Part shown: in pieces, positions 1 through 64,000 of the stretch
How the letters are laid out: each line of letters begins with the position of its first letter
How positions within the stretch are numbered: position 1 is the stretch's first letter
Assembly (NCBI GenBank): GCA_024405155.1
Contig: JAKSPC010000001.1
Span: forward strand, 182,788 to 246,787
Length of the DNA stretch: 64,000 bases
Direction of reading: 5' to 3'
Source: Lachnospiraceae bacterium
GTDB lineage: Bacteria > Bacillota > Clostridia > Lachnospirales > Lachnospiraceae
Notes under the pieces: model-generated
What the model was told of the DNA's origin: nothing
What the model saw: the letters and a program-made list of their open reading frames with translations, nothing else
The model's database searches: none
Position numbers and translations under genes: made by a program

Positions 1-581
1 AATTCCGGTCGATACCGGCGGATGATATTGCAGCATACCTTTGTGTTGAACCAGGACGTATCCGGCTGACGGCGCTGTACCCGCAGTTCTTCCAGGCCGC
101 TCACACAGGATCTCATAACATCTTCGGAAGTTCCGGATCTGCGGAGAAGCTCCCGAAATGCAGCGGCGGCCTCTTTCACATCTGCGATCCCTCTGGGCCA
201 GATCTCATCCACCAGATAGTCCACGGACGGATGATTTCCGGTGACTGGCCAGCCAACGGCACCTGTGGTATAGCCGGCCTCTTTGCAGGCGTCAAAAAGG
301 TCTCTGATCTTGACAGAGCTGTGATACCAGTTCCAGGGCCCGCCTGTTTTCCCGGGCTGGAATTCCTCATTATTCACGACACCGTGGCGATCGGGAAAAC
401 ACCCGCTGATCATTGTAGTGTGGCAGGGATATGTAAGAGTGGGATAAATACTCTTCGCCCGATTTACCCGGCTTCCGTTTTCAATAAGGCGCCTGATCTG
501 CGGCAGTTCCTCCAGATACTTCAGATCTTCAAATACCATGGCATCCGCCGAAATCAGCAGCAGTCTCTTTTTTTCTTTCAT
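1..581 (-). CDS. Type I phosphodiesterase / alkaline phosphatase superfamily protein (partial, C-terminus off the window)
   Basis: I translated the minus strand from the ATG at 581 and it stays open to the window edge (193 codons). The product starts MKEKKRLLLISADAM, a metal-binding Asp motif near the N-terminus. It then has YPTLTYPCHTTMISG, where the Thr matches the nucleophile of the nucleotide pyrophosphatase/phosphodiesterase family, followed by a DRHGV motif. Family members hydrolyse phosphodiesters or phosphonates with two metal ions; the substrate cannot be told here. The start lies 11 bases after the stop of the upstream dehydrogenase gene, so the two are probably one transcript. The C-terminal metal ligands are outside the window. 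Confidence 0.8.
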   Translation of the reverse strand, partial: MKEKKRLLLISADAMVFEDLKYLEELPQIRRLIENGSRVNRAKSIYPTLTYPCHTTMISGCFPDRHGVVNNEEFQPGKTGGPWNWYHSSVKIRDLFDACKEAGYTTGAVGWPVTGNHPSVDYLVDEIWPRGIADVKEAAAAFRELLRRSGTSEDVMRSCVSGLEELRVQRRQPDTSWFNTKVCCNIIRRYRPE

Positions 582-591
582 ATCCGTATCC

Positions 592-1668
592 TTACCTGAC
601 AATAATTTCCAGTGCTTCATGCATCCTTTTTCTGGTTGAGTCCGATTCATCCCGGATGGCTGAGGAGCGGCACAGCTCGCGCTCAAAAACAGCTGCGCCG
701 GAAAGCGGTACTCCGATATCCGAGAGGCATACCGGCAGCTTCATATGCTCAAGCTTCCTAAGCACCGGCGCCGGATCGCTTCCCGTATAGGAAAGCTGCA
801 CCAGAAGGCCGAGGGCCACCAGCTCACCGTGAAGGAAATCCTTTGTCTCATCGTAGAAAAAGGACCGGCATTCTTCATAGAAGCGATGGGCGACCGCGCT
901 CTGATTGGAACCCTTGGAAAGACCGTTGACTACGCCGGTCACCGGAATGATGTCAAAGATCAGCCGCTCGAACGCATCGGAGATCACACCGTTCTCCATA
1001 TCCCGGAGGACCTCTTCGGTCCGGGTATCCAGCTGGTCGTACAGCATCTCTGCCACGGTGTGCGCATAGTCCAGACCCAGAATACAGTTTTCCGGATCAT
1101 ACCGGTGCTCGATCTCGATCTTTTTTGCCATGGAATCCATTACGCCGGCACAGAACAGCCGGGCCGGCTGTCTCACAAGGACCTCAAGATCCGCGATGCA
1201 GGCGTCCAGTTCCCGCATAAGCTTGAGGGACCCGATGGTGGCGCCGGATCTGCGGTCATACATCACCGAATGGGGAGTAAAGGCCGCACAGGTGGCCGAT
1301 GAGGTAGGGATGGTGATAATGGCTGCACCGGCCCGGTCTGCAGTAAGCTTTGCAGTATCCATCAGTACGCCGCCGCCAACGCCGATCACCAGGTCGAAAC
1401 CTCCCTTCCGGATCTCCTCTGCCAGTTCGTCTGCATTTTCAAGGCAGCAGGTGCTGTGAAACAGATGGTACTGATAAGGAAAAGCCGCCTCTGTAAGCGC
1501 ATGGTCGATTTTTTCATGAGCGGCTTTGTATCCGTTATTTCCGCACAGCACGAAAGCCTTCGTACCGGCCCGTTTTGCCTCTGCTGCCAGATATTTTCCT
1601 ATAGCGTTTTTCTCCTGAATGTACCGGCCGCAGCCGAACTTGAATGCGTGATCTGAATTCAGTGACAT
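592..1668 (-). CDS. Iron/zinc-containing polyol dehydrogenase (glycerol or glycerol-1-phosphate dehydrogenase-like)
   Basis: This 358-residue protein belongs to the dehydroquinate synthase-like/iron-containing alcohol dehydrogenase fold. The NAD-binding GVGGGVLMDTAK motif lies near residue 100 and is followed by IPTSSATCAAFTP, typical of glycerol and glycerol-1-phosphate dehydrogenases. Candidate metal ligands are the Asp in GVMDSMAK, the His in SAVAHRF and the His in FLHGELVALG. The length matches GldA (about 360). It is transcribed with the phosphodiesterase gene and divergently from a DeoR regulator, which suggests regulated use of a polyol or polyol phosphate. The exact substrate is inference; glycerol, glycerol phosphate or a longer sugar alcohol all fit. 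Confidence 0.8.
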   Translation of the reverse strand: MSLNSDHAFKFGCGRYIQEKNAIGKYLAAEAKRAGTKAFVLCGNNGYKAAHEKIDHALTEAAFPYQYHLFHSTCCLENADELAEEIRKGGFDLVIGVGGGVLMDTAKLTADRAGAAIITIPTSSATCAAFTPHSVMYDRRSGATIGSLKLMRELDACIADLEVLVRQPARLFCAGVMDSMAKKIEIEHRYDPENCILGLDYAHTVAEMLYDQLDTRTEEVLRDMENGVISDAFERLIFDIIPVTGVVNGLSKGSNQSAVAHRFYEECRSFFYDETKDFLHGELVALGLLVQLSYTGSDPAPVLRKLEHMKLPVCLSDIGVPLSGAAVFERELCRSSAIRDESDSTRKRMHEALEIIVR

Positions 1669-1731
1669 GATCTCTCCTCACATGCTGGAAACTGTTTTTT
1701 ACAGTATAGTCCGGCAAATTGCTTTTTCCTA

Positions 1732-1832
1732 TGGATGAAACAGAGAAATGCGCGGCCGGAATCTGTCAAAAACACAATGAACTTTATCAGAAAATGCGCA
1801 GTTTCATCCAAATAATGATAAACTTTATCATT
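1732..1832. promoter_or_regulatory. Candidate DeoR operators in the divergent intergenic region
   Basis: A perfect 19-bp palindrome, AATGATAAACTTTATCATT, lies at 1814-1832, just upstream of the regulator's -35 box. The half-site AACTTTATCA at 1821-1830 recurs as a direct repeat at 1780-1789, 41 bases (about four helical turns) away. A second inverted pair, TGGATGAAAC at 1732-1741 and GTTTCATCCA at 1801-1810, brackets the same stretch. Paired distant sites are usual for DeoR-family repressors. The assignment to the neighbouring regulator is inferred from position. Confidence 0.55.
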
Positions 1833-1836
1833 TTTG

Positions 1837-1865
1837 TTGTGGGAAAAGAAACGCACGGCTATACT
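1837..1865 (+). promoter_or_regulatory. Sigma-A type promoter of the DeoR regulator gene
   Basis: TTGTGG at 1837-1842 and TATACT at 1860-1865 are separated by 17 bp. The start site would fall near 1872, leaving a short leader with an AGGAGGG ribosome site at 1881-1887 ahead of the ATG at 1897. The palindrome at 1814-1832 abuts the -35 box, so autoregulation is likely. Confidence 0.55.
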
Positions 1866-1896
1866 ATTCTGATAGAGAACAGGAGGGAAGACTGCA

Positions 1897-2667
1897 ATGC
1901 GAAAGAGAGAGCGGCAGGATCATATTGAGGAGCGGCTTCGCAGGGAAAAAAAGGTGCTGATAAAGGATCTGTCAGAAGACCTTTCTGTTTCGCTCATCAC
2001 GCTGCGGCGCGATTTTGATGAAATGGAGCAGAGAGGGCTTCTGAAAAAAGTCTATGGCGGTGCGGAATATCGAAACCGGGACGGGGGCATCTTAAGTGAG
2101 CATCACTACTACAGAAAGCGCGCACTGGAGCATGAGGATGAAAAGGAGCGGATCGGTCTCAATGCCGCGGAAATGGTCAAAGACGGGGAAACGATCTTTG
2201 TGGGGATAGGTACCACGTGCCTTCAGGTCGCCCGAAAGATCAGAGAGCTTGACCGTCATGTGACAGTGGTCACAAATTCTCTGCCGGTCCTTGGTGAACT
2301 GGCAGATACACATGTTTCCGTGTGCTCTCTCGGAGGGACAGTAAATGAACGGGAATTCGCACTTTTGGGAATGGCAGCCATGGATTCACTTAAGTATTAT
2401 TCCATTGATAAAGCTTTTGTCGGCGCAGGCGGGATCTCCCTGGAATACGGACTTATGAATCACAGTCGGGAAAGTGCAGAGCTCTGTGCTGCTGTCATAC
2501 AAAGAACCGTACAGACTGTGCTGGTCGCTGACAGCAGTAAATTTGATAAGAACAGCCATTCCGTCATCTGCACCCTCAACCGGATCGATGCCGTTGTAAC
2601 AGACAGCGGGATACCGGAGCGGTACATAGAGGAGTTTTTGCGAAACCACACGAAGATCGTGCAATAA
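1897..2667 (+). CDS. DeoR/GlpR-family transcriptional regulator
   Basis: This 256-residue protein has the usual two-part DeoR layout. An N-terminal winged helix (residues about 5-60) contains VLIKDLSEDLSVSLITLRRD, ending in the family's RRD motif and followed by LLKKVYGGA. The C-terminal sugar-phosphate isomerase-like effector domain carries IFVGIGTTC, VVTNSLPV, AFVGAGGIS and VLVADSSKFDK. Such proteins respond to phosphorylated sugars or polyols. It is divergent from the polyol dehydrogenase/phosphodiesterase pair and probably represses it. The ATG at 1897 follows a good AGGAGGG site. Confidence 0.9.
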   Translation: MRKRERQDHIEERLRREKKVLIKDLSEDLSVSLITLRRDFDEMEQRGLLKKVYGGAEYRNRDGGILSEHHYYRKRALEHEDEKERIGLNAAEMVKDGETIFVGIGTTCLQVARKIRELDRHVTVVTNSLPVLGELADTHVSVCSLGGTVNEREFALLGMAAMDSLKYYSIDKAFVGAGGISLEYGLMNHSRESAELCAAVIQRTVQTVLVADSSKFDKNSHSVICTLNRIDAVVTDSGIPERYIEEFLRNHTKIVQ

Positions 2668-2698
2668 GCATTTTTGTACGCTTTTCTGAAAAATCCCT

Positions 2699-2727
2699 TT
2701 TCCATTTGTACGTAAACATTCTATAAT
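2699..2727 (+). promoter_or_regulatory. Candidate promoter for the 2796-9621 gene run
   Basis: TTTCCA at 2699-2704 and a perfect TATAAT at 2722-2727 are 17 bp apart. It lies between the DeoR stop codon and the small ORF at 2796, the first gene of the following run. The -35 box is weak (4 of 6). Confidence 0.5.
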
Positions 2728-2795
2728 ATCATTATGATCCACGCCGGGCGGATGAAAAATCGATCTGTCCGGACTTGAAACAGGAGGTGCGTTCC

Positions 2796-3032
2796 ATGTG
2801 GTGGCCTTTTAAGAAGAAAGAAACAAAGAAACCTGTACCGGAGTCACAATTTCATTTTGGCGATCCGGTATACTTCAAGCACCGCGGAAACCGTACCGTG
2901 GGGCGGATCTATGACGTATACGCCGGGGAAGACGGAAGCGTTCTGTATGACGTACAGGTAGGCGGTCAGTGCCCCTACGTGCTTCACGACATGAAAGAAG
3001 AGGAATTAAAGCTTCTCACCACGCCGCAATAA
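2796..3032 (+). CDS. Small hypothetical protein with a basic N-terminus and SH3/KOW-like core
   Basis: I chose the ATG at 2796 because an AGGAGG site at 2782-2787 lies 8 bases upstream; an earlier in-frame TTG at 2775 lacks one. The 78-residue product begins MWWPFKKKETKKP. It continues with a region rich in short beta-strand patterns (FGDPVYFKHRGNRTVGRIYD, then VLYDVQVGG), reminiscent of KOW or SH3-like barrels. I do not recognise a named family. It is the first gene before the M19 dipeptidase, 17 bases away, and probably shares its transcript. Confidence 0.65.
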   Translation: MWWPFKKKETKKPVPESQFHFGDPVYFKHRGNRTVGRIYDVYAGEDGSVLYDVQVGGQCPYVLHDMKEEELKLLTTPQ

Positions 3033-3049
3033 GGAAAGAAGGATAAACT

Positions 3050-4123
3050 ATGGTACCGGTAATTGACATGCATTGTGACACCATCGCACTCATCAAAAAC
3101 TGCGAGGTGCGCGGAGAAAATAAAAGAAAGGGGATCCTGACGGAAACTCCGAAGTTCTTTGCCGTAACGGAAGAGGAACTGGAAAACGGTCTTTCCCTCA
3201 GAAAAAATGCCCATCATCTGGATGCGGAACGGTTAAAGGCCGCCGGCTATTTCTGCCAGTGCCTGGGCCTTTGCGCAAGCAAGCGCGCGGCCGACATGGC
3301 CCGCGTGACCCCCATGGAGTATTTCCGCATGCTCTGCGACAAGTGCGATGAAGAAGTGGCGGATTGCTCGGATATCCTGCGCCCTGTTACCACAGCGGCG
3401 GAAATGGAGAAAAATTTTAAGGACGGCTATGTGAACGTGATGAAGACCATCGAGGACAGCTTCGCTCTGGGAGGAAAGCTGGAGAACCTGGAGGAAGCGT
3501 ACCGCCGGGGCGTGCGTATGGCAAGCCTTACCTGGAATTATGAGAACGATGTGGCTTTCGGCCATCACCTCACGGAGACCGGTCTGGAAATAGACAATGT
3601 AAACGGTCTCAAGCCTGCCGGCTTTGAATTCATAAAAGCCATGGAAGAAATGGGCATGATCCTGGATATTTCCCACCTGAACGATGCGGGCACCCGGGAT
3701 GCGTTCAGCACTCTGAAGCCTTCCACACCGGTGATCGCTACCCATTCCAATGCCAGGGCCGTGTGCCGGGCGGCAAGAAATCTGCCGGACGATCTGTTAA
3801 AAAAGCTTGCCGACAGAGGCGGTGTCACCGGCATCAATTTCTGTCATTCATTCCTGAACGACAAATACATCGACGGGCCGGAAAACCTGAGCCTTGTGAG
3901 TGATATGATCGAGCACATCAGATACATGAAGAACCTGGTGGGCATCGACGCCATCGGCCTGGGTTCCGATTTCGACGGCGTGACCTCAACGCTGGAAGTA
4001 AACGGCTGCGGCGAAATGCAGAAGATCGCCCAGGCTATGGACAAAGCAGGCTTTACCGACGAAGAGATCGAAAAGGTATATTACAAAAACGTACTGCGTG
4101 TATTTAAGGAAGTGCTGGGATAA
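3050..4123 (+). CDS. Membrane dipeptidase (peptidase family M19)
   Basis: This 357-residue protein shows the M19 (renal dipeptidase) metal site: H8 and D10 in DMHCD, E135 in MKTIEDS, H209 in DISHLND, H232 in ATHSNAR and D307 in GSDFDG. Family enzymes cleave dipeptides, including those with a C-terminal D-residue, using two zinc ions. No signal peptide is visible, so a cytoplasmic enzyme is likely. A CapA-like phosphoesterase gene follows after 20 bases. A role in peptide or wall-fragment recycling is inference. Confidence 0.9.
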   Translation: MVPVIDMHCDTIALIKNCEVRGENKRKGILTETPKFFAVTEEELENGLSLRKNAHHLDAERLKAAGYFCQCLGLCASKRAADMARVTPMEYFRMLCDKCDEEVADCSDILRPVTTAAEMEKNFKDGYVNVMKTIEDSFALGGKLENLEEAYRRGVRMASLTWNYENDVAFGHHLTETGLEIDNVNGLKPAGFEFIKAMEEMGMILDISHLNDAGTRDAFSTLKPSTPVIATHSNARAVCRAARNLPDDLLKKLADRGGVTGINFCHSFLNDKYIDGPENLSLVSDMIEHIRYMKNLVGIDAIGLGSDFDGVTSTLEVNGCGEMQKIAQAMDKAGFTDEEIEKVYYKNVLRVFKEVLG

Positions 4124-4143
4124 GACCCGGCGAAAGGGGAGTT

Positions 4144-5418
4144 ATGAAAAAGCTTACGATCATTGGCGATATCATGTGTGAACCGCCGGTATGCATGCAG
4201 GCGGAACGGGAAAACGGCTATGATTTCATGCCGGCTTTCGAACACTTGAAAGGGCTCCTTTCTGAGGCGGATTTCGCTATCGGCAATTTTGAGGCGCCTC
4301 TCGGCGGAAAAGAACTGGGCTACACGGTACGTCTGGTATCCTTCAATGCGCCGGAAGAACTGGCCCGTACCATAAAGGATATCGGCATCGGCATGGTGAC
4401 CACGGCAAACAATCACGCCTGCGACCGGGGCAACGAAGGCATCGTTAATACGGTGAGAAACCTGGATGCTGCGGGCCTTTCCCATACGGGAAGTTATGTA
4501 AACTACTCCCCGGACGATCCGGGGCGCATCTTTTACCGCCAGATCGGTGATACAAAGATCGCCGTGATCTCCTATACCTACGGCACCAACTACTCACTCA
4601 ACAAGACAAAACCGGATGAGGCGGCAGGAAATCACGTGAATTATTTGAAGCCTGTGGATTCCAAGCTGGGCGTCGGTGAACGCAAGTTCCCGGAGTCTTA
4701 CAAAAAGATCGCGGCGCTCATGAACCGGGTCTCCGGCGGCAAGGTGCTGTGGGAGGACGAAGTGGACTTAAGGAATGCCATGGGGATCCCCCAGGCATAC
4801 GCAGACGATATTCTGGAACCGGAAGAGAGCGAAGCCTGCCTCCGCGACCTGCAGGCGGACTACGAAGAAGCCAGAAGGAATGCGGATCTCGTATTCGTCA
4901 TGCCGCATATGGGCGGACAGTTCAATGTAAAACCCGGCGCCTTCTCCAACTACATGGTCTGGCGCATGAGGGAGATGGGCTTTGACGGTATCTTTGCCGC
5001 CCATTCCCACACCCTGCAGAAAGCGGAAGTGAAAGGCGGCGTGCCGGTATTCTGGTCCCTGGGTAACGTGTCCATGGCACCCTTCTCGCCTTATGCGGCA
5101 AGAGAAACGCTGCCGGAGTACGCCGTGGCGGCCCACCTTTATCTGGAAGACGGCGAGATCGCAAAGACCACATTCTCCCTTACCAAGATCATCGAAGAGG
5201 ATGACGGCCTCATCACCGTATATCCGCTGGATGAACTGTACGAAAAGTACAAAGAGGCAGGTGAAAGCGAAGTGGTCTGCCCCGGGCATCCCGCAGAGGA
5301 AGACGTGAAAGTCTCCGGTACGAAAGCTGCCGAAATGCTTGCCGCCGAAGCCGCCGAGATCTACCGGCGCGTCACCGGCCGCCGCTTCCCGGGGATCTGC
5401 AGGGAATACGAGTTATAA
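4144..5418 (+). CDS. CapA-family metallophosphoesterase-like protein
   Basis: This 424-residue protein matches the CapA/PgsA group (poly-gamma-glutamate synthesis protein, calcineurin-like fold). Visible motifs are TIIGDIM near residue 9, AIGNFEAPL, TTANNHACDRGNEGI, VMPHMGGQFN and AAHSHTLQ, which supply the Asp/Asn/His metal ligands. Unlike classical CapA it has no N-terminal membrane anchor, so it is likely soluble and cytoplasmic. These soluble forms occur in catabolic clusters of Firmicutes and their substrate is unknown. It is translated 20 bases after the dipeptidase with a GGGGAG site. Confidence 0.8.
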   Translation: MKKLTIIGDIMCEPPVCMQAERENGYDFMPAFEHLKGLLSEADFAIGNFEAPLGGKELGYTVRLVSFNAPEELARTIKDIGIGMVTTANNHACDRGNEGIVNTVRNLDAAGLSHTGSYVNYSPDDPGRIFYRQIGDTKIAVISYTYGTNYSLNKTKPDEAAGNHVNYLKPVDSKLGVGERKFPESYKKIAALMNRVSGGKVLWEDEVDLRNAMGIPQAYADDILEPEESEACLRDLQADYEEARRNADLVFVMPHMGGQFNVKPGAFSNYMVWRMREMGFDGIFAAHSHTLQKAEVKGGVPVFWSLGNVSMAPFSPYAARETLPEYAVAAHLYLEDGEIAKTTFSLTKIIEEDDGLITVYPLDELYEKYKEAGESEVVCPGHPAEEDVKVSGTKAAEMLAAEAAEIYRRVTGRRFPGICREYEL

Positions 5419-5440
5419 AACACACCCAACAGGAGGTTAC

Positions 5441-6292
5441 ATGAAACATTTACTTACCATCGAATCATACAGAGCCTGGGAGAGCTTCGGCATCGACAAG
5501 GGCTTTCAGACGATCAAAGAGGCCGGCTTCGACGGCCTGGACCTTTCCTTCTACTGGAAGGCAGCCCCCGCGCTGTGCGGCGACGACTACAAAGAAAAAG
5601 CCCTGGAGATCAAAAACGCTCTGGCAAAGCACGGCCTTTCCTGCACCCAGGCCCACGCGCCTTTTGATTTTCTGTACGGCATGAAGCAGGACGACTCCTG
5701 TTTCGAATACCTTTCCATCAAACGCGCCATTGAGGCCTGCGGCATCATCGGCATCGACCACATCGTGGTCCATGGCGTAAAGGTCCCGGCACCGGCCTGC
5801 TCACGCATGAACATGGAATACAACTACAATTACTACAAGACCTTTGAGCCTCTGTGCAAAAAGTTCGGCGTAAAGATCGCGGTGGAAAACTTAAGCGGTG
5901 CCTTTACCTATCCGGATCTTTTGAATGACATCTTAAAGCAGCTGGACAGCCCGTACTTCGTAGGTCTCGTAGACGTGGGGCATGCATGGCTCCGCGGCGG
6001 CATTCAGCCTGCGGAATTCATCCGCCAGATGGACAAAGGCGTAGTAAAAGGCCTACATATCCAGGATACTCACGGCATGGAGCTGGGAGTGGACGAGCAC
6101 CTGGTTCCCTACATGGCAAACATCGATTTTGCGGAGCTGATCAAAGCCCTGAAAGAATACGGTTATGACGGTGAATTCACCATGGAATGCCCGCGCTTCC
6201 TGGAGTTCTACGCCAAGCAGGATCTTCTCCTGCCGGCGCTTGCCTTTGCCGAGGCAGTGGGCAGAAAATTGGTTAATGAACTGAATGAGTAA
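5441..6292 (+). CDS. Sugar phosphate isomerase/epimerase family (xylose isomerase-like TIM barrel)
   Basis: The ATG at 5441 follows AGGAGG at 5431-5436, giving 283 residues; an upstream in-frame extension would overlap the CapA-like gene. The protein has TIM-barrel signatures of the AP endonuclease 2/IolE group: GFDGLDLSFYW, THAPFDF-like AHAPFDF, IVVHGVKV, IAVENLSG, VDVGHAWL, GLHIQDTHG and FTMECPRF. The Glu/Asp/His residues in ENLSG, DVGH, HIQD and MEC would bind the metal. It is probably an isomerase or epimerase acting on a sugar or sugar derivative. A large structured repeat follows it. Confidence 0.8.
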   Translation: MKHLLTIESYRAWESFGIDKGFQTIKEAGFDGLDLSFYWKAAPALCGDDYKEKALEIKNALAKHGLSCTQAHAPFDFLYGMKQDDSCFEYLSIKRAIEACGIIGIDHIVVHGVKVPAPACSRMNMEYNYNYYKTFEPLCKKFGVKIAVENLSGAFTYPDLLNDILKQLDSPYFVGLVDVGHAWLRGGIQPAEFIRQMDKGVVKGLHIQDTHGMELGVDEHLVPYMANIDFAELIKALKEYGYDGEFTMECPRFLEFYAKQDLLLPALAFAEAVGRKLVNELNE

Positions 6293-6330
6293 TTTACGAG
6301 GCGTCATTTGTGAAGTTGCGTAACGCTATG

Positions 6331-6517
6331 TTTGCACGGAAACGTTTATGGGCAAGCATGCGATTTGCGGAGGCTTTTCAGATTTTCAAGTTTTTCAAGC
6401 CCGTAAAGCAGGGTCCACGAGCGAAGCGAGATGGCACCCCTGCGGGGGCGCAGAAAAACTTAGAAAATCGAAAAACGGAGCAGCCAGCAGGCGGAACATA
6501 AACGTTTCCGGTGCAAA
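6331..6517. repeat. Structured intergenic element, copy A (about 187 bp)
   Basis: The ends form an inverted repeat: 6331-6350 pairs with 6497-6517 with one bulged base. Inside are the conserved arms GGAGGCTTTTCAGATTTTC (from 6369) and TTAGAAAATCGAAAAACGGA (from 6460), which pair imperfectly with each other. The apex (about 6400-6450) is GC-rich and self-complementary. Copies B (19323-19503) and C (51730-51909) share the inner arms but have different outer stems. The element fills most of the gap between the epimerase and UroD-like genes. Any open frame inside it is incidental. Confidence 0.8.
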
Positions 6518-6540
6518 TATACAAGCGCAGGGTAAATACT

Positions 6541-7983
6541 ATGTACGGTTACGATAAGAAAGAGTTTACAGAATACGCAGAAAAGCGCCGCCTGGTTTAT
6601 GCCGACGAGCGTACCCGCGATGCCGTGAAGAACGAGGGCATCGGGAACGGCGTTGCCGGTCACACCGGCATCAGCTGGCTTTTCTGCCTGAATTCCACGA
6701 TGGCAGGCCTTAAGGCCCTGGAAGTGGATGCGGAGGAAAAAGAGATCCTGAGGGCGCTGGCCCGCCGGGTGAAGGAGCTTTCCGAACTCCCCGTTCAGGA
6801 AGAAAGAAGAAAGCTGTGGGACGATCACCTGTGTCTGAAAGAGACCCGCCCCGTGGTTTTTATCGATCCGGAAAAAGCCTGGTACGAGATCTTTCCCCAC
6901 ACGGTGCTTAAGTGTCATAACGATCTGGCCAGAGTATGGGAGCTGAGACTCCTGAAAGAGATCTGGTGGCAGGAGAACATCGGCGACGACAGGGTGTGCC
7001 GGGATACTTTCTCGGTGCAGGACATCGTAACGTTCTCTGATTTCGGCCTTCCCAAAAAGAAGACGGGCGGCGGCGGAAACGGCGCCTACCACATCGATGC
7101 CTCCATTGAAGACTACGATGAGGACCTGCCTAAACTAAGGTTCAGGGAGCTGTTCCATGACACGGAAAAGTCGGCAAAGCTCCGCGAGATCGCCGAAGAC
7201 ACTTTTGCCGGTATCCTCACCGTGGTGCGGGACAACGCCTGGTGGTATTCGGCGGGGCTTACCGTGGATGCCATCGAGCTCCGTGGGTTTGAAAACTTCC
7301 TGTATGATATTTACGATTACCCGGACGAACTGAAAGCCCTGATGGCCTTCCTTCGGGATGACTGGCTCCACATGCTTTCGGAACTGGAGAAGCACGACCT
7401 GCTTTCCTTAAACAATGGAGGAGAGTTCATGGGGACCGGCGGCTATGGCTGGTGCTCGGACCTTCCGAAGAGCGCGGACTGGGACAGAAATCTCGCGGGC
7501 GGTATAAAACATATCTCACCCATGGATATGTGGGGATACGGCGAGAGCCAGGAAAGTGTCTCCCTTTCTCCGGATGCCTTCGGAGAATTCGTACTTCCCT
7601 ACCAGGTGCCCATCCTGGAAAAGTTCGGCCTCAATTCCTACGGCTGCTGCGAGCCTCTGGATACCCGCATCGACCGGATCATTGATAAAGTGCCGCGCCT
7701 TCGGAAAGTGGTGGTTTCTCCCTGGTCCGATGCCGCGTTCATGGCTGAAAAACTGAAAGGGAATTACGCCTACTGCTGGAAGCAGAATCCGGCTTATATC
7801 GCAACGCCGAAGATCAATGAGGACGCCATTAGAAAAGAGATCCGGGACGTGTTTGCCGTAACGGCAAAGCATGGCTGTCATGTGGAGATCCTGGACAGAG
7901 ACATCCTGACACTGGCCTGGAAGCCGGAAAATGCCGCGCGCTGGGTACAGATCGCCATGGAAGAAGCGAAGAAATACGAGTAA
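6541..7983 (+). CDS. Uroporphyrinogen decarboxylase-like (URO-D/methyltransferase superfamily) protein
   Basis: I start at ATG 6541 (480 residues); the earlier GTG at 6511 lies inside the repeat arm. The C-terminal half resembles URO-D/MtaA-type proteins: GLNSYGCCEPLDTRIDRI, LRKVVVSPWSDAAFMAEKL, and a closing TIM-barrel pattern. The N-terminal half (EYAEKRRL, RPVVFIDPEKAWYEI) is typical of long URO-D-like proteins in anaerobes rather than HemE. True HemE is about 350 residues, so haem synthesis is unlikely. Relatives often accompany corrinoid methyl transfer, but no corrinoid protein gene is present here. The function is unassigned. Confidence 0.6.
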   Translation: MYGYDKKEFTEYAEKRRLVYADERTRDAVKNEGIGNGVAGHTGISWLFCLNSTMAGLKALEVDAEEKEILRALARRVKELSELPVQEERRKLWDDHLCLKETRPVVFIDPEKAWYEIFPHTVLKCHNDLARVWELRLLKEIWWQENIGDDRVCRDTFSVQDIVTFSDFGLPKKKTGGGGNGAYHIDASIEDYDEDLPKLRFRELFHDTEKSAKLREIAEDTFAGILTVVRDNAWWYSAGLTVDAIELRGFENFLYDIYDYPDELKALMAFLRDDWLHMLSELEKHDLLSLNNGGEFMGTGGYGWCSDLPKSADWDRNLAGGIKHISPMDMWGYGESQESVSLSPDAFGEFVLPYQVPILEKFGLNSYGCCEPLDTRIDRIIDKVPRLRKVVVSPWSDAAFMAEKLKGNYAYCWKQNPAYIATPKINEDAIRKEIRDVFAVTAKHGCHVEILDRDILTLAWKPENAARWVQIAMEEAKKYE

Positions 7984-8032
7984 GCCCGCAGAAAGACACA
8001 TAAGGCAAGCAAAAGAAGAGGAGGATCAACGG

Positions 8033-9220
8033 ATGAGGTACAATAAGTTTCAGGATGCTGAGATTTCCATGCTGGGCATGGGCACCATGCGCCTGCCCAT
8101 GACGGACGGACAGATCGATATAAAAAAAACGCAGGAGATCTTTGACTATCTGATCTCTGAAGGAGTGAACTACTTTGACACCGCTTATCCGTACCATGAC
8201 GGAAAATCGGAAAACGCCACGGCGGAATGCCTGAAAAAGTATCCCCGGGAGTCCTACTTTCTGGCGGATAAATTCCCCGGGCATCAGCTGTACCTGCCGC
8301 TCACGCCCGAAGAAGTGTTCGAGGATCAGCTGAAAAAATGCGATACCACATACTTTGATTTTTATCTGCTCCACAACGTAAACGATTCCTGCTATGACCA
8401 TTACACGGACAAGGCGGCAGGCGTTCTGGATTATTTTGACGCGCAGAGAAAGAACGGCCGTATCCGCCATCTGGGCTTTTCCACCCACGGTACGCCGCAG
8501 ATGATGGAAAACTTCATCAACTGGTGCGAGAAAAACGGCACGCCCATGGAGTTCTGCCAGATCCAGCTCAACTACCTGGACTGGACGCTGCAGAATGCGG
8601 AAGAAAAAGTGCGCATACTGAACGCGCACAACATACCCGTCTGGGTGATGGAGCCGGTGCGCGGCGGAAAGCTTGCGGACCTGCCGGAAGCGGACAAAAA
8701 GATACTTGCTGCTTTCGGAAAAGACTGTACCGACGCCGCCTGGGCCATGCAGTGGCTTATGGATGTGCCGGGCGTTGTCTGTGTACTTTCGGGAATGACC
8801 ACCATGGAGCAGGCGAAAGACAATGCGAAAACATTTGCAGAAGGAAAGCCTCTTACGGATGCCGAAAAAAATGCTCTCTACGGGATCGCGGAGGGACTGA
8901 AAGCTGCCGTTCCCTGCACCGGCTGCCGGTACTGTACGGAGTCCTGTCCGATAGGGCTGGATATCCCCAGGATCATTGAACTGTACAATGACCTGAAATT
9001 CCAGGCGACCATGATCCCGGGCATTCTGGTATCCGGCCTCGGCGAAGGGAAGACCCCCTATGACTGCCTTCAGTGCGGCGCTTGCGCCGCCATGTGCCCC
9101 CAGGGGATCGATATCCCGTCTATCATGACAGATATGTGCGATCTTCTGGACAAAGCACCCAACTGGCAGAAGATCTGCCGCGACAGAGAAGACGCAAGGC
9201 TGGCGGCACTGGAAAAGTAA
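8033..9220 (+). CDS. Aldo/keto reductase with C-terminal 4Fe-4S ferredoxin domain
   Basis: The ATG at 8033 follows an AGGAGGA site, giving 395 residues. Residues 1-280 form an aldo/keto reductase barrel: GMGTMRLPM, YFDTAYPYHDG with the catalytic Asp and Tyr, DKFPG, LLHNVND, LGFSTHG and VWVMEPVRGG. The C-terminal part has two clusters of the form CxxCxxCxxxCP (CTGCRYCTESCP, CLQCGACAAMCP), enough for two 4Fe-4S clusters. This AKR-ferredoxin fusion is common in anaerobes, where electrons may come from ferredoxin as well as NAD(P)H. It lies 49 bases after the UroD-like gene. Confidence 0.88.
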   Translation: MRYNKFQDAEISMLGMGTMRLPMTDGQIDIKKTQEIFDYLISEGVNYFDTAYPYHDGKSENATAECLKKYPRESYFLADKFPGHQLYLPLTPEEVFEDQLKKCDTTYFDFYLLHNVNDSCYDHYTDKAAGVLDYFDAQRKNGRIRHLGFSTHGTPQMMENFINWCEKNGTPMEFCQIQLNYLDWTLQNAEEKVRILNAHNIPVWVMEPVRGGKLADLPEADKKILAAFGKDCTDAAWAMQWLMDVPGVVCVLSGMTTMEQAKDNAKTFAEGKPLTDAEKNALYGIAEGLKAAVPCTGCRYCTESCPIGLDIPRIIELYNDLKFQATMIPGILVSGLGEGKTPYDCLQCGACAAMCPQGIDIPSIMTDMCDLLDKAPNWQKICRDREDARLAALEK

Positions 9221-9621
9221 TGGATTTCTGGATCTTTGGCAGAAGAAGAATAAAAAGAACTCCGCGGAAACAGACCGCGGAGATCGATGAACTGATGAAA
9301 CAGGCGAAGAAGGTCATTCCCGAACGGGTGGCCTTTTTTGCGCCTCTTGTGGGCGTCGTGCCGGGCCGCATCGCCATACGGTGTCAGAAGACACGGTGGG
9401 GCAGCTGCAGTGCCAAAGGAAATCTGAATTTCAACTGCCTTCTGATGCTGGCGCCGCCGGAAGTCATGGACAGCGTGGTGGTACACGAACTGTGCCATTT
9501 AAAACAGATGAACCACTCGAAGAAATTCTATGACGAGGTGCTTCGTGTCATGCCCGATTACAGGACCCGACAGAAGTGGCTCAAAGAGCACGGCGCGGAA
9601 CTTCTGAAACACGCATACTAA
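9220..9621 (+). CDS. YgjP-like zinc metallopeptidase domain protein
   Basis: The start ATG overlaps the previous stop codon (TAATG), so translation is coupled. The 133-residue product carries the YgjP/DUF45 signature: TRWGSCSAKGNLNFN, then VVHELCHLKQMNHSKKFY, with the HExxH-like HELCH and a downstream His as zinc ligands. Typical YgjP proteins are 160-240 residues, so this is a compact version missing part of the N-terminal region. The cellular substrate is unknown. Confidence 0.82.
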   Translation: MDFWIFGRRRIKRTPRKQTAEIDELMKQAKKVIPERVAFFAPLVGVVPGRIAIRCQKTRWGSCSAKGNLNFNCLLMLAPPEVMDSVVVHELCHLKQMNHSKKFYDEVLRVMPDYRTRQKWLKEHGAELLKHAY

Positions 9622-9624
9622 AAA

Positions 9625-9718
9625 CGCGGGCGGATTGCGACGTGTGAGTGCTTTGCGACGAGTAGCAGCTTGCTGCTCCCGAAGGCGCAAACACTCACCG
9701 CGCAGGGTACCGCCCGCG
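9625..9718. repeat. Nested-hairpin intergenic element D between convergent genes
   Basis: Three nested inverted repeats are visible: CGCGGGCGG at 9625-9633 with CCGCCCGCG at 9710-9718; GTGAGTGCTTTGCG at 9644-9657 with CGCAAACACTCAC at 9686-9698 (one base missing); and AGCAGC/GCTGCT at 9664-9677. It sits between converging genes, so it could stop transcription from both sides. Its right end (9697-9718) recurs as an exact 22-bp inverted copy at 15442-15463. Confidence 0.75.
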
Positions 9719-9726
9719 GCTTTAGA

Positions 9727-10032
9727 TTACCTGCTTAAGATCTTCCGCGCCATGATGAAGTTGATCACCACTACGGTGACGATCATGGCAAAGCACAGCG
9801 TGGGCGCGAATGCATTCTGCATAAACGGCAGCTGATCGGAGAAGGCCAGCAGGATCACCAGTACGCCCTCCACCAGGTAGGTGATGCCGTCAATGGTGGA
9901 AAATTTTCTGATCTCTTCCGGTGTGGAAGCGGAAACGTTGCGCCCCACTACCGTCTTTTTCATAAGCTCGTAGGCACCTACCAGAATGGCGATGATGCCC
10001 ACCAGTACCATAATTACGCCTATTGTATCCAT
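9727..10032 (-). CDS. Small membrane protein, unknown function
   Basis: This 101-residue protein has three hydrophobic segments, at about residues 5-24 (IGVIMVLVGIIAILVGAY), 50-66 (TYLVEGVLVILLAFS) and 75-95 (FAPTLCFAMIVTVVVINFIM). The first is followed by a polar loop. The start ATG at 10032 has an AAAGGA site about 7 bases upstream. It begins 3 bases after the GNAT gene stops and is probably co-transcribed with it. I do not recognise the family. Confidence 0.7.
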   Translation of the reverse strand: MDTIGVIMVLVGIIAILVGAYELMKKTVVGRNVSASTPEEIRKFSTIDGITYLVEGVLVILLAFSDQLPFMQNAFAPTLCFAMIVTVVVINFIMARKILSR

Positions 10033-10035
10033 ACA

Positions 10036-10542
10036 TTAATCCTTTCTGACTTTTTTATAGTAAGCGTACCGGGGCGTGCCGTCTCCCACGTGGATGATGC
10101 CGGCATAGGTAAAGCCCCGGTCTTTTGCACATTTCTGCATGGTGAGATTGGTCTCGTAGGTATCCAGCCGCACGTTATCGATGAGCTGTTCGCAGTATTC
10201 CACGGCGGCTCTCAGAATGCCGTGCCGGGTGCCGTCGGAAGCGATGCGGTGGATGGTGCCGTAAGGTTCATTGTCCGGCCAGGCGCCGCCTTCGATGACT
10301 GCGTAGGTGGGGTCTTCGCCGATGATAAAGGCAAAGGTGCCGCAGAGATCGCCGTTTTCGTCCACGACCACGTAGGAATTCCCTTTTTCGATATCCCCGG
10401 GAAGCTGTTCCTCAATGGCATCGCTTTTTGTCCACTGCACGTCATTCCCGTGGTCCCGCATGAATTTCCGGCCTGCCGCGATCAGGCGGTACAGTTCCGG
10501 AAGGTCTTCTTTCTTTGATTTTCTTACCGTAAGTTTACCCAT
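10036..10542 (-). CDS. GNAT-family N-acetyltransferase
   Basis: This 168-residue protein has the GNAT fold pattern: an N-terminal RKSKKEDLPELYRLIAAGR, central strands (NSYVVVDENGDLCGTFAFII), a HRIASDGTRHGILRAAV stretch in the acetyl-CoA binding position (the usual Q/RxxGxG/A is degenerate), and C-terminal VRLDTYETNLTMQKCAKDRGF. The acceptor is unknown. There is no Shine-Dalgarno site before the ATG, and the -10 box ends 7 bases upstream of it, so the message may be leaderless. Confidence 0.8.
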   Translation of the reverse strand: MGKLTVRKSKKEDLPELYRLIAAGRKFMRDHGNDVQWTKSDAIEEQLPGDIEKGNSYVVVDENGDLCGTFAFIIGEDPTYAVIEGGAWPDNEPYGTIHRIASDGTRHGILRAAVEYCEQLIDNVRLDTYETNLTMQKCAKDRGFTYAGIIHVGDGTPRYAYYKKVRKD

Positions 10543-10549
10543 GGAAAGG

Positions 10550-10578
10550 ATTATACACTATCCGCAGGAAATTTCCAA
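10550..10578 (-). promoter_or_regulatory. Promoter of the GNAT gene, implying a leaderless transcript
   Basis: On the minus strand, TTGGAA (10573-10578) and a perfect TATAAT (10550-10555) are 17 bp apart. The expected start site falls at or within a base or two of the ATG (10542), leaving no room for a ribosome-binding site. Confidence 0.6.
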
Positions 10579-10608
10579 CCGTGAAGGGTGGACGGGCATT
10601 GGTTTCGG

Positions 10609-10637
10609 TTGCTTTTACCGCAGAAAAAGTGTATGCT
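10609..10637 (+). promoter_or_regulatory. Promoter of the symporter gene run
   Basis: TTGCTT at 10609-10614 and TATGCT at 10632-10637 are 17 bp apart. The start site would be near 10644, upstream of the AGGAG site at 10672-10676. It is divergent from the GNAT promoter. Confidence 0.55.
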
Positions 10638-10684
10638 GAATGCGGCTGCGGGTACGCGGCTTGTTTGTGTTAGGAGAAAGAAAA

Positions 10685-11893
10685 GTGAAAAGTTTTTTTG
10701 CGAAAGATAAGCTGTATCTGCGCGTGGCGGCGGGATTTGTCATCGGTATCCTTCTGGGGGTCGTATTCCCGCAGTTTTCCATTCAGACGAAGGTCGTGGG
10801 GGACATCTATCTGAACCTCATCAAACTGATGATCGTTCCCATCGTGGTCTGTGCCGTATTCTGCGGCATCGCCAACATCCGCGACGGCGTTCTGCTTCGG
10901 CGCATCGGTGTCAGGACCGTGCTTCTCTATGTGCTGATGTTCGTGCTTTCGGCGGTAGTGGCCCTGGCCATCGCCTATGCCATCCGTCCGGGGCTTTCGG
11001 CAAAATTTGACAACGCGCCGGTCTATGAGGGCGAGATCACCACGCCCACCGTTTCAGGGTTCCTGCGCACCATCGTGCCTTCCAATATCGTGAGCGCCAT
11101 GGCAAACGGCGAGACACTGCCCGTCATTATCTTTACGGTGGTCTTTGCCGTCGCCATCGTTTCCATCGGAGGCAAAGGAAAACCTGTGGTGGATTTCATG
11201 AACTCTCTTTCGGACGCATTCTTCAAGATGCTGTCTTACTTCATGGAACTTTCCCCCATCGGCGTCATGTCTCTGATGGCATACTCCATCGCTCAGTACG
11301 GCGCGGGCATTTTCGGCGCCCTGGCGGAATATATCGGTACCTGCTGGCTGTCCTGCATCGCTGTTTTCTTCCTGGTGATGGTGCTTCCCACCTGTCTCAT
11401 CACGAAGATCCCTGTGATGAAATACCTGAAAGCCTGCGGAAAGATCGCGCTGGTGACGCTTTCCACCACGTCTTCCGCGGCGACGCTTCCCACCACCATC
11501 AATGTGAGCATAAACGATCTGGGCGCGCCGGAAGATATTTCCAAGTTTACCCTGCCGCTGGGCTGCACCATCAACATGTGCGGCGGTGCCTGCTCCTTCT
11601 GCTGTCTGGCAGTATTCGTTTCGGATTTTTACGGGATCGGGCTCACCCTTCCCACCATCGTTTTCCTGGTATTCGTGGCCACGCTCATCAACATGGCGGC
11701 TCCCGGCATTCCCGGCGGCGGCATCGTGCTGGGCGCATCGTTCTTAAGTATCCTGGGGCTCCCCATCGACCTGATGGGCCCCATCAGCGGATTCTACCGT
11801 CTGCTTGACATGGCCTTCACCACCATCAACGTGGAAGGTGACGTGGCAGCCAATCTGATCATTGCAAAAAGTGTGGAGGCAGAACAGAAATGA
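10685..11893 (+). CDS. Dicarboxylate/amino acid:cation symporter (DAACS family)
   Basis: I prefer GTG 10685 (402 residues), which has AGGAG 8 bases upstream; an ATG 45 bases earlier lies at the promoter start site. The protein has the glutamate-transporter fold: about eight membrane helices, hairpin 1 motif TTSSAATLPTTI, and hairpin 2 region PGIPGGGIVLGASFLSILG. The substrate- and sodium-binding motif on helix 7 reads NMCGGACSF instead of the NMDGT of acidic amino acid carriers, closer to neutral amino acid members such as SstT. The substrate is therefore uncertain. It overlaps the DUF554 gene by 4 bases. Confidence 0.88.
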   Translation: MKSFFAKDKLYLRVAAGFVIGILLGVVFPQFSIQTKVVGDIYLNLIKLMIVPIVVCAVFCGIANIRDGVLLRRIGVRTVLLYVLMFVLSAVVALAIAYAIRPGLSAKFDNAPVYEGEITTPTVSGFLRTIVPSNIVSAMANGETLPVIIFTVVFAVAIVSIGGKGKPVVDFMNSLSDAFFKMLSYFMELSPIGVMSLMAYSIAQYGAGIFGALAEYIGTCWLSCIAVFFLVMVLPTCLITKIPVMKYLKACGKIALVTLSTTSSAATLPTTINVSINDLGAPEDISKFTLPLGCTINMCGGACSFCCLAVFVSDFYGIGLTLPTIVFLVFVATLINMAAPGIPGGGIVLGASFLSILGLPIDLMGPISGFYRLLDMAFTTINVEGDVAANLIIAKSVEAEQK

Positions 11894-12615
11894 GATTTGG
11901 CGCGATCATTAACGCGGCGGCCATCGTGGCGGCCGGTTTTGCAGGGATGTTCATCGGGAAGTACATTACCGAAAACATCAAGGAGACCGTGATGCGGGCC
12001 AACGGCTGCGCCACCGTCGTCATTGCCATAAGCGGTGCGCTGGCGAAGATCCTGGTGGTGACGGAGGACGGCATATCCACCCAGGGTTCCGTCATGATGG
12101 TGGTATGCATCGCACTGGGGGCCATCGTGGGTGAACTTCTGCACATTGAGGACTGGCTGGAGAGATTCGGCGCCTGGCTCAAGGAAAAGAGCGGCAATTC
12201 CGGCAACGTGCAGTTTATTGACGCTTTTGTGACCACCACCGTCATCGTAGGCGTGGGTGCCATGGCCATCGTGGGCTCTATTGAAGACGGCATCAACGGA
12301 AACATGTCCATCCTTCTGGTAAAGACCGTGCTGGACATCGTCATCGTACTGGTGCTTTCCTCCACCCTGGGCATCGGCTGCATGTTCTCGGCCATTCCGG
12401 TACTGGTGCTGGAGGGCGGCATGACCATCCTGGCAGGACTGCTGGCGCCCTTTATGACAACGCCGGCGCTGAACGCCCTTTCCCTGGTGGGAAACGTACT
12501 GATCCTGGGCGTGGGCATCAATCTGATCTGGCCGAAGACCATCCGGGTGGCAAACCTGCTCCCCGCTATGATCTTCACGTTCCTGTGGGCAGCATTCAAC
12601 CTGCCCATGACCTGA
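11890..12615 (+). CDS. DUF554 family membrane protein
   Basis: This 241-residue protein matches the DUF554 (YdfK/YqgA) family: an N-terminal glycine-rich GAIINAAAIVAAGFAGMFIGK, a central IEDWLERFGAWL, then FIDAFVTTTVIVGVGAMAIVGSIEDG, and about six or seven membrane helices ending GVGINLIWPK. The family's function is unknown, though transport is suspected. Its start codon overlaps the symporter stop, so the two may act together. Confidence 0.85.
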   Translation: MRFGAIINAAAIVAAGFAGMFIGKYITENIKETVMRANGCATVVIAISGALAKILVVTEDGISTQGSVMMVVCIALGAIVGELLHIEDWLERFGAWLKEKSGNSGNVQFIDAFVTTTVIVGVGAMAIVGSIEDGINGNMSILLVKTVLDIVIVLVLSSTLGIGCMFSAIPVLVLEGGMTILAGLLAPFMTTPALNALSLVGNVLILGVGINLIWPKTIRVANLLPAMIFTFLWAAFNLPMT

Positions 12616-12630
12616 TTCTGAGGTGAATGA

Positions 12631-13989
12631 ATGAATATTGTAATACTTGGATGCGGAAAAGTAGGCTGCGAACTGGCAGCCACCCTCACGGGTGACGGCA
12701 ATGACGTCGCTGTTATCGACAAGTCAAGGGAGGCTCTGGACAAAGTCTCGGAAGACCTTGATATTCTTACCGTGCTGGGCGACGGCGCCGACATCGACGT
12801 CCTGAAGGAAGCCGGCATCGAATCGGCGGAGGTATTCATCGCCGTAAGCCCCTATGACGAAGTAAATCTTCTTTCCTGCCTCATTGCGAAAGAAGTCTCC
12901 GGCGTGGAGACCATCGCCAGAGTGAGAAATCCCCTGTACTACCGGGAATCCGGATTTTTCCTTTCCAACCTGGGCATTTCCATGATCATCAATCCGGAGC
13001 AGCAGGCGGCGTCCGCCATTTATAAACTGCTCCGCTACCCGGCACTTTCCCGGGTGGACAGGATGGCAGGCGGGAACGTGCTGATCTTTACGCTCCACTG
13101 CCGGGGCGAGTACGGCTTTGCCGGCCATACCCTGGCGGAGGTCCGCCGCGATACAAAGGCCAGGGTCCTTGCCTGTGCCGTATACCGGAAGGGGGCAGTG
13201 TTCATCCCCGACGGCTCTTTCGTCATCGAAAAGGACGACGAGGTGACTTTCGTGACACCCGTGGAAGATATGGAGATCTTCTCGAAGGAACACAACATGC
13301 ACAACAATCCCACCATGGACATCATGATCAGCGGCGGCGGACGGGTGACCTGGTATCTGACGGAACGGCTCATAAACGCCGGCAGGCACGTGCGCATCAT
13401 CGAACTGAAGGAAGACAAATGTGAAGTGCTTTCCGAGCGGTTCCCGGAAGCGGAGATCATCTGCGGCGACGGTACCGACCGGAGGTTCCTTACAAAGCAG
13501 GGGATCAAAAACGCGGATGCTTTCGTGGCGGCCACGGGGATCGATGAGGAGAACATCGTCATTGCCAATTACGTAAAGAATTCCGCGGGGATCAAGGTCA
13601 TCACCAAGGTGAACCGTACGGATCTCCGGGACGTGATCGAGGCGCTGGACATCGATTCGGCAGTATTCCCCAAGGTGATCACCTCCGACGTGATCGCCCA
13701 GTACGTCCGGGCTAAAGCCAGCGGCGTGGGGAAAAACCTGGAGGCGTTCTACCGCTATATGGGAAATTCCGTGGAGATCGTGGAATTCAAGGCTGTCGAA
13801 AGCGATCCCGGTCTTGGCGTGACGCTGATGGATCTGAAACTCAAGAAGAATCTGATCCTGGCCTGCATCATCCGTGACGGGAGGCCCATCATTCCTTCCG
13901 GCCGTGACGCGGTGAAGGAAGGAGATTCGGTGATCGTGGTCACTTCTCACAAAGGCATCACATCTATGGGGGACATTCTGGAATCATGA
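12631..13989 (+). CDS. trkA: Trk system potassium uptake protein TrkA
   Basis: This 452-residue cytoplasmic regulator has two complete RCK halves. The first Rossmann motif is MNIVILGCGKVGCELA with the acidic VAVIDKS end. The second starts near residue 230 with DIMISGGGRVTWYL and VRIIELKEDK. Each is followed by a TrkA-C domain, the last around VGVTLMDLKLKKNLI to GDSVIVV. It binds NAD(H)/ATP and gates the TrkH channel. It overlaps trkH by 4 bases, a conserved arrangement. Confidence 0.95.
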   Translation: MNIVILGCGKVGCELAATLTGDGNDVAVIDKSREALDKVSEDLDILTVLGDGADIDVLKEAGIESAEVFIAVSPYDEVNLLSCLIAKEVSGVETIARVRNPLYYRESGFFLSNLGISMIINPEQQAASAIYKLLRYPALSRVDRMAGGNVLIFTLHCRGEYGFAGHTLAEVRRDTKARVLACAVYRKGAVFIPDGSFVIEKDDEVTFVTPVEDMEIFSKEHNMHNNPTMDIMISGGGRVTWYLTERLINAGRHVRIIELKEDKCEVLSERFPEAEIICGDGTDRRFLTKQGIKNADAFVAATGIDEENIVIANYVKNSAGIKVITKVNRTDLRDVIEALDIDSAVFPKVITSDVIAQYVRAKASGVGKNLEAFYRYMGNSVEIVEFKAVESDPGLGVTLMDLKLKKNLILACIIRDGRPIIPSGRDAVKEGDSVIVVTSHKGITSMGDILES

Positions 13990-15428
13990 ATCTCTTGGTC
14001 GTAGGTTTCGTCATCGGAACAGCACTTCTCATAGAAGGCGGGCTCATCGCCCTGCCTCTGTTTGCGGCACTGTGGTATCACGAGCCTGTGATGCCCTGGC
14101 TCATCACCATGGCCGTGTGTCTGGTGCCGGGCTTTCTTCTGCGCAGAAAAAAAGTGGAGACGGAAGGACTCCTTTCCAAGGAAGGCGTAGTTTCCACGGG
14201 CCTTTGCTGGATCGTTCTGTCTCTTACCGGCATGCTGCCGTTTCTGCTGTGCGGCGCCGTGGCGAGTCCCATCGACGCATTTTTTGAAACGGTCTCCGGT
14301 TTTACCACCACCGGTTCCACCATCTTAAGGAGCGTGGAGGTGCTGCCCAGGTCGCTTCTCCTGTGGCGTTCGTTCCTGCACTGGATCGGCGGCATGGGGA
14401 TCCTGGTATTCATGATGGCCCTGATCCCGCTCTCCGGCGGCACACAGATGAACCTGATGAAGGCGGAGTCGCCCGGCCCCTCCATTTCCAAACTGGTGCC
14501 GAAAGCCCAGGATACAGCCCGCATCCTTTACGCCATTTACGGTGTGATGACCATCGTTACCATCGTTATACTGTTTCTTCTGAAAATGCCGCTTTTTGAC
14601 GCCGTCTGCATCGGCTTCGGCGCGGCGGGCACCGGCGGCTTCTCCGTGCTGGATTCCGGCTGCGCTTCCTATACGTACGCCCAGCAGGTGGTGATCACCA
14701 TCGCCATGACGGTGTTCGGCGTGAACTTCAACTTTTATTATCTGATCTACTTGAAACGCATCAAGGATGCTCTCCGCATGGAAGAAGTGAGAGCGTACCT
14801 GGCCATCCTTCTGGGTGCCATCCTGCTGGTGACCGTGGACATCGCTCTGGTGGGGAAAGCGACCAATGTGCTCCTTACGTTCCATCAGGCGGCATTCCAC
14901 TGCAGTTCCATCATGACCACCACCGGCTATGCCACGCTGGACATGAACGCATGGCCCAGTTTCAGCCGCACCATTATCATGCTCCTTATGGTGGTGGGTG
15001 CCTGCGCCGGTTCCACCGGCGGCGGCTTAAAGGTCTCTCGCGTGATCCTTCTGTTCAAGTCTCTTGCCAGAGAGTGCACCAAGATCCTGCATCCCGCGGC
15101 AATCAAAAAGGTCCATATGGACGGACGTACCGTTGACGAAACGGTGATCCGGTCCACACAGACCTATTTCTTCATTTACGTGCTTGGTATGGTGTTCTCC
15201 ATCCTGCTGGTATCCATTGACAACCGGGGGTGGGATACGACCATTTCCGCCGTATTTGCCACGTTCAACAACATCGGGCCGGGGTTCGGCGCCGTGGGAA
15301 GCATAAACAACTTCGCGGATTTCAGTCCCTTTGCCAAAGTGGTGCTGTCCATGGACATGCTCATCGGCAGGCTGGAGATCTTCCCCATCGTGCTTCTGTT
15401 TACGAAGCAGACGTGGAGGAAGTTTTGA
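13986..15428 (+). CDS. trkH: Potassium uptake channel subunit TrkH
   Basis: This 480-residue membrane protein has the four pore-loop repeats of the Trk/Ktr superfamily: SGFTTTGST, AGTGGFSV, TTTGYATLD and NNIGPGFGAVG. The central glycines form the K+ filter. Other TrkH motifs include HWIGGMGILVF and GACAGSTGGGLKVSR. The length is normal. Start ATG overlaps the trkA stop. Together they form a cation uptake system at the cytoplasmic membrane. Confidence 0.95.
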   Translation: MNLLVVGFVIGTALLIEGGLIALPLFAALWYHEPVMPWLITMAVCLVPGFLLRRKKVETEGLLSKEGVVSTGLCWIVLSLTGMLPFLLCGAVASPIDAFFETVSGFTTTGSTILRSVEVLPRSLLLWRSFLHWIGGMGILVFMMALIPLSGGTQMNLMKAESPGPSISKLVPKAQDTARILYAIYGVMTIVTIVILFLLKMPLFDAVCIGFGAAGTGGFSVLDSGCASYTYAQQVVITIAMTVFGVNFNFYYLIYLKRIKDALRMEEVRAYLAILLGAILLVTVDIALVGKATNVLLTFHQAAFHCSSIMTTTGYATLDMNAWPSFSRTIIMLLMVVGACAGSTGGGLKVSRVILLFKSLARECTKILHPAAIKKVHMDGRTVDETVIRSTQTYFFIYVLGMVFSILLVSIDNRGWDTTISAVFATFNNIGPGFGAVGSINNFADFSPFAKVVLSMDMLIGRLEIFPIVLLFTKQTWRKF

Positions 15429-15441
15429 TTTCGCATTGACG

Positions 15442-15463
15442 CGCGGGCGGTACCCTGCGCGGT
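15442..15463. repeat. 22-bp inverted copy of the end of element D
   Basis: Positions 15442-15463 (CGCGGGCGGTACCC followed by TGCGCGGT) are the exact reverse complement of 9697-9718. The copy again sits between convergent genes (trkH and yhaM). The remainder of element D is absent, so this is a truncated relative or a functional core. Confidence 0.75.
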
Positions 15464-15487
15464 AATTGCAGTGCGGAGTGGAGGAGT

Positions 15488-16432
15488 TCAGACAGTCCTG
15501 CGGATGTTCGTATCCAGTACTTTGATGTACCCCAGCCACCCGTCTTCGTTGATGGGCGCCTTGGAACCTATGAGCTCCCGCATGGTCTCCACTTTCGCGT
15601 CCATGTCATCCATGAAGCTTAAGATGAAGGCTTCCATCAGCGCCGGCTTTTTGGGTGAACCGTATTCCAGCTCGCCGTGATGGGAGAGAATCAGGTGAAG
15701 GATCTCGTTGGCCAGAGGCTTCGGGAAATCTTTGATGTGATGGATGCACTCCGTCACCATGGAGGCGCCGATGGCGATGTGCCCCAGAAGCTGCCCTTCG
15801 TCCGTGTATTCGTTGGAGGGGAACAGGGAGAGTTCTTTGGTCTTTCCCACGTCATGAAGCAGGGCACCGGTGATGAGCAGGTCTCTCTTTACGTAAGGAT
15901 AGTGCTTTGCCGCCTGGTCGCACATGTAGGCAACGCTTAAGGTGTGCTCCGCCAGACCGCCGATAAAGCTGTGATGCACGCTCTTTGCCGCGGAATGTTC
16001 CATGAAGTTCTTAAGGAACGCCTCGTTCTCGAAAAAAGCCCGCAGCAGGCAATTGAGCCAGGGGTCCTTTACGGACGCGATGAAGGCAGAAAGTTCGGCT
16101 TTCATTTCCTCCATGGAGCGTTCGGACACCGGGAAGTAATCCGCGGCCACGTATTCGTCCACGCCTGCCACACGCAGACGGTGCACGTTCAGCTGATTGG
16201 CATTGTTGAAAACGGTGACCACACCGTCCACCTGCACATAGTCCATGGCTTCAAAATCATTGATGGCGGGACTGCCCAGGTCCCAGATCTTTGCTTCGAT
16301 CTGACCGGTACGGTCCTGGAGGACAACGTTTGCGTACTCCTTTCCGTTTTTGGTAAGCGCGATGGTCTTCTGCTTGCACAGATAAACGTCGTTTATGTGC
16401 ATGCCGTCGGTAAACTGTGAAATGTAACGCAT
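15488..16432 (-). CDS. yhaM: 3'-5' exoribonuclease YhaM family (OB-fold plus HD domain)
   Basis: This 314-residue protein has the YhaM layout. An N-terminal OB-fold (residues about 10-90) contains VLQDRTGQIEAKIWDLG, and a C-terminal HD phosphohydrolase domain contains HHSFIGGLAEHTLSVA, TGALLHDVGKTKEL, HHGELEYGS and MDDMDAK. The HD-fold histidines and aspartates bind the metal for 3'-5' RNA degradation. The length equals B. subtilis YhaM (314). Start ATG has an AAAGG site; the gene is monocistronic and convergent with trkH. Confidence 0.92.
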   Translation of the reverse strand: MRYISQFTDGMHINDVYLCKQKTIALTKNGKEYANVVLQDRTGQIEAKIWDLGSPAINDFEAMDYVQVDGVVTVFNNANQLNVHRLRVAGVDEYVAADYFPVSERSMEEMKAELSAFIASVKDPWLNCLLRAFFENEAFLKNFMEHSAAKSVHHSFIGGLAEHTLSVAYMCDQAAKHYPYVKRDLLITGALLHDVGKTKELSLFPSNEYTDEGQLLGHIAIGASMVTECIHHIKDFPKPLANEILHLILSHHGELEYGSPKKPALMEAFILSFMDDMDAKVETMRELIGSKAPINEDGWLGYIKVLDTNIRRTV

Positions 16433-16478
16433 GAAAATAAAACCTTTCTAAGCCGTTCTTCCGGCTGATGATAGTATC

Positions 16479-16507
16479 AGTATACCTTTGCGGCATTTCC
16501 GACGCAA
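16479..16507 (-). promoter_or_regulatory. Promoter of yhaM
   Basis: On the minus strand, TTGCGT (16502-16507) and TATACT (16479-16484) are 17 bp apart, followed by a 40-base leader with a small AGCCG/CGGCT hairpin before the ribosome site. Confidence 0.55.
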
Positions 16508-16717
16508 GAGATTTCCTGAAAACGGAGGAGCCCCGAAACCTTTCGGCTTCGGGGCACAAGATGAAAAAGTTTAGAAAATTGCAGCAGCAACTCTGACTAT
16601 ATGAACTATAAAACATAAAAATGTACATTCGGTGTGGATATCAAGGCAAAAGTCCGAACGTTTTTTTAACAAACTGTGAACAGGCGGCTTACAGCGCCGA
16701 AGAGGAAAGGGACTCTC
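16508..16717. other. Intergenic region upstream of ispE
   Basis: The region holds a GC-rich hairpin, GCCCCGAA (16530-16537) with TTCGGGGC (16548-16555), without a T-run on the plus side. An AT-rich stretch at about 16595-16640 probably contains the ispE promoter, but no pair of boxes with good spacing stands out. I see no gene here. Confidence 0.4.
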
Positions 16718-17695
16718 ATGCGGATCGAAGCTCATGCAAAGATAAATACGGTACTTGACGTGACGGGGAGACGTCCCGACGGCTATCACGAAGTGGACAT
16801 GGTCCTGCAGGAACTTTCCCTTTACGATGACGTGGAATTGACGGTGCAGTCCCGTGCAGACGGCTCTGCGGCTGTCCTGCCGCAGATCACGGTCACAGTA
16901 TCGGACGACGCAGGTCTCTCTATCCCCGGAGTGCCCACGGACGAAAAGAACATTGCCGTAAAAGCGGCTGTCCGTTTTTTTGAAGAACTTTCCCGTCTTT
17001 CGGAAAGGGACGCGGATGTTTCCGCGCGTTTTCTTTCCGGAAAGATCATGGTCCCGGAAAAACTGCACATCCATCTGACAAAACGTATCCCTGCGGCGGC
17101 TGGTCTTGCCGGAGGCTCCACGGATGCGGCAGCAGTGCTTCGGGGACTCAACGAACTCTGCCGGGCCGGATTTTCGGACGAAAAATTATGTGAGATCGGA
17201 CTTAAGATCGGCGCGGATGTGCCCTACTGCATCCTGGGCGGCACCATGCGGGCACGGGGCATCGGGGAAAAGCTTACAAGGCTTCCCGCCATGCCGAAAG
17301 TGCCGGTCCTTCTCTGTAAGCCCGCGGAGGGCGTTTCCACAAAAGAGATCTACGAGGCACTGGATCCGCTCCTCGCCGAAGGCCGCGCCGGGATCCATCC
17401 CGACGTAGAAAAATGTATTTCCGTCTTTCCGCGTACGGATACAGAAGCAGGCCTTCGGAAACTGGCGGGTGCCTGCGGCAACATCCTGGAACTTGTGACG
17501 GTGGAAAAACTCCCCGTCATTAAGGAGATCGAAAAGCAGATGCTTTCCGAAGGGGCGCTTTGCACCATGATGAGCGGTTCCGGTCCCACGGTCTTCGGGC
17601 TGTTCGCGGATAAGGCGACCCGGGACAGGGCGGCAGAAAGGCTGGCCGGACGTTTCAGCAGCAGCGCAGAGATCCTTAAAACAGAGACCGTGTGA
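16718..17695 (+). CDS. ispE: 4-diphosphocytidyl-2-C-methyl-D-erythritol kinase
   Basis: The ATG at 16718 follows GAGGAAAGG and gives 325 residues. GHMP-kinase signatures are present: AHAKINTVLDVTGRRPDGYHEVDMV at the N-terminus (substrate site), the ATP loop PAAAGLAGGSTDAAAVLRGLN near residue 130, and MSGSGPTVFGLF near the C-terminus. The enzyme phosphorylates CDP-methylerythritol in the MEP isoprenoid pathway. It is somewhat longer than usual (about 290), with extra sequence between residues 45 and 110. It ends just before a strong terminator. Confidence 0.95.
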   Translation: MRIEAHAKINTVLDVTGRRPDGYHEVDMVLQELSLYDDVELTVQSRADGSAAVLPQITVTVSDDAGLSIPGVPTDEKNIAVKAAVRFFEELSRLSERDADVSARFLSGKIMVPEKLHIHLTKRIPAAAGLAGGSTDAAAVLRGLNELCRAGFSDEKLCEIGLKIGADVPYCILGGTMRARGIGEKLTRLPAMPKVPVLLCKPAEGVSTKEIYEALDPLLAEGRAGIHPDVEKCISVFPRTDTEAGLRKLAGACGNILELVTVEKLPVIKEIEKQMLSEGALCTMMSGSGPTVFGLFADKATRDRAAERLAGRFSSSAEILKTETV

Positions 17696-17701
17696 ATCAT
17701 G

Positions 17702-17728
17702 CAGCCTGCTTTTTTGCAGGCTGTTTTT
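17702..17728 (+). terminator. Rho-independent terminator after ispE
   Basis: Perfect 8-bp stem CAGCCTGC (17702-17709) and GCAGGCTG (17716-17723) with a T-rich loop, followed by TTTTTCCTTTTT. Confidence 0.88.
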
Positions 17729-17865
17729 CCTTTTTGGACAGAGTTCTTTAAGATTTCCTTTCATAGACAGTTGGCGCAATTTTTGCTAAAATTCTAAAAA
17801 GGGCAGCTGTGCGGCCCGTGTTTGCATACGAAAAAACTGTCCGGCAGGACAGAAAAGAGGCTCAA

Positions 17866-19314
17866 ATGATATATCACAGCACAAGAAACAAGGAACTTAC
17901 CGCAGATTCCCTTTCTGCAGTATTGGAAGGGATCGCGAAAGACGGCGGGCTTTACATTGCCGATCCCGCATCAGTGGATTTTGATTGGAAAGGTACGCTG
18001 GATCTTACCGCGGAAGAGATGTCCGCAAAGATCCTTCACGCACTTCTCCCCGATTTTCCGGACATGCCGGATATCGTGGAAAAGAGCTATGCGGGAAAAT
18101 TTGCCGCAAAGGATCTGACACCCACCGTGAAAGTGGGAGACCGGTATGTACTGGAACTGTTCCACGGTCCCACCAGCGCGTTTAAGGACGTGGCACTTTC
18201 CGTGCTTCCCCGTCTGATCACCGCCGGCAGAGCAGTAAACGGTGCTGACGGCGACGTGGTGATCCTTACCGCCACCAGCGGCGATACCGGCAAGGCAGCC
18301 CTGGAGGGCTTCCACGACGTGCCCGGTACGAGGATCATCGTATTCTTCCCCTATAAAGGCGTGAGCCGCGTGCAGGAACTGCAGATGTGCACTCAGCCGG
18401 GAAACAATGTTACCGTGTGCGCCGTAAGAGGCAACTTCGACGATGCTCAGACCGGCGTGAAGAACACTTTCGCGGCATTAAAGAACAAGGACCTGGGCGG
18501 AAAGACCTTAAGCTCCGCCAACTCCATCAACATCGGCCGTCTGGCGCCCCAGGTAATGTATTATTTCAAGGCCTACGCGGATCTGGTCAAAGAAGGACGC
18601 ATCAAAAAAGGCGACAAAGTGACTTACGTGGTTCCCACCGGAAACTTCGGTGACATCCTGGCAGGCTATTTCGCAAAGCTTATGGGACTCCCTGTAGGAA
18701 AACTGGTATGCGCGTCCAACCAGAACAACGTGCTTACAGACTTCATAAAGACCGGCACCTATGACAAGCGCCGTGAATTCTATAAGACCAGTTCTCCCTC
18801 CATGGACATCCTGGTATCCAGCAACCTGGAGCGGATGCTGTACCTTTTGTCAAAGGATACCGCCTATGTGGCCGACCTCATGAAGCAGCTTAATGAGAAA
18901 GGCGTCTATACCGTGACGCCGGAACTTTTACAGAAGCTCCAGGCCGAAATGGACTGCGGGTGCACCACCGACGAAGAATCCTTAAAGACCATCGGAGAAG
19001 TATTCAAAAAGTACGGTTACCTCTGTGATCCCCATACTGCCGTGGCCTGGAAAGTGGCCGATGACTTTGCAGGCGGAGACGAGCCCGTGGTGGTCCTTTC
19101 CACCGCGTCACCGTACAAATTCCCGGCAGCGTGCTTAAAAGCCCTTGGCGAAACACCGGACGAAGACGAATTCCGCGTCATGGAGCGCCTCAACAAACTC
19201 ACCGGCGTCCCCGTTCCCGCGCAGCTGAGCTCCCTGGAGACCGCCAAAGTCCTGCACGACGATGTCATAGACAAAGAAGACATCATCGGTTATGTAGAGC
19301 AACATTTGAGTTAA
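17866..19314 (+). CDS. thrC: Threonine synthase
   Basis: The ATG at 17866 (482 residues) follows an AAAAGAGG site. The N-terminus MIYHSTRNKELTADSLSAVLEGIAKDGGLY and the PLP-lysine motif FHGPTSAFKDVALSVLPRL identify the long (yeast/E. coli-type) threonine synthase; TATSGDTGKAALEGF and VPTGNFGDILAGYF bind the PLP phosphate. It converts O-phosphohomoserine to threonine. A weak promoter candidate (TTGGCG at 17771, TCTAAA at 17793, 16-bp spacing) and a hairpin CTGTCC/GGACAG (17837-17852) just ahead of the ribosome site precede it. The putative homoserine-phosphorylating enzyme ThrH follows. Confidence 0.95.
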   Translation: MIYHSTRNKELTADSLSAVLEGIAKDGGLYIADPASVDFDWKGTLDLTAEEMSAKILHALLPDFPDMPDIVEKSYAGKFAAKDLTPTVKVGDRYVLELFHGPTSAFKDVALSVLPRLITAGRAVNGADGDVVILTATSGDTGKAALEGFHDVPGTRIIVFFPYKGVSRVQELQMCTQPGNNVTVCAVRGNFDDAQTGVKNTFAALKNKDLGGKTLSSANSINIGRLAPQVMYYFKAYADLVKEGRIKKGDKVTYVVPTGNFGDILAGYFAKLMGLPVGKLVCASNQNNVLTDFIKTGTYDKRREFYKTSSPSMDILVSSNLERMLYLLSKDTAYVADLMKQLNEKGVYTVTPELLQKLQAEMDCGCTTDEESLKTIGEVFKKYGYLCDPHTAVAWKVADDFAGGDEPVVVLSTASPYKFPAACLKALGETPDEDEFRVMERLNKLTGVPVPAQLSSLETAKVLHDDVIDKEDIIGYVEQHLS

Positions 19315-19322
19315 GTATGGCA

Positions 19323-19503
19323 GTGCGGCGCAGGAATGTGGATGCGTGCGCATTGTGAAGGCTTTTCAGATTTTCAAGGTTTCCCAGACCGGAGTGCGCA
19401 TGGGGGCTCGTGGGGCCCCGTGCGCGCCTACGCAGGTCGCAGGAAAGCTTAGAAAATCGAAAAACGGAACAGCCGCGCGAGCAGACAGGTTCCTGCACCG
19501 CAC
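19323..19503. repeat. Structured intergenic element, copy B (about 181 bp)
   Basis: Outer arms GTGCGGCGCAGGAA (19323-19336) and TTCCTGCACCGCAC (19490-19503) pair over 13 of 14 positions. The conserved inner arms AGGCTTTTCAGATTTTCAAG (19359-19378) and CTTAGAAAATCGAAAAACGG (from 19448) match copy A. The apex is a different hairpin, GCGCATGGGG (19396-19405) with CCCCGTGCGC (19416-19425). It occupies the thrC-thrH gap and ends 24 bases before the thrH start. Confidence 0.8.
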
Positions 19504-19527
19504 GGAGATAAAGAAATGAGGTATCAT

Positions 19528-20127
19528 ATGAACATAGTATGTTTAGACATGGAAGGCGTCCTGGTCCCGGAGATCTGGATCGCATTCTCGGAAGCATCCG
19601 GCATCCCGGAATTAAAAAGGACCACCCGTGACGAGCCGGATTACGACAAACTCATGAAATGGAGGATCGGCATCTTAAAAGAGCACGACCTTGGCCTCAA
19701 AGAGATCCAGGACACCATCCGGAAGATAGATCCCCTTCCCGGCGCCAAAGAGTTCCTTGACGAGCTTCGCCGGGAAACGCAGGTAGTCATCTTAAGCGAC
19801 ACCTTCGATCAGTTCGCAAAGCCCTTGATGGAAAAGCTCGGTTGGCCCAGCATTTACTGCAACACGTTGGAAGTGGCGCCAAACGGAGAGATCACCGGCT
19901 TTAAAATGCGCTGCCAGAACAGTAAGCTCACCACCGTAAAGGCACTGCAGTCCTGCGGATTCGACACCATCGCCAGCGGTGATTCTTATAATGACCTGGG
20001 CATGATCAAGGCATCCAAGGCAGGATTCCTCTTCAAGTCCACGGAAAAGATCAAGGCAGACAACCCGGACATCCCGGCATACGAAGAGTTCGACGATCTT
20101 CTTCGTGCCATTAAAGCGGCCCTGTAA
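19528..20127 (+). CDS. thrH: Phosphoserine phosphatase/homoserine phosphotransferase ThrH
   Basis: The 199-residue product is strikingly similar to Pseudomonas Thr[21 protein letters not shown] with the HAD nucleophile D7, then [20 protein letters not shown] and [13 protein letters not shown]. ThrH can move a phosphate from phosphoserine to homoserine. I chose ATG 19528 by alignment with that N-terminus; ATG 19516 (4 residues longer) is possible and has a GGAG site. Its place after thrC, separated only by element B, supports a role in making O-phosphohomoserine for threonine synthesis. Confidence 0.92.
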
Positions 20128-20149
20128 CGGGACCGGAAAGGAGATACTC

Positions 20150-21043
20150 ATGAAAGGTATCATTCTTGCAGGAGGCAGCGGCACCCGCCTTTACCCGCTT
20201 ACAAAGGTAACGAGCAAGCAGCTCCTTCCCATCTACGACAAACCCATGATCTACTATCCCATGTCCGTTCTCATGCAGGCGGGCATCCGGGACATCCTCA
20301 TCATCTCCACGCCGCAGGATACGCCCAGATTCGAATCCCTTCTGGGCGACGGTTCCCAGTTCGGCGTGAACCTGACCTACGCGGTGCAGCCAAGCCCCGA
20401 CGGACTGGCACAGGCATTCATCATCGGTGAGGAATTCATCGGCGATGACTGCGTGGCCATGGTACTGGGTGACAACATCTTTGCCGGGCATGGCTTAAAG
20501 AAACGTCTGAACCAGGCGGTAGCCAACGCGGAGCAGGGAAGAGGAGCCACCGTTTTCGGCTACTACGTGGACGATCCGGAACGTTTCGGCATCGTGGAAT
20601 TCGACAAGGACGGCCGGGCCGTTTCCATCGAGGAAAAACCTGCAAAGCCCAAGTCCAACTACTGTGTCACCGGCCTTTACTTCTACGACAACCGGGTGGT
20701 GGAATACGCAAAGAACCTGAAGCCCTCCGCAAGAGGTGAGCTGGAGATCACGGACCTTAACCGGATCTATCTGGAAAAGGGAGCCCTTAACGTGGAACTT
20801 CTGGGACAGGGCTTCACCTGGCTGGATACTGGTACCCACGAAAGCCTGGTAGACGCCACCAACTTCGTAAAGACCGTAGAGACCCACCAGCACAGAAAGA
20901 TCGCCTGCCTGGAAGAACTGGGCTACTTAAACGGCTGGATCTCGAAAGAAGACGTAATGAAAGTGGCCGAAGAACTCAAGAAAAACCAGTACGGCCAGTA
21001 CCTGATGGACGTACTTGACGGGAAGTATATTGATATCAAGTAA
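20150..21043 (+). CDS. rmlA: Glucose-1-phosphate thymidylyltransferase
   Basis: This 297-residue protein starts at ATG 20150 after AAAGGAG. The N-terminus [18 protein letters not shown] followed by [16 protein letters not shown] is the nucleotidyltransferase signature of RmlA/Rfb[36 protein letters not shown] and [12 protein letters not shown] complete the family pattern. It makes dTDP-glucose from dTTP and glucose-1-phosphate. It is followed, after an array of 63-bp repeats, by rmlB. Confidence 0.95.
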
Positions 21044-21075
21044 GCAGACGCGTCGGCGGCAAAGGCTGGAAAAGT

Positions 21076-21242
21076 AAAATACATATAATTGGAAACTTTT
21101 GCTCGTATTATATGTATTTTTCGGAAGAATTGCGAAGGAAAATACATATAATTCGCACGTTTTGGTTAAAAAATATGTATCCGGAAAGGGTTTCAAGCAA
21201 AAAAATACATATAATAGGGGCAATTTGTCTGTATTATATGTA
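21076..21242 (+). repeat. 63-bp tandem palindromic repeat array 1 (three units)
   Basis: ATACATATAAT begins at 21079, 21142 and 21205, exactly 63 bp apart. Each copy is followed about 17 bases later by ATTATATGTAT or a close variant (21107-21117, 21173-21180 degenerate, 21233-21242). Unit 1 extends to a 14-bp perfect inverted repeat (21076-21089 with 21107-21120). The loops end in a TTTTG-like motif; the separating segments differ. The array fills the middle of the 314-base rmlA-rmlB gap; the rest (21243-21357) has no evident feature beyond the rmlB ribosome site GAGGAGG. Confidence 0.88.
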
Positions 21243-21357
21243 ATGCGGTGAAAATCGCAGATAACTGCATGCGATGTGTGTGCTGAAATACAGATATGTA
21301 ATTCACCAGCACTTAAACACATACCGGAAAGTGCAATAATGTGAGGAGGACAATGGA

Positions 21358-22380
21358 ATGAAAATATGTGTGACCGGCGGCGCCGGCTTCATCGGCAGCG
21401 TCATGGTACAGATGCTCGTAAAGAACTACCCGGAAGACGAGATCGTCTGTCTGGACAAGCTCACCTATGCGGGAAACCTGGAGAACTTAAAAGCTGTTGA
21501 AAACGCACCCAACTACAAATTTGTAAAGGGCGACATCGCGGACAGAGAGTTCATCTTCGACCTTTTCAAAAAAGAAAAGTTCGACGTGATCATCAACTTC
21601 GCAGCGGAGACCCACGTGGACCGCAGTGTGGAACATCCCGAGGAGTTCATCCGCACCAACGTGATGGGAACCACCACCCTGCTGGACGCCTGCCGTGAGT
21701 TTGGCATCAAGAGATACCACCAGGTATCCACGGATGAAGTGTACGGCGATCTGCCTCTCGACAGACCGGATCTCTTTTTCGACGAGACCACGCCCATCCA
21801 TGCCTCCAGCCCCTATTCGGCAGCCAAGGCATCGGCCGATCTTTTCGTCATGGCCTACTACCGCACTTTCGGCGTGCCGGTGACCATTTCCCGCTGTTCC
21901 AACAACTACGGCCAGTACCAGTTCCCGGAGAAGCTCATTCCCTTAATGATCTCCCGCGCGGAAGCGGACGAGGCTCTGCCCGTATACGGCACCGGCGAGA
22001 ACGTGCGTGACTGGCTCCATGTGGAGGACCACTGCAAGGCCATCGACCTGATCGTAAGAAAGGGCCGCGTGGGCGAGATCTACAACATCGGCGGCCACAA
22101 CGAGCGCACCAACCTGCAGGTGGTAAAGACCATCCTTGACGCTCTTGGAAAACCCGAAAGCCTTATCAAGTACGTGAAGGACCGTCCCGGTCACGACAGA
22201 AGATACGCCATCAACCCCACCAAGATCGAGACCGAGCTTGGCTGGGAGCCCACCTGGAACTTCGATACCGGCATCCGTCAGACCATTCAGTGGTACATCG
22301 ACAACGAGGACTGGTGGAAACGCATCCTTTCCGGCGAGTATCAGGATTACTTCAAGGAAATGTACAAGGACAGAGTCTGA
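21358..22380 (+). CDS. rmlB: dTDP-glucose 4,6-dehydratase
   Basis: This 340-residue short-chain dehydrogenase has the NAD motif VTGGAGFIGS at residue 4, the active-site stretch YHQVSTDEVYGDL (Asp/Glu catalytic pair), YSAAKASAD (YxxxK) and RCSNNYGQYQFPEKLIPL, all hallmarks of RmlB. It converts dTDP-glucose to dTDP-4-keto-6-deoxyglucose. GAGGAGG precedes the ATG. No rmlC or rmlD lies in the window, so the keto sugar may go to the aminotransferase encoded downstream. Confidence 0.95.
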   Translation: MKICVTGGAGFIGSVMVQMLVKNYPEDEIVCLDKLTYAGNLENLKAVENAPNYKFVKGDIADREFIFDLFKKEKFDVIINFAAETHVDRSVEHPEEFIRTNVMGTTTLLDACREFGIKRYHQVSTDEVYGDLPLDRPDLFFDETTPIHASSPYSAAKASADLFVMAYYRTFGVPVTISRCSNNYGQYQFPEKLIPLMISRAEADEALPVYGTGENVRDWLHVEDHCKAIDLIVRKGRVGEIYNIGGHNERTNLQVVKTILDALGKPESLIKYVKDRPGHDRRYAINPTKIETELGWEPTWNFDTGIRQTIQWYIDNEDWWKRILSGEYQDYFKEMYKDRV

Positions 22381-22393
22381 TCCCGGACCGCCC

Positions 22394-23356
22394 ATGGACA
22401 TTGTCATAAACATTGACAACAATTTTATCTGTCAGGCCGAAACGCTCTGCGCCTCCGTTTTCGAAAACGGGTGCAGCGGCGCGTCGGCCGGCGGATGCAC
22501 CATACATGTGCTCTCAAATGCCGTAAGCGAAGAAAACCGGAAGGAACTTTCCGGCCTCGTAAGCGCGTTCGGGGGCACGTGCCGTTTCTATGATCTGGGC
22601 GATCTGGCGGCCTCCTTAAAGGAGCGCCTGGGCGCGGAGGCGGAAACGGGAAAATTCCGCGTCACGGTGCTTGCCAGGCTTTTTGCGGCGGAACTTCTGC
22701 CAAAGACCGTAAACAGGTTTCTGTATCTGGACAGCGACATGATCGTACGACACTCTCTGGTCCCTCTCTTTGACGTGGACATTGCCGGAAACATTGCCGC
22801 GGTCTGTGCGGAACCCACCATCTACCGGGACATTTCGGCAGGACCGTACTTTAATTCCGGCATGATGCTCATTGACCGCGGACGCTGGACGGAAGAAAGG
22901 ACCACCGACCGGTGCATGGAATACTATCGGCAGAAAAACGGGACGCTGAGCTTCGTGGATCAGGATATTTTAAATGCCGTGCTTTCCGGCCGCGTGAAGT
23001 TCGTGAGCCAGCGCTGGAATTTCTTTACCAACTACGTGTATGAATCCTATGCGTCGCTTACGGACAGAGCGCCCTGGTACAAAAAGATCTGTACCAGAGA
23101 AGATTTTGAAAATTCCCGCAAAGATCCGGCGGTGGTGCATTTCGCCGGTGACGAGCGGCCCTGGCTTTCAGGAAACAGAAATCCCTATCGCGAGGAGTAT
23201 GAGGCGTATCTGAAAAAAACGCCCCATGCGGGTGACGCGCCCGTAAAGGGCAAAGAAGCCTATATGACGTTTTACCATCTGGTAAACGTGCTTTCGGCAA
23301 AGATCCCGGGCTTCAGGAAACTTGTTTCTGCCGTATACCGTAAAACACAGAGTTGA
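22394..23356 (+). CDS. Glycosyltransferase family 8
   Basis: The ATG at 22394 gives 320 residues; an in-frame extension would overlap rmlB. N-terminal VINIDNNFICQAETLCASVFENG is the GT8 donor-site opening. FLYLDSDMIV has the DxD metal motif, FNSGMMLID and DQDILNAVLSGRV follow, and VVHFAGDERPW ends the catalytic core. GT8 enzymes are retaining transferases that use UDP-Gal or UDP-Glc, often in LPS, teichoic acid or glycan synthesis. There is no good ribosome site, so coupling to rmlB translation is likely. Confidence 0.88.
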   Translation: MDIVINIDNNFICQAETLCASVFENGCSGASAGGCTIHVLSNAVSEENRKELSGLVSAFGGTCRFYDLGDLAASLKERLGAEAETGKFRVTVLARLFAAELLPKTVNRFLYLDSDMIVRHSLVPLFDVDIAGNIAAVCAEPTIYRDISAGPYFNSGMMLIDRGRWTEERTTDRCMEYYRQKNGTLSFVDQDILNAVLSGRVKFVSQRWNFFTNYVYESYASLTDRAPWYKKICTREDFENSRKDPAVVHFAGDERPWLSGNRNPYREEYEAYLKKTPHAGDAPVKGKEAYMTFYHLVNVLSAKIPGFRKLVSAVYRKTQS

Positions 23357-23377
23357 GAAGCCACCCGGCTACAGGAA

Positions 23378-24286
23378 ATGACTAAGACTGCGCTGATCTT
23401 ACTAAACTATAACGATGCTCCGTCACTTCTTTCCGCACTGGAAAGAGGGCTTTCGCTCCGCGGTATCGATCTGTGTGTTGCCGTGGACAACGGGTCCACG
23501 GATGACTCCTTTAAAAAACTGAAGGAGTTTGTCTCCGCACGGGAAACGGACCGGATCGCGGTGGTGGAAACGAAAAAAAACGGCGGCTACGGTTTCGGCA
23601 ACAACGCGGGCGTGCGTGCGGCAGCAGAGCACGGCTGCATTCTTTCGCTCATCGCCAATCCGGACGTGATCGTTGAGGAAGACACCGTAAAAGCGCTGAA
23701 AGAAGCAGTGCTTGCCGAAGAAAACGTGATGGCGGCAGGTGCCGTCATGGAAGGATGTTCTCCGGAAGAATGTTCCTGGCCTTTAAAAGACTTCCGGACG
23801 GAACTTTATGCCAGCGGCCCCGTAAGCCGGAGACTTTGCAAAAAAAATATTTATTACGCCCCGTCTAATTTTGGGGAGGGTTTTCGGGGAGCACTTTCCG
23901 GAAAGGACACCGGCAGTCTGCAGCCCGTACCCGTGGGCGCCGTACACGGTTCCCTGGTGATGGTGCGCACGAAAGAGTTTCTGGATCTCGGCGGCTTTGA
24001 CGAAGAGATGTTTCTGTTCGGCGAGGAACGTGTGCTTGGCAGAAAGATCGCCGCGGCAGGCGGAAAAGTGGTGCTCGTACCGGTAAAGTACCGCCACGCG
24101 GGCTCCGGCACCATGAAAAAGATCGGTCTGGATGCCGTGAAAAGAGAAAAGGAACGCCTGAAAAGCGAAGCATACTACTATGAGAAATACCTGGGAGCCG
24201 GAGCAAAGGATCTGAAGTTTGCAGAAGCATTCCAGAATGTCGTACTTTTTGAAACAAAACTGGCGGCCCGCCTTGGGTTCCTGTGA
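23378..24286 (+). CDS. Glycosyltransferase family 2 (rhamnosyltransferase-like)
   Basis: This 302-residue GT-A enzyme opens with ALILLNYNDAPSLLSALERG, then VAVDNGSTDDS, GYGFGNNAGVRAA and LIANPDVIVEE (the donor-metal Asp). FLDLGGFDEEMFLFGEERVLGRKI is the acceptor-side motif seen in rhamnosyltransferase-like WbbL proteins. It probably transfers a sugar onto a lipid-linked glycan at the inner membrane face. It overlaps the next GT gene by 4 bases. Confidence 0.87.
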   Translation: MTKTALILLNYNDAPSLLSALERGLSLRGIDLCVAVDNGSTDDSFKKLKEFVSARETDRIAVVETKKNGGYGFGNNAGVRAAAEHGCILSLIANPDVIVEEDTVKALKEAVLAEENVMAAGAVMEGCSPEECSWPLKDFRTELYASGPVSRRLCKKNIYYAPSNFGEGFRGALSGKDTGSLQPVPVGAVHGSLVMVRTKEFLDLGGFDEEMFLFGEERVLGRKIAAAGGKVVLVPVKYRHAGSGTMKKIGLDAVKREKERLKSEAYYYEKYLGAGAKDLKFAEAFQNVVLFETKLAARLGFL

Positions 24287-25296
24287 CCGATATGGAAAAG
24301 ATCAGTATCATTATTCCATCCTATAATTCCGAAACGTCCATCGAGCGGTGCATCCGCTCGGCGGCTCTGCAGTCTTACCCGGAAAAAGAGATCATCGCGG
24401 TGGATGACGCCTCCACGGACAGCACACCTAAGATCCTTCGGAAACTGGAAAAGGAGATCCCTTCGCTTCGCGTGATCCTTCGCGAAAAAAACGGCGGCGT
24501 TTCGGCGGCGAGAAATACCGGGATGGAAGCGGCGGCCGGCAGGTGGCTCGTCACGCTGGACGGGGACGACTACATGGAACAGGGCATGCTGGAAGCGCTG
24601 TATGCTGCACAGGTGCCGGCGGAAGGCATGCCTGCACAGCTTTCCATCTGCGGCATGAATCTGGTCTATCCCGACAGAACGGAGGTCATAGAGGCCCCGG
24701 CAGCGGAAAAAAGGTATGCGGCAGTGTTCCTTACCCAGTACATGTGTACCCTGTGGGATAAGCACCTGCTCACCACTCACGCCAACAAGCTCTACGACCT
24801 GGAACTCATCAGGAAGGAAGGGCTTAGGTACCGCGAGGATCTGCGCATCAATGAGGATATCGATTTCGTGTTCCGATATCTGGCGTTATGCAGAAACATT
24901 GCCATGACAAAAGGCGCGTACATGAATTACGTGCAGCATGGTGCGGGAGAAAGCAACATTACCGTCTATCGCGAGAACGGTCTCAGTTCCTCCCTGGCCG
25001 TGCTGGAGGATTTTCAGAAGATCGAGGATCTGTCAGAGACCTCTCTTAACGGGATGGAACGGAGACTCCTCGTGCACATTTTGAGTTTCGCGGGGCTCAT
25101 GTACCAAAAGAGCAGCCTGACAGAGGAACAGAAGCTTGATGAACTGAACAGGAACTTCCGCACGGAAAGCTTCCGGCAGCTGGTCAGGGACGTAAAGCCC
25201 CGCGGAGTCAAGGAAAAAATTGCTGTATTCCTTCTGAAGCATGAATGGATCAGGATGTATCATGAATTGTGCCGGCTGGTATACCGGAAACGATAA
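24283..25296 (+). CDS. Glycosyltransferase family 2
   Basis: I keep GTG 24283 because it overlaps the previous stop (GTGA); ATG 24292 is the alternative. The N-terminal GT-A domain reads ISIIIPSYNSETSIERCIRSA, EIIAVDDASTDSTPKIL, NGGVSAARNTGMEAA and WLVTLDGDDYMEQGML. This is the EpsJ/WcaA-type GT2 pattern with about 230 catalytic residues and a helical C-terminus. It is one of three glycosyltransferases in the rml locus. Donor and acceptor are unknown. Confidence 0.85.
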   Translation: MTDMEKISIIIPSYNSETSIERCIRSAALQSYPEKEIIAVDDASTDSTPKILRKLEKEIPSLRVILREKNGGVSAARNTGMEAAAGRWLVTLDGDDYMEQGMLEALYAAQVPAEGMPAQLSICGMNLVYPDRTEVIEAPAAEKRYAAVFLTQYMCTLWDKHLLTTHANKLYDLELIRKEGLRYREDLRINEDIDFVFRYLALCRNIAMTKGAYMNYVQHGAGESNITVYRENGLSSSLAVLEDFQKIEDLSETSLNGMERRLLVHILSFAGLMYQKSSLTEEQKLDELNRNFRTESFRQLVRDVKPRGVKEKIAVFLLKHEWIRMYHELCRLVYRKR

Positions 25297-25308
25297 AGAG
25301 GTTAATTG

Positions 25309-26427
25309 ATGAAGAAAGAAAGAAGATCTCCCATTCTGGTGACGCGTTCTTCCCTGGCTCCCTTTGAGGAGTACGAGGAACTGATAAGGAAGCTGTGGGA
25401 CACCCGCTTCATCACCAACATGGGGCCCTATCACGAAGAACTGAAAAAGAGCCTTACTGAAATGTTCGGCAGGGATACGGAACTTTTCGTCAACGGTCAT
25501 ATGGCCCTGGAAATGCTGCTGCAGGCTCTGGATCTTAAGGGAGAAGTGATCACCACGCCCTTTACTTTCGTGTCCACCACCCACGCCATCGTGCGAAACG
25601 GGCTCACTCCCGTGATGTGCGACGTGAAGGAAGAAGACGGCACCATGGATCCGGAAAAGATCGAGGCGCTTATCACGGAAAAGACCTGCGCCATCCTGCC
25701 GGTCCATGTGTACGGACATGTCTGTGATGACGAAAAGATCGAAGCCATTGCGAAAAAACACGGGATCCCCGTGATCTATGACGCGGCGCACGCTTTCGGC
25801 GAAACGGTAAACGGCACGCCCGTGGCCGCCCTGGGCGACGCTTCCATGCTGAGCTTTCATGCCACCAAGGCGTTCAATTCCATTGAAGGCGGCTGTGTGT
25901 GCTTCGATGAAAAGAAACAACCCGGTCTGGCCGACAGGCTGTATAAGCTGAAAAACTTCGGCATCACCGGAAAAGAAAGCATAGAATACGTGGGCGGCAA
26001 TGCCAAGATGAACGAGTTTTCCGCAGCTATGGGTATCGTGAACCTGCGCCATTTCCCGCAGTGGGCGGCGGCCAGAAAGAAAGTCTACGATCGCTACGCG
26101 GAAGATCTTTCCGGCGTAAAGGGCGTGCGCATCCTCAGAAAGCGTGACGATGTCACGTATAACTATGCCTACATGCCTGTGGTACTGGATCCGGCATACT
26201 TTGACCGGGACAAAGTTTATGACACCATGGTGGCAGACGGCATCTGCCCCCGGAAGTACTTCTATCCGCTGGTAAACGACTGCGAGTGCTACCGCGGTGT
26301 GCTTCCGGCAGCAGAAACGGAAACCCCCGTGGCATATCGTCTTTCCAAAACGGTGCTCACCCTGCCTATTTATCCGGATCTTCCATTGGAAACCGTGGAC
26401 GAGATCTGCGGATATTTCGAGAAATAA
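25309..26427 (+). CDS. DegT/DnrJ/EryC1/StrS-family PLP aminotransferase (sugar aminotransferase)
   Basis: ATG 25309 follows AAAGAGG; the product has 372 residues. The PLP lysine is K187 in LSFHATKAFNSIEGG, with VYGHVCDDEKIEAIAKKHGIPVIYDAAHAFGE supplying the cofactor-binding Asp and His. The FHATK...EGG form and the N-terminal NMGPYHEEL resemble enzymes that aminate C4 of dTDP-4-keto-6-deoxyglucose (VioA/DesI type). With rmlA and rmlB upstream this suggests a dTDP-4-amino-4,6-dideoxyhexose; the position specificity is inference. Confidence 0.87.
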   Translation: MKKERRSPILVTRSSLAPFEEYEELIRKLWDTRFITNMGPYHEELKKSLTEMFGRDTELFVNGHMALEMLLQALDLKGEVITTPFTFVSTTHAIVRNGLTPVMCDVKEEDGTMDPEKIEALITEKTCAILPVHVYGHVCDDEKIEAIAKKHGIPVIYDAAHAFGETVNGTPVAALGDASMLSFHATKAFNSIEGGCVCFDEKKQPGLADRLYKLKNFGITGKESIEYVGGNAKMNEFSAAMGIVNLRHFPQWAAARKKVYDRYAEDLSGVKGVRILRKRDDVTYNYAYMPVVLDPAYFDRDKVYDTMVADGICPRKYFYPLVNDCECYRGVLPAAETETPVAYRLSKTVLTLPIYPDLPLETVDEICGYFEK

Positions 26428-26453
26428 AGCAGGATCCGCCAGGGATTTTTTTG

Positions 26454-26482
26454 TTGAAATCCTCATTTTTTTATGGTAAAAT
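26454..26482 (+). promoter_or_regulatory. Promoter of the secDF-tgt-yajC-ddl operon
   Basis: TTGAAA at 26454-26459, 17-bp spacing, and TAAAAT at 26477-26482 with an upstream TG (extended -10). The start site would be near 26489. Confidence 0.75.
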
Positions 26483-26563
26483 TCATTAGCTTGCGGGTGT
26501 ATGCCCGTACTTTGTGTCGCAAAAAACACAAGGAACATAATTGATCCATAAGGAGCAGTCGAA

Positions 26564-28747
26564 ATGAAACAGTGGAGTAAAGTAAAATCAGTGATCGTAC
26601 TGCTGCTCATCCTGGCGGCCACGGTATTCGTGGTATGGCAGGGAGCCAGCACGATGGAAAACATCCCGCTTGGTCTTGACCTGAACGGCGGTGTCAGCAT
26701 CACCTATCAGACATCTGAAGCGAATCCTTCAGCACAGGACATGTCCGATACGATCTACAAGCTTCAGAAGAGAGCGGAGAACTACTCGACCGAAGCCAGC
26801 GTGTACCAGGAAGGTGCCAATCGTATCAACATCGACATCCCCGGCGTTTCCAACGCGGATGAGATCCTGGAAGAGCTGGGCAAACCCGGTTCCCTTCAGT
26901 TCATGGAAGGAACTTATGATGCCGACGGCAATCTGACTGATCTTTCCAGCGTGGTCCTTACCGGTACCGACGTTAAGGATGCCGGTGTTTACAAGAACGA
27001 AGGACAGAACGGTGCAGCAGACAGCTATGAGGTATCTCTTGTCCTTACTGATGAAGGCGCAAAGAAGTTTGCCGATGCCACCACCAGAAACGTAGGAAAG
27101 CCCATCTACATCATTTATGATGATCAGGTCGTATCCTATCCCACCGTTAACGAGCCCATCACCGGCGGCCAGGCAGTCATTACCGGAAACTTCGATATTG
27201 ACGAGGCACAGAACCTTGCTTCCACCATCCGTCTGGGTGCACTGAAGCTGGAACTTACCGAGCTCCGTTCCAATACCGTAGGCGCGCGTCTTGGTGAGAC
27301 CGCCATTTCCACCTCCATTAAAGCCGCTGTCGTGGGACTTATTATTATCTTCGTCCTCATGATCGTGCTTTACCGTCTGGCAGGCGTGGCAGCAAGTATC
27401 GCTCTTGCCATGTACACCGGACTGATTCTTATCTTCCTTCAGAGAGATGCCTTCAACGTTACCCTTACCTTAAGCGGTATCGCAGGTATCATCCTTTCCA
27501 TCGGTATGGCAGTGGATGCCAACGTGATCATCTTCACCCGTATCCAGGAGGAGCTGGGACTGCAGAAGTCTGTGGGTGAGGCCATTGAGGCAGGTTTCCA
27601 CAAGGCTCTGTCCGCCATCCTGGACGGCAATATCACCACCCTTATCGCAGCCGGTGTTCTGTATCTCATGGGTTCCGGTACCGTAAAGGGATTCGCCACC
27701 ACTCTGGCACTTGGTATCGTAGTCTCCATGCTGACCGCTCTGTTCATCACCAGATGGATACTTAACTGCTTCTACGGTCTGGGCGTTAACACCGCCAAGG
27801 CATTCGGCACCAAGAAGCCCGTGGAAAAGGCACTTGCCATTTCAAAGAACAAAAAGGTGTTCTACGCCATCTCCGGCGCAGTGATCGCCATCGGTCTCAT
27901 CTTCGGCATCTTCCATGCCGCAAAGGATGGTTCCGCCTTCAGCTACGGCCTTGATTTCGCAGGCGGCACCACCACCAACGTTACCTTTAACGAAGACATG
28001 CCTCTGGAAAAGATCCAGTCCGACGTGATCCCCGTAGTGGTATCCGCCACCGGTGACCAGTCACCTCAGGTATCCAAGGTTTCCGGCACCAACGAGGTAC
28101 TGATCCGTACCAAGTCCCTGAATCAGGAGCAGAGAGCCGCTCTGGACGACGCTCTGGCCGAGAAGTTCGGCGCAGATAAGGAACTGATCACTGCCGAGAA
28201 TATTTCCGGTGCCATTTCCGCAGAAATGAAGCGTGACGCTCTGGTTGCCCTTGCGGTGGCCGTGGTGCTGATGCTTCTCTACATCTGGTTCCGTTTCAAG
28301 GAGTTCGCCTTCGCGGCATCCGCAGTACTTGCCCTGGTACACGATGTATGCGTCATGCTGACCTTCTACATCCTGTTCCGCTGGAGCGTGGGTTCTACCT
28401 TCATCGCCTGCATCCTTACCATCGTAGGTTACTCCATCAACGCTACCATCGTTATCTTCGACCGTATCCGTGAGAACAAGGCACTCCATGCCAACATGAG
28501 CCCGGCGAAGCTGGTGGACCTTTCCGTGACCGAGACGCTGTCCCGTTCCCTGTTCACCTCCCTTACCACCTTCATCATGGTATTCGTGCTTTACATCCTG
28601 GGCGTAAGCTCCGTACGTGAGTTTGCACTTCCTCTCATGATCGGTATCGTGGCAGGCTGCTACTCATCCGTATGCGTGACCGGCAACCTCTGGCAGCTCC
28701 TTGCCGCAAAGATCGCGGGAAAGAAGTCCGCAACGAAGAAAAAGTAA
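26564..28747 (+). CDS. secDF: Protein translocase subunits SecD and SecF, fused
   Basis: This 727-residue protein joins SecD (residues 1 to about 400) and SecF in one chain, as in many Firmicutes. SecD motifs are LGLDLNGGVSITYQ and GGQAVITGNFDIDEAQNLASTIRLGALKLEL; SecF has YGLDFAGGTTTNV and the membrane block around TIVGYSINATIVIFDRIRENK. About twelve membrane helices and two outward domains are evident. It uses proton motive force to help SecYEG finish export. It starts the operon with tgt, yajC and ddl. Confidence 0.96.
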   Translation: MKQWSKVKSVIVLLLILAATVFVVWQGASTMENIPLGLDLNGGVSITYQTSEANPSAQDMSDTIYKLQKRAENYSTEASVYQEGANRINIDIPGVSNADEILEELGKPGSLQFMEGTYDADGNLTDLSSVVLTGTDVKDAGVYKNEGQNGAADSYEVSLVLTDEGAKKFADATTRNVGKPIYIIYDDQVVSYPTVNEPITGGQAVITGNFDIDEAQNLASTIRLGALKLELTELRSNTVGARLGETAISTSIKAAVVGLIIIFVLMIVLYRLAGVAASIALAMYTGLILIFLQRDAFNVTLTLSGIAGIILSIGMAVDANVIIFTRIQEELGLQKSVGEAIEAGFHKALSAILDGNITTLIAAGVLYLMGSGTVKGFATTLALGIVVSMLTALFITRWILNCFYGLGVNTAKAFGTKKPVEKALAISKNKKVFYAISGAVIAIGLIFGIFHAAKDGSAFSYGLDFAGGTTTNVTFNEDMPLEKIQSDVIPVVVSATGDQSPQVSKVSGTNEVLIRTKSLNQEQRAALDDALAEKFGADKELITAENISGAISAEMKRDALVALAVAVVLMLLYIWFRFKEFAFAASAVLALVHDVCVMLTFYILFRWSVGSTFIACILTIVGYSINATIVIFDRIRENKALHANMSPAKLVDLSVTETLSRSLFTSLTTFIMVFVLYILGVSSVREFALPLMIGIVAGCYSSVCVTGNLWQLLAAKIAGKKSATKKK

Positions 28748-28750
28748 TTT

Positions 28751-29890
28751 ATGAAATATGAGATCGTGGCCAGATGCGGCCACGCAAAATCGGCACACAT
28801 GGAAACGGTCCACGGGACCATTGAGACTCCGGTCTTCATGAACGTGGGCACGGTGGGTGCCATCAAGGGAGCCGTATCCACGGCAGACCTCCGCGAGATC
28901 GGCACGCAGGTGGAACTTTCCAATACCTACCACCTGCACGTGCGGACCGGAGACAAGCTCATAAAAGAATACGGCGGCCTGCACAAGTTCATGAACTGGG
29001 ACAGGCCCATCCTTACGGATTCCGGGGGCTTCCAGGTGTTTTCCCTGGCAGGCCTCAGAAAGATCAAAGAAGAAGGCGTCACGTTTGCATCGCATATCGA
29101 CGGTCACAAGATCTTCATGGGACCGGAGGAGAGCATGCAGATCCAGTCCAATCTGGGGTCCACCATCGCCATGGCCTTCGATGAATGCCCGCCGGCACTT
29201 GCCGAACGGAAATACATCGAAAACAGCGTGGCACGTACCACCAGATGGCTGAAGCGCTGCAAGGCCGAGATGGCAAGACTCAACAGCCTGCCGGATACGG
29301 TGAATAAGGAACAGCTTCTGTTCGGCATCAACCAGGGCGGCATCCAGAATGACATCCGCATGGCCCATGCCGATGAGATCTCCGCACTTTCCCTGGACGG
29401 CTATGCCGTAGGGGGTCTTGCCGTGGGAGAGTCTCATGAACAGATGTATGACGTGCTGGACCACGTGGTCCCGCATCTGCCGGAGAATAAGCCCACATAT
29501 CTGATGGGCGTGGGGACTCCCTTGAATATCATTGAGGGAGTGTACCGGGGGATCGACTTTTTCGACTGCGTCTATCCTTCCCGGAACGGCCGGCACGGAC
29601 ACGTCTACACCCACCACGGAAAGCTGAATCTGTTCAACAAACAGTATGAGCTGGATAAAAGCCCCATTGAGGAAGGGTGTCAGTGCCCCGCCTGCAGGGA
29701 TTATTCCAGAGCATATATCAGACATCTCCTGAAAGCCGGAGAAATGCTGGGATTAAGGCTTTGCGTAACACACAACCTGTACTTCTACAATCATCTGATG
29801 GAGGAGATCCGTTCTTCCATCCGAAACGGTACTTTTGAGGCGTACAGGAAGGAAATGACAGAAAACCTGACTACAGACAAGGAGAATTAA
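28751..29890 (+). CDS. tgt: tRNA-guanine transglycosylase
   Basis: This 379-residue enzyme shows the Tgt signatures LTDSGGFQVFSLAGLRKI, INQGGIQNDIRM, GGLAVGESHEQM, the nucleophile Asp in FFDCVYPSRNGRHGHVYT, and the zinc site CQCPACRDYS with the later His in CVTHNLYFY. It inserts preQ1 at the wobble base of tRNAs with GUN anticodons. It follows secDF by 3 bases, and yajC follows by 1 base. Confidence 0.96.
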   Translation: MKYEIVARCGHAKSAHMETVHGTIETPVFMNVGTVGAIKGAVSTADLREIGTQVELSNTYHLHVRTGDKLIKEYGGLHKFMNWDRPILTDSGGFQVFSLAGLRKIKEEGVTFASHIDGHKIFMGPEESMQIQSNLGSTIAMAFDECPPALAERKYIENSVARTTRWLKRCKAEMARLNSLPDTVNKEQLLFGINQGGIQNDIRMAHADEISALSLDGYAVGGLAVGESHEQMYDVLDHVVPHLPENKPTYLMGVGTPLNIIEGVYRGIDFFDCVYPSRNGRHGHVYTHHGKLNLFNKQYELDKSPIEEGCQCPACRDYSRAYIRHLLKAGEMLGLRLCVTHNLYFYNHLMEEIRSSIRNGTFEAYRKEMTENLTTDKEN

Positions 29891-29891
29891 A

Positions 29892-30251
29892 ATGGGAACA
29901 ACAACAATCGTAATCTATGTGATCTTCCTCATCGGTCTTTTCTACTTCATGATCATTCGTCCCCAGAAGAAGGAGAAGAAGAGAGCAGAAGACATGTACT
30001 CCAGCATGGCCATCGGCGACTATGTGGTCACCACCAGCGGAATGTATGGTCAGCTCGTTGACATCACCAACGACATGGTCATCGTGGAGTTCGGTTCCAA
30101 GCATTGCCGTATCCCCATGTTAAAGAGTGCCATTGCACGTATCGAGAAGGCTGACGCACTTACCAAGGGCGTGGCAGGCACCGATGCAGGCGACGGCAGC
30201 GCCGTGGCAAAAGAAGCATCCAAGGACATCCCCACCGGAGAAGCAAAGTAA
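29892..30251 (+). CDS. yajC: Preprotein translocase subunit YajC
   Basis: This 119-residue protein has one N-terminal membrane helix (IVIYVIFLIGLFYFMIIRPQKKEKKR), the family's RPQKK boundary and a small cytoplasmic domain: MAIGDYVVTTSGMYGQLVDI, IVEFGSKHCRIPMLKSAIARI. YajC associates with SecDF, whose gene lies in the same operon. The C-terminus is an alanine-rich tail. Confidence 0.94.
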   Translation: MGTTTIVIYVIFLIGLFYFMIIRPQKKEKKRAEDMYSSMAIGDYVVTTSGMYGQLVDITNDMVIVEFGSKHCRIPMLKSAIARIEKADALTKGVAGTDAGDGSAVAKEASKDIPTGEAK

Positions 30252-30253
30252 TT

Positions 30254-31318
30254 ATGGATAAGTTGACGTTAGCAATCATATTCGGCGGCGTTTCCAGCGA
30301 ACATGAAGTATCCTGCATGTCCGTCGTCAATGTGGTGAAGTCCATCGATACCGGAAAGTATGAGCCCTTTCTCATCGGTATTACGAAAAAGGGCCGCTGG
30401 GTATACGTGGATGACATCAGTTACGTAGTGGACGGTACCTGGGAGGAGAGCGACATTTCCGCGGAACTGAGCCCCGACGCCTCCAAAAAGTGCGTGATCC
30501 TTACCACTGCGGACGGAGAAGTGGACGATGTCTTCATCGATGTGGCCTGGCCCGTGCTGCACGGAAAGAACGGAGAGGACGGCACCATCCAGGGACTTCT
30601 GGAACTGGCGCAGATCCCCTATGTGGGATGCGGCGTGCTGGCTTCGGCTGTCAGCATGGACAAGTTCTTCACCAAAGTCATCGTGGCGGAGAAAAGTATC
30701 CATCAGGCAGATTTCGTGGGATTCAACGAATATGAGTTCCGCAGAGATCCGGAAGAGATCTGTGACCGGGTGGAAGCAAAGCTTTCTTATCCCGTTTTCG
30801 TAAAGCCTTCCAATGCGGGTTCTTCCTGCGGCGCCTCCAAGGCATGTGACAGGAAACAGCTTGCGGAAAGCATAAAGGAAGCCGCAAAGATCGACAGTAA
30901 GATCCTGGTGGAGGAGTTCATCAAAGGACGTGAGGTGGAATGCTCCGTGCTTGGCGGAGGCTGCGAGAAAGTGGAAGTGGCAGGCCCCGGAGAGATCCTT
31001 TCCGCGGAAGAGACCTACACCTACGAAGCCAAGTACTTTAACCCCCAGTCCGTGGAGGTTACCGATCCGGATATCCCGGAGGAAAAGAAAGAAGAGATCC
31101 GTCACATGGCGCGTACCATTTTTAACGCCGTGGACGGCTGCGGTCTTTCCCGGGTGGACTTCTTCCTCAAAGAAGACGGAGAGGTGATCTTTAACGAGAT
31201 CAACACCATGCCGGGCTTTACCGCCATCAGCATGTATCCCAAGCTCTGGGAGCACGCCGGCATGACGCCCCGGGAACTGTCCGAAAGACTCATCTCCCTG
31301 GCGTTCAAACGAAAATAA
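30254..31318 (+). CDS. ddl: D-alanine--D-alanine ligase
   Basis: This 354-residue ATP-grasp enzyme has the Ddl N-terminus LTLAIIFGGVSSEHEVSCMS, then VLHGKNGEDGTIQGLLELAQIPYVGCGVLASAVSMDK, PVFVKPSNAGSSCGASKA, and FNEINTMPGFTAISMYPKLWEHAG. It joins two D-alanines for peptidoglycan precursors in the cytoplasm. The gene begins 2 bases after yajC and ends in a strong terminator. Confidence 0.96.
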   Translation: MDKLTLAIIFGGVSSEHEVSCMSVVNVVKSIDTGKYEPFLIGITKKGRWVYVDDISYVVDGTWEESDISAELSPDASKKCVILTTADGEVDDVFIDVAWPVLHGKNGEDGTIQGLLELAQIPYVGCGVLASAVSMDKFFTKVIVAEKSIHQADFVGFNEYEFRRDPEEICDRVEAKLSYPVFVKPSNAGSSCGASKACDRKQLAESIKEAAKIDSKILVEEFIKGREVECSVLGGGCEKVEVAGPGEILSAEETYTYEAKYFNPQSVEVTDPDIPEEKKEEIRHMARTIFNAVDGCGLSRVDFFLKEDGEVIFNEINTMPGFTAISMYPKLWEHAGMTPRELSERLISLAFKRK

Positions 31319-31331
31319 AATACTGTGCATG

Positions 31332-31362
31332 AAAAAAGTTCCCGAAGACCGGGAACTTTTTT
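31332..31362. terminator. Bidirectional-type terminator after ddl
   Basis: AAAAAAGTTCCC at 31332-31343 pairs perfectly with GGGAACTTTTTT at 31351-31362; the T-run is part of the stem. Confidence 0.9.
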
Positions 31363-31368
31363 GTGGTT

Positions 31369-31400
31369 ACAGAAATGTCTGTTCACAGAAATGTCTGTTC
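31369..31400. promoter_or_regulatory. Tandem duplicated palindromic operator candidate
   Basis: ACAGAAATGTCTGTTC occurs twice head to tail with no gap (31369-31384, 31385-31400). Each copy has the dyad ACAGA-4-TCTGT. It lies about 20 bases upstream of the promoter candidate for the ABC permease genes and could bind a regulator. Confidence 0.5.
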
Positions 31401-31421
31401 TGCATCTCAAGTGAATTCAGC

Positions 31422-31450
31422 TTGCTTTTTTTAAAAACATATGGAATAAT
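31422..31450 (+). promoter_or_regulatory. Candidate promoter of the ABC permease operon
   Basis: TTGCTT at 31422-31427 and AATAAT at 31445-31450 are 17 bp apart. A dyad GTGAATT (31411-31417) with AATTCAC (31448-31454) brackets the promoter. Confidence 0.45.
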
Positions 31451-31513
31451 TCACTTATATAGTTCCGGAATTTGAAGCTTTTTGACTGTTTTGCACAAAT
31501 TCAAGGAGGGAGT

Positions 31514-32434
31514 ATGGACAAAAGCAAGAAAGCCAAAAAACCATTGACAAAAGCCCGCGTCATCGAGCTCATTCAGTCCTATCTGATGATCTCCTATAAG
31601 ACGATCGGCATCATCGTATTCGTGTTCCTGCCGCTGTGCTGGATCTTAAGGTTCTGTGTCTACAAGTATAAGGGATACGGCACCATGAAGTTCGTGGGAC
31701 TTTACCAGTTCCAGAGGGCGTTCCAGGATGAGGTCTACTGGCAGTCCGTAAAGAACACCTTTGTGTTTGCCACGGTAAAGCTCTGTTTTGAGATCCCCAT
31801 CGCACTGGTAACGGCGTTCCTGCTTTCGAAGAAGTTACGGGCCCGCAATTTCTTCCGTGCCCTTTATTTCCTTCCCACGCTTCTTCCTACAGCCATTATC
31901 GGCGTTATTTTCACCTACCTGTTCGCACACCAGGGCGGCGCCATCAACGAGCTTCTGAAGGCTGTCGGCATGCAGCCGGTGGAGTGGTTCCGTTACGGAA
32001 ACACCGCCATGGCCATGCTGATCATCGCTTCCGTGTGGTGCAACTTCGGTACCAACATGCTGTTCTTCATGACAGGTATCGGAAATATCGATCCTACCCT
32101 GTATGAGGCGGCCACGGTGGACGGTGCCACGAACGCGAAGCAGTTTTTCAGCATTACGATCCCTCTGCTGGGACCGGTAATGCAGATGGTGCTGATGAAT
32201 GCGTTCCTGGGGTCTCTGAAAGTTACCGAGCTCGTTCTTACCCTGACGAGCGGGCGGCCCAATCACGAAACGGAGGTTATGATGACGCAGATCTACTCCA
32301 AGTTCTTCAGCAGTACCGGCGCGAAGGACTACGGGTATGCGGCAGCACTTACCGTGATCACCGCCGTGATCCTGGGATTCTTCACCATTATCTATCTGAA
32401 GACGACTAAGAAGTCGGCTGCAGTGCTGGATTAA
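31514..32434 (+). CDS. Carbohydrate ABC transporter permease (MalF/UgpA type)
   Basis: ATG 31514 follows AGGAGG at 31504-31509, giving 306 residues with six membrane helices. The EAA loop, where the ATPase docks, reads YEAATVDGATNAKQFFSITIPLLGP. An N-terminal basic stretch precedes the first helix. It pairs with the next gene as the two membrane subunits of a sugar or polyol importer. No ATPase or substrate-binding protein gene lies in the window; in many Firmicutes a shared MsmK-type ATPase serves such systems. Confidence 0.92.
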   Translation: MDKSKKAKKPLTKARVIELIQSYLMISYKTIGIIVFVFLPLCWILRFCVYKYKGYGTMKFVGLYQFQRAFQDEVYWQSVKNTFVFATVKLCFEIPIALVTAFLLSKKLRARNFFRALYFLPTLLPTAIIGVIFTYLFAHQGGAINELLKAVGMQPVEWFRYGNTAMAMLIIASVWCNFGTNMLFFMTGIGNIDPTLYEAATVDGATNAKQFFSITIPLLGPVMQMVLMNAFLGSLKVTELVLTLTSGRPNHETEVMMTQIYSKFFSSTGAKDYGYAAALTVITAVILGFFTIIYLKTTKKSAAVLD

Positions 32435-32446
32435 GGAGGTGCGGAT

Positions 32447-33313
32447 ATGAAAAACATCTCAACAGTGGAAAAAGTCGTCATTTATGCACTTCTTGTCATT
32501 ATCAGCGTTATCGTTCTGATACCGCTGGCTTACACATTCTCCGCATCTTTCAAGTCGAACCAGGAGATCCTTGCAGGCGGCATCAATCTGATCCCCAGGC
32601 AGTTTACGGTGGAGGGCTATAAAGAAGTCTGGAACATGGCCGGAAAAACGCTGAAGGACAAGGTCACTTTCGCGGATTATGCCTGGAACAGTATAAAGAT
32701 CTGTACACTGACCACTATTCTTTCCGTGGTATCCACCTCCATGGCTTCCTACTGCTTCAGCCGCGGCAACTTCCCCGGAAGAAAGTTCCTGTACGGATTC
32801 TTCCTTGCCACCATGTTTATCGCGGCAGGCTCCATCACCATGTATCCTCAGCTGCAGATCACTTCCAAGCTGGGCATGAACAACTGGTGGGGCGTTGCCA
32901 TCATCGAATCCGTGGGTGCTTCGGCGTCGAACCTGTTTCTGACGCTCGGCTATCTGCGCACCATTCCGAAGGAAATGGACGAATCGGCAAAGATCGACGG
33001 CTGTACTTTCTTCGGCACCTACTGGAGGATCATCATGCCGCTGTCCATTCCCATCCTGGGCACGCTGGCGCTCCTTAAGTTCAAGGGCTCCTGGAACTCC
33101 TTCCTGATGCCCAGACTGATGCTTGCTTCCGATCCCACCGAGATGACGCTGGTGGTTGCCGTTTACAACCTGGCAAAGGGAAAGGGGACTGCTACGGCCT
33201 ACAACATCATGATGGCGGGCTCCGTACTTTCCATCCTTCCCATCATGATCGTGTTCGTCCTGATGAACCGTACGTTCATCGAGGGCATCACACAGGGTGC
33301 AGTAAAGGGTTAA
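32447..33313 (+). CDS. Carbohydrate ABC transporter permease (MalG/UgpE type)
   Basis: This 288-residue permease has six membrane helices, N-terminal VVIYALLVIISVIVLIPLAYTFSASFKSN, and the EAA motif DESAKIDGCTFFGTYWRIIMPLSIPILG. The C-terminus NRTFIEGITQGAVKG is typical of the UgpE/LplC branch. It starts 12 bases after the first permease with an AAGGAGG site. Together they form the importer's channel. Confidence 0.92.
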   Translation: MKNISTVEKVVIYALLVIISVIVLIPLAYTFSASFKSNQEILAGGINLIPRQFTVEGYKEVWNMAGKTLKDKVTFADYAWNSIKICTLTTILSVVSTSMASYCFSRGNFPGRKFLYGFFLATMFIAAGSITMYPQLQITSKLGMNNWWGVAIIESVGASASNLFLTLGYLRTIPKEMDESAKIDGCTFFGTYWRIIMPLSIPILGTLALLKFKGSWNSFLMPRLMLASDPTEMTLVVAVYNLAKGKGTATAYNIMMAGSVLSILPIMIVFVLMNRTFIEGITQGAVKG

Positions 33314-33326
33314 AAGAGGTTCTGCA

Positions 33327-34205
33327 ATGTCGTTTCTGAATAAAAACGCAGATACGAAAAACTATAAGCAGGAGAAGCCGGAAGGTCTCCTGCTTGTTCT
33401 TTTGACTGTCTGGAGAGAATTAAGGTCTCTCATTCTTCTGAATTTCAATATGGATGCCTTTGTCGTCATTCCCACCACGCTTATCATGGGATTTTATCTG
33501 GAATGGCCAAAGGTGCTGCTCATCATTCTTGCCGTTCTTTCTGCCGTGTCGCTCCTTGCCATCCCGGCAGCACTCACGGCGGCAAACCGTATCACGGTAT
33601 CCATGGTGCGGGATGAGAATTTTTACCTGAACCGCGATTTCTGGCGCATGATCCCGGAATACTTTTTCAAGGCACTTCTGGGGGCTTTATTTTACGGCGG
33701 CATCCTCACGCTTCTGGTCCTTTCCGGAATGAGCGCCTGGCAGATGTTCGGCCCCAGCACGCTGTTTTATATCGTGCTGGCGGTGGAACTGAGCGTGGGA
33801 CTTGTGATCTTTACCGCAAGCCTCTATTTCTGGACCATGCTGGGACTTATCGACCTGCCTTTAAAGCCCATCATCAAAAACTCCCTCCTTATCGTGCCGC
33901 TGTGCTGGAAGAGGAGCCTTCTGGCACTGTTCGCCGTGCTCTTTGTGACGATCTTCCTGTCCTGTTTTACCATCAGCACGGCAATGTTCCTTCTGGGACT
34001 CATCTTCCTTTCCATCGGCATCCTTTCCGTAAATTTTGCCACCTATCCGGCTATCAAACGGCTGGTGATCCTCAGAGAGTCACCCAAAAAGAAACCGGAT
34101 GAAGTGGTGCTTCGCTTCGGCGAAAAACTGACCTGGAACGACGCGGAGGTGGGGGCTTTGCAGTCAGCGGAAAAAACAGAGAAAAAAGAAAGGCAAAGAC
34201 TATGA
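33327..34205 (+). CDS. DUF624 (YesL-like) membrane protein
   Basis: This 292-residue protein has about six hydrophobic segments and motifs of the DUF624 family, which accompanies carbohydrate ABC permeases in Firmicutes: LTVWRELRSLILLNFN, LLAIPAALTAANRITVSMVRDENFYLNRDFWRMIPEYF, and the final NFATYPAIKRL. Its role is unknown; association with the permease pair suggests a regulatory or accessory part. The C-terminal 50 residues are charged and cytoplasmic. It overlaps the next gene by 4 bases. Confidence 0.8.
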   Translation: MSFLNKNADTKNYKQEKPEGLLLVLLTVWRELRSLILLNFNMDAFVVIPTTLIMGFYLEWPKVLLIILAVLSAVSLLAIPAALTAANRITVSMVRDENFYLNRDFWRMIPEYFFKALLGALFYGGILTLLVLSGMSAWQMFGPSTLFYIVLAVELSVGLVIFTASLYFWTMLGLIDLPLKPIIKNSLLIVPLCWKRSLLALFAVLFVTIFLSCFTISTAMFLLGLIFLSIGILSVNFATYPAIKRLVILRESPKKKPDEVVLRFGEKLTWNDAEVGALQSAEKTEKKERQRL

Positions 34206-35023
34206 TGGATGTATTCAACAGCTTCTCCCTTACGGGCGTGGCGGCAAATCTGACGGGAGCACTGGGCGTGGAGGCACCAAAGTTCGCGGAAGCTCCCAAC
34301 CCCTTTATGAAGACGCTCATTGAGGAGAGCCCGCTGTTAAAGGAGACTTCCCACGGGAGGAAAGTTGACAGAGTGCTGATGTACAATCCCGATGCCGTGG
34401 CACTGTGGCTGTATCAGAAATATACGGAAAAATATGCGCCTGTCGTTAAGAATACCCAGGTGTCGCTGCCATTGGCAACGGTGATGCCCTCGGTCACCCC
34501 CGTCTGCTTTTCCACCATGTATACCGGAGCGCTTCCGGAAGTGCACGGCATTAAAGTGTATGAAAAACCCGTGCAGCATACGGATTCCGTGTTTGACGCG
34601 CTGATCCGTGCCGGGAAGAAGCCCTGCATCATTTCCTGTACGCCGAACTGCAGCATGTCCATGATCTGGAAGGAGAGAGACATGGATTATTTCATTTTCG
34701 ACAAGGTCCCGGAAGTGCTGGAGAAGGCGCTGGAGGTGATCCCGGAGGACAAATACGATATGGTGGTGGTCTATAACCACAACTATGATTCCCGCATGCA
34801 TAAGACCGGCGCTGAAAGCGAAGATTCCCTGGCTCAGCTCGATGACAACTGCCGCACCTTCGGCCTCCTTTGTGACGCAGTACGCGAACACTGGAAAGAC
34901 CACAACACGCTGGTCGGTTTTGCACCGGATCATGGCTGCCACGACACGGATAAAGACAGCGGCACCCACGGTCTCTACATGCCCGAAGACATCAACATCA
35001 TGCACTTTTATGGAATAATTTAA
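34202..35023 (+). CDS. Alkaline phosphatase/phosphodiesterase superfamily protein
   Basis: The 273-residue product contains VMPSVTPVCFSTMYTGALPEVHGI, whose Thr/Ser region matches the nucleophile loop, and FAPDHGCHDTDKDSGTHGLY, which supplies the metal-binding Asp and His residues of the NPP/alkaline phosphatase family. An unusual 60-residue N-terminal segment lacks the normal first Asp motif in clear form. It overlaps the DUF624 gene by 4 bases, so it belongs to the transporter operon. Hydrolysis of an imported phosphoester is a reasonable guess. Confidence 0.75.
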   Translation: MMDVFNSFSLTGVAANLTGALGVEAPKFAEAPNPFMKTLIEESPLLKETSHGRKVDRVLMYNPDAVALWLYQKYTEKYAPVVKNTQVSLPLATVMPSVTPVCFSTMYTGALPEVHGIKVYEKPVQHTDSVFDALIRAGKKPCIISCTPNCSMSMIWKERDMDYFIFDKVPEVLEKALEVIPEDKYDMVVVYNHNYDSRMHKTGAESEDSLAQLDDNCRTFGLLCDAVREHWKDHNTLVGFAPDHGCHDTDKDSGTHGLYMPEDINIMHFYGII

Positions 35024-35115
35024 GGGGATGGCACTTTTGGTTTCCGGGGAATTCCTGCCCACTGCGGCAGATAAAACCATAACAGAAGCGCAGAGCTCTG
35101 CCCGAAATTCCGATA

Positions 35116-35281
35116 ATACATATAACTGACCGTTTTTGGCCGTATTATATGCAAAAAATCCGGTTTTTCGGCAGCGGAATACATATAAACGATCCGTTTT
35201 TGCCGAATTATATGTACGCTGCCCCCTGCCTCTGACCAAAATATACATATAAAAGAGCGATTATTGGCGTATTATATGTAT
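35116..35281 (+). repeat. 63-bp tandem palindromic repeat array 2 (three units)
   Basis: ATACATATAA begins at 35116, 35179 and 35243 (periods 63 and 64). Right arms are ATTATATGCA (35144-35153), ATTATATGTA (35207-35216) and ATTATATGTAT (35271-35281). The 18-base loops end in TTTTGNCNG-like sequence, as in array 1, and the arrays have the same orientation. The rest of the 411-base gap (35024-35115, 35282-35370) shows no gene. Confidence 0.88.
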
Positions 35282-35370
35282 GGGGACGATTTGCACCTCC
35301 GTGTGACGCGGCTTCCAATGCCGAAGCCTGCGGTTTACACTTGACCGTGCCTGTCCGGAACGACCCGAAA

Positions 35371-35402
35371 AAAACACCGCTGATCAGATTCAGCGGTGTT
35401 TT
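35371..35402. terminator. Terminator between the transporter operon and the minus-strand gene
   Basis: AAAACACCGCTGA (35371-35383) pairs perfectly with TCAGCGGTGTTTT (35390-35402). It lies 33 bases beyond the stop codon of the minus-strand gene and could work in both directions. Confidence 0.85.
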
Positions 35403-35434
35403 GATGTTGTGATATTCGGCTTTACGGCTTCGCC

Positions 35435-35890
35435 TCAGGCTTTGGCTGCTTTCTTTGCTGCCTTTTCCTTGGCCTTCTGTGCCTTTCTGATCTCTTTCTC
35501 GGTAAGCACGGCGCCTTTTACGATCTCTGTGATATAGATGCCGGAGAGCTTTACCTTGCACTCGGTCTTCATGGGAAGGTGCTGATAAACTTTATCGTCG
35601 CAGATCAGATTTACGATCCTGGGACCGATCTTTGCCTTGACCACGCAGACTTTCATGAGCTTTCCCCAGGCAGGCGTCTGTTCGTATACCTGCTTCGGAA
35701 GGGGAGCTTCCTTTAATTTCATCTTTTTCTTGTCGATCACGAGGATGGTCGCCTGCTGGCTGGATGCCTCGATCATTTTCTGGCTTTCCACCTGCTGTGA
35801 CTGCATCTTTCTTCCGAAGAAGTAGAGGACGATCAGCAGTACCACCAGAACTGCCAGGATAATAAGCAGTACTTTTAAGAATGTTGACAT
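35435..35890 (-). CDS. Single-pass membrane protein, unknown function
   Basis: The 151-residue product begins with one strong membrane helix (residues 4-25, KVLLIILAVLVVLLIVLYFFG). A soluble part follows, MIEASSQQATILVIDKKKMKLKEAPLP, then strands to about residue 125, and a lysine/alanine-rich tail. I do not recognise a named family. Start ATG is preceded by a GGAGG site. It is divergent from rpoB and single in its transcript. Confidence 0.75.
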   Translation of the reverse strand: MSTFLKVLLIILAVLVVLLIVLYFFGRKMQSQQVESQKMIEASSQQATILVIDKKKMKLKEAPLPKQVYEQTPAWGKLMKVCVVKAKIGPRIVNLICDDKVYQHLPMKTECKVKLSGIYITEIVKGAVLTEKEIRKAQKAKEKAAKKAAKA

Positions 35891-35922
35891 GTGGGACCTC
35901 CGATAATTAGTCTTGAACGGAT

Positions 35923-35950
35923 ATTATAGCATATACGTCACCTTTGGCAA
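35923..35950 (-). promoter_or_regulatory. Promoter of the minus-strand membrane protein gene
   Basis: On the minus strand, TTGCCA (35945-35950) and TATAAT (35923-35928) are 16 bp apart. Confidence 0.65.
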
Positions 35951-35981
35951 ACAAAAAATGTGAAAAAAGTGAAAGAATTCC

Positions 35982-36010
35982 TTGACACTTGACAGTCACT
36001 GTGTTATTGT
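35982..36010 (+). promoter_or_regulatory. Promoter of rpoB-rpoC
   Basis: A perfect TTGACA at 35982-35987 and TATTGT at 36005-36010 are 17 bp apart. The leader of about 95 bases ends in an AGGGGTGAT ribosome site. Confidence 0.75.
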
Positions 36011-36110
36011 TTAGGGTGCTTTACCATGGAGGTATAGGCTAATTATGCAATTATTCTACTACCGAAAACTGGTTTACGCAAGCAAAAAAATAATCAGGGG
36101 TGATTAATCT

Positions 36111-39100
36111 ATGGATAAGAGCAGAATGCATCCGGTCAAAGCCGGCAAAGGCATGAGAATGAGCTTTTCCGAGGCAAAACAGGTCCTGGAGATGCCGAAC
36201 CTTATCGAAGTTCAGAAGAACTCCTATAACTGGTTCCTGGAGCACGGACTGAGAGAAGCCTTCGACGACATTTCTCCCATTGCCGACTATGCAGGGCACC
36301 TCAGCCTGGAATTTGTCGACTACACTCTGTGCAGGGACGAGATCAAGTACACGATCGAGGAGTGTAAGGAACGCGACGCTACGTACGCAGCGCCTCTTAA
36401 GGTAAAGGTTCGTCTTACCAATAACGAAAAGGACGAGACCCTGGAGCATGAGATCTTCATGGGAGACCTTCCTCTCATGACCGACACCGGTTCCTTCGTG
36501 ATCAACGGTGCGGAGCGAGTCATCGTATCTCAGCTCGTCCGTTCCCCCGGTATCTATTATGAAGTAAGTCACGATAAGCTTGGCAAGGAACTGTATGCTT
36601 CCACCGTGATCCCCAACCGCGGCGCATGGCTGGAGTACGAGACTGACTCCAACAACGTGTTCTGGGTACGTGTGGACCGCACCCGTAAGGTCCCGGTGAC
36701 CGTTCTGATCAGAGCGCTCATGAATCCGGATACGGGATTCCGCGGAACCAACAAGGAGATCCTGGACATCTTCGGCGAGGAGCAGAAGCTCATCGACACC
36801 ATCGCCAAGGATCCGTCCTGCACTGAAAAGGAGCCCCAGGGCTCTTACGAGGCAGGCCTTCTTGAGCTGTACAAAAAGATCAGACCCGGCGAGCCACTTT
36901 CCCGTGACTCGGCAGAGTCTCTTCTGCATTCCATGTTCTTTGATCCCCGTCGTTATGACCTGGCAAAGGTAGGACGTTATAAATTCAACAAGAAGCTGGC
37001 CTTCAAGTACCGTCTGGCAGGAAAGACCCTGGCAGAGGACGTGGTAGATGAGACCACCGGTGAGGCTATCGCTCTGGCAGGTGACACTCTTACCAGAGAG
37101 GTTGCCGAAAAGATCCAGAATCTGGGCATCGCATCCGTAGTGGTAAAGGGCAAGGCTACCGGCGAGAACGCGGAAGGCAGGAACGTAAGAGTCCTGTCCA
37201 ACCGCATGGTAGACATTAAGGAATTCGTTCCCTTCGATCTTGAGAACGCACAGCCCGGAGAGCTGGTCTACTATCCCGTGCTCATGGACATCATTAACGA
37301 AGTGGGCCTCAAGGACAAGAAAGCATTCCGTACCGCAGTCAGAAAGAACATGGGAGCTCTGGTGCCGAAGCACATCACCCGCGACGACATCCTGGCATCC
37401 ATCAACTACTGCCTGCATCTGGAAGAAGGCATCGGCAATGCGGACGACATCGACCATCTGGGCAACCGTCGTATCCGTGCCGTGGGCGAGCTTCTGCAGA
37501 ACCAGTACCGTATCGGCCTTTCCAGAATGGAAAGAGTGGTAAGAGAGCGCATGTCCACACAGGACATCGATGAGATCACCGCACAGTCTCTTATCAACAT
37601 CAAGCCCGTGACCGCAGCAGTTAAGGAATTCTTCGGTTCCTCACAGCTTTCTCAGTTCATGGACCAGAACAACCCCCTTGCGGAAATGACGCACAAGCGC
37701 CGTCTCTCCGCTCTGGGTCCCGGCGGACTTTCCAGAGACCGCGCCGGATTCGAGGTTCGAGACGTACATTATACACATTACGGCCGCATGTGCCCCATTG
37801 AGACTCCTGAAGGACCCAACATCGGTCTGATCAACTCTCTGGCATCCTACGCCCGTATCAACGAGTACGGCTTCATCGAGGCTCCGTACCGCATTATCGA
37901 TAAGGAAGATCCCGGAAATCCGAAGGTCACCGACGAGATCGTGTATCTTACCGCTGACGAAGAGGACAACTACAGAGTCGTTCAGGCTTCCGAGCCTCTG
38001 GATGACGAGGGACATTTCGTGAACAAGAACGTGTCCGGCCGTTTCCGCGACCAGACAAAGGCATTCCCGAAGACCCAGGCGGATCTGATGGACGTATCTC
38101 CCAAGATGCTTCTTTCCGTAGCTACCTCCATGATCCCCTTCCTGGAGAACGACGACCCCACCCGTGCACTGATGGGCTCCAACATGCAGCGTCAGGCAGT
38201 ACCGCTCATGACCACGGAAGCAGCGGTCATCGGAACCGGTATCGACGACAAGGTGGCCAAGGACTCCGGTGTCTGCGTAGTGGCAGAGGAAGACGGTATC
38301 GTAGTGGATCTTTCCTCCGATCACATCGTGATCCGTCCGAAGAAGAAGGGCGCGGAAGATCATTACTACAAGCTGACCAAGTTCATGCGTTCCAACCAGT
38401 CCAACTGCTACAACCAGAAGCCCATCGTTGACCTGGGCGAAGAAGTGAAGGCAGGCGACATCATCGCAGACGGACCCTCCACGGCAAACGGACAGCTGGC
38501 TCTGGGCAAGAACCCGCTGATCGGCTTCATGAGCTGGGAAGGCTACAACTACGAGGACGCAGTCCTTCTTTCCGAGAGACTGGTACAGGACGACGTATAT
38601 ACCTCCATCCACATGGAAGAGTACGAGTGTGAAGCTCGTGACACCAAGCTGGGACCGGAAGAGATCACCCGCGATGTTCCCGGCGTCGGTGAAGACGCTC
38701 TTAAGGATCTGGACGAGCACGGTATCATCCGCATCGGTGCGGAAGTAAGAGCCGGTGATATCCTCGTAGGCAAGGTAACTCCCAAGGGAGAGACCGAACT
38801 TACCCCCGAAGAGAGACTGCTTCGTGCCATCTTCGGTGAGAAGGCAAGAGAAGTGAGAGATACCTCTCTGAAGGTGCCCCATGGCGCATATGGCGTTGTA
38901 GTGGATGCCAAGATCTTCACCCGTGAGAATTCTGACGAACTTTCCGCAGGCGTTACCGAGTGCGTACGCATCTACGTGGCACAGAAGCGTAAGATCGGCG
39001 TAGGCGACAAGATGGCAGGCCGTCACGGAAACAAGGGCGTTGTTTCCAGAGTCCTTCCCGTGGAAGATATGCCTTATCTTCCCAACGGTCGTCCTCTGGA

Positions 39101-40055
39101 CATCGTGCTGAACCCCCTGGGCGTTCCTTCCCGAATGAATATCGGACAGGTTCTGGAGCTCCACCTTTCCCTGGCTGCCAAGGCTCTGGGATTCGACATC
39201 TCCACGCCTATTTTCGAGGGCGCCAACGAGAAAGACATCCAGGACTGCCTGGAAATGGCAAACGATTACGTAAACGGCGAGTTCTCAGACTTCAAGAAGA
39301 AGTATAAAGATGTTCTGAAGACCGACGTGATGAAATACCTGGGCGACAACCTGGAACACAGAGAACTGTGGAAGGGCGTTCCCATCAGCCGCGACGGCAA
39401 GGTGAGACTGCGTGACGGACGTACCGGCGAATATTTCGACAGCCCCGTTTCCGTAGGGCACATGCACTACTTAAAGCTCCATCACCTGGTAGACGATAAG
39501 ATCCACGCCCGTTCCACGGGCCCCTACTCTCTGGTAACACAGCAGCCTCTGGGCGGCAAGGCTCAGTTCGGCGGCCAGCGTTTCGGAGAAATGGAAGTAT
39601 GGGCACTGGAAGCTTACGGCGCATCCTATACGCTGCAGGAGATCCTTACCATGAAGTCCGATGACGTGGTGGGACGTGTAAAGACCTACGAAGCCATCAT
39701 CAAGGGCGAGAACATTCCGAAGCCCGGCATTCCGGAGTCCTTCAAGGTACTCATCAAGGAACTGCAGTCTCTGGCTCTGGACGTGAGAGTCCTGGACGAA
39801 GAAGGCAAGGAAGTGGAACTGAAGGAAAGCCTGGAAGACGCTGACGTATCCTTCCGCAAGCTGCTGGAAGGCGGCGGAAGCTATCAGGACAGAGAGCGCG
39901 AGAAGCTTGGCAATTACGGTTTCTCCGTAGCCCTGGAAGAGAACGCGGACGGCGAACTGGAGGAAGTGGACGACGAAGAGCCCACCGATGAAGACCTTCA
40001 GGAAGCTTTTGACGAAGAAGCGGCTGACGATTTCGCGTCAGACGATGAGAATTGA
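36111..40055 (+). CDS. rpoB: DNA-directed RNA polymerase subunit beta
   Basis: The 1314-residue beta subunit has the complete rifampicin-pocket segment [20 protein letters not shown] then [11 protein letters not shown], with the Asp, His and Ser residues of the sensitive form. It also has [12 protein letters not shown] and the C-terminal [21 protein letters not shown]. It ends in an acidic tail of about 40 residues. It starts its own transcript: rplJ/rplL, usually upstream of rpoB, are replaced here by a divergent membrane protein gene. rpoC follows after 18 bases. Confidence 0.98.
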
Positions 40056-40073
40056 TGAGGAGGGTAAGTAAAG

Positions 40074-43000
40074 ATGCGTGAAGTGCAGGAAACATACGAA
40101 CCCATGACATTTGATGCCATCCAGATCGGCCTGGCATCTCCGGAAAAGATCCTGGAGTGGTCCCATGGAGAGGTGACCAAGCCGGAGACCATCAACTACC
40201 GTACCTTAAAGCCTGAGAAAGACGGACTTTACTGTGAAAAGATCTTTGGTCCCACCAAGGACTGGGAGTGCCATTGCGGCAAGTACAAAAAGATCCGTTT
40301 CAAGGGCGTTGTCTGCGACCGCTGCGGCGTAGAGGTAACAAAATCATCCGTAAGACGTGAGCGTATGGGACACATCCAGCTGGCTGCTCCCGTATCCCAC
40401 ATCTGGTATTTCAAGGGCATTCCGTCCCGCATGGGCCTTGTCCTCGACATTACACCGAAGGTGCTGGAGAAGGTACTTTACTTTGCCTCCTACATCGTTC
40501 TGGATCCCGGTGCCACCGGTCTGGAGAAACAGCAGGTGCTTTCCGAAAAGGAATACAGAGACAAGGTGGAAGAGTACGGTGCAGACGCATTCCGTGTAGG
40601 AATGGGCGCCGAGGCCATCCTGGAGCTCCTTAAGGAAATCGATCTGGAAAAAATGTCCGAGGAACTGAAAAGCGAGCTGAAGGACGCAGGCGGACAGAAG
40701 AAGTCTCATATCGTGAAGAGACTGGAGGTCGTAGAGGCGTTCCGTCTTTCCGGCAACCGTCCCGAGTGGATGGTAATGACCGTGATCCCGGTCATCCCGC
40801 CGGATATCCGTCCCATGGTACAGCTGGACGGCGGCCGTTTCGCCACCTCGGATCTGAATGACCTTTACAGACGTATCATCAACAGAAACAACCGTCTGGC
40901 AAGGCTTCTGGAGCTGGGCGCGCCGGAGATCATCGTAAGAAACGAGAAGAGAATGCTGCAGGAAGCAGTAGACGCTCTCATCGATAACGGAAGAAGAGGA
41001 CGCCCCGTAACAGGCCCCGGCAACAGAGCCTTAAAGTCTCTGTCCGACATGTTAAAGGGTAAGCAGGGCCGTTTCCGTCAGAACCTTCTGGGAAAGCGAG
41101 TTGACTATTCCGGACGTTCCGTTATCGTGGTAGGTCCCGAACTTAAGATCTATCAGTGCGGTCTTCCCAAGGAAATGGCCATCGAGCTGTTCAAGCCCTT
41201 CGTTATGAAGGAGCTGGTGAAGAACGGCACCGTACATAACATCAAGGCAGCCAAGAAGATGGTAGAGCGTCTGGAGCCCGGCGTATGGGACGTTCTGGAG
41301 GACGTGATCACCGAGCATCCCGTCATGCTGAACCGTGCACCTACGCTGCACAGACTGGGCATCCAGGCATTTGAGCCCATCCTTGTGGAAGGCAAGGCTA
41401 TCAAGCTTCATCCCCTGGTATGTACCGCATTCAACGCCGACTTCGACGGTGACCAGATGGCAGTACACCTTCCTCTTTCCGTAGAGGCTCAGGCAGAGTG
41501 CCGCTTCATGCTGCTCTCTCCCAACAACCTGTTAAAGCCCTCTGACGGCGGCGTGGTGGCAGTTCCCTCACAGGATATGGTACTTGGTATCTACTACCTG
41601 ACGCAGGAAAGAGAGGGCGCCAAGGGCGAAGGAAGCATCTTCAAAGACATCAACGAAGCCATCCTGGCTTATGAAAACGGCAACGTGACCCTTCACTCCA
41701 GAGTGAAGACCAGGGTCACCAGGATCGTGGACGGCAAGGAAATGAGCGGCGTGGTGGAGACCACCGTAGGTCGTCTCATTTTCAACGAGATCATTCCCCA
41801 GGACCTCGGTTTCGTAGACAGGACCGTTCCCGGAAACGAACTGGTTCCCGAGATCGATTTCCTGGTAAAGAAGGGCGGCCTGAAAAAGATCCTGGAGGCA
41901 GTGATGAACCTTCACGGAGCGACCGAGACCGCGATCGTACTGGACAACATCAAGGCAATGGGTTATCGCTACTCCACCAGAGCAGCCATGACCGTTTCCA
42001 TTTCGGACATGGAAGTTCCCCAGGAGAAGAAGAGCATCCTTGAGGAAGCACAGAAGACGGTAGACCAGATCGCCAGCGATAAGGCACACGGTCTGATCAC
42101 CGAGGACGAGCGTTATAAGGAAGTTATCGACACCTGGAAGAAGGCGGATGAGGATCTGACCAAGGCCGTTATCGGAGGACTTTCTCCCTATAACAACCTG
42201 AAAATGATGGCAGACTCCGGAGCCCGTGGTTCCGACAAGCAGATCAAGCAGCTGGCCGGCATGCGTGGACTGATGGCAGATACCACCGGTCACACCATCG
42301 AGCTTCCCATCAAGTCCAACTTCCGTGAAGGTCTGGACATCCTGGAGTACTTCATTTCCGCACATGGTGCCCGTAAGGGGCTTTCCGACACGGCACTTCG
42401 TACCGCAGACTCCGGTTACCTTACCAGACGTCTGGTAGACGTATCGCAGGACCTCATCATTCGTGAAGAGGACTGCTCCGCCGGCAGAGAAGAGATCCCC
42501 TGCATGGAGATCACCGGCTTTGCGGACGGTCAGGAAGTCATCGAGGAGCTCAAGGAGCGTATCACCGGCAGATTCATCGCCGAGACCATCATCGATCCGG
42601 AAACGAAAGAAGTCGTTGCCAAGGCAAACCACATGGTAACTCCTCTCACTGCCGGCAAGGTAATGGATGCGCTGAAGAAACTGGGACGCAACTCCGTAAA
42701 GATCCGTACCGTGCTGACCTGCCGCTCCAAGGTAGGCGTCTGCGCGAAGTGCTACGGCGCAAACATGGCAACCAAAAAACCGGTACAGGTCGGTGAAGCG
42801 GTCGGCATCATCGCGGCACAGTCCATCGGTGAGCCCGGTACACAGCTTACCATGAGAAACTTCCATACCGGCGGCGTTGCTTCCAACCAGGATATCACAC
42901 AGGGTCTTCCCCGTGTCGAGGAGCTGTTCGAGGCAAGAAAGCCCAAGGGACTTGCCATCATCTCCGAGAACGCAGGTACCGTATCCCAGAAGGATACCAA

Positions 43001-43703
43001 GAAGAAGCGTGAGATCACCGTTACCGCGGATGACGGAACGTTCAAGAGCTATTTCATCCCTTACGGTTCACGAGTTAAGGTCGAGGACGGTCAGGTGATC
43101 AGCGAAGGCGATCCCATCACCGAAGGTTCCATCAATCCTCACGACCTCCTCCGCATCAAGGGGAAACGTGCCGTTCAGGAGTACATGCTCCGCGAAGTGC
43201 AGAGAGTATACCGTCTGCAGGGCGTTGAGATCAACGACAAGCACATCGAGATGATCGTTCATCAGATGATGAAGAAGGTCCGCATCGAAAACAGCGGTGA
43301 TTCCGAGCTCCTGCCCGGCACCCAGATGGACGTTCTGGAGTATGACGACATCAACGAGAAGCTCGCGGCAGAAGGAAAAGAGCCTGCAGAGGGCACCACG
43401 GTGCTTCTGGGAATCACCAAGGCATCCCTGGCAACGGATTCCTTCATGTCGGCAGCATCCTTCCAGGAGACCACCAAGGTGCTTACCGAAGCGGCCATCT
43501 ACGGTCGTGTGGATCACCTGAACGGACTCAAGGAGAACGTGCTCATCGGCAAACTGATCCCTGCAGGAACGGGCATGAAGGGCTACGATGCCCTGAAGCT
43601 CTCCTCGGATCCGGCACCCGCTGTGAAGGCAGAGGCGGCAGCGGAAGAAGCTTCCGAAGCGGTCCTTGCCGAAGCGCCTGCCGAGGCACCGGTCGAGGAA
43701 TAA
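40074..43703 (+). CDS. rpoC: DNA-directed RNA polymerase subunit beta'
   Basis: The 1209-residue beta' subunit has the N-terminal zinc ribbon [20 protein letters not shown], the catalytic [12 protein letters not shown] with three Asp ligands for Mg2+, and the C-terminal zinc site around [13 protein letters not shown] followed by [21 protein letters not shown]. An Ala/Glu/Pro-rich tail of 35 residues ends it. It is co-transcribed with rpoB. Confidence 0.98.
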
Positions 43704-43718
43704 ACGAAAAGATTTCTA

Positions 43719-43747
43719 TTGACAATTGAATCTTAAGAAAGTATTAT
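43719..43747 (+). promoter_or_regulatory. Promoter of the str operon (rpsL)
   Basis: A perfect TTGACA at 43719-43724 and TATTAT at 43742-43747 are 17 bp apart, immediately downstream of rpoC. Confidence 0.8.
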
Positions 43748-43779
43748 ATTATGGCGCACGTTTTCGTGTGCCATAATAT
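43746..43779 (+). promoter_or_regulatory. 15-bp hairpin at the rpsL transcription start
   Basis: ATATTATGGCGCACG (43746-43760) pairs with CGTGTGCCATAATAT (43765-43779) around a TTTT loop, with one G-T mismatch. The expected start site (near 43754) is inside the left arm, so the mRNA would begin with the GC-rich part of the hairpin. Confidence 0.6.
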
Positions 43780-43804
43780 TTTTGCAGAAAGGAGAAAAAC
43801 TTAA

Positions 43805-44224
43805 ATGCCGACATTTAACCAGCTTGTAAGAAAGGGAAGAGAGACTCTCGTAAAGAAGTCCACGTCACCCGCTCTTCAGAAAGGCTTCAACTCACTTCAG
43901 AAGAAGGCTATCGATCAGTCATCACCGCAGAAGCGTGGTGTTTGCACTGCTGTTAAGACAGCTACCCCGAAGAAGCCCAACTCAGCTCTTCGTAAGATCG
44001 CCAGAGTTCGTCTTTCCAATGGTCTGGAAGTCACCAGCTATATCCCCGGCGAAGGTCACAACCTTCAGGAGCATAGCGTAGTACTTATTCGTGGCGGCCG
44101 TGTCAAGGACCTTCCCGGTACCCGTTACCACATCATCAGAGGAACCCTTGATACCGCAGGTGTTGCAAACCGCAGAAAAGCACGTTCAAAGTACGGTGCA
44201 AAGAGACCCAAGGAGAAGAAGTAA
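43805..44224 (+). CDS. rpsL: Ribosomal protein S12
   Basis: The 139-residue S12 has the universal [20 protein letters not shown] loop and [20 protein letters not shown]. Both lysines changed in streptomycin-resistant mutants (in PKKPNS and GRVKDLP) are the wild-type form. It is the first gene of the str operon, with AAAGGAG before the ATG. Confidence 0.98.
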
Positions 44225-44345
44225 TTCACTTCTTCAAAGTATTTGTTCGGAAATTGAGAGTTTTTCGCTTTGGAATACAGGCGGGAACGTCTCAGTTCTG
44301 AGAGTACCGATGATCTAATTACTAATAATTAAGGAGGGAAGTATT

Positions 44346-44816
44346 GTGCCACGTAAAGGACATACTCAAAAAAGAGACGTACTTGCGGATCCCATGTATG
44401 GCGACAAGGTAGTAACCAAGCTTATCAACCAGATCATGCTGGATGGTAAGAGAGGAACTGCACAGAAGATCGTCTACGGCGCCTTCGAAGAAGTTGCGCA
44501 GAAGACCGGCAAACCCGCTCTCGAAGTATTTAGTGCGGCTATGAACAATATCATGCCCGTACTGGAAGTTAAGGCAAAGCGTATCGGTGGTGCCACCTAT
44601 CAGGTGCCCATCGAGGTAAAGGCTGACAGAAGACAGGCCCTGGCACTCCGCTGGATCACTGATTTCTCCCGTAAGAGAGGCGAGAAGACACAGATGGAAA
44701 GACTGGCAGGCGAGCTGATGGATGCTGCCAACAACACCGGCGCTGCAGTTAAGAGAAAAGAAGAAATGCACAGAATGGCAGAAGCAAACAAGGCTTTTGC
44801 ACACTATCGTTTCTGA
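44346..44816 (+). CDS. rpsG: Ribosomal protein S7
   Basis: The 156-residue S7 starts at GTG 44346 ([20 protein letters not shown]) after AAGGAGGG. The 16S-binding core reads [23 protein letters not shown] at the C-terminus. S7 nucleates assembly of the small-subunit head. The 121-base gap after rpsL includes a small CTCAG/CTGAG hairpin. Confidence 0.98.
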
Positions 44817-44840
44817 TCTGCTCTCAGGAGTTTTTAAGAA

Positions 44841-46952
44841 ATGGCAAGAGAATATCCGCTTGAACGAACCCGTAATATCGGGATCATGGCTCACATCGAT
44901 GCAGGCAAGACCACACTGAGTGAGCGTATCCTCTATTATACGGGAATCAATTACAAAATCGGCGATACCCACGAAGGCACTGCCACCATGGACTGGATGG
45001 AGCAGGAGCAGGAGCGTGGTATCACCATCACGTCAGCTGCGACCACATGCCACTGGACCAGACACAAGTTCATGAAGGTGGATCCCAATGCGAAAGAGCA
45101 CAGGATCAACATCATCGACACTCCCGGTCACGTGGATTTCACGGTCGAGGTAGAACGTTCTCTCCGCGTGCTGGACGGCGCTGTAGGCGTGTTCTGCGCG
45201 AAGGGCGGCGTTGAGCCTCAGTCCGAGAACGTATGGAGACAGGCTGACACCTACAACGTACCCAGAATGGCATTCATCAATAAGATGGACATCCTCGGCG
45301 CGAACTTTTTCGGTGCAGTTGACCAGATCCGTACACGTCTGGGAAAGAACGCCATCATCACCCAGCTTCCCATCGGAAAGGAAGATACCTTCAAGGGCAT
45401 CATCGATCTTTTCGAAATGAAGGCTTACATCTACAACGATGAAAAGGGCGATGACGTATCGATCATCGACATCCCCGACGACATGAAGGACGATGCCGAA
45501 ATGTACCGTGAAGAGCTCGTGGAGAAGATCTGCGAACTGGATGACGATCTGACGGAGAAATTCCTGAACGGAGAGGAGCCCTCGGAGGCAGAGCTTAAGA
45601 AAGCTCTCAGAAAGGGCTGCTGCGAGTGTACCGCTATCCCGGTATGCTGCGGTTCCGCCTACAGGAACAAGGGCGTACAGAAGCTTCTGGATGCCATCAT
45701 TGATTTCATGCCGTCACCTCTGGACATCCCGTCGATCGAAGGCACTGACCTGGAAGGTAATCCCGTAAAGAGACATTCTTCTGATGATGAGCCCTTTGCA
45801 GCCCTTGCTTTCAAGATCATGACAGATCCCTTCGTAGGAAAGCTGGCATATTTCAGAGTGTATTCCGGTACGGTGAATTCCGGTTCCTACATCCTTAACG
45901 CCACCAAGGGCAAGAAGGAGAGAGTCGGACGTATCCTGCAGATGCACGCCAACAAGCGTACCGAACTGGAAAAATGCTATTCCGGCGATATCGCGGCAGC
46001 CGTAGGCTTCAAGTTTACCGGTACCGGCGATACCATCTGCGATGAGCAGGCACCCGTGATCCTTGAATCCATGGAGTTCCCGGAGCCCGTTATCGACGTG
46101 GCCATCGAGCCCAAGACCAAGGTTTCCCAGGGAAAGATGGCAGAGGCACTGGCTAAGCTTGCAGAGGAAGATCCTACCTTCCGTGCTTCCACCAACGCAG
46201 AAACAGGTCAGACCATTATCTCCGGCATGGGTGAGCTTCACCTGGAGATCATCGTTGACAGACTGCTTCGTGAATTCAACGTGGAAGCCAACGTAGGTGC
46301 TCCGCAGGTTGCATACAAGGAAACTCTGGCTAAGCCTGTAGACGTGGAAAGCAAGTACGTGAAGCAGTCAGGCGGTAAGGGACAGTACGGACATTGTAAA
46401 GTCAAGTTCGAGCCCATGGACGCCAACGGCGAGGTCACTTATACGTTTGAATCCACTGTTGTGGGCGGTTCGATCCCCAAGGAATACATTCCGGCCATCG
46501 ACAGCGGTATTCAGGATGCCATGAAGGCAGGCCCGCTGGGCGGATTCCCCGTTCTCGGCGTGCACGCCAACGTATACGACGGAAGCTACCACGAGGTGGA
46601 CTCCTCCGAAATGGCATTCCATATTTCCGGTTCTCTGGCTCTTAAGGATGCCATGCAGAAGGCAGGCTCCGTACTGCTTGAGCCCATCATGAAGGTAGAG
46701 ATCACCACCCCCGAGGATTATCTGGGTGACGTGATCGGTGACGTGAACTCACGCCGCGGCCGTATCGAGGGCATGGATGAAGTAGGAAACGGCAGACTGG
46801 TGAAGTCTTACGTTCCTCTTGCGGAAATGTTCGGATACTCCACAGACCTTCGTTCCAAGACACAGGGACGCGGAAACTATTCCATGTTCTTTGATCATTA
46901 TGAGACCGTTCCGAAGAACGTTCAGGAGAAAGTTCTGAAGGACCGCAAATGA
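44841..46952 (+). CDS. fusA: Elongation factor G
   Basis: The 703-residue GTPase has G1 [10 protein letters not shown]2/G3 [12 protein letters not shown] and DTPGHVDF, and G4 NKMD, followed by EF-G domains II-V ([20 protein letters not shown]-like [15 protein letters not shown], and [11 protein letters not shown]). It drives translocation on the ribosome. It lies 24 bases after rpsG. Confidence 0.98.
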
Positions 46953-46972
46953 TCCCGAAACATCAATAATAC

Positions 46973-47001
46973 TTGAAAAATCGGGAAACTTCGCTTATAA
47001 T
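46973..47001 (+). promoter_or_regulatory. Promoter of tuf
   Basis: TTGAAA at 46973-46978 and a perfect TATAAT at 46996-47001 are 17 bp apart, giving tuf its own strong promoter within the str cluster. Confidence 0.8.
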
Positions 47002-47071
47002 GTGAAAGATTGATTTGAAAACTTTTTTAACGCGTAACTAATTACTTAATTTTTACCAGGAGGAAACTATA

Positions 47072-48283
47072 ATGGCAAAGGCTAAATTCGAAAGAACCAA
47101 ACCCCATTGCAACATCGGTACCATCGGCCACGTTGACCATGGTAAAACAACTCTTACCGCAGCCATCACAAAGACTCTTGCAGCAAGAGAAGGTCTTGGC
47201 GCAGCAGTAGCATTCGATATGATCGATAAGGCTCCTGAAGAGAGAGAAAGAGGAATCACCATCAACTCTGCACACGTAGAGTACGAGACCAAGAAGAGAC
47301 ACTACGCACACGTTGACTGCCCCGGCCATGCTGACTATGTAAAGAACATGATCACCGGTGCTGCACAGATGGATGGCGCTATCCTCGTAGTAGCTGCTAC
47401 CGACGGTGTTATGGCTCAGACCCGTGAGCACATCCTTCTTTCCCGTCAGGTTGGCGTTCCCTACATCGTAGTATTCATGAACAAGTGCGATGCAGTTGAC
47501 GATCCCGAGCTTCTTGAGCTGGTTGAGATGGAGATCAGAGACCTTCTTAACGAGTACGAGTTCCCGGGCGATGACATCCCCGTAATTCAGGGTTCTGCTT
47601 ACAACGCTCTTCATGCTGATGATGAAGGCACTGACCCCGATGGAAAGTGGCAGGATAAGATCATTGAGCTCATGGACGCTGTTGATTCCTACATTCCGGA
47701 TCCGCTTCGTGAGACCGATAAGCCCTTCCTTATGCCTGTTGAGGACGTATTCACCATCACCGGTCGTGGTACCGTTGCTACCGGCCGTGTAGAGCGTGGC
47801 GTTCTTCACCTCAATGATCCCCTTGAGATCGTTGGTGTATCCGAAGAGACCGGCAAGACCGTTGCTACCGGTATCGAGATGTTCCGTAAGCTCCTTGACG
47901 AGGCTCAGGCTGGTGATAACATCGGTGTACTTCTTCGTGGTATCAACCGTGACCAGATCGAGCGTGGCCAGGTTCTCTGCAAACCCGGTTCAGTTAAGTG
48001 CTACAAGCACTTCCAGGGTCAGGTATACGTTCTGACCAAGGATGAGGGCGGCCGTCATACTCCTTTCTTCAATCACTATCGTCCCCAGTTCTACTTCAGA
48101 ACAACTGACGTTACCGGTGAGTGCACTCTTCCCGAGGGAACCGAAATGTGCATGCCTGGTGATAACGTAGAGATGGACGTTCAGCTGATCCACCCCATCG
48201 CTATGGAGAAGGGTCTTCGTTTCGCTATTCGTGAAGGCGGACGTACCGTAGGTTCAGGCAGAGTTATCGAGATCTTTGATTGA
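47072..48283 (+). CDS. tuf: Elongation factor Tu
   Basis: The 403-residue EF-Tu starts [20 protein letters not shown] and has [35 protein letters not shown] and the domain II/III motifs [13 protein letters not shown] and FREGG-like [13 protein letters not shown]. It delivers aminoacyl-tRNA to the ribosome. A short insertion around [14 protein letters not shown] makes it slightly longer than the 394-400 norm. AGGAGG precedes the ATG. Confidence 0.98.
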
Positions 48284-48310
48284 TCTTAACTCATAAGAAC
48301 TTGACACCAG

Positions 48311-48340
48311 AAGAGCCGGAGCTTTTGCTCCGGCTCTTTT
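48311..48340 (+). terminator. Terminator after tuf
   Basis: AAGAGCCGGAGC (48311-48322) pairs perfectly with GCTCCGGCTCTT (48327-48338) around TTTT, followed by T residues. Confidence 0.92.
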
Positions 48341-48361
48341 CTTACGGTTCTCTTACTTTGC

Positions 48362-48390
48362 TGTACACTTGTCTGCAGCTGTGATATAAA
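48362..48390 (+). promoter_or_regulatory. Promoter of the secreted protein gene
   Basis: TGTACA at 48362-48367 and TATAAA at 48385-48390 are 17 bp apart, with TG two bases before the -10 (extended -10). Confidence 0.5.
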
Positions 48391-48433
48391 ATAAACGAAT
48401 TATTATCTCTTATCATGGGAGGGTATGTATCTG

Positions 48434-49330
48434 ATGAAAAAAATGAAAAAGATCACAGTATTGCTTCTGTCGGTCATCATGACTTTAGGCCTGGTATCTC
48501 CTGCTTTCGCAGTGATCGGTCCGGTCAACGTCAACTGGAGCAATCTGTCGCTTTCCCGGGGCGGCACCATCAGCTTTCAGATGGATCTGGCCGACAACGG
48601 CATTCAGCTGGTTCCCCATTACTATGAGGTCAGCATGGATATCATGACAAACGGTGGATGGCGCTCAAACTATCGTCATTTCAATATCAGCAGCAGCAGT
48701 TTCAAGGTCACGGAAGAGATCAACTATACCGTGGTCGGTATCTATAAGTTCCGTGTCACCTGTCATTTCGTGGGAGGCCTTGTATCCGTGCAGTCCCAGG
48801 ATTCCGATACCTGCACCGTCACGGCGGATGACATCGTACCGCCCACACCCGATGACAGAGACCATACAGGTCCCGGCGGCGGAAATTACAATCCCACCAG
48901 CGGCGGCCCCGGCTCCTCTTCGTCGGCACCTTCCGCATCGGGAAAATCCCAGTGGTATCAGAATCCCACCACAAAGAAATGGTACTATGCCGCAACCACA
49001 GGCACGTGGCTTAAGAACACCTGGTATTTCATAAACAATAACTGGTATTATTTTGATAATGACTGCAGCATGCATACCGGCTGGCTTTCGCTGGGAGGTT
49101 ACTGGTATTATCTGCACCCGGTAGAGGCACCGGAAGGGCATCGCGCGGCCGGTTTTGCCAAGATCGACGGAAAATGGTATTATTTCGATCCCGGAACGGG
49201 GATCATGCAGACGGGCGTAGTAGCAGTAGGCGGATATATCTACTGCATGGATGCTTCCGGTGCAATGCTCATGAATGAAGGAACGCCTGACGGTCATTTC
49301 TACGACGGAGAAGGACATCGTATCAGATAA
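48434..49330 (+). CDS. Secreted protein with choline/glucan-binding type cell-wall repeats
   Basis: I start at ATG 48434 because GGAGG (48418-48422) is too close to the ATG at 48425. The 298-residue product has a signal peptide (about residues 1-26, ending SPAFA), then an all-beta region (27-130) and a Pro/Gly/Ser linker. At least four aromatic repeats of the CW-binding type follow: SQWYQNPTTKKWYYAATTG, NTWYFINNNWYYFDND, GGYWYYLHP and DGKWYYFDPGTGIMQTG. It is probably exported and held non-covalently on the wall. The next gene encodes a membrane phosphatase 13 bases away. Confidence 0.85.
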   Translation: MKKMKKITVLLLSVIMTLGLVSPAFAVIGPVNVNWSNLSLSRGGTISFQMDLADNGIQLVPHYYEVSMDIMTNGGWRSNYRHFNISSSSFKVTEEINYTVVGIYKFRVTCHFVGGLVSVQSQDSDTCTVTADDIVPPTPDDRDHTGPGGGNYNPTSGGPGSSSSAPSASGKSQWYQNPTTKKWYYAATTGTWLKNTWYFINNNWYYFDNDCSMHTGWLSLGGYWYYLHPVEAPEGHRAAGFAKIDGKWYYFDPGTGIMQTGVVAVGGYIYCMDASGAMLMNEGTPDGHFYDGEGHRIR

Positions 49331-49343
49331 GTCCGGAGGAAAC

Positions 49344-51728
49344 ATGTCTACTTATTTACAGTTACTTGCAGCGGGAATGGTTGCCGTGGTCCTGTCCGTG
49401 GGCTTCTATTTCCTGCAGAAAAAGACAAAATTCGGTGATCTTCCCTTTATGGCGCAGCAGGTCATCATCGGCATCTTCTTTGGCGGTGCCGCCGTTCTGG
49501 GTACGGAATTCGGCATCCGGATGAACGGCGCACAGGTCAACGCCCGTGATGCTGCCGTGATCTCTGCCGGGCTTGTGTTCGGCGGGCCCGCAGGCATCAT
49601 TGCAGGTCTGATCGGCGGTATCGAGCGATGGTTTGCCGTATACTGGGGCGTGGGTACGTTCACCAGAACGGCATGCTCTGTTTCCACCATCCTTGCCGGC
49701 CTCTTTACGGCACTTCTCAGGAAATACATTTTTGATGACGATACGCCCAAATCAGAGCTGGGGCTCCTTTCCGGTCTGGCCGTGGAAGTGTTCCATATGA
49801 TGATGGTGTTCCTCACCAACCTGAATGAGCCCTTAAAGGCGCTGGATGTGATCCGTGCCTGCACGTTCCCCATGGTCATTGTGAACTCTTTGTCCGTGTT
49901 TGCGGCAGTGCTGGTGGTCACCATCCTTCGGGAAGGACCGGAAAATCTGCTGGAGGATTCCAAAACCATTACGGCAAAGATCGTTCGCCGTCTTCTTTTC
50001 GTCATCATATCGGCTTTCTGCCTGACGCTTGCTTTTACGTACGTATTCCAGGGGAAGGTATCCGACAGCCGGACCACGTCAGACCTTAAGACCAGTCTCA
50101 ATGACATTCAGGCGGATATCGATGACGAGTCTGACCGGAACCTGGTAAGAAAAGCCAGAGAAGTGGCGACCTACGTGAACAGCAATTCCACTATGGAGGA
50201 ACTTCAGGAGATCGCGGAAAGTTTTGAGATCACGGAGATCAACGTGGTGGATCAGCGTGGCATCATCGTTTCCTCTACAAGGCCGGATTATATCGGTTTC
50301 GATATGGGAAGCGGAGATCAGGCCAGGGAATTCCTTATTCTGCTTACCGGCATCCGTATGGATTACGTGCAGGATTTTCAGCGCATCACAAAAGATGCCA
50401 GCCAGCGGATGAAGTATGCCGGCGTCGTGTGCGGCGGCGGATTCCTGCAGGTGGGATATGATTCGGAGCGCTTTCATGAGGATCTGGCTGCAAACACGGC
50501 AGAACTTACCGTAAACCGCCATATCGGCGAAAACGGCTACGTCGCCATTGAGGATACCAATGGCATCGTGTATCAGTCGCTTAAGGACGTGATCGCGGAG
50601 AGCCCGCAGTATACAAAGATGCGCGCGGAAGTAAAAGGCGTTGACAGCTTTGTCATGTATGCCATTAAGGAAGGATACTACATCTTTGCAGTGGTTCCCG
50701 TATATCAGGCCAATATGTACCGCGACATGGAACTGTACTTAAGTGCCTTTATTGAGATCCTGCTGTTTGCGGCACTGTTCATCGTGCTGTATCTCATCAT
50801 CAAGTCTCAGGTCGTTGACAGCATACGAAAGGTGAACGAGTCCATGAAAAAGATCACCAACGGTGACCTGGAGGAGCGTGTTGAAGTCCGAAATGCTTCG
50901 GAGTTCTCCAAGTTGTCCGATGGCATCAACCACATGGTGGATCGTCTGAAAGAGTTTATCGCCGAGGCAGCGGCAAGGCTCAAAAAAGACCTGGATACGG
51001 CCGAAAAGATCCAGAGGGCCGTTCTTCCTACGGAACTAGCCTCCCGCAGGCCTCATGAGGAACTGGACATCTATGCGCTGATGGATCCCGCCAAGGAAGT
51101 GGGCGGTGATTTCTACGACACCTACTGGGTGGATAAAGACGAAAAAGTGCTTTCCATCATGATCTCCGACGTATCCGGAAAAGGTATCCCCGGTGCCATG
51201 TTTATGATGCGGGCGAAGACCATGATGAAGTCTCTGGTAGAACAGGGACTGGACGTGGCGGAAGTGTTTGAAAAGGTAAACGAGGGACTCTGCGAAGGAA
51301 ACGATGCGGACATGTTCGTTACCAGCTGGCTTGGCTTCGTATATATGGAGACCGGTCACGTGGAGTACGTGAACGCAGGCCACAATCCGCCGCTGATCCG
51401 CCATGCGGGGCAGCAGTACGAATACCTGAAGGGAAAGCCCGGCTTCGTTCTTGCCGGAATGGAGGGAATGAAGTACAAGAAGCAGGAATTCGACGTGGAG
51501 CCCGGCTCTGTCATCTACCTGTATACGGACGGCGCACCGGAAGCACACAACGCAAAGAAGGAACTGTTCGGTGAGGAAAGGCTGCGCGACAGTCTGAACC
51601 GCAACATCGGAAAGACCATGAAGGAGACATGCATCAACGTGAAGCTGGATATCGATCACTTTGCGGACGGTGTGGATCAGTTCGATGACATCACCATGCT
51701 GGCGCTTAAGCTGAACGAAACTAACTAA
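49344..51728 (+). CDS. Membrane sensor with SpoIIE/RsbU-type PP2C phosphatase domain
   Basis: ATG 49344 follows CCGGAGGAA; 794 residues. The N-terminal 225 residues form a LytS-like five-helix membrane sensor (ARDAAVISAGLVFGGPAGIIAGLIGGIERW). One more helix leads to an outside sensing domain (about 250-465), a second helix (about 468-490) and a HAMP segment. The PP2C/SpoIIE domain (about 552-794) has GGDFYDTYWVDKDE, ISDVSGKGIPGAMFM, VNAGHNPPLI, YTDGAPEAHN and DDITMLAL, the acidic metal ligands. Such proteins dephosphorylate anti-sigma-factor antagonists; no partner gene is nearby. Confidence 0.9.
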   Translation: MSTYLQLLAAGMVAVVLSVGFYFLQKKTKFGDLPFMAQQVIIGIFFGGAAVLGTEFGIRMNGAQVNARDAAVISAGLVFGGPAGIIAGLIGGIERWFAVYWGVGTFTRTACSVSTILAGLFTALLRKYIFDDDTPKSELGLLSGLAVEVFHMMMVFLTNLNEPLKALDVIRACTFPMVIVNSLSVFAAVLVVTILREGPENLLEDSKTITAKIVRRLLFVIISAFCLTLAFTYVFQGKVSDSRTTSDLKTSLNDIQADIDDESDRNLVRKAREVATYVNSNSTMEELQEIAESFEITEINVVDQRGIIVSSTRPDYIGFDMGSGDQAREFLILLTGIRMDYVQDFQRITKDASQRMKYAGVVCGGGFLQVGYDSERFHEDLAANTAELTVNRHIGENGYVAIEDTNGIVYQSLKDVIAESPQYTKMRAEVKGVDSFVMYAIKEGYYIFAVVPVYQANMYRDMELYLSAFIEILLFAALFIVLYLIIKSQVVDSIRKVNESMKKITNGDLEERVEVRNASEFSKLSDGINHMVDRLKEFIAEAAARLKKDLDTAEKIQRAVLPTELASRRPHEELDIYALMDPAKEVGGDFYDTYWVDKDEKVLSIMISDVSGKGIPGAMFMMRAKTMMKSLVEQGLDVAEVFEKVNEGLCEGNDADMFVTSWLGFVYMETGHVEYVNAGHNPPLIRHAGQQYEYLKGKPGFVLAGMEGMKYKKQEFDVEPGSVIYLYTDGAPEAHNAKKELFGEERLRDSLNRNIGKTMKETCINVKLDIDHFADGVDQFDDITMLALKLNETN

Positions 51729-51729
51729 A

Positions 51730-51909
51730 GACAGCGGCCGGAGAACCGGATGCGAGCGCTTTGCGGAGGCTTTGTCATTTTCGAGTTTTCAAAAGCACGT
51801 AATAAGGCGGGGAGAGGGGTCCCCGCCTTTGCTTATGAAGTGCGTATTGAAAACGTAGAAAATAAAAGCCGGAGCAGCCAAGCGAGCAGCTGGATCTCCG
51901 GCCGTTGTC
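51730..51909. repeat. Structured intergenic element, copy C (about 180 bp)
   Basis: Outer arms GACAGCGGCCGGAGA (51730-51744) and TCTCCGGCCGTTGTC (51895-51909) pair over 14 of 15 bases, the exception being a wobble. Inner blocks TTTGCGGAGGCTTTG (from 51760) and GGAGCAGCC (51871-51879) match copies A and B; the middle arms are more diverged. The apex AAGGCGGGGA (51804-51813) with TCCCCGCCTT (51820-51829) is terminator-like. It separates two convergent genes. Confidence 0.75.
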
Positions 51910-51915
51910 CTGTAT

Positions 51916-53337
51916 TTATTTTTTGAGCAGCTCCTCGCCGGCGATGCCCGGTGTGGTCATGCCGATAGGTTCCATGATCCTGTCAAGGACATCCTCCATC
52001 AGGATTCCTTCCTCAAGAAGGATCTTCCGGATGGGCATTCCTGTCTTGATAGCTTTTTTGGCCGCTGCAGCCGCTTTCTTGTATCCTACATGCGGGCAGA
52101 TGGCAGTCACCACACCGACAGAGTTTGCCAGAAGCTCCGCGCAGCGGTCTTCATTGGCTGTAATACCGTCCACACAGTTGATAACGAAGGTGTTCACTGC
52201 GTTCTTAAGTTCGGAAAGCGACTTGAACAGGCAGTAATAAACGATGGGCTCAAAAGCATTCAGCTCCAGCTGACCGCCTTCGCAGGCCATGGCAATGGTC
52301 ACGTCATTGCCGATAATGTGATAGCATACCTGGCTCAGAACTTCCGGAATGACGGGGTTTACCTTGCCGGGCATGATAGAGGAACCGTTCTGACGGGAGG
52401 GAAGGCTGATCTCGCCGAAACCGCAGCGGGGACCTGAGGACATCAGGCGAAGGTCATTTGCCATCTTGGAAAGAGCTACGGCGAGGGATTTGAGAGCAGA
52501 AGAAATTGCTGAAAAAGAATCCAGGTGACAGGTACCGTCGATCACATCTTCTGCCTGCCGCAGATCCAGACCGGAAACCCCGGCGATCGCGGGAACGATC
52601 TCTTTAAAATACGTTTTATCTGCATTCAGACCGGTACCAATGGCTGTGCCGCCCATGTTGAGTTCCAGCATTTCGGGAATGATCTTATTCACACGGTCGA
52701 TGCTTCTTTTTACGGCAGTGGCATACGCGTGGAATTCCTGACCCAGACGGATGGGTACAGCGTCCTGCATCTGGGTGCGGCCCATCTTTAAAATGCCGTC
52801 GAACTCGCCGGCTTTCTTTTCCAGAGAATCCACCAGAATGAGAAGCTCTTTCTCAGCCTTTTTCCAAAGCTTATAAGTGGTCATTTTTCCTGCGGAGGGA
52901 ATGACGTCATTGGTGGACTGTCCGTAGTTGACGCTGTCGTTGGGATGAACAAGAGAATAGTCGCCGGGCTTTCCTCCGAGGAGCACATTTGCTCTGTTGG
53001 CAATGACTTCATTGGCGTTCATGTTGATAGAAGTGCCGGCACTTCCCTGCACGGGATCAACGATGAACTGATCGTGCAGATGGCCGTTGATGATCTCATC
53101 ACATGCCGCCTGAATGGCTTTCGAGCGTTCCGGCGTGAGGAGCCCTACTTTTTCATTGACCATAGCACAGGCTTTCTTGATCTCTGCCAGGGACTCGATC
53201 ATTTCCGGAGCGATATGCTCGCCGGTGATAGGGAAGTTCTCCGCACCTCGCAGAGACTGTACGCCGTAATAGGCATCTGCGGGGACCTGTCTTTCTCCGA
53301 TGGAATCCTCTTCAATTCTGTAATTTATGTCAGACAT
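51916..53337 (-). CDS. aspA: Aspartate ammonia-lyase
   Basis: ATG 53337 follows AGGAGGTG, giving 473 residues; the open frame extends 14 codons further without a site. The N-terminus YRIEEDSIGERQVPADAYYGVQSLRGAENFPIT closely matches E. coli AspA. GSAGTSINMNANEV, the QSTNDV segment, KMGRTQMQDAVP and the signature GSSIMPGKVNPVIPEV carry the fumarase/aspartase active site. It converts aspartate to fumarate and ammonia. It is divergent from a LysR regulator. Confidence 0.94.
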   Translation of the reverse strand: MSDINYRIEEDSIGERQVPADAYYGVQSLRGAENFPITGEHIAPEMIESLAEIKKACAMVNEKVGLLTPERSKAIQAACDEIINGHLHDQFIVDPVQGSAGTSINMNANEVIANRANVLLGGKPGDYSLVHPNDSVNYGQSTNDVIPSAGKMTTYKLWKKAEKELLILVDSLEKKAGEFDGILKMGRTQMQDAVPIRLGQEFHAYATAVKRSIDRVNKIIPEMLELNMGGTAIGTGLNADKTYFKEIVPAIAGVSGLDLRQAEDVIDGTCHLDSFSAISSALKSLAVALSKMANDLRLMSSGPRCGFGEISLPSRQNGSSIMPGKVNPVIPEVLSQVCYHIIGNDVTIAMACEGGQLELNAFEPIVYYCLFKSLSELKNAVNTFVINCVDGITANEDRCAELLANSVGVVTAICPHVGYKKAAAAAKKAIKTGMPIRKILLEEGILMEDVLDRIMEPIGMTTPGIAGEELLKK

Positions 53338-53377
53338 GAAACACCTCCTGAAATTATGGACATTGACTCTTGATTTC

Positions 53378-53406
53378 ATTGTATGGCGGGTCTATACTTA
53401 ATTCAA
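53378..53406 (-). promoter_or_regulatory. Promoter of aspA
   Basis: On the minus strand, TTGAAT (53401-53406) and TACAAT (53378-53383) are 17 bp apart. The AT-rich stretch at 53400-53435, shared with the LysR gene, is the likely LysR-binding region. Confidence 0.65.
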
Positions 53407-53448
53407 ATATTAAATAAATCGTATTTTATATAATTCAGAGGTTATGAT

Positions 53449-54387
53449 ATGTTCGAAAACATGGAGTACATCTACGAGGTTTATCAGGCGGGAAGCTTTT
53501 CCCAGGCGGCGAAAAAACTCTATATCAGTCAGCCTTCTTTAAGCGCTTCCGTAAAAAGGATCGAAGAGCGGGCGGGGTATCCCATTTTTGACAGGAGCAC
53601 CAAGCCTGTAGGCCTTACGGATTTCGGCAGAAAGTACGTGGATGCCATGATGCAGATCCGCAGCATCGAAGAAAATTTTGAAAAATATGCCGCGGATTAC
53701 GGAGAGCTGAAAACGGGAGAACTGAAAGTGGGCGGCACCAACCTGGTGGCTTCCATGGTGATGCCCAAATACATCCGACGCTTCACTTCGGAATACCCAA
53801 ACGTGGAAGTGGACCTGACCGAAGGGATCTCCTCCGACCTGGAGAGCCTCCTTTCCGACGGAAAACTGGACATGGTCATTGATTACACCGTTCCCGTGGG
53901 CGAAAATTTCGACAGCGCCAAAATCGAAGACGAGTATCTGATACTCACGGTGCCCCGTTCTTTTGCGGTGAACGACGGGTTGGAAAAGTACCGGCTGGAT
54001 ATTGAAAGCATCAAGGACGGCTCGTTTCCGGAAGGCAAGGTGCCGGCAGTGCCGCTGGAAAAATTTGCGGAGGTGCCTTTCGTGCTTCTGAAAAAGAAGA
54101 ACGATACCCATAAGCGTGCCGTTTCCATGTGCCAGGCGGTCGGATTCGTGCCGCGCTCCGTGTTCGTTTCTCCTCAGCAGACAACGGCCTACCACGTGTG
54201 CGCTTCGGGCATGGGGGCCGCCTTCGTAAGTTCCATCCTGCTCAGAGAGATCCAGGAATCACCGAACCTTTTTTACTACCGTCTGGATTTCGAAACGGCG
54301 CATCGGGAACTTTCCCTTCTCTGGAAAAAAGAACGCTACATCACCAGGGCCATGCAGGAATTTAAGCGAATCGTCACAGAAAGGTAA
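53449..54387 (+). CDS. LysR-family transcriptional regulator
   Basis: The 312-residue protein has the LysR winged helix (residues 1-62): YIYEVYQAGSFSQAAKKLYISQPSLSASVKRIEER, then the PXXLTDFGRKY extension. The effector domain starts near residue 88 (GELKVGGTNLVASMVMPKYI), with a typical C-terminal switch region. It is divergent from aspA and probably regulates it in response to an amino or dicarboxylic acid. AGAGG lies 7 bases before the ATG. Confidence 0.9.
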   Translation: MFENMEYIYEVYQAGSFSQAAKKLYISQPSLSASVKRIEERAGYPIFDRSTKPVGLTDFGRKYVDAMMQIRSIEENFEKYAADYGELKTGELKVGGTNLVASMVMPKYIRRFTSEYPNVEVDLTEGISSDLESLLSDGKLDMVIDYTVPVGENFDSAKIEDEYLILTVPRSFAVNDGLEKYRLDIESIKDGSFPEGKVPAVPLEKFAEVPFVLLKKKNDTHKRAVSMCQAVGFVPRSVFVSPQQTTAYHVCASGMGAAFVSSILLREIQESPNLFYYRLDFETAHRELSLLWKKERYITRAMQEFKRIVTER

Positions 54388-54409
54388 GAATCGGCGGAAC
54401 GCTGCGGTA

Positions 54410-54438
54410 TTGAAATGTATAGGAAACATTTGTATAAT
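54410..54438 (+). promoter_or_regulatory. Promoter of the DUF4145 membrane protein gene
   Basis: TTGAAA at 54410-54415 and a perfect TATAAT at 54433-54438 are 17 bp apart. Confidence 0.75.
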
Positions 54439-54485
54439 TAGGCTGTATCGGTGGATAGTATATCCAGCAGAAATCGGAGGGTACT

Positions 54486-55421
54486 ATGGCAAATGAGATA
54501 AAAGGCCGGGAACTGATGGAACTGGCCGAGATCATCACCAAAAGGGAATATAACTGGGGTCTCGTGAGGACTAGACAGTTTACCGAGGAACTGGTAAGAC
54601 GTCTCTGTGAAGAGGCGGGCATTGCCTATACCACCATGGCGGACTCCATTGAGGCATTGTATCAGGGCGGCTTCATTGATGAAGCATCCCGGGTGAACCT
54701 GCATGGTGTCAGAGTACTGGGCAACAAGGCCGTGCATGAAGGCGACAATGACGAAGGTGATGCCAAGAACGCTTACTACATGTACCGTGAGGAACTGCAG
54801 AAGGCCGGCGGCAAGCAGAGAAAAGTCAGCTATGAGCGTACACCGGTGCAGTACAGCCGCCCGGGAAGAGAAGACAATGACGATACGGAACGTTCCGTAT
54901 CTGCGAGAAACGAGCGCCGCGGTGAGGATATCGACATCCGCATGGCCGGAGGAAGGAAGAGACCGGCACCAAAGAAGCAGAAACAGAAATCTTCCGGCGG
55001 AGTGTACGGCGTGCTCAAGTGGGTGATCCCCGCACTGGTGGGCATCCTGCTCATCATTCTGATCATCAGTCTGGTAAGGAGCGCTTCCAACAAACCGGCA
55101 GAGACCGAATCGGAGACCACCACCATGGAATCCCTGATGGAAGAAGAGACCACCACGGAAGAGGAGACCACGGAAGCCCCCACGGAGCCTCCCACAACGG
55201 CAGCTCCGGCGGTATACAAGATCAACCGCGAAGGCGTCAACATTCGTTTTGCCAATGATAAAGACAGGATATACGGAAAATTTGAAAATGGCACGGCGAT
55301 CGGCCCTGTTGAGGATTTCGGTCAGGTGGAGCTTGGCGGAAAGAGCTACGATTTCGTGAAGTTCCGCTATCAGGACAAAGATCTCATTGTATGTAAGGAT
55401 TACATTGAGAAGGTAGAGTAA
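54486..55421 (+). CDS. DUF4145-like N-terminal domain plus membrane anchor and SH3-like C-terminus
   Basis: This 311-residue protein has an N-terminal helical domain (1-105). Its ALYQGGFIDEASRVNLHGVR and VLGNKAVHEGD (H84) are the DUF4145 pattern, a HEPN-like fold. A charged linker leads to one membrane helix (174-197), a Thr/Glu-rich linker (205-240), and a beta-rich end (245-311) resembling a bacterial SH3 domain (INREGVNIRFAND). The topology suggests the first domain is inside and the last outside. The role is unknown. Confidence 0.8.
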   Translation: MANEIKGRELMELAEIITKREYNWGLVRTRQFTEELVRRLCEEAGIAYTTMADSIEALYQGGFIDEASRVNLHGVRVLGNKAVHEGDNDEGDAKNAYYMYREELQKAGGKQRKVSYERTPVQYSRPGREDNDDTERSVSARNERRGEDIDIRMAGGRKRPAPKKQKQKSSGGVYGVLKWVIPALVGILLIILIISLVRSASNKPAETESETTTMESLMEEETTTEEETTEAPTEPPTTAAPAVYKINREGVNIRFANDKDRIYGKFENGTAIGPVEDFGQVELGGKSYDFVKFRYQDKDLIVCKDYIEKVE

Positions 55422-55443
55422 AGCAACAGCTCGGTAAAGTTCA

Positions 55444-55485
55444 TAGAGCGTGATAAAGCAAGTAAACTTGCTTTTCACGCTCTTT
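55444..55485 (+). terminator. Terminator after the DUF4145 gene
   Basis: AGAGCGTGA (55444-55452) pairs with TCACGCTCT (55474-55482), with an inner AAAGCAAG/CTTGCTTT stem (55454-55473), followed by TTT, CC and further Ts. Confidence 0.9.
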
Positions 55486-55566
55486 TCCTTTTCTGCTGAA
55501 TAGTTACTTCAGATAACAAAAAAAAGCTCCAACCCCCGGTTTATACCCGAAAATCAGAACTCCTCA

Positions 55567-55639
55567 TGCACCTTGAGGGACTCGAACCCTCGACACCCTG
55601 ATTAAGAGTCAGGTGCTCTACCAGCTGAGCTAAAGGTGC
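55567..55639 (-). tRNA. tRNA-Lys (CTT anticodon)
   Basis: Read on the minus strand the 73 bases fold as a tRNA: acceptor GCACCTT with AAGGTGC, D-arm GCTCAGCTGGTAGAGC, anticodon loop CTCTTAA (anticodon CTT), and T-arm GAGGG TTCGAGT CCCTC. The discriminator is A. CCA is not encoded. A T-run at 55519-55527 may end it. Confidence 0.95.
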
Positions 55640-55663
55640 TTGGTCATTTAAGACGCAAAAAGC

Positions 55664-55692
55664 ATAATATATCATGTCCCCAAAAAAGTCAA
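55664..55692 (-). promoter_or_regulatory. Promoter of tRNA-Lys
   Basis: On the minus strand, TTGACT (55687-55692) and TATTAT (55664-55669) are 17 bp apart. Confidence 0.7.
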
Positions 55693-55708
55693 CAACAAAT
55701 TTTGAAAA

Positions 55709-55749
55709 TTATCACCGATTGGTGATAATAAACAACTTTTAGGTGATAA
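55709..55749. promoter_or_regulatory. Candidate operator between the tRNA-Lys and Tad promoters
   Basis: A perfect palindrome TTATCACC-GATT-GGTGATAA occupies 55709-55728. A third GGTGATAA half-site lies at 55742-55749, 21 bases (two helical turns) after the previous one. It ends 25 bases upstream of the Tad -35 box. The protein that binds it is unknown. Confidence 0.5.
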
Positions 55750-55774
55750 AAACAAAATTAATTGTGCAAAATGC

Positions 55775-55803
55775 TTGACGCTTAAGGCTTTGCGCCGTAT
55801 ACT
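55775..55803 (+). promoter_or_regulatory. Promoter of the Tad operon, implying a very short leader
   Basis: TTGACG at 55775-55780 and TATACT at 55798-55803 are 17 bp apart. The expected start (about 55811) is only some 4 bases before the ATG at 55815, and no Shine-Dalgarno site is present. Confidence 0.65.
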
Positions 55804-55814
55804 GTGCCTCACTG

Positions 55815-56249
55815 ATGAAAGAGCTATATCTTTTGCGTGAGGTATTTCTGCTGGCGATCCTTTTCGCCGCTGCCGTAAGTGACATCCGGTCCCGTACCGT
55901 CCCCAACGTCCTGGCAGCAGCTTCTCTCCCGATCGGTCTTGCTTTCAGTATCCTTGCCCCACAAAAAACCGACCCGTATTTTACGACCTGTCTTCTGGCG
56001 GTCCTGCTTTTCCTTCTGCTCTTCTGGAGCCGGGGAAAGCTGGGCGGCGGCGACGTGAAGCTTGCCATCCTGGTGGCTTTTCTTCAACCGGCAAAGGACG
56101 GTCTGTGGCTGATCGCCGTATCCGGCCTTATCAGTCTGACCATTGGCATCCTTGTTCTGGTCACAAGGAAAAGTACGGAGATCCCGCTGGCGCCGGGGAT
56201 GTTTCTGGCGGCAGTACTTAGAATAATCATTAAGGGAGGGACCATATGA
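55815..56249 (+). CDS. Prepilin peptidase (TadV/CpaA-like, family A24)
   Basis: The 144-residue membrane protease has the two catalytic motifs of short type IV prepilin peptidases: AAVSDIRSRTVPN (Asp at residue 22) and GGGDVKLAIL (GxGD). About five membrane helices fit the family. It would cut the leader of the Flp-type pilin encoded downstream. The start cannot be much further downstream because the first motif begins at residue 19. It overlaps the TadZ-like gene by 4 bases. Confidence 0.88.
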   Translation: MKELYLLREVFLLAILFAAAVSDIRSRTVPNVLAAASLPIGLAFSILAPQKTDPYFTTCLLAVLLFLLLFWSRGKLGGGDVKLAILVAFLQPAKDGLWLIAVSGLISLTIGILVLVTRKSTEIPLAPGMFLAAVLRIIIKGGTI

Positions 56250-57229
56250 AAAAGATCATGGCGGTGGTGACCGCCGAACCCATATTTTCACAGCGCTTTT
56301 CGGATTACGTGAACGGATCGGGCGCATCCGCGCTCCGGGCAAGAGCGTTTCCGCAGGTGGAAGATTTTCTGCGATGCCGGAAAGAAAACGGCCCCGGGAG
56401 CGTGCCTGTCCTTTTGTGTGATGAAGAACTGTTTGCAGAAAGCAGAGGCTTTGATTTCTCGGGCACGGAGGTGTTTCTGCTTTCGGAAACCGGGAAGGAC
56501 GGGACGCTTTCAAAGTACCAGAGCGGACCGGCACTGCTTTCCGCCGTACTTACCGGCTGCGCGGACCGACGCATTCCGGCGCAGGCTCCGGAAATGAGAA
56601 AGGATCTGGAGATCCATGCCGTATGGGGACCGGGGAATGGCCTCAGCCGTATCTGGTTTTCCCTGGCGCTCACCCGGATGCTATCCCGCAGGAAAAAGGC
56701 GGTCTATATGGATTTTCACGAGTTTTCGGGCCTGCGGTCTGTTACGGGAAAGACCTGTGAGAGGGGGCTTTCCACAGCGTTTTACTATCTGAAGCAGGGA
56801 ACGCTGGACGGACAGCGGCTCATGGGACTTCTGGAAGACCACGAGGGCATCAGTTATCTGCCGCCCTTTTCCTCTTCGGAAGATGCGGGGGTCATGGGCA
56901 TGGCGGAAAGAAACGAACTTTTCCGTATGCTGGCGGAGGGATCCCCTGTGGAAGCCGTGGTGGCGGATCTTTCGGATCCCATGGCGGCTTCTGCCGATCT
57001 TCTGGAGATCTGTGAAAAGATCTATCTGATCGGGTCTTCAGATCCGGCGGAACGGGAAGCCGCTGCGGCATTTACCGAAATGGTGAAAGCTGAGGGAAGA
57101 GAAGATCTGCTGGAACGGATCGTGAAAGTGGAGCCGGAAGGCATGCCGGACGCGATTTCCCGGTCAGGCATCGACGGCGTGATATACAGCGAAACGGGAG
57201 ATCACATCAGGAGGCTGCTGGAATCATGA
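56246..57229 (+). CDS. TadZ/CpaE-like pilus assembly protein
   Basis: The 327-residue protein occupies the TadZ position before tadA. Residues 1-115 form a receiver-like domain; the second part resembles a ParA/MinD-type ATPase with a degenerate P-loop (AVWGPGNGLSRIWFSLALTRML) and YMDFHEFSGL at the switch position. Atypical P-loops are common in TadZ, which localises the pilus machine at the cell pole. It overlaps tadA by 4 bases. Confidence 0.75.
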   Translation: MKKIMAVVTAEPIFSQRFSDYVNGSGASALRARAFPQVEDFLRCRKENGPGSVPVLLCDEELFAESRGFDFSGTEVFLLSETGKDGTLSKYQSGPALLSAVLTGCADRRIPAQAPEMRKDLEIHAVWGPGNGLSRIWFSLALTRMLSRRKKAVYMDFHEFSGLRSVTGKTCERGLSTAFYYLKQGTLDGQRLMGLLEDHEGISYLPPFSSSEDAGVMGMAERNELFRMLAEGSPVEAVVADLSDPMAASADLLEICEKIYLIGSSDPAEREAAAAFTEMVKAEGREDLLERIVKVEPEGMPDAISRSGIDGVIYSETGDHIRRLLES

Positions 57230-58422
57230 ACATGAACAAAAAACTGTTTGAACAGGTACGGAACGAGTGCCTGAGGGACCTTTCCAAGAACGGGGCGCCC
57301 ACGGACGCCGGGCTGGCCCTTCTGATCGACGAAAAGATCGAAAAAGCGGGTGAGAATGCATGGATCAGTCTTTCGGAGAGGCTTCGCCTCAGGGAGATGC
57401 TGTTCAATTCTTTCAAAAAACTGGATCTTCTGCAGGAACTTATTGATGACCCGAAAGTGACGGAGATCATGATCAACGGAAAGGATCGTATCTTTCTGGA
57501 GGACGATACCGGAATACACCGATGGGAGGGACATTTCGACAGTGAAGAGAAACTGGAGAACATCATCCGGCAGATCGTAAGCCGGGTGAACCGTCGGGTC
57601 AACACTTCCGAACCTATCGTGGATGCAAGGCTTCCCGACGGTTCCCGGGTCCATGTAGTGCTTCCGCCGGTTGCGCTGGACGGCCCCACGGTGACTATCC
57701 GGAAGTTTCCGGAACCTGTGACCATGGAAAAGCTCATTGCCTGGGGCTCCCTGACGCCGGAAGCGGCAGACTTCTTAAAGACCATGATCCGTGCCCGGTA
57801 CAACATCTTCGTTTCCGGAGGGACCAGCTCCGGAAAAACTACTCTGCTGAACGCTCTTTCCGCATTTATTCCTGCCGGGGAGAGGATCATTACCATCGAG
57901 GATTCGGCGGAACTGCAGATCACGCACATCCCCAACCTGGTGCGACTGGAGACCAGAGACGCCAACGCGGAGGGGCAGGGAAGGATCGACATGTCGCAGC
58001 TTCTGAAGGCTGCCCTTCGTATGCGGCCGGATCGGATCATCGTGGGAGAGGTGAGAGACCGGTCCGCCATAGACATGCTGACGGCGTTCGATACCGGTCA
58101 CGATGGTTCTCTTTCCACGGGGCATGCCAATTCCTGCCGGGACATGCTCCTGCGTCTGGAAAGCATGGTGCTTTCCGGTGTGGACATGCCGCTGGAAGCC
58201 ATTAAAAGGCAGATCTCCTCGGCGGTGGATCTTCTGGTCCATCTGGAACGGCAGCCGGACCGTTCCCGAAAGGTGGTGGAGATCACGGAAGTGGACGGCA
58301 TGAAGGACGGAGAGATCCTGCTGCACTCCCTGTTTCAGTTTGACAGGGAGAAGGGGAGGCTGGTGCGTACCGGTACCCTGCGCCATCCGGAAAAACTGAA
58401 ACGGGCGGGGCTCTCGCTGTGA
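57226..58422 (+). CDS. tadA: Tad pilus secretion ATPase TadA/CpaF
   Basis: The 398-residue ATPase has the Walker A motif SGGTSSGKTTLLNAL near residue 198, the Asp box TIEDSAELQI, Walker B RPDRIIVGEVRD, and the His box TGHDGSLSTGHANS. The N-terminal region (LLQELIDDPKVTEIMINGKDRI) is typical of CpaF. It forms a hexamer under the membrane that powers pilin export. It overlaps the TadB gene by 4 bases. Confidence 0.95.
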   Translation: MNMNKKLFEQVRNECLRDLSKNGAPTDAGLALLIDEKIEKAGENAWISLSERLRLREMLFNSFKKLDLLQELIDDPKVTEIMINGKDRIFLEDDTGIHRWEGHFDSEEKLENIIRQIVSRVNRRVNTSEPIVDARLPDGSRVHVVLPPVALDGPTVTIRKFPEPVTMEKLIAWGSLTPEAADFLKTMIRARYNIFVSGGTSSGKTTLLNALSAFIPAGERIITIEDSAELQITHIPNLVRLETRDANAEGQGRIDMSQLLKAALRMRPDRIIVGEVRDRSAIDMLTAFDTGHDGSLSTGHANSCRDMLLRLESMVLSGVDMPLEAIKRQISSAVDLLVHLERQPDRSRKVVEITEVDGMKDGEILLHSLFQFDREKGRLVRTGTLRHPEKLKRAGLSL

Positions 58423-59165
58423 AGACGGATTACCGCACTTATCGCCTGACGGTGAAAGACAGGCTCACCTACGGGGCGGCAGGCCTCGGGATCGCGGCAG
58501 CCATATCGTTTTCCTTTTACAGAAGCTTTCTTTTGTTTCTGGTCTTTGGCCCGGCGGCGGCGCTGCTCCTTCCGGTGCTTATGAAGAAAAAGCTTCGGGA
58601 AAAGCGGCGGCAAAAACTGCTTTCGGAATTTCTGCAGGCACTGTCCGTGCTTTCCGGTTACATGAGCGCCGGTCTTTCCGTGGAGAATGCGATGAAGGAA
58701 ACTTCTTTGCAGCTGGAAAAACTTCTGGGGAAAAAGTCGCTCATGGCACGGGAGTGTGCCGCCATGGTAAAGGGGATCTCCGTCAATGAAAAGACCTCGG
58801 ATCTGTTTCGTGATCTGGGGGAGAGGAGCGGTGATCCGGAGATCGGAAATTTTGCCGAGGTGTTTTCATTGGCGGAGCGTTCCGGCGGCAGTACGGCAAA
58901 GATCATTGCGCGAACCTCCGGGATCCTCAGGGAGAAGGCGGCGGTAAACGAGGAGATCCGCACCCAGACGGCAGCCAGGCGTTACGAACAGAAACTGATG
59001 AACGTGATGCCGTTCGGGATCATCGGATATCTTTCCGCAGCGTCTCCGGGATTTCTGGACGTAATGTATGAGACTGCCGCAGGCCGTATCCTCATGACGT
59101 TGTGCCTGCTTCTGTGTCTGGGGGCATGGGTGCTGTCAGACAGACTCATGGACATTGAAACATGA
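58419..59165 (+). CDS. tadB: Tad pilus inner-membrane protein TadB
   Basis: Start GTG 58419 overlaps the tadA stop; 248 residues. Two N-terminal helices (residues about 17-50) precede a GspF/T2SSF domain (ALSVLSGYMSAGLSVENAMKETS, then FAEVFSLAERSGGSTAKII) and a C-terminal helix pair. TadB with TadC forms the membrane platform for TadA. It overlaps the next gene by 4 bases. Confidence 0.88.
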   Translation: MKTDYRTYRLTVKDRLTYGAAGLGIAAAISFSFYRSFLLFLVFGPAAALLLPVLMKKKLREKRRQKLLSEFLQALSVLSGYMSAGLSVENAMKETSLQLEKLLGKKSLMARECAAMVKGISVNEKTSDLFRDLGERSGDPEIGNFAEVFSLAERSGGSTAKIIARTSGILREKAAVNEEIRTQTAARRYEQKLMNVMPFGIIGYLSAASPGFLDVMYETAAGRILMTLCLLLCLGAWVLSDRLMDIET

Positions 59166-60286
59166 AAAACAAGACGAAAAAAAGCATCAGAAAAGGACAG
59201 GCAGCCTGCCTGCTGGCAGGCGCCGTTCTGGCCGCGGCCTCGGCCCTTTTCGGAGGAACGAAGGATCTTTGCCGTGAGGGAGAAACGGTGACCATCCTTC
59301 GGCCGGGCTACGGGGAAGAGGACAGGGAACAGACCGTCAGGGTCAACGGAGAAAACATCAGTTTTACCGTAACGGGAAGAAAATATACGGAAGAGGAGGC
59401 CGAAACGATCCTTTCCCGCCTGGCGGAAGTGCTCTGCTCCTCCAAAGATCCGGAACAAAGGATCTCTTATGACGGGTACGATGGCGTCAGGGCAGAATGG
59501 TCTGAAGGAGAGAACGGATCCTCCTGCCGCCTTACGGTCCGGACGGAGAGAGGGATACGGGAAAAGGTCCTGTTTTTCCCCGGTATTCTGCGGGCGGCGT
59601 CTTTCGAAAAAGAAACGACTTTTGCAGAAAAAGCGGGAGAACTTCTTGCTCTGGCAGATGCCGCCACGGTGACCGGGGAACGGATCGTCCTTCCAAGGGA
59701 ACTGGATGGTGTAAGTCTTAATTACGGGGAGAAAAAAGATCCTGCACCGGCAATGCTCCTTCTGCTGGGAGGGACCGCTGCTCTGCTTCTGGGGAAAAGA
59801 CCCGCAGAGGAAGAGAAAAAACGGAAAAAGCAGCGGGAGACGGAGCTCCTTCTGGACTACAGCGACGTGGTGTCCAGGCTCCTCATTTATCTGGGAGCGG
59901 GCCTTACGGTGCCGAATGCCTTTGCCAGGCTTTCTGCGGGGGCGGAAGGCTCCGGCAGGGCAGTCTTCCGGGAGATCGGTGCCGCTGTCCGTGACATGGA
60001 GAACGGCGTACCGGAAGGAGAGGCGTTGTCGGCTTTTGCAAAACGGTGCGGACCGCCCTGCTACGTACGGCTGGCATCGCTTCTGGAACGGAACCAGAAG
60101 ACCGGGGGAAACTCGGTGAGAAACGAACTGGAACGGGAAATGCAGGAGGCATTTGCCGGGAGGAAAGAAGCGGCAAGGCGCATGGGAGAAGAAGCGGGTA
60201 CCCGGCTTTTGTTTCCGCTCCTTCTGTCACTTTCCGCCGTCCTTCTGGTGACGGCCGTCCCGGCGTTTTTAAAGATGAATGGATAA
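59162..60286 (+). CDS. Tad pilus inner-membrane protein, TadC-like, with a large N-terminal insert
   Basis: The 374-residue protein has an N-terminal helix (ACLLAGAVLAAASALFGG), then about 160 residues of soluble beta-rich sequence absent from normal TadC, a second helix (APAMLLLLGGTAALLLG), and a T2SSF half (YSDVVSRLLIYLGAGLTVPNAFARLS, LASLLERNQKTGGNSV). It is one of the two platform subunits. The insert is likely outside the membrane and has no match I recognise. Confidence 0.78.
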   Translation: MKNKTKKSIRKGQAACLLAGAVLAAASALFGGTKDLCREGETVTILRPGYGEEDREQTVRVNGENISFTVTGRKYTEEEAETILSRLAEVLCSSKDPEQRISYDGYDGVRAEWSEGENGSSCRLTVRTERGIREKVLFFPGILRAASFEKETTFAEKAGELLALADAATVTGERIVLPRELDGVSLNYGEKKDPAPAMLLLLGGTAALLLGKRPAEEEKKRKKQRETELLLDYSDVVSRLLIYLGAGLTVPNAFARLSAGAEGSGRAVFREIGAAVRDMENGVPEGEALSAFAKRCGPPCYVRLASLLERNQKTGGNSVRNELEREMQEAFAGRKEAARRMGEEAGTRLLFPLLLSLSAVLLVTAVPAFLKMNG

Positions 60287-60301
60287 GAAAGGAGAAAACA
60301 C

Positions 60302-60499
60302 ATGGAACAGATCATTCGGCTCAAAGGAGCCCTTCGCAGACTGAAAAACGACGAAAGAGGCGTGGGAACGGTGGAAATCGTCCTCATCCTGGTGGTGCTC
60401 ATCGGACTGGTGGTCATCTTTAAGGGAAGCATCGAAAAGCTTCTGAACGGTATTTTTTCGTCTATCACCAACATGACAAACGGTGTGACCGGTGGCTGA
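60302..60499 (+). CDS. Flp-type pilin
   Basis: The 65-residue protein has a basic leader ending NDERG, a G20-V21 cleavage point, the conserved Glu at +5 (VGTVEIVLILVVL) and a hydrophobic helix of about 17 residues. This is the Flp/type IVb pilin pattern. An AGGAG site precedes the ATG. It overlaps the following gene by 8 bases. Confidence 0.85.
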   Translation: MEQIIRLKGALRRLKNDERGVGTVEIVLILVVLIGLVVIFKGSIEKLLNGIFSSITNMTNGVTGG

Positions 60500-62288
60500 G
60501 GAAAAAAACTGTGTGATCACGGTCTGGCTGGCACTTTCCCTTGCCGTGATCACGGGACTTTTTCTGGCGCTTCTGGAATCGGCGCATACTGCCTCGGGGG
60601 CGTATTATCTGGATCTCTGCGCCCGTTCGGCGGCAGATTCCCTGCTGGCGGATTACCACAGGGATCTGTGGGAAAGATACCGGGTATTCGGTCTGGAGGA
60701 GTATGCCGACGAGGAGATCCGGGATGAGCTCTACACCTATACGGAAGTTTACCGGGATCCCGCCGCGAACAGGACCTGGGGCGGTCTATCCTTTACGCCG
60801 GAAGATATCCGGGTCACGGATACGAAAACGCTCCTTTCCGAAGGCGGAGGACCGCTCAGGGAAGAGATCCTTTCCTATATGCGGCTTGCCTGGCCGCTTT
60901 CCGAAGAGACGACGGAAAGCTTTCGCAGCTTTACGGAAAGGGCGGCAGCAGAACGCACGGCGGAAGACGTTTCCGAATGGGTGGGCGGCATGACCGGATC
61001 CGCCGTGGAAATGGCGGAGGCAGCAGGAAGGATCTGTAAAGAAGCCGACCTGCTGCGGCAGAACAAGGCGGTTCTGATCAGCGCTGCCGAATACGGAGAT
61101 CGGGCGGCCTTTACGGAGCGGGCTTCTGAAATGCGGGAGCACGCGGAGACCATAAAGGCCCTGACCCGGGCCTGCCGGAAGGCATCGGAACGTTACGATG
61201 CCGAAACGGCAGATCACCGGGAAGACGCGAAAGATACAAAAGCCCTCCGGGAGAAGCTGGACGGGCTTGCGGCATACACCGACCGGTTCCTCAGGGATCT
61301 GACCGAAGCCGAAGGATTTTCGGAAGAGGCCGAGAGAGAAGAGGCCGAAGAGGAGGATGCGGACGATGAGCGTCTCCGGGCGATCTGGTACAGCGCCCGC
61401 CGGGCGGCAGAGGAACTTCCCATGCCTGATAGTTTCTGGACCGGAAGGACTATGGACGGGGAGAAGCTGGGACAGCTTAAGAACGCGGGAGTGCTTCTTT
61501 CTGCAGGCCTTCTGGAGGTGCTGCTTCCGGAAGGCGCTTCCGTCAGCGAAGAGACCATCCGCGTGCCGGAGGCACCGTCGCTTGCTGCCGGCAGCCCGAG
61601 TGGGACAGAGATCTTTTCCCTTGCGGACAGAGCCCTTTTGTCAGAGTATGTGCTGCGGCACATGGAATGTTATCAAAAGGACGGCGGAGAAGGAAGACTG
61701 CAGGCGGAGTATGTCCTTTACGGACTGGAAAGTGACCGGGCGGATCTTTCCGCTGCCGTATGTGAAGGCATGGCTATCCGTACGGGAGAGGGGCTCCTGT
61801 CTCTTCTGGCGGACGCAAAAAAGAGAAAAGAGGCGGAAGCTCTTTCCGCAGCAGTGACAGGAGGAATGCCCGGCACCATGGAGGCTCTGACTTTTGTGAT
61901 CCTCGTTCTCTGGGCAGCCTGGCAGGCAGCATCCGATCTGAAGGTGCTTCTTGCCGGAGGAAAAGTGCCGGCAATAAGGAGCGGAAAGGAGTTTACGGTA
62001 TCGCTGTCAGACATCCTTTCCGGAAAGATTTCCGGAGAAGATGAAGGGACCGGGATCGATTCCCGTGATGCTCTGCGGCTTATGCTCATCATGCACATGG
62101 ATGGGGAGCGGGTGCTTCGCATGGCAGACGTGATGCAGTATGAGATGGGCTTTATTCAGGAAGACTTCCGCATGAGGCGGATGGTCACGGAACTGGAGGC
62201 GGTGGTCTCAGCCCGGGAAATGCACGTATTTTCCTTGAAGGGCACCTATGAGATGCAGACCACCGTCAGAAGATCTTACTGCCGATAG
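60492..62288 (+). CDS. DUF5702 Tad-associated protein
   Basis: The 598-residue protein starts at GTG 60492 with a single N-terminal helix (CVITVWLALSLAVITGLFLALLESA), the DUF5702 hallmark. A long extracellular part with an acidic coiled-coil-like stretch (residues about 240-300) follows, then a second membrane segment near residue 465 (LTFVILVLWAAWQAA). Proteins of this family sit in Gram-positive tad loci and may be large pilus-like or assembly parts. Function not established. Confidence 0.75.
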   Translation: MAEEKNCVITVWLALSLAVITGLFLALLESAHTASGAYYLDLCARSAADSLLADYHRDLWERYRVFGLEEYADEEIRDELYTYTEVYRDPAANRTWGGLSFTPEDIRVTDTKTLLSEGGGPLREEILSYMRLAWPLSEETTESFRSFTERAAAERTAEDVSEWVGGMTGSAVEMAEAAGRICKEADLLRQNKAVLISAAEYGDRAAFTERASEMREHAETIKALTRACRKASERYDAETADHREDAKDTKALREKLDGLAAYTDRFLRDLTEAEGFSEEAEREEAEEEDADDERLRAIWYSARRAAEELPMPDSFWTGRTMDGEKLGQLKNAGVLLSAGLLEVLLPEGASVSEETIRVPEAPSLAAGSPSGTEIFSLADRALLSEYVLRHMECYQKDGGEGRLQAEYVLYGLESDRADLSAAVCEGMAIRTGEGLLSLLADAKKRKEAEALSAAVTGGMPGTMEALTFVILVLWAAWQAASDLKVLLAGGKVPAIRSGKEFTVSLSDILSGKISGEDEGTGIDSRDALRLMLIMHMDGERVLRMADVMQYEMGFIQEDFRMRRMVTELEAVVSAREMHVFSLKGTYEMQTTVRRSYCR

Positions 62289-62303
62289 GAAAGGAGGCGG
62301 CGC

Positions 62304-63146
62304 ATGTCCTCTCTGGACGCGGGAACAAAGGGGATCCCGCAAATATTTACGGAGCTATCCACACAAAGACCCGGAACGCAGAAACACCCACGGAGGACAT
62401 GCCCTGCCTTTCTTTCCTGCTCGCTGACAGTGGAAACGGCACTGTCTCTGCCTCTGTTTCTCATGACGGCGGTCCTGCTTTTGTGGCCGCTTAGAGTAAT
62501 GGACGGAGAACGGCGGCTCATGACGGCCATGGAAGAAGCGGCGGATGCGGCAGCCGCAGAGCCGGAGGCGGCGCTGCTTTCGGAGGCGGCGCTTCTGCTG
62601 CTTCCGGACAGAGAACTGTTTCAGCCGGCGCTGCCCGTGGTCAGCATCGGAGAAGGCGAGCGGCAGATGGTCCGTCTTTCGGTATCCCCGGGCATCCGAT
62701 GGCCGGTCACGCTGTTTGACGGCCTTTTGACTGTGAGGCATACGGTCACCGTGGAGAAGCGGACATGGACGGGACGGGCGGGCGGCGCAGGCCGCGGATA
62801 TGCGGCATCGCCGGAGGAAGAAACGGAGTATGTATATCTGGGAAAGAATTCCGCGGAAAGCAAGGTCTATCATCTTACGGCACAGTGCAGTTATCTGGAC
62901 AACGTTATGAAGGCGGTACCGGCGGAGAGCGCGGCGGAGCTGAGAAATGACTTCGGTGAGAAATATCATCCCTGTCCTTCCTGCAGGCCGGGAAATTCCG
63001 GGACCGTATACATTTTTTCGGGCGGGAATGCCTGGCACGCGGGAACGGACTGCAGGGCAATCGGCGCCTACGTAACGAAGATCACAAAAAAGGAAGCCTT
63101 GGAAAGGGGGTATCATCCATGTCACAGATGTTCGCGGGGGAACTGA
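62304..63146 (+). CDS. TadE-like pseudopilin with two C-terminal Cys/His (putative zinc) motifs
   Basis: ATG 62304 has AGGAGG 6 bases upstream; 280 residues. A 38-residue leader precedes SLTVETALSLPLFL (E44), the TadE/pseudopilin motif and helix. The C-terminal part has two copies of a Cys/His motif: H190, C195, H222, C224, C227 and H245, C250, H271, C273, C276, of the kind seen at the ends of some Firmicutes nucleases and Ada-like domains. The combination with a pseudopilin is unusual. It overlaps the next gene by 28 bases. Confidence 0.75.
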   Translation: MSSLDAGTKGIPQIFTELSTQRPGTQKHPRRTCPAFLSCSLTVETALSLPLFLMTAVLLLWPLRVMDGERRLMTAMEEAADAAAAEPEAALLSEAALLLLPDRELFQPALPVVSIGEGERQMVRLSVSPGIRWPVTLFDGLLTVRHTVTVEKRTWTGRAGGAGRGYAASPEEETEYVYLGKNSAESKVYHLTAQCSYLDNVMKAVPAESAAELRNDFGEKYHPCPSCRPGNSGTVYIFSGGNAWHAGTDCRAIGAYVTKITKKEALERGYHPCHRCSRGN

Positions 63147-63547
63147 TCGCTTTGGCGGTATCTGCCGTATTTGCTTTATGGGACATAAAGCTTCGCAGGG
63201 CGCCGCTCTGGCTGTTTGCTGCAGGATTCCTGGCCGGCTGCATTTTTGCCGCCGCCGCCAAAAGGGCACTGCCGGCGGTGCTTTTGTCTATGATCCCGGG
63301 GCTTTTGCTGTTGCTTCTGTCCGTGCTGACAGAGGGAGGGATCGGTACCGGGGACGGTCTGTTTTATGTTTCTCTGGCAGGATTCCTAAGTCCCCGGGAC
63401 AGTTTTCTTATCCTGTTTTTGTCTGTTTTTCTGGCAGGCCTAGCGGCGCTTTTTCTGTATATGAGAAAAAGGGAACGGAAAACAACGATCCCGTTCCTTG
63501 CCATGGTGCCGGCATCGCTCCTTATCCTGCTGACCGGCGGGATGTGA
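63119..63547 (+). CDS. Second prepilin peptidase-like protein (family A24)
   Basis: The 142-residue membrane protein has the A24 motif ALWDIKLRRAPLW at residues 19-31 (Asp at 22) and GIGTGDGLFYV (GxGD), plus five to six membrane helices. The ATG is placed inside the upstream gene, with GGAAAGGGGG 8 bases before it. It is a paralogue of the peptidase at 55815; the two probably handle different prepilins. Confidence 0.8.
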   Translation: MSQMFAGELIALAVSAVFALWDIKLRRAPLWLFAAGFLAGCIFAAAAKRALPAVLLSMIPGLLLLLLSVLTEGGIGTGDGLFYVSLAGFLSPRDSFLILFLSVFLAGLAALFLYMRKRERKTTIPFLAMVPASLLILLTGGM

Positions 63548-63569
63548 ACCCGTAACGGGAGAAAAAAGA

Positions 63570-63944
63570 ATGCGGAAGATCATAAGAAATATCCGGGCGC
63601 TGGCGGGCAAAAGCCTTTCCTGCAGTTTCACCGTGGAAGCGGCTTTTATCTGCCCCATCGTACTCATTACTGTTTTTACACTGCTTTGCCATGCTTTCCG
63701 GCTTCATGACCGGGTGCTGGAACGGACGGCGCTGTCCCTGGAACTTTCGGAAGCGGCGTCAGGCTTTTCCGGGTCTGCGGAAAGATCTGCCCGGATCCTG
63801 GATTCCCGGATCTATGAAAAGGAAAACAGCATCATCATAGACCGGGGACTTGCCCGCATTTCGGGAAGCGTGGGTGACTACAGGGAGAGCCGGCAGCTTC
63901 TTAAGCCGGAAGATATCCTGCGCACCCGTGCGGCAGTACATTAA
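63570..63944 (+). CDS. TadE-like pseudopilin
   Basis: The 124-residue protein has a short basic leader followed by CSFTVEAAFICPIVLITVFTLL, the TadE motif with its Glu at residue 23 and one helix, then a charged tail. It is the last gene of the Tad cluster in the window. Residues 95-124 end in LLKPEDILRTRAAVH. Only 56 bases without features follow. Confidence 0.8.
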   Translation: MRKIIRNIRALAGKSLSCSFTVEAAFICPIVLITVFTLLCHAFRLHDRVLERTALSLELSEAASGFSGSAERSARILDSRIYEKENSIIIDRGLARISGSVGDYRESRQLLKPEDILRTRAAVH

Positions 63945-64000
63945 GTTTAGATAATATGAAGTGACCTCACATTTGTAGCATCGTGGATTTACCTGTATAC

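Follow-up and report, generated by a model that had tools for sequence, protein, structure and literature searches.

A family of long intergenic hairpins with shared centres and locus-specific paired outer stems in a Lachnospiraceae genome

A stretch of 64,000 nucleotides from a Lachnospiraceae genome (the window) carries an intergenic hairpin whose inner arms recur at other places and whose outer stem differs at each place. The question raised by this locus is whether such a hairpin is a structured RNA, a hairpin-type mobile element or an mRNA processing signal, which were the three readings offered by the original prediction. The strand of positions 6331-6517 folded into a single long rod of −84.2 kcal/mol (z −7.55), and none of 200 dinucleotide shuffles folded as well. 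The rod is flanked on both sides by + strand genes. Its extent was set by the pairing profile together with the length table, and its parts were assigned as follows.

6333..6515, + strand: whole rod, family 1 copy L002, 183 bp by the −36..+36 rule
6332..6350, + strand: left locus-specific outer arm, pairing with 6497-6516 in the minimum free energy fold; its own right flank ranked first
6351..6368, + strand: left near-outer segment with short mismatch loops and a conserved TTGC, from the pairing profile and per-position base composition
6369..6404, + strand: left conserved inner arm, GGAGGCTTTTCAGATTTTCAAG, exact at 16 places and with ≤3 mismatches at 27
6405..6445, + strand: GC-rich apex of the GGTCC..GCACCC type, the same type in 15 of 33 copies
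6446..6483, + strand: right conserved inner arm, TTAGAAAATCGAAAA-like (≤3 edits) in 28 of the 28 copies examined
6497..6516, + strand: right locus-specific outer arm with one bulged base, pairing with 6332-6350

The outer stem with one bulge was as predicted. In the Rfam comparison, tRNA was the sole family in the window to reach its gathering score, and the one match at the element up to E 10 scored 12.7 bits against the 191 needed. Two further copies are located in the window.

19321..19504, + strand: second copy (L017), between genes which, from their sequences, we take to be thrC-like and thrH-like
51729..51909, + strand: third copy, divergent, 117.3 bits with the covariance model, between convergent genes

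The inner arms are common to the copies at 6331, 19323 and 51730 (the last loosely), as had been claimed, and each copy has its own outer stem. In the whole genome, a 22-base inner-arm pattern with ≤3 mismatches was found at 27 places and its reversed control at 0. A covariance model was built from 26 copies (alignment A1, made with L007 and L015 omitted and before five further copies emerged from the covariance search). Searching the own genome with this model gave 51 matches, of which 33 were strong (≥57.8 bits); the remaining 18 were 17 weak antisense matches at these strong places and one weak relic at C11:13731, in which most of the centre is gone. The 33 strong copies constitute family 1. 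Nothing indicates that L002 came first among them, although it had been named the founding copy. L105 and L111 (left flanks) and L078 contain sequences resembling family 1 relics, with the centre deleted and the outer stem still recognisable, and a very long rod with doubled GAAAAT-like segments at L151:2581 may be a distant family 1 copy.

By covariance search with stricter filters that lose weak matches, family 1 was absent from 60 relatives, 24 of them congeneric, and from 396 other genomes of the bacterial family, a set that overlaps the 60 relatives. One exact degenerate pattern occurred 0 times in 84,980 species genomes plus viral contigs, and blastn of the rod against phages and plasmids gave no match, with very near records perhaps excluded from both searches. 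The top-scoring windows inspected in 400 kb each of the congeners G005 and G017 contained other hairpins and no analogous rods. In the titles and abstract openings of the literature covered, a scope that most subscription journals lie outside, no description of this hairpin family was found.

Family 1 copies are 175-196 bp long in 31 of 33 cases, about 184 bp being typical, and the two long copies (230 and 235 bp) have a larger apex. Outward from a conserved GGAGG, TTGC pairs with GCA(A/G) and a short loop is located at −5, followed by four pairs (mostly GCGC), a loop at −10/−11, three pairs and a loop at −15/−16. The outermost part consists of about 19 pairs from −17 to −35 with an abrupt edge near −35 (29 copies). 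Pairing at the loop positions was below the cross-locus controls (0.24 vs 0.50 at −15, 0.24 vs 0.44 at −10 and 0.07 vs 0.27 at −5), indicating that mismatches are preferred there. Base composition in 28 copies was weakly conserved at −35..−23 (≤0.37 bits), with (C/T)ATG preferred at −22..−19 and high conservation inward of −13. L011, L056, L075 and L076, whose arm anchors or lengths were unfit, were omitted from the pairing profile, and L057 was also omitted from the composition. The apex is variable as well, and mostly paired. The stem is GC-rich and both flanks are AT-rich; at the rod edge, GC content drops from 0.67 to 0.40 on the left and from 0.53 to 0.22 on the right.

Pairing of the outer arms is specific to the locus. 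The own left and right flanks paired with a median score of 37.75 (28 copies), while left flanks paired with the right flanks of other copies at a mean of 20.9 (sd 4.2, largest 39.5). The own right flank ranked first in 21 of 28 rows, in agreement with the claim that the outer stems differ by site and still pair; L011, lacking a left outer arm, ranked 25th. In 26 copies, 94.5% of the cells pair, changes on both sides were present in 25 of 40 pairs compared with 11.7 in shuffles, and covariation cells numbered 107 compared with 28, with 0 of 500 shuffles as high in either count. Covarying pairs are thus above the level expected by chance. Whole-structure covariation counts also exceeded all slid versions, a comparison that favours the real structure since it was derived from the same alignment. 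The finding that had been named as fatal to the original prediction, three copies only and no excess of covariation, was contradicted by the 33 copies and by the shuffles. The outer stem of L025 is near perfect over 20 bp. In 464 kb of the own genome, 13-mers of the outer arms recurred elsewhere 21 times vs 11.6 in shuffles, and these matches were short and scattered.

Covarying base pairs are the usual evidence for functional RNA. A selected RNA structure in the mRNA, serving processing, stability or attenuation and kept by true compensatory substitutions, would explain the strong covariation, the preferred loop positions and the location of copies directly behind stop codons, often between co-oriented genes. 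Outer-stem wobble was also somewhat commoner in the sense of the flanking genes (raw counts of 24 vs 15, made up of 12+12 vs 9+6). However, a selected RNA is expected to favour G-T pairs over A-C, and the G-T and A-C mismatches numbered 38 and 57 in 32 copies (L011 omitted) and 20 and 27 in 29 copies (L011, L056, L075 and L076 omitted), showing no G-U preference on a functional strand. The G-T/A-C balance was the same in sense and antisense copies (Fisher p 0.82), the two orientations are near equal (14 vs 11), no Rfam family matched, and identical centres carry unrelated outer stems. The RNA reading is considered unlikely on these grounds.

The uncoupling of centre and stem was seen in several tests. 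Inner identity was not correlated with outer similarity in 406 pairs (rho 0.02, p 0.72), and a second, differently defined test of the link gave a weak correlation (rho 0.14, p 0.003). L004 and L013 are 100% identical in the inner part, and their outer arms are no more alike than those of other pairs. Outer mismatches became no more frequent as centres diverged (rho −0.23, p 0.22), the median number of stem mismatches out of 19 being 3.0 for near-consensus centres and 2.5 for diverged ones. In the divergence scoring, one inserted base in L001 and L005 was counted as 7 differences, which wrongly ranked these copies as diverged. L011, L056, L075 and L076 were omitted from the 406-pair and centre-divergence tests, and L011 and L056 from the test with rho 0.14. 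Weak residual homology was detected among the outer arms, 13 of 465 pairs scoring ≥8 compared with 0 for reversed arms and 1 for flanks, so the outer arms look like old element parts and not like target DNA.

Identical centres with unrelated outer arms do not fit simple stepwise compensation. Compensatory change had been taken as strong evidence of a kept fold, and as a sign of selection on an RNA this part of the original prediction is not supported, given the same observation, the weak or absent link of inner and outer similarity, the flat mismatch counts and G-T pairs not exceeding A-C. The centre seems to move, or to become homogenised, without regard to the stems. Most simply, the centres of different copies would be replaced or made uniform, with the outer arms drifting under a pairing constraint at the DNA level. 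Since the covariation of family 1 is uncoupled from centre age and its mismatches are strand-symmetric, DNA hairpin dynamics may suffice to produce it.

The same data bear on the idea that the target is duplicated in inverted form whenever the element inserts, creating the outer stem. Site-specific stems, near perfect in some copies such as L025 (20 bp), would suit this idea. It is nevertheless very improbable, as near-consensus centres carry as many stem mismatches as diverged ones, the GC-rich stem ends at an abrupt edge against AT-rich flanks on both sides, and the outer arms are residually homologous to each other.

Using a home-made codon-usage gene caller, no gene was found to span any of the 33 copies. 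The description as a large structured intergenic element is supported; the copies are many, dispersed and intergenic, as in short palindromic mobile elements. Both neighbours are on the element strand in 14 copies and on the opposite strand in 11, an even distribution of orientation (p 0.69), and the others are located in 7 convergent regions and 1 divergent region. A stop codon is present within 40 nt of the rod edge in 31 of 33 copies. Since 25% of the intergenic bases are divergent in a 464-kb sample, a single divergent copy among 33 is fewer than expected (p 0.001 by intergenic length, 0.005 by region number). Convergent regions were used in excess of their share of length (p 0.024) though not of their share of regions (p 0.21).

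The location behind stop codons raises the question of whether the copies are ordinary intrinsic terminators that share a repeat by chance. Among the convergent copies, ≥5 T in 8 bases were found on the right in 4 of 7 and ≥5 A in 8 on the left in 5 of 7, antisense copies have a tail on the terminator side in 6 of 10, and L001 and L027 are terminator-like by eye. On the other hand, T tails are confined to 4 of the 14 sense copies, and wrong-side runs are equally common (left A in 9 of 14 sense copies, right T in 7 of 10 antisense copies; L011 was omitted from these counts). Near-identical centres of about 115 nt are no terminator property, and this explanation is scarcely credible. Insertion into terminator loops as a general rule for family 1 was likewise not supported, T tails being present in 4 of 14 sense copies and A/T runs being equally common on the wrong side.

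The flanking gene pairs were compared with congener DNA sampled from G014 (857 kb), G017 (404 kb) and G005 (400 kb). Eleven of the 33 pairs were adjacent in the sampled DNA and 22 were not. In 9 of the 11, the distance between protein matches was 13-140 bp compared with 195-277 bp in the own genome, and no such hairpin was present. Four of these 9 gaps are <35 bp, below the rod size, and the other five gave fold scores of 6.7-19.6; on 260-base windows the fold score was 37.8-49.9 in 32 of 33 copies with a background mean of 19.9, and a score of 0 denotes a gap too small for scoring. The remaining two pairs (L004 and L024) had 638 and 787 bp between them. The G014 gap matching L026 contained a small terminator-like hairpin of other sequence. 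In this survey a second match of L013 (gap 1054, 40% identity) was disregarded, and L017, present on two overlapping stretches, was counted once. At L017, the thrC-thrH spacing is 213 bp in the own genome, −4 bp (overlap) in G014 and 32 bp in a more distant MAG, and thrC was directly upstream of thrH in 3 of 93 thrH loci, namely in these three genomes.

The absence of the rod from gaps between syntenic pairs makes it look as if, at these loci, the whole rod, stem included, was added in this lineage. Protein identity at the compared genes was 56-96%, and the congeners are so far that the gaps give neither an insertion age nor a base-exact empty site. Among the best 80 relatives retained for a flanking protein, most bore Clostridia titles and a few those of Treponema or Spirochaetaceae. 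The family 1 loci and the congener sites without the hairpin form a natural set for testing the spread of hairpin repeats in bacteria.

The window also contains a second, similarly built family.

9625..9718, + strand: family 2 hairpin element, CGCGGGCGGATTGCG...GGTACCGCCCGCG
15443..15460, − strand: family 2 right end; the preceding 90 bases lack a family 2 left end

Family 2 is about 100 bp long (CGCGGGTGGATTGCG...GGTACCGCCCGCG) and, of 25 genomes of the genus, was found in the own one alone, with 39 copies (L181-L220 except L218) whose outer stem is mostly GCGCGGG. Although not all 39 stems read GCGCGGG, 266 of 273 positions in the outer 7 bp are paired; nine copies differ from GCGCGGG at ≥2 positions and are paired at 61 of 63. 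Since the copies were gathered with GCGCGGG-bearing queries, the observed share of stems with another sequence is a minimum. Of 11 copies with an 88-nt centre, five have 0-2 inner changes, and their stems have 1 to 5 changed positions, all paired, one stem reaching 14 bp. At least two family 2 stems are terminator-like by eye, AAAAGCCCCCTAAG in L183 and AAGCCCCCCGG in L181. Family 2 is an independent replicate of the behaviour of family 1; the two families have no evident sequence kinship, and both covary strongly in their outer stems. A third module, CGACCG(G/A)AGCGGAGCGTAGA preceded by a hairpin, lies inside the apices of two family 1 elements and the arms of two family 2 copies, at the following sites.

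L007, minus strand, 899: third module
L164:4567: third module
L159:4722: third module
L165:12830: third module

These observations suggest another possibility, that the conserved centre is a mobile module which enters existing hairpin tips, the outer stems being those of the targets. In its favour, family 2 modules that differ by 0-2 changes per 88 nt occupy very dissimilar stems, fully paired and in at least two cases terminator-like by eye, the third module is nested in both families, and outer mismatches are flat with centre age. Against it, a 464-kb scan of the own genome for 100-base hairpins picked up elements of both families, arrays of short repeats and several further hairpins, none of which, judged collectively by eye, carried the family 1 core flanks or resembled an empty family 1 stem, and the 9 short syntenic congener gaps are without such a hairpin. 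The outer stems of family 1 moreover are constant in length, favour particular mismatch positions and lean towards a CATG-like sequence, and therefore look like element parts, and 10 of 14 sense copies lack a T-run on their transcribed 3' side. Tip insertion is regarded as the less probable account. We likewise propose only tentatively that the hairpins form a modular system, conserved units being inserted or exchanged at the tip of another hairpin whatever the sequence of its stem; if true, it would amount to tip-directed spread of DNA hairpins, the outer stems being locus-specific shells.

Other repeats were seen as well. Short inverted-repeat arrays of TACATATAAT/ATTATATGTA are present in the window at 21099-21242 and at L150:9961, L156:571, L157:121, L160:2521 and L167:14161. 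Another long repeat of about 230 nt with inverted pairs of ATGTGAGCC/GGCTCACAT is present at L153:14041, L159:15001, L163:13741, L165:151 and L168:5701. The congener G017 has arrays of ATAGTGGGACA/TGTCCCACTAT instead (L130:15081, L136:13881 and L145:11121). In L011 (C41:2829-2990) the left outer arm is replaced by GCGCGGGCGG, which resembles a family 2 end, and this copy is a possible recombinant.

Among the three readings first offered, a hairpin-type mobile element fits best, with copies in both orientations, many of them in a single species among the genomes searched, and congener gene pairs without such a hairpin; a kept RNA fold is not supported. We therefore favour, with moderate confidence, the interpretation of family 1 as a lineage-specific, non-autonomous palindromic mobile element that behaves like ERIC, REPIN or MITE elements. 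Under this interpretation, the whole rod of about 184 bp would have entered intergenic sites, mostly just 3' of stop codons. The central ~115 nt would then have been overwritten repeatedly among copies, by gene conversion or centre replacement; gene conversion is inferred from the incongruent inner and outer patterns. The outer arms would escape this overwriting and drift, and their complementarity could be held at the DNA level by arm-to-arm template switching at an extruded hairpin, by selection on the DNA hairpin, or by both. The en-bloc stem differences of family 2 copies with 0-2 inner changes are explained no less well by centres moving into other stems.

Target-site duplication is a criterion for MITEs of DD(E/D) transposons. 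It was not found in 29 copies (L011, L056, L075 and L076 omitted), the longest direct repeats of the flanks averaging 3.59 compared with 3.78 in swapped loci, and family 1 is for this reason not filed as a classical MITE. Terminal inverted repeats conserved in all copies were also absent, as the terminal arms differ by copy. The genome has two Y1 transposase genes, a long one (C14:3007-3762 / L168:3007-3762) and a short one (L169), presumably RAYT-like and IS200-like, respectively. GGGACGG palindromes lie beside the long gene, and no family 1 copy was found in the adjoining stretches examined. No cognate transposase for family 1 was recognised in the genome, and no reverse transcriptase matched.

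REPIN/REP elements with RAYT transposases are dispersed, extragenic, palindromic and non-autonomous, with compensatory changes on both sides of the REPIN hairpin and an apparently constrained length (PMC3116915). Family 1 resembles REPINs in being dispersed, extragenic and palindromic, in its compensatory both-side changes and in its near-fixed length, whereas REPINs have conserved ends and a variable spacer and family 1 has conserved inner arms with variable ends and apex. Family 1 measures about 184 bp and, unlike REPINs, no RAYT was seen beside it; neither conserved REP ends around a variable spacer nor a cognate RAYT with the same palindrome was found. ERIC/RU-1 of enterobacteria is a 127-bp class present in many intergenic regions and called MITE-like (PMC2759123). 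Family 1 shares with it the presence of repeats in many intergenic regions. The ends of ERIC are conserved and its hosts belong to another phylum. The bcr1 element of the Bacillus cereus group is a group-specific repeat with mobile-element traits, as is family 1; locus-specific paired outer arms are not known for bcr1.

Quasi-palindrome correction by template switching is described as a DNA-level process in a yeast coding sequence (PMC8604942). It makes inverted-repeat arms alike without RNA selection, and it is a mutational mechanism and not an element family. Like intrinsic terminators, family 1 copies are located behind stop codons and some have A and T tails; unlike them, 10 of 14 sense copies are without a T-run and the family has a long conserved centre. 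With a conserved middle and free ends, this mobile-looking palindrome is the reverse of the REPINs.
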